The notes below the pieces were generated by a model. The model had not been told where the DNA came from and did no database searches. It was given only the letters and a program-made list of their open reading frames with translations. A stretch of DNA of 40,491 bases from a bacterium (lineage in GTDB: Bacteria; Patescibacteriota; Minisyncoccia; Moranbacterales; UBA2206): positions 1 to 40,491 of the forward strand of contig JAJYDG010000007.1 in the NCBI GenBank assembly GCA_021777675.1, in the 5' to 3' direction. A program made the translations under genes and the position numbers. Shown here piece by piece: positions 1-40,491 of this stretch (position 1 is the first letter of the stretch; every line of letters starts with the position of its first letter).

Positions 1-140
1 CCAACCAGCATTAAAAAAAATAATGCACTGATTGAAAACAAGGAAAGAAGCATCACGCTAACCGCCGCAACACTTAGATAGCCGTTGCGCATAAAATTAA
101 TTCCGCTTTCTTTTATTGATCTTGTTATTGCTAAAAACAT
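1..140 (-). CDS. ftsX: Cell division protein FtsX, N-terminal part (runs off left edge)
   Basis: Reverse-strand ATG at 140 gives MFLAITRSIKESGINFMRNGYLSVAAVSVMLLSLFSISALFFLMLVG, a typical FtsX N-terminus; directly downstream of ftsE. Confidence 0.85.
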   Translation of the reverse strand, partial: MFLAITRSIKESGINFMRNGYLSVAAVSVMLLSLFSISALFFLMLV

Positions 141-163
141 ATTTTTTATTTTTTCGATAACTG

Positions 164-847
164 TTAATAAATTTTATATTTCCCTCTCAAATCATCACAA
201 ATAATCCGTCCTTGTTCCAAAACAAGTACCCTTTTTGCGGCCTTGTTAATGATATCCTTGTCATGACTGGCTAAAATTACCGTAGTTCCCAGTTTATTTA
301 TCTTGAGTAGCAATTGCATAATATCCATAGATGATGCAGGGTCAAGATTGCCGGTTGGTTCATCGGCAACAATCACGCTTGGTTTATGAATCAATGCTCG
401 CGCCATTGCCACACGTTGCTGCTCTCCTCCGGAAAGCTCATGAGGAAACTTATTTTGACGATTGCCCAATCCGACAATTTCCAAAATTTGAGGCACATCG
501 TTAAATATTGCATTTTTAGGAATTCCGCAAACCTCCAAAGCATATGCCACATTTTCAAAAGCGGTTTTCTGAGGCAATAATTTGAAATCTTGAAAAACCG
601 TCCCGATATTTCTTCGATGTTCCGGTAATTTTCTGCGACTAATCCCATCCAGTGGACGATCATTAAAAAAAATTTTTCCGTTAGTTGGCGTTTCTTCGGC
701 ATAAATCAACTTTAAGAGAGTGGATTTCCCCGCCCCCGATTGTCCAACAATGGAAATGAATTCTCCGCTTTTTATTTCCAAATTTATATTGTTTAAAGCC
801 ACAAATTCATCTTTATAGACTTTTGAAACTCCATCAAACTTTATCAT
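164..847 (-). CDS. ftsE: Cell division ATP-binding protein FtsE (ABC ATPase)
   Basis: Walker A GQSGAGKST, signature LSGGEQQR, Walker B VIVADEPTGNLD; adjacent to ftsX and prfB. Confidence 0.95.
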   Translation of the reverse strand: MIKFDGVSKVYKDEFVALNNINLEIKSGEFISIVGQSGAGKSTLLKLIYAEETPTNGKIFFNDRPLDGISRRKLPEHRRNIGTVFQDFKLLPQKTAFENVAYALEVCGIPKNAIFNDVPQILEIVGLGNRQNKFPHELSGGEQQRVAMARALIHKPSVIVADEPTGNLDPASSMDIMQLLLKINKLGTTVILASHDKDIINKAAKRVLVLEQGRIICDDLRGKYKIY

Positions 848-887
848 CTTGTTTTTATCTTTTTATTATTTTTTCTCCACTTTTATA

Positions 888-1980
888 TTATAACCCGATT
901 TTTAAATATTTCAAATAGCTTTCAATAAATATTTGCAAATCCCCCTCTAAAACATCTTCAACCTGAGCCGTTTCCGTCTTTGTTCGGTGATCTTTAACTA
1001 ATTTATAGGGATGAACGACATAAGAACGAATTTGACTGCCCCACTCCGCGCTTGAATGCTCCCCGCGTAATTTTCTTTTTTCCAGCTCCTGTTCTTCCAA
1101 ATATTTTTTATGTAATTTGGCTTTCAAAATTTTCATTGCCTGCTCTTTGTTTTGCAATTGACTTCTTTCATTTTGGCAAGACACCACCACTCCACTTGGG
1201 ATATGTGTAATACGCACAGCACTATCGGTGGTGTTGACACTTTGCCCCCCGGCACCGCTGGAACGATAAACATCCACACGCAAATCCTCAATTCTTATCT
1301 TTACTTCGGCAATATCTTCAATTACCGGCATAACTTCAACGGCCGCAAAAGAAGTTTGACGCAAATTATCCGAATTAAAAGGCGAGAGCCGTACCAAGCG
1401 ATGCGTACCATTTTCGCTTTTCAAATTTCCATAAGCATAAGCACCAAAAATTTCCAGAGTAGCATTTTTAATTCCCGCTTCTTGCCCTCGCACCACCTCC
1501 GCTATTTTTATTTTAAATTCATTTTTTTCACCCCATTTCAGATACATTCGCAAAAGCATTTCCGCCCAATCTTGCGCATCAACGCCACCCGCTCCGGCAT
1601 AAATTGAAATAATCGCTCCGCTGTTGTCATATTCTCCATCAAATAATGTTCTCAACTCCAATTGATTTAATTCTTTTTCAATTTCTATTATTTTTTCTAT
1701 GAGTTCCGTCTTTTCATCACCATCCTTAAGCATTTCAGAAAATTCGCTCAAATCAACCAAATCTTGTTCCAATTTTTCAACTAAAAAAATTTCGTCTTTA
1801 AGCATTACGAGCTCCTGCATAATCTGTGTCGCTTTTCGATTGTCATTCCAAAAATCCATTTGTCCGGATAAATCTTCCAGCTCTAATATTTTTTGTTTTT
1901 TTTGATCCAAGTCAAAGACAGTCCCGAATACTCGGGAATTTATTTTTTAATTCAGCGATTTTTTGAGGAACATTTTCCAT
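888..1980 (-). CDS. prfB: Peptide chain release factor 2, made by programmed +1 frameshift (0-frame 1980-1912, shifted frame to 888)
   Basis: GGQ motif (SSGAGGQSVNTTDSAVRI). Upstream 0-frame ORF MENVPQKIAELKNKFPSIRDCL ends at CTT TGA C; the +1 frame continues DLDQKKQKILELEDLSGQMDFW. Confidence 0.95.
1912..1937 (-). promoter_or_regulatory. prfB programmed frameshift site (CTT TGA C) with upstream hairpin TCCCGA-GTAT-TCGGGA
   Basis: Minus-strand sequence TTCCCGAGTATTCGGGACTGTCTTTGAC read directly. Confidence 0.9.
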
Positions 1981-2010
1981 TCTTTATTTCTATATCTTTT
2001 TTGCCATATT

Positions 2011-2391
2011 TTAGACGAAATATCCAAAATATAACAAGAAGATCCCAATAATTATAATGCCCAAACTCATATAGGGTTTGTTTTCTTTTACGAGTACACT
2101 TTTATACATATGCATTGTCTGGATTGGAAACATAATAAGAGCCAAACCCTTAATAAGGGCCAGCCAAGCCAAAAAAGTAATAATAAGAGAGTTATTTAAT
2201 GCCCATACATTGTGAAATGTGACCAAGGGAAGTCCGATTGCCAGACAGATTAAGCCACCAAAAAATATATATGTAGTTGAACCAAGGAAATCTCTTGTCA
2301 TATCTTTAATAAATTTCGGATTGGTCAACATACCGATTCCCATCGCAAAAAAAGTGATTCCCAACCACTGAAAAAGTTGCATATCTGTCAT
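2011..2391 (-). CDS. Small integral membrane protein of unknown function (126 aa)
   Basis: ORF with about four hydrophobic helices; extended -10 promoter upstream. Confidence 0.7.
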   Translation of the reverse strand: MTDMQLFQWLGITFFAMGIGMLTNPKFIKDMTRDFLGSTTYIFFGGLICLAIGLPLVTFHNVWALNNSLIITFLAWLALIKGLALIMFPIQTMHMYKSVLVKENKPYMSLGIIIIGIFLLYFGYFV

Positions 2392-2421
2392 AATTTTATT
2401 TTTTTATTTATTAGTGATTTC

Positions 2422-2430
2422 ATTATAGCA
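2422..2430 (-). promoter_or_regulatory. Extended -10 promoter element TGC-TATAAT for the 126-aa gene
   Basis: Reverse strand TGCTATAAT located about 30 nt upstream of the start codon. Confidence 0.55.
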
Positions 2431-2511
2431 CAAAAATTGTTAATATTTCTATCTGTTGGCGCTTGATATTTTTATTATTATCTGATCCGATTTCATATTC
2501 AACTCCAAAAA

Positions 2512-5214
2512 TTATCCTCCGACTCTTTCTTGACGAGAGCTACCATCTTTCATTATGCATTGTTGGTGTTCTGCAGTATTAAGTAGCCCGCAACGCTTAT
2601 ATTTTTTCCCCGATCCGCACGGACAAAGATCATTTCTGCCAATTTTTTCAGCATTAATAATTGGCATTTTTTTAGAAACTTCCCGAACCTCCCCATCTTG
2701 AATTTCTTTTGCCGAATCAAACTGCTCGACTTCAGATGCGCCACTGAAATTCAAATTTTTCCCAAAAACCGTTTCTTCTGTTTGGGCAGAAATTACTGAG
2801 ATATGAAAAATTGTTCGAACAATCGTTGATTTTATATTTCCCATTAGATAGGAAAACATCGAAAAAGCTTCTCGCTTATATTCCACTAGCGGGTCGCGTT
2901 GACCATAACCTCTCAAGCCGATACCTTCTCTTAAATAATCAATTTCATCCAAATGCGCCATCCACATAACATCAATTGTTTGCAACGAAATATTTCTTTC
3001 CGCCACACGCATATTCGATTCGCCAAGTTCGAGCTCTTTTTTATTATAAATTTCCTTGGAAACACCAAATAGATATTCCGTCAAATCCCCAATAATTTCA
3101 GCGGTATTTCTGGCACTGTTTCCAATAATTTCTTTGATTTTATTTTCCACTCCGCTTGGCATTAAAAATAATTGCTTAATATTTTCAATAATCTTGCCAC
3201 TTTCCGGATTTCCATATTCAACCGTTATGCTTGAAGAGACCAGCGCTTCAATCTCATCGCGAATATCTTCCATTATTTCTGATTTAAGATTATTCGCTTC
3301 TAAAATAAATTTTCTTTTTTTATAAATAATTTCGCGTTGCTTATTCATCACATCATCATAATCCAAAATATGCTTTCGAATATCAAAATTGAAGCCTTCT
3401 ATTTTTGATTGCGCATTCTCAATTGTCTTGGAAATAATGCCATTTTGAATCGGTTGATCTTCAGGAAGCCCTAATTTTGTCATAAGATTGACTAAATTAT
3501 CTCCGCCGAAACGACGCATCAATTCATCTTCCAGCGATATGAAAAACTGAGAACAACCAGGGTCCCCTTGTCGTCCGGCACGACCGCGAAGCTGATTGTC
3601 AATGCGTCGCGCTTCATGTCTTTCCGTTCCAAGAATAAATAATCCTCCCAGTTCTCGAACGCCTTCGCCCAATTTTATGTCCGTTCCGCGACCAGCCATA
3701 TTTGTTGCAATAGTAACGGCGCCTCTTGTTCCTGCTTTCGCAATAATCTGCGCTTCTCTTTCATGATTTTTAGCATTCAACACTTCATGTTTTACTCCGG
3801 ATTTTAAAAGCAACATACTAAGATATTCCGATTTTTCTACCGCTACCGTACCAACAAGGATAGGTTGTCCTGTCGCATTTACTTCTTTTATTTTCTCCAC
3901 GATTGCATTAAATTTACCTTTCTCAGATTTATAGACAACATCGGGAATATCATTACGAATCGCTTTTTTATTGGTGGGAATTTCAATTACATCCATCTTG
4001 TATACCTTAAAAAATTCCTCTGCCGATGTCATCGCCGTTCCCGTCATCCCGGAAATTTTTTTATACATACGAAAATAATTTTGAAAAGTAATCGTAGCCA
4101 ATGTTTTCGATTCTTTTTGTACTCGCACTTTTTCTTTTGCTTCGATCGCTTGATGCAATCCCTCGCTATATCTTCTGCCTGGCATTAAACGTCCGGTAAA
4201 ATCATCAACGATAATTACTTCTCCGTCTTTAACCACATAATCCCGATCCAACTGGAAAATCGCCATTGCCTTAAGCGCCTGCTCCAGATGGTGAACATAA
4301 CTTATCTTTCCCACTTCATAAATATTACCCACGCCTAACCAAGCTTCTATTTTTCCAATACCGCTTTCTGTGATAGTAACTGCCTTCGTCTTTTCTTCTA
4401 CGGTATAATCTTCTTCTTTTTTTAATTTTGAAACAAGCGACGCAAATTGTTCATACATTTTAGTCGATTCACTGTCCGGAGCGGAAATAATAAGTGGCGT
4501 TCTGGCTTCATCAATGAGAATTGAATCAACTTCATCCACGATCACATAATTCAATTCACGTTGCGACATATCCGAAAGTGATTGCACCATATTGTCTCGC
4601 AAATAATCAAAACCGAATTCGTTATTGGTTCCATAGGTAATATCTGCCACATAAGCTTCTTGACGGGAAATCGGCAATAAATTTTCCATTTCCACGCTCA
4701 CTTCATCACTATCAATAACTTTTGGACGATAAATATATGATGCGTCATGAATTATGCAAGCAGTTGAAATTCCCAAAAAATGTAAAATCCCTCCCATCCA
4801 ATTACAATCGCGCTTAGCTAAATAATCATTAACCGTAACAAGATGAACACCTTTTCCGGCTAACGCATTAAGATACATTGGCAAAAGCGAGGTATGCGTT
4901 TTTCCTTCGCCGGTTTTCATTTCAGCGATCTTACCCTGATGAAGAACAATTCCGCCCAGCATCTGCACATCAAAAAGTCTTTTATTGTCAACCCTTTTCA
5001 CTGTTTCGCGCACAACGGCAAAAGCTTCCGGTAAAAGCGCATCCAATGTTTCACCATTTGCAATTCTTTTTTTAAACTCAATTGTTTTCTCGCGTAACTG
5101 CTCATCGGATAGTTTTGTCATCCGATCCTCCCAGGCATTAATTTTTTCAACAAGCGGTTTTAATTTTCCAATTTCCCGCTCATTGGAACCGAATATTTTT
5201 TTCAATATTGACAT
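2512..5214 (-). CDS. secA: Preprotein translocase ATPase SecA
   Basis: GEGKTHTSLLP, VDEVDSILIDEARTPLIIS, GRAGRQGDPG and C-terminal RNDLCPCGSGKKYKRC. Start taken at MSILKKIFGSNERE (5214), not the longer ORF start at 5295. Confidence 0.96.
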   Translation of the reverse strand: MSILKKIFGSNEREIGKLKPLVEKINAWEDRMTKLSDEQLREKTIEFKKRIANGETLDALLPEAFAVVRETVKRVDNKRLFDVQMLGGIVLHQGKIAEMKTGEGKTHTSLLPMYLNALAGKGVHLVTVNDYLAKRDCNWMGGILHFLGISTACIIHDASYIYRPKVIDSDEVSVEMENLLPISRQEAYVADITYGTNNEFGFDYLRDNMVQSLSDMSQRELNYVIVDEVDSILIDEARTPLIISAPDSESTKMYEQFASLVSKLKKEEDYTVEEKTKAVTITESGIGKIEAWLGVGNIYEVGKISYVHHLEQALKAMAIFQLDRDYVVKDGEVIIVDDFTGRLMPGRRYSEGLHQAIEAKEKVRVQKESKTLATITFQNYFRMYKKISGMTGTAMTSAEEFFKVYKMDVIEIPTNKKAIRNDIPDVVYKSEKGKFNAIVEKIKEVNATGQPILVGTVAVEKSEYLSMLLLKSGVKHEVLNAKNHEREAQIIAKAGTRGAVTIATNMAGRGTDIKLGEGVRELGGLFILGTERHEARRIDNQLRGRAGRQGDPGCSQFFISLEDELMRRFGGDNLVNLMTKLGLPEDQPIQNGIISKTIENAQSKIEGFNFDIRKHILDYDDVMNKQREIIYKKRKFILEANNLKSEIMEDIRDEIEALVSSSITVEYGNPESGKIIENIKQLFLMPSGVENKIKEIIGNSARNTAEIIGDLTEYLFGVSKEIYNKKELELGESNMRVAERNISLQTIDVMWMAHLDEIDYLREGIGLRGYGQRDPLVEYKREAFSMFSYLMGNIKSTIVRTIFHISVISAQTEETVFGKNLNFSGASEVEQFDSAKEIQDGEVREVSKKMPIINAEKIGRNDLCPCGSGKKYKRCGLLNTAEHQQCIMKDGSSRQERVGG

Positions 5215-5224
5215 AGCTGTTTTT

Positions 5225-6439
5225 TTATTTAGTGATTTTAATTCTTCTAAACTCCCTTTTTCCGACTTTGATAATTTTTTCGGAATAGTTTTCATCCAAC
5301 TTTAATTGCCAATCATAAATTGCCTCATTATCTATTTTTACTCCGCCTTGATCAATCTTGCGCCGTGCATCAGCCTTACTGCTTGCTAGTTCATTTTTCA
5401 CAAGCACATCAATCAAGAGTTCTCCAATAAAAACTTTAATTTCAGAAATATCCATCGGCAGTTCTTTTTTGGAGATAACTTGTTCAAAATGTTTTTGTGC
5501 CACTTCGGCTGCTTTTTCGCCTTTAATAATCTTCACAATTTCATATGCCATTTTTTTCTTAAAGATCATTGGATTTTCGCCTTTTTCCATTGCTAATTTC
5601 ATTTTTTCAATTTCTTCCATTGACACATCCGTTAGCAATTCAAAACCGGACAAAATGTGCTCATCAGAATATGACATAGCTTTGCCAAACATATCTTCCG
5701 GACTGTCCGCCAGATTGATTCCATTGCCCTTAGTTTTGCTCATTGTGCGTCCGTCCGGAGCGTCCATCATTTTGTTAGTTCGAACGAATTTTTCCTTGCC
5801 CAAATAGCTTTTTATCAAATCTCGCCCGACCAACATATTAAACGTCTGATCGGTTCCACCAATTTCCATATCCACTTCCATTGCCACACCATCATAGCCT
5901 TGCATTAAGGGATAGATAAATTCATGCAAACGGATTGGGTCGCCTTCTTTTATTCGACGTTCAAACATGTCACGCTCAAGCATTCGTTGCACTGTGATAT
6001 TTGACATTAGTTGAATCAAGTCATTTAGTTTAAGCTTAGAAAGCCATTTATAGTTCCGCTCAAAGCGTACTGGATTTTTCCCGTCAAAATCAATCAACTG
6101 TCCAGCTTGTTTTTTCCAGCTGGACATATTATTTTCAATCTCTTCATCAGTGAGCATTTTTCTGGTAGTGTCTTTATCAGGATCGCCAACTTTGGCAGTA
6201 TAATCTCCAACAAGAAAAATCACTTCATGTCCCAATTTTTGCAAAATCCCCAAAGCGCGAATACCCATGGCATGCCCCACATGCAAATGCGGTCCTGTCG
6301 GATCAAAACCCTCATAAATTTTCAGACGCTCTCCTGACATCAACTTTTTGCGAAAAGCTTCTTTTGATGGGTAGATCGCCTCTACTCCACGCTCTAAAAA
6401 CTCATCAATTAGTTTTTCATCTGCTATTATTTTTGTCAT
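5225..6439 (-). CDS. tyrS: Tyrosine--tRNA ligase
   Basis: HVGH and MSKTKGN class I signatures, C-terminal S4-like region. ATG start at 6439 (MTKIIADEK); an alternative GTG at 6481 would overlap the argS stop as GTGA. Confidence 0.93.
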   Translation of the reverse strand: MTKIIADEKLIDEFLERGVEAIYPSKEAFRKKLMSGERLKIYEGFDPTGPHLHVGHAMGIRALGILQKLGHEVIFLVGDYTAKVGDPDKDTTRKMLTDEEIENNMSSWKKQAGQLIDFDGKNPVRFERNYKWLSKLKLNDLIQLMSNITVQRMLERDMFERRIKEGDPIRLHEFIYPLMQGYDGVAMEVDMEIGGTDQTFNMLVGRDLIKSYLGKEKFVRTNKMMDAPDGRTMSKTKGNGINLADSPEDMFGKAMSYSDEHILSGFELLTDVSMEEIEKMKLAMEKGENPMIFKKKMAYEIVKIIKGEKAAEVAQKHFEQVISKKELPMDISEIKVFIGELLIDVLVKNELASSKADARRKIDQGGVKIDNEAIYDWQLKLDENYSEKIIKVGKREFRRIKITK

Positions 6440-6477
6440 ATATTCTTTTCGCTTATTATTAGATCTTATTATCAAAC

Positions 6478-8064
6478 TCACATTTTTTCCGGAGCTTCAA
6501 TGCCTAAAAGCCTGAGCGTTTCCGCCAAAACAATTTTTGTTGCGGAAACTAAATCTCTTCTTGCCGCCGCCAAAGATTCCTCTTCATCCAAAATACGACA
6601 AGCATGATAAAAACTGTGAAACTTATCCGCTAATTTCAAGGCGTAATTTGTCAATTTATGCACTTCATAATTTTGCGCAACTTCCGAAACAAAATCCGGA
6701 AAGCGCATCAAATGCCTCACCAGTTCTCGTTCTTTTTCATTATTCATTTTTTCAAAATCCGCTTTTTCAATATCAATATCTTGATTTTCTGTTTTCTCCA
6801 AAATTCCACAAATTCTCGCATACGCATATTTTACATAATATACCGGGTTTTTATTTGATTTTTCCTTTGCCAAATCGATATCAAAAATCATTGGCGAATC
6901 AGCGGAATAAGTAAGAAAAATGAAACGCACGGCATCACGCCCAACTTCCGAAATTAAATCGTCCATACTGATATATTGCCCTTTGCGCTTAGACATTTTA
7001 AATTCTTCACCATTTTTCATTACTGTTAAATTTTGCGTCAATACTATATCAACCTTTCCTCCATAACCAAATGCCTCCATCGCGCCTTTTATTCGCGCCA
7101 CATCACCATGATGATCCGCACCCCAAATATCCACCGCCAAATCAAAACTTCTTTTCATCAATTTATTTAAATGATACGCAATATCTCCGCCGAAATAAGT
7201 AATTTCCCCCGTTGACTTTCTGATCACCCGATCTTTTTCATCGCCAAATTGAGATGCGCGAAACCAAATTGCCGAATCTTTTTCGTAAGATAAACCTTTC
7301 TCTTTTAGCAAGGTGAATGTTTTTTCAATTTCTCCGCTTTCATGTAGCGAGCTTTCCAGAAAATATTGATTAAAATTTATTCCTATTTTTTCCATTGCCG
7401 GAACAATCATTTCTCGCAAAATTATTTTTGTTGCTTGTTTGCCAACTAAAAACGGATCAGTTTGTTTATTTTTTCGCGCCAGCTCATCAATATATTCTCC
7501 GCGATATTGCGCTTTGGCATCTTTCAAAATGGAGTGTCCTAAAACTTTAATTTGATTACCAAAATCGTTAACATAAAACTCCCGCCAAACAAAAAAACCG
7601 ACTTTTTCAAGAACGTTAGCCAAAGCATCCCCCAGAGGACCACCCCGACCATTTCCCAAATGAATTGGTCCGGTCGGATTGGCACTGACAAAATCGAGAT
7701 GGATTTTATGCCCCTTACCCAAATTTAAACTACCATAATTATTATTTTCCACTTTTATTTTTCTGATTATTTCAGCAACGGAATTGCTTGATAAATAAAA
7801 GTTAAGAAAACCCGCCCCTTCCACTGTTATTTTGGCAAAAAAATTTTTTTCAGCATCCTCTTTTTCTAATTCATCCTTCAGCTCCAAAGCTATTTCGCGT
7901 GGTTTTTTTCCTATTTTTCGCGCCATTTTTAGCGCTAAATTGGTTGAATAATCGCCAAAGGCATCCGGAGGATAAATAACCTCTATTTCTTCATTGGAAA
8001 ACGAAACGGAAGAAAACTTTCGCTCAAGCAGTTTCACTAATTTTTGAAAAATTATTTCGCGCAT
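6478..8064 (-). CDS. argS: Arginine--tRNA ligase
   Basis: SANPTGPIHLGNGRGGPLGD, WGADHHGD and KMSKRKGQYISMDDL motifs; DALR-type C-terminus. Start at MREIIFQK (8064). Confidence 0.95.
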   Translation of the reverse strand: MREIIFQKLVKLLERKFSSVSFSNEEIEVIYPPDAFGDYSTNLALKMARKIGKKPREIALELKDELEKEDAEKNFFAKITVEGAGFLNFYLSSNSVAEIIRKIKVENNNYGSLNLGKGHKIHLDFVSANPTGPIHLGNGRGGPLGDALANVLEKVGFFVWREFYVNDFGNQIKVLGHSILKDAKAQYRGEYIDELARKNKQTDPFLVGKQATKIILREMIVPAMEKIGINFNQYFLESSLHESGEIEKTFTLLKEKGLSYEKDSAIWFRASQFGDEKDRVIRKSTGEITYFGGDIAYHLNKLMKRSFDLAVDIWGADHHGDVARIKGAMEAFGYGGKVDIVLTQNLTVMKNGEEFKMSKRKGQYISMDDLISEVGRDAVRFIFLTYSADSPMIFDIDLAKEKSNKNPVYYVKYAYARICGILEKTENQDIDIEKADFEKMNNEKERELVRHLMRFPDFVSEVAQNYEVHKLTNYALKLADKFHSFYHACRILDEEESLAAARRDLVSATKIVLAETLRLLGIEAPEKM

Positions 8065-8072
8065 ATGCAAGC

Positions 8073-8101
8073 AGTATAACCTCAAAAAGAAATAAAATCA
8101 A
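8073..8101 (-). promoter_or_regulatory. Promoter of argS: TTGATT-N17-TATACT
   Basis: -35 at 8096-8101 and -10 at 8073-8078 on the reverse strand; 17-bp spacer. Confidence 0.7.
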
Positions 8102-8158
8102 TGCTTTGACAAGTCCACATAAGCCGCCTTTGCCGAAAACAGTCCAAATCTTAGCTAC

Positions 8159-9889
8159 CTACGCCAACCTTAAATCAATTAATTTTAATTGGATTTTTTT
8201 GGAGCCATTCCATTCATCTTGCGCAAGATTAAACGCAATATCGACAATATCACCTTTTTTCAGGTAAGCAAATTCTTCACCTAATTTAAACCCGATCGCA
8301 TCAAAAACCTTATCATCACCTTTTGGCGATTTCAGCATTAATTTTAAGTGTTTATTTCCATTTCCCACTGTTCGCATATCGACAATTTGCATTTTTCTCA
8401 GCAAGAAAACAGGTTCTTTGTTTCCCATTCCAAATGGCTCCATTTTTTTAAGCTGTTCTAGAAAATTCCAATCAATTTGTTTTGCATAAATTTCCAAATC
8501 AATCGCAATCCTTGGAACTATTTCTTTATTTTTCATTTCCGCTTCAATAAGTTTCGTCATTTTTTCACAAAAAGGCAAGACATTTTCTCGCGCAAGGCTT
8601 ACGCCAGATGCTTGAGAATGTCCACCGAATTTTGAAAGCAACTCGGAACAAGATTCGATTTTTTCAATAATATTCACCTCCGGAATACTGCGCAATGAAC
8701 CGACGAATACCGTTTCCTGCTCTTGAAAAACAACTATCGGTTTTCCGAATTTTTCTGCAACCTTTCCCGCAACAAGCCCTAAGATTCCTACCGGCCAGTG
8801 CGAACTTGAAACAAAAATAAAGTGCTTGTCGGAAAAATCACGCACTGCAATTGTCTCAATTTCTTTCATAATTTCCGTGGTAATTTTTTGCCTTTCTTGA
8901 TTTTTCTTTTCCACATCAAGCGCCATCATTCTTGCATTAATTTGATTTTTTTCCATAATCAATTTATACGAAACACTGGCATGATCCATTCTTCCCGCCG
9001 CATTGATTCTTGGCGCAATTTGAAAAGAAATTTTTTGCGTATCAGGAAAATTATCTTCTGAAATTTCTATTTTTCCAACTTTAAACATTTCTTGCAAACC
9101 GATTCGTCGAGTTTTAGACAAAACTACCAAGCCATATTTAACTAAAATCCTATTTTCTCCCAAAAGCTGAACGCAATCGGCAACCGTTCCAATTGCCACC
9201 AAATCCAACAGCCATTTTAGTTGATCACTTTTTTCCGGCAATATTTTTCGATATAAATTCTGCGCCAGCTTAAACGCCACTCCCACGCCGGCTAAATCGG
9301 AAAAGGTGAAACCGGAATTTTCCAAGTGCGGATCAATTACCGCAACAGCGCTAGGAATGATTTCCGGAATATGATGATGATCAGTAATTATTACATCCAT
9401 TCCCATTTTTTTTGCCAATTCCACCTCCAAAACATTAGTAATTCCCGAATCAACCGTAATAATCAAATTAACACCATCGTTTGCCAAAAATTCAAGCGCT
9501 TTTTTGTTCATGCCATAACCTTCCAGCTGACGATCAGGAATATAATAAGTCAAATTAGAAAAACCCAAACTAGACAACGCTTCAAAAAGTAAAGCCGTTG
9601 CTGTTACGCCGTCTGCATCATAATCTCCAAAAATCGCAATGCGTTCCTTCTTGCTTTTCGCCAATAAAATCCGCTCTACTGCTTCCGACATACCGGAAAT
9701 ATTTTCTATTCCCGATATTTTTTCATAAGTGGCGTCAAAAAACAATTCTCGCTCTTTTGCGGTGCAAACTCCTCGACTAGAAAGTAGCTCTAAAACAACA
9801 AAACCATATTTTTCCAAAGCGGCTTGATCATAATCATTATTCTTTTTTTCCCTTAGCTCCCATTTTTTCAACATCCGTTTTTTATTCAT
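8159..9889 (-). CDS. recJ: Single-stranded-DNA-specific exonuclease RecJ (DHH family)
   Basis: FGDYDADGVTATALL, ITVDSGI, ITDHHH and GGHSQASG motifs. Confidence 0.94.
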   Translation of the reverse strand: MNKKRMLKKWELREKKNNDYDQAALEKYGFVVLELLSSRGVCTAKERELFFDATYEKISGIENISGMSEAVERILLAKSKKERIAIFGDYDADGVTATALLFEALSSLGFSNLTYYIPDRQLEGYGMNKKALEFLANDGVNLIITVDSGITNVLEVELAKKMGMDVIITDHHHIPEIIPSAVAVIDPHLENSGFTFSDLAGVGVAFKLAQNLYRKILPEKSDQLKWLLDLVAIGTVADCVQLLGENRILVKYGLVVLSKTRRIGLQEMFKVGKIEISEDNFPDTQKISFQIAPRINAAGRMDHASVSYKLIMEKNQINARMMALDVEKKNQERQKITTEIMKEIETIAVRDFSDKHFIFVSSSHWPVGILGLVAGKVAEKFGKPIVVFQEQETVFVGSLRSIPEVNIIEKIESCSELLSKFGGHSQASGVSLARENVLPFCEKMTKLIEAEMKNKEIVPRIAIDLEIYAKQIDWNFLEQLKKMEPFGMGNKEPVFLLRKMQIVDMRTVGNGNKHLKLMLKSPKGDDKVFDAIGFKLGEEFAYLKKGDIVDIAFNLAQDEWNGSKKIQLKLIDLRLA

Positions 9890-10445
9890 TGCACTTGGGG
9901 CAAATTATTCTTGCTTCAAACTCTCTTTTTTCTAAATTCGTCACCCTTAAAACTAAAATTATTTCCTCATTGCATTTTGGACAAGTGAGACCGTCACTCA
10001 AATTTAAGTCGCTATTAAAACGAAAAGCGTCAAGCTCAATTTTATTGAGCTTCAAACGATATTCCGAAGCATTAAATAGCGCATTTACCCGAGAAACAAC
10101 TTCTCTGGGACTAATCATTCCCACCACAAAAAAATTTTTTATTCCCATTTTAATCGCTTTTTCACGATCTTCCTCGCGCCCCATATGCGAGGACATCACA
10201 ATGGGAATCTCTCTTGTGGCCACATTCTTTCTCAAATTTTCTATTAAGCCAAAACCATCCATTCTTGGCATAATGATGCCGGTGAAAATAACATCGGGAA
10301 TGTTTTTTGTCGCACTATCAATTCCTTCAATACCATCAACAGCTTCGATAACTTCATAGTTTTCATTTTTAAAAACATCTACATATAGGCTTCTGATATT
10401 TTCATCATCATCAACAATCAAAATTTTACGCTTTTTGTTCTCCAT
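9882..10445 (-). CDS. Degenerate response-regulator receiver domain fused to C-terminal zinc ribbon
   Basis: N-terminus ILIVDDDENIRSLY is a receiver start; C-terminus has CPKC...CPKC. The expected phospho-Asp is Gly (FTGIIMP). Confidence 0.85.
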   Translation of the reverse strand: MENKKRKILIVDDDENIRSLYVDVFKNENYEVIEAVDGIEGIDSATKNIPDVIFTGIIMPRMDGFGLIENLRKNVATREIPIVMSSHMGREEDREKAIKMGIKNFFVVGMISPREVVSRVNALFNASEYRLKLNKIELDAFRFNSDLNLSDGLTCPKCNEEIILVLRVTNLEKREFEARIICPKCNE

Positions 10446-10455
10446 TGTTTTTTTA

Positions 10456-12519
10456 TTAAATAATTATTTTTACATCTATTGCCACCGGCTTCTTCCCGTT
10501 ATTATAAACTAAAAGAGGATTGATATCAAATTCAAAAATTCCCTCCGCTTCATTTGAAAACTCGCCCAAGGCTAAAATAATCCGTGCAATATCGTCCAAT
10601 CCATAGGATTTTTGTCCTCTTGTTCCATTGAATAAAAATCCCAATTTTCCCGTTTGCAAAACAGTCTTAATTTCTTCACCTGAAAAAGGTGGTATAAAGA
10701 TTTCAGCAACCTTAAACACTTCTGCATAAATTCCTCCCAAACCGCAAAGAATCGTTGTGCCAAAAGAGGCATCTTTTTTAATTCCTAAAATCAATTCCAC
10801 ATCGCGCTCAAGCATTGTTTGAATGATTAGTTTTGCGCCGGGAAAGTTAGTTCTCATTTTATTGAAAGCCATTTCTAATTCCATTTGATTTTGAATATTT
10901 AAAATCAATCCTTGTTTGTCGGTTTTATGCAAAACAGCATCACTATCAACTTTAATCACAACAGGGAAAATATCAATAATCGGCAAACTGCTCGTGGCTT
11001 CCAGTTCCAATGTTTTCACTGTTTCAATTCCATATAAATCCATAATTCTTTGGCTCTCGGAGAAATAGAGCGCTTTTCGTTTTTCTTTTTTAGCTTTTTC
11101 AATAATCAAGCTAACAGTTTTTTGTCTTTGAAAGTTCACCGTTTGTGTTATGTTTTCCAAAGCATTTTTTTTGAATATACTCCAAGCATAATAATCATCA
11201 AGCATTTTGACGGCTTTTTCCGGAAAAGTGAAATTAAACACACCATTGCCTTGCAACTCTTTCACGCCATCTTTGATTTTTTCTCCTCCGATAAATACTG
11301 TTATGATTGTTTTTTTGCTTTTCTGTTTAAAATCGGCAATCACTTTTGCAATTTTCTCCACTGGCGTTTGATCTTGAGGAGTCAAAACGCAAATAACCGA
11401 ACCGATTTCCAAGTCATCTTCAATTATATCCAACACCTCTCTATAACGATCTTCTTTTGCATCACCCAAAAGATCTATTGGATTTTCAACAGAAGATTCT
11501 TCCGGTAAAATTTTACGCAATTGCGTTTTTATTTGATCACTTAAATCAGCTAATATCATTTTTTTATCCGAAAAAGCATCCGCAGTAAGCACTCCGGGAC
11601 CGCCGGCGTTGGTAATAATTGCAACCTTTTCATTTTGGGGAAAATTATTTTGAGAAATAAAAGAAATTAAATTAAAAAAATCCTCTAAATTGCGCGCTCG
11701 CAAAATACCACTCTTTCTAAAAGCCACATCCATAATCATATCACTGCCGGCAATTGCTCCCGTGTGTGACGAAATTGCTTTTTGCGATCGCTCAGTTTTT
11801 CCGGCTTTCAAAACAATAATCGGCTTTACTCGAGAAACTCGGCTTGCTATTTGCAAAAAATTTTCTCCGTTTTTTATTCCTTCCAAATACATCCCCACAA
11901 CTTTTGTATTAGAGTCCTTTTCCAAATACTCCAAGATTTCCGTTTCTGTGATTTGCATTTTATTTCCAATTGAAATAATATTGGAAAAACTCAAAGCTCT
12001 TTGTTTGGCCAAATCAACCAAGGCCACAGCCAAAGCGCCGGATTGACTGATAAAAGAAATGCTACCGGAATTTGGCATATTGGAAGCAAAGGAAGCGTTT
12101 AATTTTATTTCCGGAGCGATAAAACCCAAGCAATTCGGTCCTAAAATATGCAAGGCATTTTCTTTTGCCAAATCTAAAAGCACTTGCTCGCGCGCTTTGC
12201 CTTCTTCATTCACTTCCGAAAAACCGGCTGAAATAATTGCATAATTCTTAATTTTTTTTGCATTAGCTTGTATTTCCGAAACAACAAATTTTGCCGGAAT
12301 GGCAACAATCGCCAAATCGACTTCATCGTCTATATCCTTCAAATTTCGATAGCAACGTTGATCAAAAATCCGATCATATTTCGGATTTACCAAATATACT
12401 TTTCCCGCATAGCCTAATTGCAAAATATTTTTAGCAATTACATTGCCGACTTTTCCATCTTCAGGAGATGCACCAACAATCGCAATTGATTGCGGGTTAA
12501 ATAATTTTTTCAAATTCAT
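10456..12519 (-). CDS. Acetate/acyl--CoA ligase (ADP-forming), fused alpha-beta subunits
   Basis: N-terminal CoA-binding fold (NPQSIAIVGASPEDGKVGN), SHTGAIAGSD, C-terminal ATP-grasp with KVDSDAVLHKTD and GLGGIYAEVFK. Confidence 0.92.
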   Translation of the reverse strand: MNLKKLFNPQSIAIVGASPEDGKVGNVIAKNILQLGYAGKVYLVNPKYDRIFDQRCYRNLKDIDDEVDLAIVAIPAKFVVSEIQANAKKIKNYAIISAGFSEVNEEGKAREQVLLDLAKENALHILGPNCLGFIAPEIKLNASFASNMPNSGSISFISQSGALAVALVDLAKQRALSFSNIISIGNKMQITETEILEYLEKDSNTKVVGMYLEGIKNGENFLQIASRVSRVKPIIVLKAGKTERSQKAISSHTGAIAGSDMIMDVAFRKSGILRARNLEDFFNLISFISQNNFPQNEKVAIITNAGGPGVLTADAFSDKKMILADLSDQIKTQLRKILPEESSVENPIDLLGDAKEDRYREVLDIIEDDLEIGSVICVLTPQDQTPVEKIAKVIADFKQKSKKTIITVFIGGEKIKDGVKELQGNGVFNFTFPEKAVKMLDDYYAWSIFKKNALENITQTVNFQRQKTVSLIIEKAKKEKRKALYFSESQRIMDLYGIETVKTLELEATSSLPIIDIFPVVIKVDSDAVLHKTDKQGLILNIQNQMELEMAFNKMRTNFPGAKLIIQTMLERDVELILGIKKDASFGTTILCGLGGIYAEVFKVAEIFIPPFSGEEIKTVLQTGKLGFLFNGTRGQKSYGLDDIARIILALGEFSNEAEGIFEFDINPLLVYNNGKKPVAIDVKIII

Positions 12520-12586
12520 AATGATTTGGTTTTAAAATTTTTATCTCATTTCTTATTTAATGTTATATCAAAAAAGCTAAAGAAGC

Positions 12587-12616
12587 AAAAAAAAACGAGC
12601 ACGTAGCCCGTTTTTT
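12587..12616 (-). terminator. Intrinsic terminator after rpsI
   Basis: Minus-strand RNA CGGGC-UACGU-GCUCG followed by a U run; one pair is G-U in the minus-strand transcript only. Confidence 0.75.
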
Positions 12617-12647
12617 GTAAAAATACGAAGTTAAAACAAATACACTT

Positions 12648-13100
12648 CTAGCGCTTCGCCCACTGAGGGGCGCGACGAGCTTTTTTAAGACCGGCCTTCT
12701 TTCTTTCAACAATTCTAGAATCGCGCGTCAAGAAACCGCAATCCCGCAAAGTTTTTCTCAAACCTTCATCAAATTCAATCAGGGCACGCGAGATTCCCAA
12801 TCTGATTGCTTCAGCTTGCGCATTAATCCCCCCACCGGAAACTTTTACCGTTACACTAAATTTATCGTTCTGTCCAGTTAGAATAAAGGGCGATTTTACT
12901 ACTTCAAAAAAACGTTCCACAGAAAAAAAATCACTACTTTTTTTATCATTGATCAACATCTCGACCGGTTTTTTTGCTGGATAAATTCGCACCTGAGCAA
13001 CCGCTGTTTTTCTTTTCCCAACGGCATAAAAATATTTCTCTTTTTTTTCTTCTTTTTCCGCAATCACTTCACTTTCACTTGTTACTTGTTTTTTTTCCAT
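12648..13100 (-). CDS. rpsI: 30S ribosomal protein uS9
   Basis: YAVGKRKTAVAQVR...; C-terminal RKKAGLKKARRAPQWAKR. Confidence 0.96.
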   Translation of the reverse strand: MEKKQVTSESEVIAEKEEKKEKYFYAVGKRKTAVAQVRIYPAKKPVEMLINDKKSSDFFSVERFFEVVKSPFILTGQNDKFSVTVKVSGGGINAQAEAIRLGISRALIEFDEGLRKTLRDCGFLTRDSRIVERKKAGLKKARRAPQWAKR

Positions 13101-13108
13101 ATTAAACT

Positions 13109-13501
13109 TTAGTTACTTGTTCCATTTATTACATGTTTATGCTCACCATCAATATAAATAAGCAATCTTTTCATCATTTTATCACGTAGTTTATTTTTGC
13201 AGAGCATTCCATAAACAGCGTCCCTGATCACCTTACGCGAGTCTTTTTCCATTTGCTCTTTTAATTTTGTTGCTGAGATTCCTCCCGGATAACCGGAAAA
13301 ACGATAATAGACTTTTTTATTTCCCTTTCCATGAGCAATAGAAATGTTATCAGAATTTGTCACCACCACAAAATCGCCTCCGTCGACATTTGGAGCAAAA
13401 TCAACTTTGTTTTTTCCCCGCAAAATCCTGGCGATTTCTGTTGCCATTCTTCCGGGAGTTTTATCTGTCGCATCAAAAAGATGATATTTTCTAACAATCA
13501 T
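13109..13501 (-). CDS. rplM: 50S ribosomal protein uL13
   Basis: LFDATDKTPGRMATEIARILRGKNKVDFAPNVDGGDFVVVTN; directly upstream of rpsI. Confidence 0.95.
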   Translation of the reverse strand: MIVRKYHLFDATDKTPGRMATEIARILRGKNKVDFAPNVDGGDFVVVTNSDNISIAHGKGNKKVYYRFSGYPGGISATKLKEQMEKDSRKVIRDAVYGMLCKNKLRDKMMKRLLIYIDGEHKHVINGTSN

Positions 13502-13505
13502 ATGT

Positions 13506-13871
13506 TTAATCTACAAATTCAATAATAGCCAGTCGTGCACTATCGCTTTTGCGAGTGGCCAATTTAATTATTCTAGTATATCCACTATTTCTCTTGGAAA
13601 ATTTATCGGAAAAATCACCCATTAATTTTTGAGTAGCCATTCCGGGAATATATTTTCTAAGATCACGAATAGTATTCATTTTAGATAGGGCCTTTTTGCC
13701 TTTTTTGGCCTTGTTTACAAGCCTATCGATTCTATTTTTCAATTCCTTAGCCTTAGCTTCCGTTGTTTCAATTTTTTCTTGCATAATCAAACTTCCAAGC
13801 ATTGTTCGAAATAACGCTTTGCGCTGATCAGCCTCTCTGCCAAATTCTCTAACTTTATTTTGATGACGCAT
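13506..13871 (-). CDS. rplQ: 50S ribosomal protein bL17
   Basis: MRHQNKVREFGREADQRKALFRTMLGSLIMQEKIETTEAKAKEL; follows rpoA. Confidence 0.95.
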   Translation of the reverse strand: MRHQNKVREFGREADQRKALFRTMLGSLIMQEKIETTEAKAKELKNRIDRLVNKAKKGKKALSKMNTIRDLRKYIPGMATQKLMGDFSDKFSKRNSGYTRIIKLATRKSDSARLAIIEFVD

Positions 13872-13882
13872 ACTCTTTTAAA

Positions 13883-14878
13883 TTAATTCTCTTTTTTTAG
13901 ATTTATTCCAAAATCGCCAATGGCTTTCTTGATTTCCTTGATTCCTTTTTCACCCATGCCATCAAGTTCGCCAATCTGAACCTCTGTTAAATTCATAATA
14001 TCTTCAATGTTTGCTACATTATTCTTCTCTAAAACATTTAATGTTCTGGTAGAAAGTCCTTTCAGGTCAATTACCGCTGTTTTGGCGGCATCATCGTTTT
14101 CAATTTCACCACTATTTTTGTTATTATCTGATTTTTCTACTTCCATAGCCACGAGCCCTCCAACAAGACCGATTTCTTCCATTTGAGAAATTTGCTCAAC
14201 CTCGGAAAGCACAGAAAATTGATTTATTAAAATTTCCACCGCCTTATCGAAAGCTTCTTTAGGAGAAATTGATCCGTCCGTTACAATTTCAAATTTTATT
14301 CTTTCAAAATCAGTGCGCTTTCCTACTCGCACATTTTCAACAACATAATTAACTCGACGAATCGGGGTAAAAATTGCATCTAATGCGATTACGCCTACTT
14401 CTTTCTTTTCTCTTGTCTGTTGTTCTATTGGAACATAACCTATTCCATTTTCCACTTCCATTTCAATTTCAATTTCTCCCTTGGCATTTGTAATAGTTGC
14501 AATGTGCGCATCTTTGGAAACAACTTCAATATCAGATGAGCACTTAATCATTCCTGCAGTAATTGCCTTCTCTCCTTTAGCACTCAAGGTTACCGTAATC
14601 GGACCATCTTTAAAAGTTTTAAATCTTACTTGTTTCAAGTTTAAAATTATCTGAATAACATCTTCTAAGACACCAGGAATAGTCGAAAACTCATGTTTGA
14701 CCCCCTTAATTTTCACGGAAGTGATCGCCGAACCGGGCATAGACGATAAAAGCACTCGCCTTAATGCATTGCCAAGCGTCGTTCCGTAACCGGGATAGCA
14801 ACCCTCGATTTGAAACTTGCCATTTTTTCCATCATCGGAAATATATTTAGGTTTTTGAGGAAGTGTTATTGATTGCAT
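13883..14878 (-). CDS. rpoA: DNA-directed RNA polymerase subunit alpha
   Basis: GYGTTLGNALRRVLLSSMPGSAITSVKIKG and C-terminal helix-hairpin-helix region. Confidence 0.97.
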   Translation of the reverse strand: MQSITLPQKPKYISDDGKNGKFQIEGCYPGYGTTLGNALRRVLLSSMPGSAITSVKIKGVKHEFSTIPGVLEDVIQIILNLKQVRFKTFKDGPITVTLSAKGEKAITAGMIKCSSDIEVVSKDAHIATITNAKGEIEIEMEVENGIGYVPIEQQTREKKEVGVIALDAIFTPIRRVNYVVENVRVGKRTDFERIKFEIVTDGSISPKEAFDKAVEILINQFSVLSEVEQISQMEEIGLVGGLVAMEVEKSDNNKNSGEIENDDAAKTAVIDLKGLSTRTLNVLEKNNVANIEDIMNLTEVQIGELDGMGEKGIKEIKKAIGDFGINLKKEN

Positions 14879-14904
14879 TTGTTTAATTTATAATTTAATT
14901 AAAA

Positions 14905-15540
14905 TTATCGCGAATAGTATTCCACCACCACCTGCGCATCGACATTAATTCCGATATCTTCCTTAAGCGGTAAGCTAGTAACCGTTCCTTGCATCTTTTG
15001 AGCATCAAAAGTAACCCAAGCAGGAAAATCTTTTTTATTTTTAAGCCCGAGTTCAATATTTTTAAAATAATTTGATTCTTTTTTGCTATCTCTTATTCCG
15101 ATCACTTGCCCAATTTTAATTTCGCAAGAAGGAATAGTCATTTTTTTTCCATCAACGCTGATTAATCCATGGTTAACAAGTTGGCGGGCTTGCGCACGAG
15201 ATGAAGCAAAACCCATTCGATAAACCACATTATCCAGGCGCATTTCCAATCGCAATAAAAGCAGATCTCCCGTAACTCCCTTTTTATGCTTGACATCATC
15301 AAAATGTTTTCTGAATTGACGCTCCATTATGCCATAAATGCGTTTTATTTTCTGCTTTGCACTCAATTGAATACCATATTCACTGCGATTTCCGCGAGAC
15401 ATTTTCTTTCCATGAACTCCGGGGATATAAGCTCGCTTAATCATCGCGCACTTAGGCCCATTGCAACGATCACCTTTAAGAAAAAGCTTTTCCATCGCTC
15501 TTCGACATTTTCGACATTTTGCTTCTGTATCCCTAGCCAT
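14905..15540 (-). CDS. rpsD: 30S ribosomal protein uS4
   Basis: MARDTEAKCRKCRR..., S4 domain LRLEMRLDNVVYRMGFASSRAQARQLVNHGLISVDGK; start chosen at MARD. Confidence 0.96.
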   Translation of the reverse strand: MARDTEAKCRKCRRAMEKLFLKGDRCNGPKCAMIKRAYIPGVHGKKMSRGNRSEYGIQLSAKQKIKRIYGIMERQFRKHFDDVKHKKGVTGDLLLLRLEMRLDNVVYRMGFASSRAQARQLVNHGLISVDGKKMTIPSCEIKIGQVIGIRDSKKESNYFKNIELGLKNKKDFPAWVTFDAQKMQGTVTSLPLKEDIGINVDAQVVVEYYSR

Positions 15541-15571
15541 ATTCTCTTTCAAATAAATAAATTAATAAAAA

Positions 15572-16027
15572 CTAAACACGCCTTGGTTTTTTTGCTCGGC
15601 AACCATTATGCGGAATTGGAGTTGTATCTTTAATCATCGTTATTTCAAAACCATTATTTGCCAATGCTCGGATTGAAGCTTCCCGCCCCGATCCAACTCC
15701 GCAAACAAAAACTTCCAACTCCTGAACTCCATATTTTTTTACTTTTTCGGAAACATTGGCAACTACTTGTGTTGCAGCATAAGGAGTTGCTTTTTTCGCT
15801 CCCTTGAATCCCAATAATCCGGAAGACGACCAGCCAAGCACCGCACCGGTTTGATCTGAAATATTGATGATTGTGTTATTATAAGAGCATTTTATTGTTG
15901 CCCTGCCTTTGGCAATTTGTCTTTTTGCTTTTTTGAATTTCTTTTTTTCCAAAGCAACAATTTCGGTATCAACCGTTTTTTTATCATCCAACTCCTGTTT
16001 ATTATTTTGTGTGATGTTATTCGTCAT
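15572..16027 (-). CDS. rpsK: 30S ribosomal protein uS11 with Lys/Asn-rich N-terminal extension
   Basis: [42 protein letters not shown]-type core; C-terminal [12 protein letters not shown]. Confidence 0.95.
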   Translation of the reverse strand: [151 protein letters not shown]

Positions 16028-16048
16028 AATATGCTTATACGATTAATT

Positions 16049-16435
16049 TTAAGTTTTTTCCGTCTTGACTCTTCCCGAACCCATCGTTCTGCGCACATTG
16101 CCTCTTACAGTACGATTATTTGTCTTTGTTCTTTGACCACGAACAGGAAGACCTTTTTGATGTCTTGTCCCTCTATAGCAACCAATTTCTTTCAGTCTTT
16201 TTATATTATCCCGCACTTCCAATTTCAAATCACCTTCAACTTTAACTTTTTTCTCCACAAAACTGCGAATATCGTTCTGTTCTTTTTCAGTCAAATCCTT
16301 AACCCTTTTATCCTTATCTATATTCAACTCGCTTAAAATATTATTAGCAACATTTTTTCCCACTCCATAGATATAAGTTAGGGAAATCTCCACTCTTTTA
16401 TTGTCAGGGATATTTACTCCGGCGATTCTTAACAT
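16049..16435 (-). CDS. rpsM: 30S ribosomal protein uS13
   Basis: [26 protein letters not shown]...[25 protein letters not shown]. Confidence 0.96.
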
Positions 16436-16450
16436 ATTTTTTAATTTAAA

Positions 16451-16564
16451 TTAACCTTGTCTTTGTTTATGCTTCGGGTTAGAGCAAATCACGAAAAGCA
16501 CGCCCTTGCGCTTTACAGTCTTGCATTTATCACAAATTTTTTTAACTGATGCTCTCACTTTCAT
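16451..16564 (-). CDS. rpmJ: 50S ribosomal protein bL36 (37 aa, absent from the supplied ORF track)
   Basis: Manual reverse translation: [37 protein letters not shown]; zinc-binding CxxC...C...H form. Confidence 0.95.
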
Positions 16565-16571
16565 AAATTTT

Positions 16572-16793
16572 TTATTTAAGCCGTTGAACCACTCTTCCCT
16601 TGGTTAAATCATAGGGACTCATTTCAATTAAAACTCTATCCCCCGGAATTATACGAATATAATTAACACGCATCTTTCCCGAAATATATGCCAAAATTTC
16701 ATGTCCACTTGCCAGTTTAACTCTGAAAGTCGCGCTCGGCAAAAGCTCAGTAACTACACCTTCCAATTTAACGATCTCTTTGTCTTGTCCCAT
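16572..16793 (-). CDS. infA: Translation initiation factor IF-1
   Basis: [67 protein letters not shown]. Confidence 0.96.
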
Positions 16794-16965
16794 AAATTAT
16801 TTTTATGCAAAATCTTTCGAAACAAAAAAATAGACGGATACCCAAGCGATACCCTCAAAAACAAAGTTTCCAGCGATCCGCTTAGAGCAGAAAATAATCC
16901 AAATTCGTGCGTTTAATCATTCCCTCTATTTGAATTCGATATTTAATTTTGCAATGTCTTTGACT

Positions 16966-16994
16966 ATACTAACTAATTTTTTTTTTCTTGTCAA
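16966..16994 (-). promoter_or_regulatory. Promoter of the infA/ribosomal operon: TTGACA-N17-TAGTAT
   Basis: -35 at 16989-16994, -10 at 16966-16971 on the reverse strand; A-rich spacer of 17 bp. Confidence 0.7.
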
Positions 16995-17039
16995 TAGCTT
17001 GCTCGATAAGGCAGATTCAAAACCTTTTACATTAATCAA

Positions 17040-17405
17040 TTAATTTCTTTTCTCAATCCAATTAGTAATAAATAATCCACCAATAACAAAAACTGATCCT
17101 GCAATTTGGATACTCCATTCCAAGGCTACCTTCCAACTATCGGCATGGCTGAAGGCAAAAATAATATAGAAAATTCCAGCCGAAATAAAGATAATCCCGC
17201 CAACTATCTCGTGCTTCCAAGAGATTATCAGAACTATCAGGAAAATCAAGGCTAAAATATTATGCAAAAACAGACCGGCAAGTATTTGCCAAAATCCCGA
17301 TTTTTCATTAAAGACATCCAACGAAAATAATGATAGAAAAATAATAAACACTATTGATAGCATTCTGGGCATCCAAAATATAAATTTATTCGTTTTCTTT
17401 GCCAT
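17040..17405 (-). CDS. Hypothetical membrane protein
   Basis: About four hydrophobic helices; start at MAKKTNKFIF (17405). Confidence 0.6.
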   Translation of the reverse strand: MAKKTNKFIFWMPRMLSIVFIIFLSLFSLDVFNEKSGFWQILAGLFLHNILALIFLIVLIISWKHEIVGGIIFISAGIFYIIFAFSHADSWKVALEWSIQIAGSVFVIGGLFITNWIEKRN

Positions 17406-17448
17406 GATTAAATTATAACACAAAAAATAAACCAAGGCAAAGTACGCT

Positions 17449-17478
17449 TTGACAAATAAATTATTTTTTTGTTATTAT
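17449..17478 (+). promoter_or_regulatory. Strong promoter TTGACA-N18-TATTAT
   Basis: Perfect -35 at 17449-17454 and TATTAT at 17473-17478, about 40 nt upstream of the ATG at 17518. Confidence 0.8.
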
Positions 17479-17517
17479 GCGAATAATAGTTTTTTAACAA
17501 TCCAAGGAGGGAATATT

Positions 17518-18765
17518 ATGTTGAAAAGAAGCGTAACATCATCTTATTTCTTATTTTTTGTTGCTATTTCATTTTTTAACATAACCCTCTCTCATGGAGA
17601 GGAATATTCCGCCACATACAGTGGCGGTAATTTTAAAATTTTCAATCTCAATGTGGCAGGTATTCATGTTGAGGCTGTTTTTTCAGTTTCTATTGGAAAT
17701 GAAGGAGAAATATTGTTTTCATTGAAACAAGTAAATGCTCCTTCTGGAATGAAAGAATCCTCTTACGGAGAGGACAATGTGATAACGATACCAACTGTAA
17801 ATTTGGGTAAAGAGAAAACTTATTGCCTGAAATTACAATACAAACCAGAAATAAGTACAGTTATGACAGTGTTTGTATTAAGCGACTGGTTTGTAAATGA
17901 ACAATCTGTTTTTGGTGTTGCTTTCAATGCCACTGACGGATTTGGAAATTGGAAGGAAAATTTGCAAGAAACAAGCGAATTTTCCAAGATTGCGATGATA
18001 ATGAGCAACGGGAATAATCCTACGGAAATTGCTATTGCCGATTCTAAAAAAATAGATCGCGCAACAGAATTAGGGATGAAACCACTAGTTGTTTTATCTA
18101 GCATTTTTTTTAATGAAAACTATTCTTTGTATGAAGATTATGAGGAACGTTTTCAAACATACATAAAAAAAATTAAAAATAAAAACGTCATATGGGGAAC
18201 GTATCTCATTGATGAATATGATTGGATTGCAATCCAACATGGATACAGTCCAAAAAAAATGAGAACAATGGTAAACAAGGCGATTGCACTTGTTAAAAAC
18301 GTCCTTCCTACTGTTCTCACCATAGGGGTCGCTGCCACTGTCGCTGACGATCTTAAAAAAGAAACGTTACTTGGATTCCCGATTTCGGCTGATTGGTATG
18401 CCGAATATGGCTTTCCCAATTTCGACTTAATCGGATTCGATCTATATTGGACTCAATTTCCACTATGTGGATATGCAGACAATTCTTTGGATAATTTTTT
18501 CAAAACATGGGAAAAGTATGCGGAAAATTTGAAAGATTTTTTGCATCCAGGACAAAAAACCGTCCTAATCCCAGGAACATACGAAACCGCAGATTCGCCA
18601 ATTTCAGTCGAGGAGCATTTGCGACTGTTCAGTTTTTACAAAAATAAACAGCTTACAGACCCCAGAGTGGGAGCGGTAATCTGTTTTTTGTGGCCATCCA
18701 CAAGTGGAATGATCGGCCTTCGCGATCTTTCCACGAAAAAAAAAGAAATTTGGGAAAATTTTTAG
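17518..18765 (+). CDS. Secreted protein, probable TIM-barrel glycoside-hydrolase-like domain with N-terminal beta domain
   Basis: Signal peptide MLKRSVTSSYFLFFVAISFFNITLSHG; SD AAGGAGG before ATG 17518; barrel-like motifs VIWGTYLIDEYDW, FDLIGFDLYWT, VGAVICFLWPS. Confidence 0.7.
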   Translation: MLKRSVTSSYFLFFVAISFFNITLSHGEEYSATYSGGNFKIFNLNVAGIHVEAVFSVSIGNEGEILFSLKQVNAPSGMKESSYGEDNVITIPTVNLGKEKTYCLKLQYKPEISTVMTVFVLSDWFVNEQSVFGVAFNATDGFGNWKENLQETSEFSKIAMIMSNGNNPTEIAIADSKKIDRATELGMKPLVVLSSIFFNENYSLYEDYEERFQTYIKKIKNKNVIWGTYLIDEYDWIAIQHGYSPKKMRTMVNKAIALVKNVLPTVLTIGVAATVADDLKKETLLGFPISADWYAEYGFPNFDLIGFDLYWTQFPLCGYADNSLDNFFKTWEKYAENLKDFLHPGQKTVLIPGTYETADSPISVEEHLRLFSFYKNKQLTDPRVGAVICFLWPSTSGMIGLRDLSTKKKEIWENF

Positions 18766-18767
18766 GA

Positions 18768-18805
18768 AAACGGGCTATTTGTTAAATTTAACAAATAGCC
18801 CGTTT
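18768..18805. terminator. 38-bp perfect palindrome between convergent genes, probable bidirectional terminator
   Basis: AAACGGGCTATTTGTTAAATTTAACAAATAGCCCGTTT. Confidence 0.75.
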
Positions 18806-18824
18806 CTATTGAGTAGTTTTTACA

Positions 18825-20078
18825 CTATAGAAAATTTTTGTCATTCTGCAACACTTTTCGCATCAGACTTCCAATTTCCAATTTCTTATCAAATTCAAAA
18901 TAATAATGCTTATTGTGTCCGCCATCCGCCACTGCTACTTCGTTTTTATTATTATCTAAAATTTTTTCAATCTTTAATTTAATATTTTCCCGTGGCGTAA
19001 CTGCTTCCAACTCGTCTTCAATGGAAATATGATTATGCACACGCAAAATATTCAGTTTTCCGCTTGTGCCTTTTACTTCTCCGACAAATTGAAATTTAGC
19101 TGGATTGTTTTTATTTTCAAAATTATGCTCTGGCTCGCGTCCCAAAAGAAATCCGGTTGAATATCCCCGATGTGTCAAATTATCCAATTCGATTTTTTGT
19201 TTTTTGATGACCATTTTCACTTCTTTTTTTGATATTTTATTTTCAATAGCGTCAAGCACTGCGCGATAAGCGCGCGTTACAATAGCTAAATAATAGGCAC
19301 TTTTGGCACGTCCTTCGATTTTAAAAGAAGCAACTCCCGCTTCTTGAAGTTTAAAGAGATGTTCGATTAAATTCATGTCATAGCTATTAAAAAAATGCGT
19401 GCCATGTCGATCTTCTTCGATGTTCATTATAAATCTTTTTTGCTCATCCGCTATGCTCATTTTTTTTATCTCCCGATATGCCCACCGACACGGTTGCGAA
19501 CAATCTCCCAAATTGGCGCTACGATCAGTCATCCATTTCGACAAAATGCAACGTCCAGAATAACTCATGCACATCGCACCATGCACAAAATATTCCAGTT
19601 CGATATTTTTAACTTGTTTTTTAATTTCTTTAATTTCTGGAAGCGTTACTTCACGCGCAAGAATTATTCTTTTCACACCTTGCGTGCGCCAAAAATCTAC
19701 TGCCGCAAAATTAGTCGCATTGGCTTGAGTGGAAAGATGAATCTCACATTCAGGCCAATTCTCTTGGATTAGAAGAATTATTCCGGGATCGCTGGCAATA
19801 ATCGCATCGACTTTTAATTTTTTAAGATATTGGATATGCTGTTCAATTTTTACCAGATGCTTGTTGTGCGCATAAATATTGAGTGTTACATAAATTTTCT
19901 TTCTGTGCCTATGGACATAATCCACCGCTTCTTTCAAATCTTTTTTAGAAAAACGATTAATGCGCACGCGAAGCGAAAAATCCGGCACGCCACAATAAAC
20001 AGCGTCCGCTCCGTAAGCAATTGCTATTTTGAGTTTTTCCAAATCCCCCGCCGGAGCCAAAAGTTCAATCTTTTTCAT
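18825..20078 (-). CDS. U32 family peptidase-like protein (TrhP/YegQ type)
   Basis: MKKIELLAPAGDLEKLKIAIAYGADAVYCGVPDFSLR; EYFVHGAMCMSYSGRCILS; CSQPCRWAYR. Confidence 0.9.
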   Translation of the reverse strand: MKKIELLAPAGDLEKLKIAIAYGADAVYCGVPDFSLRVRINRFSKKDLKEAVDYVHRHRKKIYVTLNIYAHNKHLVKIEQHIQYLKKLKVDAIIASDPGIILLIQENWPECEIHLSTQANATNFAAVDFWRTQGVKRIILAREVTLPEIKEIKKQVKNIELEYFVHGAMCMSYSGRCILSKWMTDRSANLGDCSQPCRWAYREIKKMSIADEQKRFIMNIEEDRHGTHFFNSYDMNLIEHLFKLQEAGVASFKIEGRAKSAYYLAIVTRAYRAVLDAIENKISKKEVKMVIKKQKIELDNLTHRGYSTGFLLGREPEHNFENKNNPAKFQFVGEVKGTSGKLNILRVHNHISIEDELEAVTPRENIKLKIEKILDNNKNEVAVADGGHNKHYYFEFDKKLEIGSLMRKVLQNDKNFL

Positions 20079-20153
20079 AGCTATAATCTAAGTTAATTTG
20101 CAAAAAAGAGCAAGGCTTCTTTACAACTACAATTTAATTTGCTACAAATAACT

Positions 20154-20171
20154 ATTATCATTTTTGATAAT
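20154..20171. repeat. Palindrome ATTATCA-TTTT-TGATAAT upstream of the 194-aa gene (possible operator)
   Basis: Perfect 7-bp arms about 40 nt upstream of ATG 20209. Confidence 0.5.
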
Positions 20172-20208
20172 TTTTTGTAAATTAACAATAAAAAAAGGAA
20201 GGTGTGTT

Positions 20209-20793
20209 ATGCAAAGAAAAATCATAGGTTTTATCAGTGGTTTTTTTTCTCAAGAAAAAGCTCTGCGATTCGCTTTTTATAATTGCAGAAAAAGATTGGA
20301 AAACGCCAACCGAAGAATATTTTTTTTGGAATATCAACTCCGTCAAGCCAACATCGCTTTCGAAAACCTAAAAAAAGAAAAGGATAAAAGCGATCTTGCG
20401 TTTATGACGGAAGGGAAGAAAAATATTTCCGCTAAAAGAACACGCTTATTGTTATTGGCACGCAAGCACCATTTACCAAAAATCGCTCCCGGTTTTGGAG
20501 GAAAAAAAATAATTTTTTCCAATGATTTTTTGGAAGGATTATTTCAAAGCGGAATATGCGAAAAGCTACTTGAGCGACTAATCATATCGCTCGAAAATTT
20601 TTGCAAAAAAGGACTGCTCGCAAGCAATGCCCTTAGTCCTCGACCGCTCAATGGAAAAATCCGCTCCGTTCCGCTTGGCGCAACCATTGTAAACATCACC
20701 AACAAATACCGTTTATTTTTTCGAGTAGAAGAAGAAAATGGTATTGTCGTTTTTTATAAACTAAAACGTCGTGAAAGTCATACTTATCGATAA
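20209..20793 (+). CDS. Hypothetical protein, helical N-terminus plus possible RelE/ParE-superfamily-like C-terminal domain
   Basis: SD-like AAGGAAGG before ATG 20209; C-terminal IIFSNDFLEGLF...LLERLIISLENF...PLNGKIRSVPLG...ITNKYRLFFRVEEENGIVVFYKLKRRESHTYR resembles the RelE/ParE layout. Confidence 0.55.
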   Translation: MQRKIIGFISGFFSQEKALRFAFYNCRKRLENANRRIFFLEYQLRQANIAFENLKKEKDKSDLAFMTEGKKNISAKRTRLLLLARKHHLPKIAPGFGGKKIIFSNDFLEGLFQSGICEKLLERLIISLENFCKKGLLASNALSPRPLNGKIRSVPLGATIVNITNKYRLFFRVEEENGIVVFYKLKRRESHTYR

Positions 20794-20803
20794 TCGCGAC
20801 AAT

Positions 20804-20837
20804 AGCAGGCATTAAGAAAAACTTAATGCCTGCTTTT
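20804..20837 (+). terminator. Intrinsic terminator after the 194-aa gene
   Basis: AGCAGGCATTAAG-AAAAA-CTTAATGCCTGCT followed by TTT: 13-bp perfect stem. Confidence 0.85.
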
Positions 20838-21937
20838 CAAATATTTTTTTGCAATTCCCGCATTAAATCCATATAAAACTTCAGATTATGCATCGCGGAA
20901 AGTCGCATTGCCAACGGATCTTTCATGACAAAAAGATGTCGCAAATAGGCACGAGTATAATTTTTACACAACTGGCAATCGCAATTTGGATCAATCGATC
21001 CAAAATCTTCCCTAAATTTTCCATTGTTGATATTGATTGTTTCATAAGGTTTATTCTTACTTCGTATAAATAATCTCCCATGCCTTCCCTCTCTGGTTGG
21101 GATTACACAATCAAACATATCCCAACCACACTGAACAAATTTAACAATGTCCTCTGGCGTTCCTACGCCCAAAGCAAAACGCAAAGCATCCTCCGGAATA
21201 AGTTTTGCTGTTTCTTGCACAATATTTTCCATAAAATTTCCATTCGCATCAATATGCCTTGCGCCAAAACCATAACCGTCAAAACCGATTTCGACCAATT
21301 TTTCGGCACAATATCTTCGCAAGTCAGCATAGCTTCCACCTTGAATTACTCCAAAAATCAACGGTCGATTTTCTTTGGATATTTTTCTCTTTTTTAGTTG
21401 TTTTTCATATTCAATTTTGCAACGCGCAGCCCAAAGAACAGTTCGCTCAACAGCATCTTGAATTTTTTCTTTCGTATAACTGTTTGGTGGCACATCGTCG
21501 AGAACCACCATCATATCGACCCCCAAATCAAATTGAATTTGAATTGATTTTTCAGGCGAAATAATATGCGTCGATCCGTCCAGCGGAGATTTAAAAAATA
21601 CAGCTTCATCAGTAATTTTTCCCATTTTGGGATTTTTATGAATCAAAGAAAAAACTTGATAGCCACCCGAGTCTGAAAGTAGCGGTGAATGCCAATTCAT
21701 AAACTGATGGATGCCTCCGGCTTTTTTCACCAGTTCTGTTCCTGGTTGCAAATAGAGATGATAGGTATTAACCACCATAGGAGATACTCCGACTGCCAAA
21801 AGGTCTTCTCGATCAAGCGATTTCACAAAACCGCGCGTCGCATCAGGCATAAAAAACGGAGTAGCAATTATTCCGCTTTTTGTGGCAAGACTTCCAACTC
21901 TTTTCATTTTTGCATTTTGATCCAGCTTGAAGGTCAT
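20837..21937 (-). CDS. tgt: Queuine tRNA-ribosyltransferase (Tgt)
   Basis: LLSDSGGYQVFSL, VIQGGSYADLRR, GVGTPEDIV, and zinc motif CDCQLC...H. Confidence 0.94.
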   Translation of the reverse strand: MTFKLDQNAKMKRVGSLATKSGIIATPFFMPDATRGFVKSLDREDLLAVGVSPMVVNTYHLYLQPGTELVKKAGGIHQFMNWHSPLLSDSGGYQVFSLIHKNPKMGKITDEAVFFKSPLDGSTHIISPEKSIQIQFDLGVDMMVVLDDVPPNSYTKEKIQDAVERTVLWAARCKIEYEKQLKKRKISKENRPLIFGVIQGGSYADLRRYCAEKLVEIGFDGYGFGARHIDANGNFMENIVQETAKLIPEDALRFALGVGTPEDIVKFVQCGWDMFDCVIPTREGRHGRLFIRSKNKPYETININNGKFREDFGSIDPNCDCQLCKNYTRAYLRHLFVMKDPLAMRLSAMHNLKFYMDLMRELQKNI

Positions 21938-21941
21938 TTCA

Positions 21942-23837
21942 TCAATTTGTTACTTTATAGTTATCTCCAACACTTCCATCTTCGGAAAGCTTGGTTGTTT
22001 TTCCTTTAGCGGTAAATGACAAATTTTCACCGGTAAATGAATCCTTTGCGGAAAAAACAGCCTGGTTGAAAAGCACCGCCTCACTGCCAACTTGATTGAT
22101 AGATGGTTTGATTTTAATTTGAAAAGAAACTTCCTTTGCCGGCAAAGTTATTCCCGTCCCCGCATTTAATGTTCCCAAGTCCCAAACAATCCCATTCGTT
22201 CTTTCATCATAAGAAAGTGGTTCATTTTCAGGATAAATTTTTCCCGTTGCCGTCACTCCGGTTGGCAAAATAATCTCAACCTTGGCATTAGAAATATCAT
22301 TAGACACATTCATTGCAGATAAATGTATTGTATAAGTCGTTTCATTGCCTACTTTCGGTGGCAGAGGACCGGAATTGGGAATTTTAGCATCATTATAATA
22401 CCCGTTTGCCGTTAAAATAAGCTTGGAATTTAATTTCATATTAACAACATTACTTGCGATCACCTTGTTACCACTAACAGGAGTCGGTATATCAGGGCTA
22501 TCAATTTTGGCTAAGCCGGAAACAACAAAATTTTTATCATTAATGCTTGTTATTGGGATAACACTTTTCACTTCAACTGAAAAACTTATCTTGCCACTCT
22601 GCCCAGGATTAAGCCTTTTTAATTGACTGTGATCGGAAGCTTTCCATGTAATTGTTTTGTCATTGCCATCATATGATCCCCCATCAATACTCAATAAACT
22701 CTCATCCAGAATATTGCTATCTAATTTTTCAGTCACAATTAAATCACTCAACCCGACCGTTCCTTCATTTTTATAATTTATATCGAACTTTAATTTTTCT
22801 CCCGCATCAATATTGAGATTATTCAAGCCATTTACCGTTTGAGAAACAACCAATGGAGATGCTGTAATTTTAGTTTGCGCGTTTTCATCATCATAACTCG
22901 AAAAAATAGCTCCACTATCCGATCCTATCGAAACTTTAACTAAAGCAAAATTGTTTCTATCTCCATTCAATTTTCCATTTACCACTATTTTTCCTTCTTG
23001 TCCGGCTGATAAATTTCCAATATACCAAACATTATTACTCTCGGAAGTTTTTGGATCAGAATTGGAAAAGATAAATCGATCAGGATATTCCGCTTTTATT
23101 TTAATATTGGAAAAATCAGTTGTTCCATTGTTTTTATACGCAAAAACATAATTAACCTCATCTCCGGAAGAAACGCTTTGCGGGGCTAATAAATTGATTG
23201 TTATCGGAGAAGATGCGATATTGACCGGCAATTGATCGCTCGCTATAAATTGGCTATTTACCGTGGACGGACTATATGAAAAATCGGCGACAATTTTCAT
23301 TAAACCACCTTTTGGTTTATACGCTTTTCCGGAAAATATTACTGTGCCAGTAGCGTTTCCCTTGATCGTGCCTAAATTAAACGAACCGGAAGTTGTTCCG
23401 GCAGAAATAAAATTGGGATTTTCTCCCGGAGCAAAATAATCCGGATAAGTTATTTTGATTGTAACATTTTTCAGATCCGCTCGATTCTTATTCGCATATT
23501 TTATTTCATAAGAAACTGGCTTGTCATTTTCAATATTATCCGGTCCGCCAATTGATACGCTCACATTTTGTTGAGCAAAAAAAGATTGCCTGATTTTGTA
23601 AAATCCGGCAACAAACGCCAATAGCAAAATAATGCTTCCTAAAACCAACGCGCCGATCTTAAACGCTTTCTTACTTTCAGAGGATAATTTATTTTCTTTA
23701 TTTTCCCACAAATCTTCAGCGTCAATTTTTTTTTCCACGTCATTGCCGATTGAATTAAATTCGCTTTGCTGATGTTGCAAAATTTCCGCATTCGTTTCTT
23801 TTTTATAGAGCTCTTCTCTTATTTTTGAAAGCGACAT
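21942..23837 (-). CDS. Membrane-anchored surface protein with tandem DUF11/Ig-like repeats
   Basis: Cytoplasmic N-terminus, one TM segment (AFKIGALVLGSIILLLAFVAGFYKI), then about four related beta-rich repeats. Confidence 0.8.
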   Translation of the reverse strand: MSLSKIREELYKKETNAEILQHQQSEFNSIGNDVEKKIDAEDLWENKENKLSSESKKAFKIGALVLGSIILLLAFVAGFYKIRQSFFAQQNVSVSIGGPDNIENDKPVSYEIKYANKNRADLKNVTIKITYPDYFAPGENPNFISAGTTSGSFNLGTIKGNATGTVIFSGKAYKPKGGLMKIVADFSYSPSTVNSQFIASDQLPVNIASSPITINLLAPQSVSSGDEVNYVFAYKNNGTTDFSNIKIKAEYPDRFIFSNSDPKTSESNNVWYIGNLSAGQEGKIVVNGKLNGDRNNFALVKVSIGSDSGAIFSSYDDENAQTKITASPLVVSQTVNGLNNLNIDAGEKLKFDINYKNEGTVGLSDLIVTEKLDSNILDESLLSIDGGSYDGNDKTITWKASDHSQLKRLNPGQSGKISFSVEVKSVIPITSINDKNFVVSGLAKIDSPDIPTPVSGNKVIASNVVNMKLNSKLILTANGYYNDAKIPNSGPLPPKVGNETTYTIHLSAMNVSNDISNAKVEIILPTGVTATGKIYPENEPLSYDERTNGIVWDLGTLNAGTGITLPAKEVSFQIKIKPSINQVGSEAVLFNQAVFSAKDSFTGENLSFTAKGKTTKLSEDGSVGDNYKVTN

Positions 23838-24062
23838 AAAATATTTTTGAAATCTTTTTTTATCTTCTGCTCTTTATTTTATATTATTTTTGATATTTCA
23901 TCAAATCATTATATAAGTCCACCCTACTTTGCACTCTTGAGGTAAATTAAAATTATTGGCTTGTAATGGCAATATAAATTGTTTAAGATGGACTGCTTTG
24001 TCAAGACAGTAATATTAGTTGAATAAGTTAGCTTTTTAAAAAATTACGAAATTATTTTGAAA

Positions 24063-24164
24063 AATATATTTGAGCGAGAACTGGATAATCCAGGGATTGG
24101 CGCTTCCTCTTATTATTGTAAAATGAAAAATATTCAGCCAGTCCCATTCTTGCTTCAATATATT
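24063..24164 (+). ncRNA. Candidate structured RNA or imperfect inverted-repeat element (unclassified)
   Basis: 18-nt arms 24063-24080/24147-24164 pair with one mismatch and two G-U; inner stem 24093-24101/24137-24145 pairs with one G-U; hairpin CTGG-ATAAT-CCAG between. Confidence 0.4.
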
Positions 24165-24230
24165 AACAAAAAATATTTTTGCCAACCCAAGAATCGCGGA
24201 AATTAAACACTTAGTAAGCTATAAATTTTT

Positions 24231-24722
24231 TTAATTATTACAACAGCCGCGACAATTTGCACCGCCAAAATTGTTATTTGGCGCAATGCTTTGCATCATT
24301 TTATGCATTGGGCCACGTCTAAGCCAAATATTATCCAATCCGGTCATATCAAGAAGAAAACCTGTGACGATTATTGCCAAAACAAATCCCAAAACCAAAA
24401 GTAAAAAATTTTTCTTATACGAAAAATCGAATTGACGCAAAAGCACAATCCCAAAAAATAAAGATAACACCGCTCCCAACGGAATCCATAAAGGAAAACT
24501 GGTTAATAGTTCTTCAAAACGAAACTGCCCCATCGGTCCATGAGAACGAATCATAAAACGCATCAAACTGATAATAAAAATAGTTGTTAAGCTGGATGCT
24601 ACGAGTCCCAAAAAAATAAAAATTGATCCAAAAATAAAATAAATTCTGGGACGCATTTTGATTTGTCCTTTATGTATTTTTTTCAATACAACGTTGGAAA
24701 TATCTATCGTTTCTTTTGACAT
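24231..24722 (-). CDS. Multi-pass membrane protein with Met/Cys-rich C-terminus, coupled to the ECF sigma gene
   Basis: Hydrophobic helices; C-terminus MHKMMQSIAPNNNFGGANCRGCCNN; overlaps the sigma gene by 19 nt. Confidence 0.75.
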   Translation of the reverse strand: MSKETIDISNVVLKKIHKGQIKMRPRIYFIFGSIFIFLGLVASSLTTIFIISLMRFMIRSHGPMGQFRFEELLTSFPLWIPLGAVLSLFFGIVLLRQFDFSYKKNFLLLVLGFVLAIIVTGFLLDMTGLDNIWLRRGPMHKMMQSIAPNNNFGGANCRGCCNN

Positions 24723-25270
24723 ATTTTTTTCATTAATAATTTTGCACGGTTAATTCTTGTTGCTACCGTTCCCTGCGGTAATTTTAGAATATCACCAATT
24801 TCTTCATAAGATTTTTCTTCAATATAGTATAGCGCCAACGGTTCGGAGTAGGTCAATGGAATTACGGTTAAGCATTTTTCCACCATGAAAACGATTTCTT
24901 TTCGCAAAAAATCTTTTTCCAAATTTTCCGCGCTTTCAAAATCAAAAGTGGGAAGCATTGGCAATTCTTTTTGATATTTTTTTAAAACATTAAGCGCCTC
25001 ATTATGTGCGATGCGATAAATCCAACTAGAAAATTTTTTCTTTAAATTAAATCCATTGAGATTGATAAAGGCTTTGATAAAAGTTTCCTGCACAATATCT
25101 TTGGCGCGAAATTCATCTCTAATTAAATTATTAGCATAACGCAAAAGCTTGGATTGGTAGCGCTCCATCAAATAACCAAATAATTCTTGATTGTCTGATC
25201 GGACTTTTTTTACAAGCTCCTCATCAGTCATTTTTTCAAAAACACTTTTTTCTTTCTCTTTTTTATCCAT
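24704..25270 (-). CDS. ECF-type sigma-70 family RNA polymerase sigma factor
   Basis: Region 2 LLRYANNLIRDEFRAKDIVQETFIKAF...WIYRIAHNEALN; region 4 SYEEIGDILKLPQGTVATRINRAKLLMKK. Start at MDKKEKEK (25270). Confidence 0.92.
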   Translation of the reverse strand: MDKKEKEKSVFEKMTDEELVKKVRSDNQELFGYLMERYQSKLLRYANNLIRDEFRAKDIVQETFIKAFINLNGFNLKKKFSSWIYRIAHNEALNVLKKYQKELPMLPTFDFESAENLEKDFLRKEIVFMVEKCLTVIPLTYSEPLALYYIEEKSYEEIGDILKLPQGTVATRINRAKLLMKKICQKKR

Positions 25271-25288
25271 AATATGATTATAGCCCAG

Positions 25289-25324
25289 AAAAAACCAAGC
25301 TCCAAAATTAGAGCTTGGTTTTTC
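25289..25324 (-). terminator. Intrinsic terminator between the 123-aa gene and the sigma gene
   Basis: AAAAAACCAAGCTC-CAAAATTA-GAGCTTGGTTTTTC, with A and T runs on both sides. Confidence 0.85.
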
Positions 25325-25335
25325 ATTAAATCGTC

Positions 25336-25707
25336 TTAGCGGTTTAGGCAAGTCGCCATTCCCCTTCCCCGACCAAAATTGCCACCATTTCCCAGGCCAA
25401 GTTCTGCGCGAATTTTTTGCGCTTCAGCTGTCTTGCCCTCTAAAGCTAATTGCTGAGCTTGGGCAAATTTGGAAAAATTATCTTTATTAATAACTTGCAT
25501 TATGCGACCGCGTCCTTGCATAAGACTTTTCCAAGCATCATAATCATTGTTTTGAAAAGCTTTCAGTATTGCGTCATGTCGCTCGGCGGAATAATTCGGC
25601 CCCTTAACATTCAGATCTCCTTGATATGCCTGAGATATGCCCGCCAAGGCTAAGACACCACCCAGAATAATTGTTGAAATCCCCAAAATTAAAGTTGTTT
25701 TTTTCAT
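25336..25707 (-). CDS. Small secreted/membrane-anchored protein, Gly/Arg-rich C-terminus
   Basis: N-terminal hydrophobic signal MKKTTLILGISTIILGGVLALAGISQAYQ; helical body; GNGGNFGRGRGMATC tail. Confidence 0.65.
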   Translation of the reverse strand: MKKTTLILGISTIILGGVLALAGISQAYQGDLNVKGPNYSAERHDAILKAFQNNDYDAWKSLMQGRGRIMQVINKDNFSKFAQAQQLALEGKTAEAQKIRAELGLGNGGNFGRGRGMATCLNR

Positions 25708-25884
25708 ATTATTTATTGTCTATTTTTTATTAAACCAATTAAATTTATCGACCCTTCTAACTTTAATACAACTCAACACTCACTTTTCTTTCATGTATAA
25801 AAATTTTTAGTAATTTTGCCCTATTCTAAAAGTTTTGCTAACATAAAACAATAAATTTATTTAGTTTTAATCCCCTAAAAAAAT

Positions 25885-26202
25885 ATGTCAAACAAATTTC
25901 AAGCCAAAGTTAAAAATTTTATGGACAGAAACAAGTTGAACAGTCCCGTGGAAAACAGGATGCTGGATTTTTTCGATGAAGTTGGCGAAGTTGCAAAAGA
26001 AATAAATAAAATGTCCGCTTATGGAACGAAAAAACCAAACTTCAGAAAAGAAATTATTACGGAATTGGGGGATGCTTTTTATTCACTGATAACTATAGCG
26101 AATTACTACGAAATTGACTTGGAAAAGTCTCTTGATATGGTTTTGGAAAAATACAAAAAAAGGATCAATCAGGGGGGAACAGCGGGATCGGAAAATGATT
26201 AG
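25885..26202 (+). CDS. MazG-like nucleotide pyrophosphohydrolase-like protein
   Basis: FFDEVGEVAKEINKM ... EIITELGDAFYSLITIANYYEIDLEKSLDMVLEKYKKR matches the EExxE...D MazG-like pattern. Confidence 0.75.
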   Translation: MSNKFQAKVKNFMDRNKLNSPVENRMLDFFDEVGEVAKEINKMSAYGTKKPNFRKEIITELGDAFYSLITIANYYEIDLEKSLDMVLEKYKKRINQGGTAGSEND

Positions 26203-26220
26203 CTTTTTAGCTTTATTAAA

Positions 26221-27702
26221 TTATTCAACAAAAACCTCTCCTTTTACTTCATGTTGAACTTTTATCCAATATGCCGTTATCACTCCAAACATTGTGATAA
26301 TTGCAGCCACAAAAAAAACCGTTCCATAAGCCGAAATTTGCGCCTTAAGTGTAATAAGCCCTATTGCTTCTTGTATTATTTTCGGATTATGCGAATTGAT
26401 TACGCTATATCTTCCAATTTCCATTACCTTACTGTTAGTTACATTTTGCAAAATAGTTCCGAATACCGCCACACCAAAAGCACCGGCAATATTTCTCGCT
26501 AAAGCCAAAACAGAGGAAGCTTCTCCCACTTCATTTTGTGGAACAGCCGAAGCGATAATATTAGTTCTTTGCGACATTCCCAAACCTATTCCAAATGCCA
26601 TTATTCCCAAAGGAATAATTATATCAATCGCGGTTGAACGCGGATCAATAAAAGAAAATAAATACAAACCAATTCCTGCAATAAAAGTGCTGACCATTAT
26701 CACGTAGCGTGCTTGAAATTTTCCCACCAAGCTTCCTCCCAAAGGAGCGCCAATAACCAAACAAAAGGCCATTGGCACGAAAAGCAATCCGGTTTGCGTA
26801 GCATCATAGCCTAAAAATGTTTGAGCAAAAACGGGAATTAAAAAAACCGAACCCATCATTGTCATAAACACTATCACATTATTCAATAGCGCGTTGACAA
26901 AAACTTTATTTTTGAAAAATTTCAAATCAATAATCGAATCGCTGTGTCCTCTTTCGATTTTAATAAAAATATAAAAGAAAACGATTGCGCTTAAATAGGT
27001 AATCAAACTGCTCAAAGAAAGCCAACCCCAATCCAAACCCTTATCCAAAACAAGCACGATTGAAGTTAGCGCACCCCCTAAAGTGATTGCGCCCCACCAA
27101 TCAAAAGGGTCTTCTTTTCTTTTAATTTTTGACTCTTGGACAAACTTCATTGCCATGAGCATCCCAATGACACCAACCGGCAAATTGATTAAAAAAACTG
27201 AACGCCAACCGAAATTATCAATCAAAGGACCTCCCACTAATGGTCCGAAAACGGAAGCCGCCGCGAAAGAAGATGACCAAAGACCAAGCGCTTGCGCCCT
27301 TTCTTTTCCCGGTTTGAATGTTAGCGTTAAAATGGCCATTGCCGTCGGGTAGTCTGCCGACCCGGCAATTGCTTGAATAACCCGAAAAACAATCATTGAA
27401 CTCAAGTTCCAAGCTAAACCAGCCAACACTGAACCGAAAATAAACAAACTAAAGCCAATTATATATATTTTCTTTTGACCAATTGTATCACCCATTTTTC
27501 CCCAAATCGGAACAAAAATCGCATTTGCCAAAATATATGCTGTGGCAATCCAGCCGGCTGAAGAAACAGTAATGCCAAAATCATTAATTATTTTGGGCAA
27601 TGCCAAATTAACAATAGTCTGATCAAGTCGCCCCAAAAAAGTTCCCACGATTACCGTCAGCAAAATTAACCATTTTAAATTTTTTTCTTTGTCCGTTTTC
27701 AT
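26221..27702 (-). CDS. DHA2-family (EmrB/QacA) MFS drug transporter
   Basis: GTFLGRLDQTIVNLALPKI, WIATAYILANAIFVPIWGKMGDTIGQKK; long multi-TM protein. Confidence 0.92.
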   Translation of the reverse strand: MKTDKEKNLKWLILLTVIVGTFLGRLDQTIVNLALPKIINDFGITVSSAGWIATAYILANAIFVPIWGKMGDTIGQKKIYIIGFSLFIFGSVLAGLAWNLSSMIVFRVIQAIAGSADYPTAMAILTLTFKPGKERAQALGLWSSSFAAASVFGPLVGGPLIDNFGWRSVFLINLPVGVIGMLMAMKFVQESKIKRKEDPFDWWGAITLGGALTSIVLVLDKGLDWGWLSLSSLITYLSAIVFFYIFIKIERGHSDSIIDLKFFKNKVFVNALLNNVIVFMTMMGSVFLIPVFAQTFLGYDATQTGLLFVPMAFCLVIGAPLGGSLVGKFQARYVIMVSTFIAGIGLYLFSFIDPRSTAIDIIIPLGIMAFGIGLGMSQRTNIIASAVPQNEVGEASSVLALARNIAGAFGVAVFGTILQNVTNSKVMEIGRYSVINSHNPKIIQEAIGLITLKAQISAYGTVFFVAAIITMFGVITAYWIKVQHEVKGEVFVE

Positions 27703-27715
27703 TGCGTATAAAAAA

Positions 27716-28357
27716 TTATTTTGTATGAATCCAAACTTTGGCGGACATACCGTTTTTTAATTCGGGATATTTTTTTTCATCAAAACGAATTTTAACATCA
27801 AAAATTTTCACTTCCCGCTTATCGGAAATATTAAAAACTACACCAGAATCTCTGGAGGTTTCCGCTATTTCATCAACTACTCCAAAAAATTTTCGACTGC
27901 CAAAAGCATCTACGGTAAAAACTGCTTGCTGACCGATAGCAATTCGATTTAAACCTTTATTTTCCTCGACTTGCGCCACCACACGCAAATCTTGCGGATT
28001 TATAATTGTCGCAACCGGTTCATTGGGAGAAAAATTTTTCCCCAAAACAGATTCCGCTTGAACGACTAGACCGGGAACAGCAGTTCTGACTATTTCATTA
28101 CCAACTTGCGCAACCGCAAAACCAGCCGGAACAACATCGCCAACCTTGACAAAAATACTTTTGAGTTCACCGCCATGCTCAGAAGAAAGTGCAATTAACG
28201 GAGCGGATATTCCTGATTTTTCAACATAGACTTGATCTTTTACGGTTTGCCAATAAAAGACACTCACTATTCCGGCAATTAAAATAGTGATTGTGGATAA
28301 AATAAACAAACCCCTTTTCTTTTCTATAAAACCGTTTTTTAATTCTGCTTTTTCCAT
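27716..28357 (-). CDS. HlyD/EmrA-like efflux adaptor, beta-barrel-containing, no coiled-coil hairpin
   Basis: TM segment, lipoyl half motifs (GGELKSIFVKVGDVVPAGFAVAQV), then RIAIGQQAVFTVDAFGSRKFFGVVDEI and ELKNGMSAKVWIHTK. Confidence 0.8.
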   Translation of the reverse strand: MEKAELKNGFIEKKRGLFILSTITILIAGIVSVFYWQTVKDQVYVEKSGISAPLIALSSEHGGELKSIFVKVGDVVPAGFAVAQVGNEIVRTAVPGLVVQAESVLGKNFSPNEPVATIINPQDLRVVAQVEENKGLNRIAIGQQAVFTVDAFGSRKFFGVVDEIAETSRDSGVVFNISDKREVKIFDVKIRFDEKKYPELKNGMSAKVWIHTK

Positions 28358-28374
28358 AATTTCGCTTTAGTTAA

Positions 28375-28983
28375 TTATTGTTTTGCTTCAATTGTAATAA
28401 TTGAAGGATTATTCGGATTGAAAACCTCGCCTACTGCCATATCTTGCCTGACAACCACACCGCCAAAAGGAGCTCTAAGCACATATTTATCTAACTGATT
28501 TTTTGCAATAGTCAGATTATCATTAGCCTGCAAAATTCTCGCTTGCTGAGAATTAATATTCTCTTTAACTAAAGAAACTTGTGCTTTTTGAATTTTTTTA
28601 TCATTAGATTTGAAATTTTTTATCTTCAATTCTTGTTCTTTGAGATTTTTTTCTAAAGCTAGAAGATCCGATTGGGCAATATTAATATTAGCTTGCGCTT
28701 GAGAATATTGCGCCAAAGCATCGGCATCATCCAATTTCGCCAATATCTCACCTTCATTCACGGTGTCTCCCGCTTTTTTGGAAACAGCAATAATTTTTCC
28801 CGCTATCTCAAAATTAAGATCGGCTTTTTTATTTATTATTTCTTTAGTTTTTTCGAAGTTATTTTTTGGATTGGCAATATTTGAAGATATTGGATTTGCT
28901 AAGCTATAGTTAATAAAAACCATTGCTCCACAACTAACAACCAACAAAATTACAATGTAAATTATTATTATTTTTTTGCTCAT
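28375..28983 (-). CDS. HlyD-like efflux adaptor, lipoyl + coiled-coil hairpin, no beta-barrel
   Basis: AGKIIAVSKKAGDTVNEGEILAKLDDADALAQYSQAQANIN ... LDKYVLRAPFGGVVVRQDMAVGEVF. Confidence 0.85.
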   Translation of the reverse strand: MSKKIIIIYIVILLVVSCGAMVFINYSLANPISSNIANPKNNFEKTKEIINKKADLNFEIAGKIIAVSKKAGDTVNEGEILAKLDDADALAQYSQAQANINIAQSDLLALEKNLKEQELKIKNFKSNDKKIQKAQVSLVKENINSQQARILQANDNLTIAKNQLDKYVLRAPFGGVVVRQDMAVGEVFNPNNPSIITIEAKQ

Positions 28984-29007
28984 TGTATTATAAAAAAATT
29001 TAAATTA

Positions 29008-29418
29008 TTAGACTTCGACCAGCTTAGTTAGAATTCTAATCAGATCTTCCTGCTCAACATCATTCAATTTTTCCAAGCGATTTTTCATATGTATTAGCAT
29101 TTCTTTGCGACATTTTTCCAATTGCATTTTTCCGTTTTTAGTGATTTCAATTCTAACTATTCGGCGATCTTTGCTATCGGCAATTCGTTTTATCAACTCT
29201 GCTTTGGCAAGATTATTGATAAGCACTGTGGCAGAAGGCGGAGTAATTGCCAAAAAATCAGCCAGGTCTTTCATTAATGGTTTTTTTTCCTTTATTTGTT
29301 GCAAAGTTGCAAATTGCAAAAAAGAAAAATTTTCACCATTTTGCTTTTTTAAATGTTCATGCGTAATTCGTTTAGTTATAAGAATAAGAGAAACTATTTT
29401 TTCTATTTTTTCTTTCAT
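29008..29418 (-). CDS. MarR-family transcriptional regulator
   Basis: LADFLAITPPSATVLINNLAKAELIKRIADSKDRRIVRIEITKNGK winged helix; first gene of the efflux operon. Confidence 0.9.
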   Translation of the reverse strand: MKEKIEKIVSLILITKRITHEHLKKQNGENFSFLQFATLQQIKEKKPLMKDLADFLAITPPSATVLINNLAKAELIKRIADSKDRRIVRIEITKNGKMQLEKCRKEMLIHMKNRLEKLNDVEQEDLIRILTKLVEV

Positions 29419-29436
29419 TGTTAATTTTTTTAATTA

Positions 29437-29477
29437 TTAGACTTTCTAAGTATATTCAACCTTTCCCTTTTTGTCAA
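29437..29477 (-). promoter_or_regulatory. Promoter TTGACA-N17-TATACT with adjoining inverted repeat TTAGA-AAG-TCTAA (candidate MarR operator)
   Basis: -35 at 29472-29477, -10 at 29449-29454, inverted repeat at 29437-29449. Confidence 0.75.
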
Positions 29478-29494
29478 TAGGTTTGTGAAAATTA

Positions 29495-29523
29495 AAATAA
29501 TCCGTCTATTAAGCGGATTATTT
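29495..29523 (-). terminator. Probable terminator downstream of alaS
   Basis: AAATAATCCG-TCTATTAAG-CGGATTATTT inverted repeat. Confidence 0.55.
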
Positions 29524-29550
29524 ACCAATAAAAAAACTGTTAAAAAAAAA

Positions 29551-31293
29551 TTATTCCACCACTGCCTTAATCCTTCTTACGCCGGAAGAAGAGCTCTCTT
29601 CTTTTTGAATCCTAAATTTTCCCTTTATTTCCGAAGTGTTTTTGATATGTGGTCCTCCGCAAATCTCTTTAGAATAATTACCAATGGAATAAACTTTGAC
29701 CAGATCACCATATTTATGCCCAAATTCACCCTCCGCTCCGTATTTTTTTGCTTCTTCCGGGGTCATTTCTGCCATCATCACTTCTGTTTTTGATTCAATC
29801 GCTTCGTTCACAAAAACCTCCACCGCTTTTTTTTGTTCGTCAGTCATTTTCTCCGAATGAGAAAAATCAAATCGAATTCTTTCACCGTTAATATTTGAGC
29901 CTTTTTGATGGACATTTTCACCAAGCACTTTTCGCAATCCCGCCAACATCAAATGTGCGACGGTGTGGAGTTCTGTCGTTTTTTCTTTTGTATCCGAAAG
30001 TCCACCCTTAAACATTCCGGCTGAAGCAGTGCGGGAAAGTTCTTGATGTTTTTTAAACTCCTCATTAAATTCGTCTTCGTTGACAATCAAATCTTTTTCT
30101 TTTGCCAATTCTTTCGTCAGCTCAATGGGAAATCCATAAGTCTGATAGAGATCAAAAGCAATCTTCCCATTAAACTTTCCGTATTTTTCGAACTCTCTCA
30201 GACCATTCTCTAATGTTTTTCTAAACTTTTCTTCTTCTTTTTGCAATTCAAACAGAATCCTGCCTTGCAAAACTTCCGGATAAATTTCACTGTAAATTTC
30301 TTGCACAATTTTTGCAATTTCAACTGTGAAATTATTTTTGATATTCAAAATATGCCCCTGGCGAATTGCTCTGCGAATCAATCTTCGCAAGATATATCCC
30401 CGTTCTGTGTTTGATGGGTTCACGCCGTCAGCAATAATAAAAACGCTCGCTTTAATGTGATCGGCGATTATTCTGAAAGACTTCTTTCTTTCCTCATATT
30501 TTATTTGTGATAATTCCTCAATTTTTTTTATAATTGGCCAAAAAAGTTCCGTACGATAATTATCATCAAATCCATTAAGCGCAGCCAATACTCTTTCCAT
30601 TCCCATGCCAGTATCAACATTTTGTGCTGTCAATTTTTCATATGCTCCTTTTTCATTTTTATTAAATTCCATAAAAACATCATTCCAAATTTCTACCCAC
30701 AAATCATTATCATCATTGAAACTGCATGGAACTTTATCCAAATCACCAACCCAATAAAACATTTCGCTGTCCGGTCCGCATGGTCCGGTTATTCCAGCCG
30801 GCCCCCACCAATTATTTTTTTTGGGAAGTTTGGCGATTTTTTTCTCCGGCATTCCAATTTTCAACCAAATATTGTATGCCTCATCGTCAAAAGACGCATC
30901 AGCATCCCCTTCGAATACAGAACAGGCCAATCTTTTTTTATCAAGCCCTAACCACTCGGAAGAAGTTAAAAATTCCCAACTCCAAGAAATAGCTTCTTTT
31001 TTGAAATAATCTCCCAGCGACCAATTCCCCAGCATTTCAAAAAAAGTATGATGAGTCGCATCTCCCACTTCATTGATATCTCCAGTACGAATACATTTTT
31101 GCGCATCAGTTAGTCGCTTGCCCAAAGGATGTTTTTCACCCATCAGATAAGGCACAAGCGGATGCATTCCGGAATTAATAAAAAGTGTCGTCGGATCATT
31201 TTCCGGCACCAATGAAGCAGAAGGAATGATAGCATGTTCTTTGTTTTTGAAAAAATCAAGATATTTTTGACGGAGTTGTTTGGCAGTAAGCAT
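29551..31293 (-). CDS. alaS: Alanine--tRNA ligase, short form lacking the C-Ala (DHHA1) domain
   Basis: FINSGMHPLVPYLMG, THHTFFEMLGNWSLGDYFK, editing motifs HTVAH and CGGPH; protein ends soon after the editing domain (580 aa). Confidence 0.95.
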   Translation of the reverse strand: MLTAKQLRQKYLDFFKNKEHAIIPSASLVPENDPTTLFINSGMHPLVPYLMGEKHPLGKRLTDAQKCIRTGDINEVGDATHHTFFEMLGNWSLGDYFKKEAISWSWEFLTSSEWLGLDKKRLACSVFEGDADASFDDEAYNIWLKIGMPEKKIAKLPKKNNWWGPAGITGPCGPDSEMFYWVGDLDKVPCSFNDDNDLWVEIWNDVFMEFNKNEKGAYEKLTAQNVDTGMGMERVLAALNGFDDNYRTELFWPIIKKIEELSQIKYEERKKSFRIIADHIKASVFIIADGVNPSNTERGYILRRLIRRAIRQGHILNIKNNFTVEIAKIVQEIYSEIYPEVLQGRILFELQKEEEKFRKTLENGLREFEKYGKFNGKIAFDLYQTYGFPIELTKELAKEKDLIVNEDEFNEEFKKHQELSRTASAGMFKGGLSDTKEKTTELHTVAHLMLAGLRKVLGENVHQKGSNINGERIRFDFSHSEKMTDEQKKAVEVFVNEAIESKTEVMMAEMTPEEAKKYGAEGEFGHKYGDLVKVYSIGNYSKEICGGPHIKNTSEIKGKFRIQKEESSSSGVRRIKAVVE

Positions 31294-31323
31294 ATTTTCA
31301 AAAAAATATTAGATTAATTAAAA

Positions 31324-31614
31324 TCACAACAAATTAAGTTTTTTACGCAAAGTGCGTAACTCATCTTCCTTAGAACGAATTTCTTGCGCCACTTTTGCTA
31401 AATAAGTTTTCTTCTTATCCAATTCAACTCGGATCCTTTCTTCATCATGAATCATTTTTCGCACATCATTATCGGTTGTATTTTTCTCATTATTCAGTTT
31501 TCTGATATCTGATTCTAAAATCAATATTTCTATTTGGACTCTGCGCTTCTTACTTTCATTGGCCGCCACATTTTGGCTAGCATCAGCCGAATCGGAAACA
31601 TTTCGCATATACAT
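31324..31614 (-). CDS. Small coiled-coil hypothetical protein
   Basis: Charged heptad-like sequence, packed between mnmA and alaS. Confidence 0.6.
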   Translation of the reverse strand: MYMRNVSDSADASQNVAANESKKRRVQIEILILESDIRKLNNEKNTTDNDVRKMIHDEERIRVELDKKKTYLAKVAQEIRSKEDELRTLRKKLNLL

Positions 31615-31631
31615 ATATTGCTTATATAAAT

Positions 31632-32708
31632 TTATTTAATTATTCCTCCTCCTAAAACTTCCCTGTTTTTTGTGTAGAATACCGCCGATTGTCCGGGAGA
31701 AATAGCTCTTTGCGGATTTTTAAATTCTAGCCAATACTTCTTTTTATTTTTTTCAGTTTTTATTGTAGCATATTCCAAAAAATTACGATAACGTGTTCTG
31801 ACTGAAATTTCCAGTGGCAATTTCGGACAATCCCCAATCCATGAAACCTGCTTCAGCTTCACTAGAGATCGAAAAAGTGCCAAATCTTGCAAATCATTTG
31901 TCACTACGAGTAAATTTTTTTTCATTTTTTTTCCGACAACAAAATATGGTCCGCTTCCGCCAATTTCAACGCCTTTTCTCTGTCCAATAGTATAAAGTGC
32001 GAGGCCATGATGTTCTCCTAATATTTTTCCCTTGGTGTCAATAATCACACCTCTTTTCAAATTCGTCTTTTTTTTCAAAAAATCTTCCAATCCGCCATTA
32101 TGCATAAAACACACATCCTGCGAATCGCTTTTTTTAAAAACCGGCAAATTAAAATCTTCTGCCAAATTGCGCACTGTTTCTTTTTCATAATCACCCAACG
32201 GAAAAAATATTCTTGATAACTGCCTCTGCTTTAGGCGATACAGAAAATAGGATTGATCTTTTTTGCTATCAATACCGGGAAAAAGTTTATAGTTTAGTTT
32301 CTTGCCATTTTTTATTTTTTTTATCCTGGCATAGTGTCCGGTTGCCACAAGATTTATTTTTAATTCTTTGGCGATTTCCAAGAGTAATTTAAATTTAACA
32401 TTTTCGTTGCAAAAAATGCAAGGATTGGGCGTATTGCCTTTCGCATATTCATTAACAAAATATCCGATAATTTTTTGCCTAAACAAAGTGCGTGCGTCTT
32501 TTATGTGCAATGTAACACCCAAAATTTTACAAATTTTTTTAGCATCACTTAATGCTTTGGCAGTCTTTTTATTATCAGCTGTTAAACGCAAAAAAACCGC
32601 CTCTGTAGCGTATCCGGCAGTTTTTAAAAGCGCAAGTGCCACGGCGGAATCAACCCCACCGGAGATTCCCACTAAAACTTTTCTTTGTCCATCTTTTTTT
32701 TCAACCAT
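31632..32708 (-). CDS. mnmA: tRNA-specific 2-thiouridylase MnmA
   Basis: PP-loop VGISGGVDSAVAL; NPCIFCNENVKFK; SQDVCFMHNG; HHGLALYTIGQRKG. Confidence 0.95.
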   Translation of the reverse strand: MVEKKDGQRKVLVGISGGVDSAVALALLKTAGYATEAVFLRLTADNKKTAKALSDAKKICKILGVTLHIKDARTLFRQKIIGYFVNEYAKGNTPNPCIFCNENVKFKLLLEIAKELKINLVATGHYARIKKIKNGKKLNYKLFPGIDSKKDQSYFLYRLKQRQLSRIFFPLGDYEKETVRNLAEDFNLPVFKKSDSQDVCFMHNGGLEDFLKKKTNLKRGVIIDTKGKILGEHHGLALYTIGQRKGVEIGGSGPYFVVGKKMKKNLLVVTNDLQDLALFRSLVKLKQVSWIGDCPKLPLEISVRTRYRNFLEYATIKTEKNKKKYWLEFKNPQRAISPGQSAVFYTKNREVLGGGIIK

Positions 32709-32711
32709 AAA

Positions 32712-32885
32712 TCATTTCATTTTATCTACTTGTTTGGCAGGATTGAATGTTGTGGAATCGGGAGCGGTTTTTATGAGCTTATCTCCAATTGACAAAGCGT
32801 TAAAAACAATAAAAAAACCAATGATTAAAATGAAAACAAATAACATTAGTGTGACCACTTTTTTGTCCGTTTCAATTTCAATCAT
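32712..32885 (-). CDS. 57-aa single-pass membrane micro-protein (absent from the supplied ORF track)
   Basis: MIEIETDKKVVTLMLFVFILIIGFFIVFNALSIGDKLIKTAPDSTTFNPAKQVDKMK*; start overlaps the ATPase stop by 8 nt, stop is 3 nt from the mnmA start. Confidence 0.75.
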   Translation of the reverse strand: MIEIETDKKVVTLMLFVFILIIGFFIVFNALSIGDKLIKTAPDSTTFNPAKQVDKMK

Positions 32886-34710
32886 TATTTATATTTCTAC
32901 TATTATTAATAAGCTTTCTGATCCCTTCCGAGTCAATATTCAGGTTTCTTTTTGGCGCTTTAAATTTTTTCGGTTCAATATTGGCAATTTGATTGAGACT
33001 GATTGTTTTTTCACTGGAAATATGCCCCGCTAATTGAAAATTATGCCTATTCCTTTCATTTGTCAAAAGCATTTGTTTTTTTTCTTCATTATCATCAATC
33101 GCTTTCTCAGTTTTTGATGCTATTGTTTCTGTTGCTTTTTTCTTATTATCCAAAAAATCACCCATAGAGGCTTTCGCTCTGGCTCTTTGATATTCCCGAA
33201 GACAATCCTTGCAAAAAGTTTTACGATTCGGATCCGGCTTGAAAGGAACCATGATTTTTTCTTCACAGGTATCGCAAATAGCTTCAAATAATTCAATTTG
33301 TGTTTTCATTTCCGTAGTAATAACTTTTTTTTCAATTTTTAACGGAGTTTCTTTTTTATCCACACTAATTTCGTTTATTTTTGACATTTCTTTCTTTTTT
33401 TCCTTTATGGCATCTTCAAAATAACCCATACCGCTCCAACGAGAAATTTTATCTGCCACTTCACTACTCGCCTTTCCATATCTTTCCCTGGAAATAGCTA
33501 TCGCTTTTTTTTCGTTGGCAATTGTTTCGGAAAGATTGGCTGGCGGCAATGTTCTTGCTGAAAAAGCATCCCCGGCAATCCCATCAATCATTAATTTGAG
33601 ATAAATTTCATATTTAGACAAATTAACAATATCATTCATCAGAAATATTGGGTTAAATTCTTTCTCTAGGCTTTCAGCATCTTCGGCGCCAACACGAAAA
33701 GTAATCATCGTTCCCACATTGCCAAATATTGCATCTTTGACTGTGGAATTTCCATCAAAAACCAATTGATTAATATATTGATGCGCCAAGATCAAGCATA
33801 AACGATATTTTCTTGCTTCAGATAAGATATTAGAAAAACTCTCCGTAGCAAAATTTTGAAACTCATCAACATACAGATAAAAATCCTTGCGTTCATCCTC
33901 CGGAATATCAACTCGGCTCATTGCCGCCAATTGAATTTTAGTAATAATCATTCCACCCAAAAGACGCATAGCATCTTCACCAATGCGCCCCTTGGAAAGA
34001 TTAACAATTAAAATTTTTTGATTATCCATAATTTCACGCATATCAATCGTAGACTTAGGTTGACCGATAATGTGGCGCACTAGCGTGTAAGACAAAAATT
34101 GTCCAACTTTATTTTGAATTGCCGCTACGGCTTCTTTTCTGAATTTATCATCCCATTTATCGAATTCGTTGATCCAAAACGCCTTCACTACTGGATCGGT
34201 AATTTTTGGATAAACTCTCTTGCGAAAATCAGAATCCGACATCATTCGATTCACTCCCAAAAGTGTCGAACCGGGATAATCCAAAAGCGCCAAAATTGCG
34301 TTATTAAGAATATACTCCATTCGAGAACTCCAAACATCCGGCCAAATTTTCTTAAACACACCCATCAAACCGGAAGCAACTAAGTTTTTTTTGTCCGGGT
34401 CGACCGCTTCCAAAATATTAAACGCCACTGGAAATTCAACATCCGCCGGATTAAAATAAACCAGATCATTAATTCGATTGCTTGGGATAGCTTTAAGCAT
34501 TTTTTCAGCAAATTCACCATGCGGATCAACAACGCAAAGACCTTTGCCGTTTTGAATATCTTGAATAGCCATATTTTCCAAAAGATTGGATTTTCCCATT
34601 CCTGTTTTACCGATAATATACATATGCCGTCTGCGATCATCCTCTTTGATACCAAAAATTCTTTCTTGATTACGAAAATTTGTCTTGGCAAAAAAATTTA
34701 TTTTACTCAT
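32878..34710 (-). CDS. TraD/TraG/HerA-like (type IV secretion coupling protein-like) ATPase with C-terminal CxxC...CxxC module
   Basis: Walker A YIIGKTGMGKSNLLENM, Walker B FYLYVDEFQNFATESF, zinc-like CDTCEEKIMVPFKPDPNRKTFCKDC. Confidence 0.88.
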   Translation of the reverse strand: MSKINFFAKTNFRNQERIFGIKEDDRRRHMYIIGKTGMGKSNLLENMAIQDIQNGKGLCVVDPHGEFAEKMLKAIPSNRINDLVYFNPADVEFPVAFNILEAVDPDKKNLVASGLMGVFKKIWPDVWSSRMEYILNNAILALLDYPGSTLLGVNRMMSDSDFRKRVYPKITDPVVKAFWINEFDKWDDKFRKEAVAAIQNKVGQFLSYTLVRHIIGQPKSTIDMREIMDNQKILIVNLSKGRIGEDAMRLLGGMIITKIQLAAMSRVDIPEDERKDFYLYVDEFQNFATESFSNILSEARKYRLCLILAHQYINQLVFDGNSTVKDAIFGNVGTMITFRVGAEDAESLEKEFNPIFLMNDIVNLSKYEIYLKLMIDGIAGDAFSARTLPPANLSETIANEKKAIAISRERYGKASSEVADKISRWSGMGYFEDAIKEKKKEMSKINEISVDKKETPLKIEKKVITTEMKTQIELFEAICDTCEEKIMVPFKPDPNRKTFCKDCLREYQRARAKASMGDFLDNKKKATETIASKTEKAIDDNEEKKQMLLTNERNRHNFQLAGHISSEKTISLNQIANIEPKKFKAPKRNLNIDSEGIRKLINNSRNINND

Positions 34711-34721
34711 AAGTTTTTAAA

Positions 34722-35993
34722 TTATTCGATAGGCAAATTAGCGGGTGCCGATCCTAATTTGGAACTGACTTGTGTTAACGCCGGAGATTTAACTGTAATA
34801 TTGGGAAAATGAAACATTGTCGCCAGCTCCTTAGTGGAAAACATTAAATTAAAACCATCCATATTGCGATTGCGATAACGATTGTAAATTTTGCGTTTGC
34901 GAAAATCAGCCCGTTTGGCGGCAGAAAAAATTATGCCGGCTGTTTTACTGATTGCTTCAGGCTTAACTCCGTTTAAATGCAAATCATTAAATTGTTTAAT
35001 CGCCCCGACAAAACCACCAATGTGCGATTTATCGAAGCCGGTCCTTTTGCCAATATAGATCATTCGCATTTTTGTTTTGAAAAAATTTTTGCCCAAATTC
35101 TCTTCGACCGCTTTTAAAACGTCTCTTTCCATCGGAGAAAGTCTTGTATCAAGCGGGGCTTCCTCTTTTTTTGTAGCAGCCTTAAATTCCACAGGACCAG
35201 AAAGAGCCGGAATAATTTTACTAAAAACATCCACCAGATGACCAAAAACGCTCATTTGTTCAGCAACTGGCTTACCTTTTAGTTTATTCATTAATGTTGC
35301 TCCGGCTTTAAAAGATTCCCCCTCCGGAATGGGAACCAGCATATATTGCAACCAGATGTGCTGACCAGGACCCAATGTTCCTAATTGTTCTATCAAAGCC
35401 GCCATCGGATCGATCATTTCTCCGGTAATGCTTTCTTCAAATTGATCATAGGTTTTAATTGGATAAAAAAGATCTTTTTGCGTAAAATCAAAATCGGCGC
35501 CCCACAAATCCCAATCGCGATTAGGCACAATTTTAGGAAATTTATTGCAATAGTCTTCAACTTCTAAAATTTGCGCTTCGGGAAATTGAGCATAAATTTG
35601 CGCTTCAAGTAAATTGCGACTCTTTGACAACAAACGAACATAATAATGCACTCTGCCTTCTTCGCCAACCAATTCAAAACTAAAAGGATCTTGACGGAAA
35701 AAACCGTTCAAATAAATATCAAAAGTATTAGGCGTTGTTATGACTCCTGACAAGCCGGTAAAAATCATTTCCATCGGCTTGGGACCGCGCTCTATTTCAC
35801 GAGGAGGAATAATTTCCAGCATTGTCCATTTATATTTTCCATTAAAAGAATCCTTTGAATAAAAAGCGACGAATTCCATCCAAATAATAGCAAATAAATA
35901 CCAAAGCGGCCAAACCAAGATTAACCACCAGGCATTAAAAAAAACCAACCCAAAAGTTTTTAATATTTCCCAAAAATTAACCGTGATATCCAT
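34722..35993 (-). CDS. Membrane-anchored conserved-type protein of unknown function, partner of the ATPase
   Basis: N-terminal TM (FGLVFFNAWWLILVWPLWYLFAIIW), large soluble region; ends 11 nt before the ATPase start. Confidence 0.75.
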   Translation of the reverse strand: MDITVNFWEILKTFGLVFFNAWWLILVWPLWYLFAIIWMEFVAFYSKDSFNGKYKWTMLEIIPPREIERGPKPMEMIFTGLSGVITTPNTFDIYLNGFFRQDPFSFELVGEEGRVHYYVRLLSKSRNLLEAQIYAQFPEAQILEVEDYCNKFPKIVPNRDWDLWGADFDFTQKDLFYPIKTYDQFEESITGEMIDPMAALIEQLGTLGPGQHIWLQYMLVPIPEGESFKAGATLMNKLKGKPVAEQMSVFGHLVDVFSKIIPALSGPVEFKAATKKEEAPLDTRLSPMERDVLKAVEENLGKNFFKTKMRMIYIGKRTGFDKSHIGGFVGAIKQFNDLHLNGVKPEAISKTAGIIFSAAKRADFRKRKIYNRYRNRNMDGFNLMFSTKELATMFHFPNITVKSPALTQVSSKLGSAPANLPIE

Positions 35994-36054
35994 TTATTTT
36001 TTATATTTTTAGCTTTTTAAAGTTTCGAAATGACTTCTATTTCAAGAATCGCTT

Positions 36055-37110
36055 CTATTTTAAACTATAAAAAAGTTGTTCGTCTTTTTTGAAAAAATTT
36101 TTGTCTTTTAAATTAATTGCAATCGTATCTTCTTTCACTTCTCGCACACTGAGCACTTCTTGCGTAATTTCTTTGCACGACATTGGTCGTCCTTTTTTTT
36201 GCAAAATATCAATTATCACATCCCTCACTGTTCCCTTGCGATAGCCCCATTCACTTAATGCATAAATGCCACGTCCGATTAAAATAAAACGCGTGTCTTT
36301 AATTAATTCATTGTGAATAGTTTGCGGATGGGTCTTTTTTTCTCCTAGCTTATATTTATCAATCAATTTAACAATTTGTAAAAAATGCAACGGCTTACCC
36401 ATTTCTTTTAGTATAAGATAAATTTTCTCGCGACTGCCTTTTGGATTTATTTCCGGCCAATTGCGCAATCCCCATTTTTTAAACTGATTGCTTTTGATTC
36501 GAAAAGAACTATTTAAATAACTCAGCATTGCCTTTTTCGATAGATCTGAAAAAATAATCGTTAAACTTTGATGAATTTCATCACTAGACAATGTCCGGTT
36601 TTTTTCTTGTAATATTTTTTCCGCTTCTATGATAACTTTTTTTGCTCTGTTTAAAGCTTCGGTTGAACTTATCCATGATTTATCCAAGAAACCCTTTTCA
36701 AAAACAACTCCAATCTTATGCGAGAAACCAACTAAAAATCTTAACGCACTGGCTTCTTTAGCTGATCTTTTTAAGTTTAAACGCAAAAATATATCGCTCT
36801 CTTTGATTATACCATAATTATTTTCAATCACCAAGATTATAGCACTTTCTTCTTTTCTGAGCTCATCCGTTTCATATTTTTTAATAATTTGCTTCTTACT
36901 GTCAGCAATAATTTGCCGGATACGCTCCCTTGTTACATTATTGTCTTCTCCGATTTTATCCAATGTTTGAGGCAAAAAATTATCGCCTAGGCCAAATCTT
37001 TGTTTGAATATGTTTCGTACGCGCTCCGGAAAATCAGCCAATAACTCAGTTGCCAGAGCAAAGAACCGCTCTTTTTCTTGATTATTCTTTTTTTTCCCTT
37101 GAATATGCAT
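36055..37110 (-). CDS. Sigma-region-4-like HTH fused to HARE-HTH-like (RNAP delta-like) C-terminal region
   Basis: RVRNIFKQRFGLGDNFLPQTLDKIGEDNNVTRERIRQIIADSKKQI resembles sigma region 4; C-terminal EKIYLILKEMGKPLHFLQIVKLI...RFILIGRGIYALSEWGYRKGTVRDVI resembles HARE-HTH. Confidence 0.8.
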   Translation of the reverse strand: MHIQGKKKNNQEKERFFALATELLADFPERVRNIFKQRFGLGDNFLPQTLDKIGEDNNVTRERIRQIIADSKKQIIKKYETDELRKEESAIILVIENNYGIIKESDIFLRLNLKRSAKEASALRFLVGFSHKIGVVFEKGFLDKSWISSTEALNRAKKVIIEAEKILQEKNRTLSSDEIHQSLTIIFSDLSKKAMLSYLNSSFRIKSNQFKKWGLRNWPEINPKGSREKIYLILKEMGKPLHFLQIVKLIDKYKLGEKKTHPQTIHNELIKDTRFILIGRGIYALSEWGYRKGTVRDVIIDILQKKGRPMSCKEITQEVLSVREVKEDTIAINLKDKNFFKKDEQLFYSLK

Positions 37111-37147
37111 TTTATTGCCAGCTGATTATAAACTTAGACTTCCGTTA

Positions 37148-37177
37148 ATACTAATACATATTCAATAGATTTGTCAA
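37148..37177 (-). promoter_or_regulatory. Promoter TTGACA-N18-TAGTAT of the sigma4/HARE gene
   Basis: -35 at 37172-37177 and -10 at 37148-37153 on the reverse strand. Confidence 0.7.
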
Positions 37178-37209
37178 GTCAGACCGCTTCTTTCCACAAT
37201 ATTCAATTA

Positions 37210-38253
37210 TTAAATAAATTTGAAATAAAAAAGTGCGGCCAATCCTCCGATATATATAAAAATCTCCGCGATTGAATCTGCGCCAAGATTAAAATAGCGC
37301 CTACGTGGTTTGATTAGAAAGGAAAATGCATAAATACTCAGCATAAAAATACCAATAATAGCAAATAAACGATCGCTATTTTCAGCGTAGGATAGCGCCG
37401 GTTTTCCCAAAATTAAATCGGCGACAAAAAAAGGCACTAACATAAAAGCGTTCCCGCCCAAAACATCGCTGATTGCCAAGTGATTATCCCCGATGAAAAT
37501 CGCTTCCAATCCGGTACTTATTTCCGGCAAAGATGTTACTAGCGCCAAAATTGTCGCCGCAAAAATTCCACTGTTTATGCCTATGGCACCAGCCAAAAAA
37601 TTTCCCGACTCCTCCAGAAAAAAACCGGCAATTAATGTTATGATTGAAGCTACTGCGAACAGGATGATAATGTAAACACTTTTTTTCTCGGCGTAGAATG
37701 TTCTGTTTTTTGAAATACGACATTCAGTATGCATTCTTCCCGGATGAGCACCATCTTCCACCTGATTAAATTTTTCAATTTTATGAGATTTATCAATAAG
37801 ATATAAACCAAAAAACCAGGCCGCCACAATCATTATTGAAAAAGGATTAATTTTAAAAAAGGAAACTCCGGCGGGAACATATGTAGCAATAAGAGCAAAA
37901 ATAATTAAAATAATCGAAAAAACGGTTTCAAAAAACAATGTTATCGAACCGGCCAAATATGCAAGCGGTCGCTTTCCTTTTACCGCAAAATCAAAAAATA
38001 CTATAAGCAAAGTTTGAATCGAAATTCCTCCAATTAAATTTCCGATAACTATTGATGTGTGTCCCTTAAGAGCACCGCTGATCGCAACTGCGATATCCGG
38101 CAAGCTACCGCTAATACCCAGCAAAATCAGACCACCAAATGCTTCTCCTATTCTAAAGCGACAATCCAGCGCATCAGTCGTTTTCGTAAGAATTATTCCT
38201 GAAAACCAAATTGCCATACCGGAAACGGCAAAAATCAACAAGTGAAAAATCAT
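37210..38253 (-). CDS. Sodium/calcium exchanger (CaCA) family membrane protein
   Basis: Two alpha-repeat-like segments: GISGSLPDIAVAISGALKGHTSIVIGNLIGG and LVTSLPEISTGLEAIFIGDNHLAISDVLGGNAF; about ten TM segments. Confidence 0.8.
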   Translation of the reverse strand: MIFHLLIFAVSGMAIWFSGIILTKTTDALDCRFRIGEAFGGLILLGISGSLPDIAVAISGALKGHTSIVIGNLIGGISIQTLLIVFFDFAVKGKRPLAYLAGSITLFFETVFSIILIIFALIATYVPAGVSFFKINPFSIMIVAAWFFGLYLIDKSHKIEKFNQVEDGAHPGRMHTECRISKNRTFYAEKKSVYIIILFAVASIITLIAGFFLEESGNFLAGAIGINSGIFAATILALVTSLPEISTGLEAIFIGDNHLAISDVLGGNAFMLVPFFVADLILGKPALSYAENSDRLFAIIGIFMLSIYAFSFLIKPRRRYFNLGADSIAEIFIYIGGLAALFYFKFI

Positions 38254-38438
38254 TATATTTCTAAATAGATTAACGATTAAGCTTTTTTTATTTTAGCATA
38301 AAAAAATTTAATACCATAATCAATAAATTTTAAAAAAATCATGGCTTTGCTTTTTATTCTATAAACAATATAATAAATGATATCGATTTATTTACTGTTT
38401 CATAGTTTCTTCATAAACAAGAAAGATAATAAAAAAAT

Positions 38439-39509
38439 ATGAAAGAAAAATTGAAATTATTTTTCAAGATAATTTTAACTCTACTTATACTTAGCGTACT
38501 TGCTTTTTCTGTTTTTCATTTTCCTAATCCGATTCGCGAAAAATTGATGCAAGACAAACGTTTTTCAAAGCTAGACACGGACATTAATTACCGCATTCAC
38601 CGTTATTACATAAAACTGGTTCCTGACAATGCGCAAGGGGTTGGTCCAGGCAATACCCAGCTCACAGTAAAAGACAACGAACATTTTTCTTTTGCAGTTT
38701 TTGGCGATACGCAGATGTTCGATTTTCCGCAGACAAACAACACATTTCAGCAAGCAGTGGAGAGTCTTAAAAAATTTCACGTAAGCGCTGTTCTGTCAAC
38801 CGGAGATTTAATCAACCGCTGTGATAACAATTCCGGATGCGCCGATTATAAATTATGGAAGAATATAATGCTGCCTTTTATGCCGATAACTTATGAAGTT
38901 ATGGGAAACCATGATCATTTTGCCGATACGCTCTCTGAAACTCTTTGGCAAAAATACTTTAATTTGCCTACTAACGGTCCGGATGGATACAAAGAATTGA
39001 CTTATTCTTTTAATTTAGGAAATTCTCATTTTATCATTCTCGATTCAGAAAAAAAACCTGGCACAATTGATCTCACTCAAAGAAATTGGTTGGAAAATGA
39101 TTTACAAAAAAATACGGCAGAAAATACTTTTGTTTTTTTTCATGAACCGGCTTTCCCTGCAAGTTATAAAGTAAGACAAAGCTTAGACAGACACAGCGAA
39201 GAAAGAAACACTTTTTGGTCAATTATTGATAAATACAATGTTACAGCGGTTTTTAACGGACATGAACACGCTTTTTCTATGGAAAAAATTGATTCATCTG
39301 TTTTTCCTTCCGCAACTCACAGCATTAATCAAATCATTATCGGTGATACCGATGCTGATGAAAGACATGATGCCAATCCGCTTCCATTGGCAAAATATTA
39401 CATAGGGCATAAACATCATTTTATTATTGTAGATGTGAATGGTAAAAATATAATTATAAAATTATATTCCACCGATGGAACTTTAATTGACACTTTTAAT
39501 CTTTCTTAG
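38439..39509 (+). CDS. Membrane-anchored/secreted calcineurin-like metallophosphoesterase
   Basis: N-terminal TM; FGDTQ, STGDLINR, MGNHDH, FFHEPAF, FNGHEHAFS metallophosphoesterase motifs. Confidence 0.92.
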   Translation: MKEKLKLFFKIILTLLILSVLAFSVFHFPNPIREKLMQDKRFSKLDTDINYRIHRYYIKLVPDNAQGVGPGNTQLTVKDNEHFSFAVFGDTQMFDFPQTNNTFQQAVESLKKFHVSAVLSTGDLINRCDNNSGCADYKLWKNIMLPFMPITYEVMGNHDHFADTLSETLWQKYFNLPTNGPDGYKELTYSFNLGNSHFIILDSEKKPGTIDLTQRNWLENDLQKNTAENTFVFFHEPAFPASYKVRQSLDRHSEERNTFWSIIDKYNVTAVFNGHEHAFSMEKIDSSVFPSATHSINQIIIGDTDADERHDANPLPLAKYYIGHKHHFIIVDVNGKNIIIKLYSTDGTLIDTFNLS

Positions 39510-39535
39510 CCAAAAAAAAATTAAGTTGCTGCAAA

Positions 39536-40491
39536 TTATTTTTTATAGACATAGAAAAAATCTTTATCATAACCGTTTAAATAGCCATCGGTTCCATCGT
39601 GCAATTCTTTTGTTAGCGGAGTGGAAACATATTTTCCTTGGGAAAATTGATCAAAAATATTGAATCTAACCCAGATTGGATTGATGTCTAATTGAATAGC
39701 ATTAACTGCTCCAGCCGATTTAAGCGCAATAGCCAAAGTATTGGGAGTGAGATTATTACCCGCCGCAAAAATTAAATTGCCTTTTTTAGTCAATCCAATT
39801 CCGGAACGATATGTATAGATATCCACTGTTCCGGCCGCCAATCGTCCCCACAATATTCGACTGCGAGGATTTGTAACTGTAATTTCTCCGTTACTTATTA
39901 ACATAGGACAATTTTGACGAATAAAATTTATATTCCCTCCCAGCTCTTGTCCCTGATAATCAACTATTTTTAATGTTCCATCTTTATAAGCAATAAAAGT
40001 TCCCAAATCATTTTTAAGTGGCAAATAAGTTTTATCGCCAACAATCATCCCATATTGCCCATCTTTATATTGAAATCCGCCATCAAATGCCGCAACCAAG
40101 TTCCCGCTATCCACAATTTCTTTTGGCACTTTTCCCGGCCCTGGTTTTCCAATCGGACCGGCTGGTTGTTTTATGCCGGCAACACTGCCGATTCCAAGAA
40201 CGCTCATATCCAATTGCACCAATGTAGTAATTGAATATGCTCGCTCTTGATCGCTACGCACAAAAGTATAAGCCATTACTTCTTTATCGGGAAATGCTTT
40301 AAGTGGCCAATCTCGCCAAATGCCTTCATTTTGGACATCTTCAAAATTATTAAGCTTTGGTATTGGTGACAAATCAAGATTACTTCCTGAAACATTATTC
40401 AGGCCACCGGAATCCTCAAATTGAGGCGCCTTAATTGAATTTTGGTTTGAAGTAAGACGCTGGATTCCATCGGAAGCATTAAAAAAAATCC
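39536..40491 (-). CDS. Phosphodiester glycosidase (NAGPA/DUF2233-like) protein, N-terminus beyond the right edge
   Basis: LVAAFDGGFQYKDGQYGMIVGDKTYLPL ... IGLTKKGNLIFAAGNNLTPNTLAIALKSAGAVNAIQLDINP; the frame stays open upstream of 40372 to the window end. Confidence 0.85.
   Translation of the reverse strand, partial: IFFNASDGIQRLTSNQNSIKAPQFEDSGGLNNVSGSNLDLSPIPKLNNFEDVQNEGIWRDWPLKAFPDKEVMAYTFVRSDQERAYSITTLVQLDMSVLGIGSVAGIKQPAGPIGKPGPGKVPKEIVDSGNLVAAFDGGFQYKDGQYGMIVGDKTYLPLKNDLGTFIAYKDGTLKIVDYQGQELGGNINFIRQNCPMLISNGEITVTNPRSRILWGRLAAGTVDIYTYRSGIGLTKKGNLIFAAGNNLTPNTLAIALKSAGAVNAIQLDINPIWVRFNIFDQFSQGKYVSTPLTKELHDGTDGYLNGYDKDFFYVYKK

Follow-up and report, generated by a model that had tools for sequence, protein, structure and literature searches.

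In the 40,491-nucleotide stretch of bacterial DNA analyzed here (the window), a gap of 393 bp (23838-24230) lies between a DUF11 protein gene (21942-23837) and a gene for a protein of 163 amino acids (24231-24722), with a sigma-70 gene beyond the latter (24704-25351); all three genes are on the minus strand. Within the gap, positions 24063-24164 form a hairpin that a preliminary description had drawn on the plus strand and proposed as a possible new small RNA or decayed mobile inverted repeat. The hairpin is real in the sequence. As described, outer arms of 18 nt, AATATATTTGAGCGAGAA (24063-24080) and TTCTTGCTTCAATATATT (24147-24164), pair with one mismatch (T24071/C24156) and include two G-U pairs (24072-24155 and 24076-24151), and they enclose an inner helix of GGGATTGGC (24093-24101) and GCCAGTCCC (24137-24145) with one U-G pair (24097-24141). 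A small hairpin is also present, although not with the CTGG/CCAG pairs originally drawn (24081-24084/24090-24093), because G24093 is already used by the inner helix; in the best fold its stem is TGGA/TCCA (24082-24085/24089-24092). It was also correctly noted that every wobble suits the plus strand, but agreement of all three has a probability of 1/8 by chance, because a transition in a palindrome favors one strand or the other with the same likelihood.

The minimum free energy of the hairpin is -35.0 kcal/mol on the plus strand versus -26.3 kcal/mol on the minus strand, values matched by 0/4000 and 48/4000 dinucleotide shuffles, respectively. When the whole gap was shuffled 400 times, no shuffle held a segment as good as the hairpin. 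For the locus taken alone, pure coincidence is not a comfortable explanation of a hairpin beyond 4000 shuffles; it becomes acceptable only in view of the many places that could have drawn attention. In a scan of the small genome (879 kb; 878,587 bases folded as 87,240 segments of 110 nt), the hairpin ranked 62nd among all segments, at about the 34th distinct place, and 20th among the 4,730 non-coding segments. About 33 other places fold at least this unusually, roughly one per 26 kb, and the better-ranked places include many terminator-like hairpins and several other long intergenic palindromes. Comparison of the hairpin with the other strong hairpins of the genome revealed no shared sequence. 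An intergenic near-perfect palindrome at G000:C19:64037-64099 (26-bp arms, 11-nt loop, no T tract) occurs once in its genome and differs from the terminators there, and more long imperfect intergenic palindromes, also in single copy, are found at G000:C14:25872-26031 and C14:32292-32451.

The same DNA can be read as protein on the opposite strand. The minus strand from 24162 to 24052 translates to YIEARMGLAEYFSFYNNKRKRQSLDYPVLAQIYFSK followed by a stop, and this segment consists of the final 36 codons of an IS3-family transposase (24055-24162) and a TAA stop codon (24052-24054). The gap had been described as holding no ORF, which is correct for whole genes but overlooks this transposase tail, which covers the element. 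A tblastn search of plasmids (7.3 Gb) gave matches in 245 records, the best of which (57.6% identity over 33 residues, E = 1e-5) is annotated as an IS3 family transposase, as are most of the annotated hits among the matches listed. Annotated relatives, the "ISPpy1 family" among them, come from plasmids of Ca. Chlorohelix, Moraxella, Psychrobacter, and Desulfosarcina. Among 380 genomes from the phylum, eight, including that of the window itself, matched at E <= 1e-4; the best other match (61% identity over 33 residues, E = 3.9e-10 per genome) lies inside an open frame of 305 codons. The NCBIfam profile transpos_IS3 was matched at positions 339-362 of 369 (E = 0.0017), and the first weak signals also included Pfam rve_3 (E = 0.016) and PHROG transposase families (E = 0.019). 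The matches in the relatives stop at or near their annotated stop, and the TAA codon is placed at the stop of the relatives or between a few and about 20 codons from it. In a six-frame comparison the mean BLOSUM score was 89 for the IS3 frame versus at most 6 for the other five, and codon positions 1, 2, and 3 carry 9, 9, and 22 of the differences from the nearest relative. Because the match is confined to a single frame and the changes are biased to the third position, this segment descends, as protein-coding sequence, from the C-terminus of an IS3-family OrfB transposase. Two more long open frames lie over the gap, one of them a plus-strand frame of 59 codons, and neither had real relatives. 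A relic of pilM had also been considered from a match in G001 (GLAEYFS), which is only 73% identical over 51 nt; the idea was abandoned when the IS3 match was found.

Beyond the stop codon the arrangement also resembles that of an IS3-family element. A short AT-rich spacer (24009-24051, minus strand) leads from the transposase stop to a right terminal repeat, TGTCTTGACAAAGCAGTCCATCTTA (23984-24008, minus strand), a layout repeated in L165, L168, L176, and L181. The repeat agrees with seven relatives at 17 to 20 of 25 positions: 20 in L176, 19 in L165 and L168, and 18 in L175, L181, and L186, scores reached by none of 300 shuffles in each of these six cases; the seventh relative is L180. Candidate left repeats about 1.05-1.09 kb upstream can be pointed to in the intact relatives L165, L168, L180, L184, and L185, although not all are beyond chance. 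In the window, the 66 bp between the relic and the stop of the 163-residue gene (24165-24230) had no convincing match in a search of the genus, and reading them disclosed neither a left terminal repeat nor a target duplication. The window copy thus shares with IS3-family insertion sequences the in-frame transposase C-terminus with its stop near the same place, the spacer, and the right terminal repeat, but it differs from them in being a single copy that retains only the final 36 codons and the right end, without orfA, the catalytic core, or the left end. The DDE core and an orfA/orfB pair with its frameshift are absent, the 36 codons being bounded upstream by the 66 bp and then the 163-residue gene. 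This IS3 copy is a relic rather than a functional element.

On its other side, the relic adjoins a second one. The segment 23909-23983 (minus strand) comes from an IS481-family element, whose 3' end it forms, with the C-terminal codons, QFILPLQANNFNLPQECKVGWTY, and the end. Positions 23909-23982 are 86-89% identical to several places in the same-genus genomes G002 and G004, and for two further places in the same genome the identity is 78-79%. The transposase of the matching element scores best against NCBIfam transpos_IS481. Copies of this element are found in G000, G002, and G004, where several other copies are likewise truncated relics. The right end of the IS3 relic cuts it at 23984: the terminal repeat ends at 23984 and the BLAST match to the IS481 element at 23982. 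Because these two ends lie side by side, we infer that the IS3-family element sat inside the IS481-family element; with the IS3 left end and target duplication gone, the insertion cannot be demonstrated by an empty site. The IS481-family element is thus the probable host of the IS3 insertion. As a source of the hairpin it was rejected, since anchored extension does not carry the match into the hairpin. The gap is thus made up of two nested, truncated insertion-sequence relics.

The surroundings of the gap also vary among relatives. The DUF11 gene of the closest relative, G002, directly adjoins an MFS transporter gene, and similarity to the window ends at 23906, leaving a difference of about 2.3 kb (23907-26220). 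Between the DUF11 and MFS genes this segment of the window holds the IS relics, the 163-residue gene, the sigma factor, a 123-residue gene, and MazG, and an IS-associated rearrangement here is likely. In two genomes of the same genus, G005 and G006, a tRNA-Ser(cga) gene follows the sigma-factor/163-residue operon (L154, 3592-3683; L155, 3591-3679); this tRNA gene is absent from that place in the window. In two further relatives another gene follows the 163-residue gene; in none of these four is there a hairpin of this kind downstream. A G002 contig (L055) finishes with AGATCGGA (G002:C58:3882-3889), which resembles the start of an Illumina adapter, and its last bases are probably an artefact.

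The position of the hairpin, 67-168 nt beyond the stop of the 163-residue gene, and a TTTTT after the arm on the minus strand would suit a transcription terminator of the sigma-factor operon that ends at 24231. However, the T run is well separated from the GC-rich helix, the minus-strand fold is the weaker one, a terminator scan did not list the site, and orthologous operons have other sequence downstream, all of which makes a terminator very improbable. A promoter-like sequence, TTGGCA-17-TATATT, occurs at 24157-24185 on the minus strand, with its -10 element in the hairpin arm and directed toward the DUF11 gene; sites of this type are no more frequent in the region than expected by chance.

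Conservation of the pairing was assessed by aligning 15 relatives to the window without gaps, giving 16 sequences. The proposed pairs are formed in 52.3% of cells versus 50.9% with shuffled partners, a level reached by 69 of 500 shuffles. A covariation test, which the preliminary description had suggested, gave no signal, its score being equalled by 76 of 500 shuffles, and RNAalifold predicted no pair from the 16 aligned sequences. When the register was slid as a control, the proportion was 34-43%, somewhat below the 52% of the true register, as expected for a structure derived from a single member of the alignment. In the window 30 of 30 pairs are formed, against an average of about 15 in its relatives; folded singly, almost all of the relatives are little or no better than shuffles. 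An exception is L176 (z about -3), yet it keeps only 11 of the 30 pairs. The small hairpin partly recurs, as CTGGTAATCCAG in L168, because the conserved codons LDYQ/P write it. Taken together, the alignments indicate that the pairing is not conserved in the IS3 relatives, and compensatory changes that would preserve it were not found in the 15 aligned.

These data bear directly on the proposal of a new small RNA. Antisense RNAs regulate some other IS families (IS10, IS30, IS200). A plus-strand RNA from the relic, folded as originally drawn and perhaps domesticated as an antisense RNA to transposase mRNA, would likewise lie opposite the transposase strand, and the strong plus-strand fold and the three wobbles are consistent with it. 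But the known examples belong to other families, the relic has neither a conserved structure nor an above-chance promoter on the plus strand upstream, no Rfam family matched, and a single-sequence covariance model gave no convincing hit, either in the genome or across 34 genomes of the family. A small RNA of this kind is thus highly unlikely, and it seems equally doubtful that this one species has converted the transposase tail into a lineage-specific structured RNA made from the antisense strand of the relic. Nothing bearing on the locus was found in the literature.

The other proposal, a decayed mobile inverted repeat, was right in recognizing decayed mobile DNA and wrong in taking the hairpin for the inverted repeat of the element, whose own terminal repeat is the one at 23984-24008, outside the hairpin. 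A MITE-like or other mobile palindrome, with the hairpin arms as terminal inverted repeats and AATATATT, present at both outer ends, as target duplication, would account for the 18-nt arms. However, DNA searches of the own genome found only the hairpin itself, those of the genus, 131 genomes of the order, plasmids, and phages gave chance matches only, most of which fell within unrelated genes (pilM and a UvrA-like gene, for example), and an exact 20-mer search of viral contigs found no real copy. Since the arms also lie within transposase codons, a mobile palindrome is the least credible of the readings considered.

Alternatively, the palindrome could have been sharpened after the insertion, through template switching between neighboring quasi-repeats that made one arm conform to the other. 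The complete pairing in the window, compared with its relatives, and a fold that the shuffles never reach speak for such an event. Against it, the arms consist of normal transposase-tail codons with third-position bias, so that little non-coding rewriting is possible; this origin is improbable, although less so than the others.

The element is almost certainly the decayed right end of an IS3-family insertion sequence in the remains of an IS481-family element, with a coincidental hairpin. An IS3 copy would have inserted into an IS481-family element that was already present and whose 3' end remains next to it; the IS3 copy would since have lost everything upstream of its last 36 codons. These codons with their stop, the spacer, and the right terminal repeat make up the relic. 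The hairpin most probably came from chance complementarity between stretches that code for different conserved motifs in the tail of the transposase: EAR and LAQ in the outer arms, GLA and QSL in the inner helix, and LDYP in the small hairpin. The element has no visible function of its own.

The feature is real but ordinary, a genomic fossil. Its fold beyond 4000 shuffles and its strand-biased wobbles illustrate that even a hairpin with both properties can be an unannotated gene relic. The coding tails of such relics fall below the usual ORF cut-offs, and a six-frame check should precede the description of intergenic palindromes as RNA.
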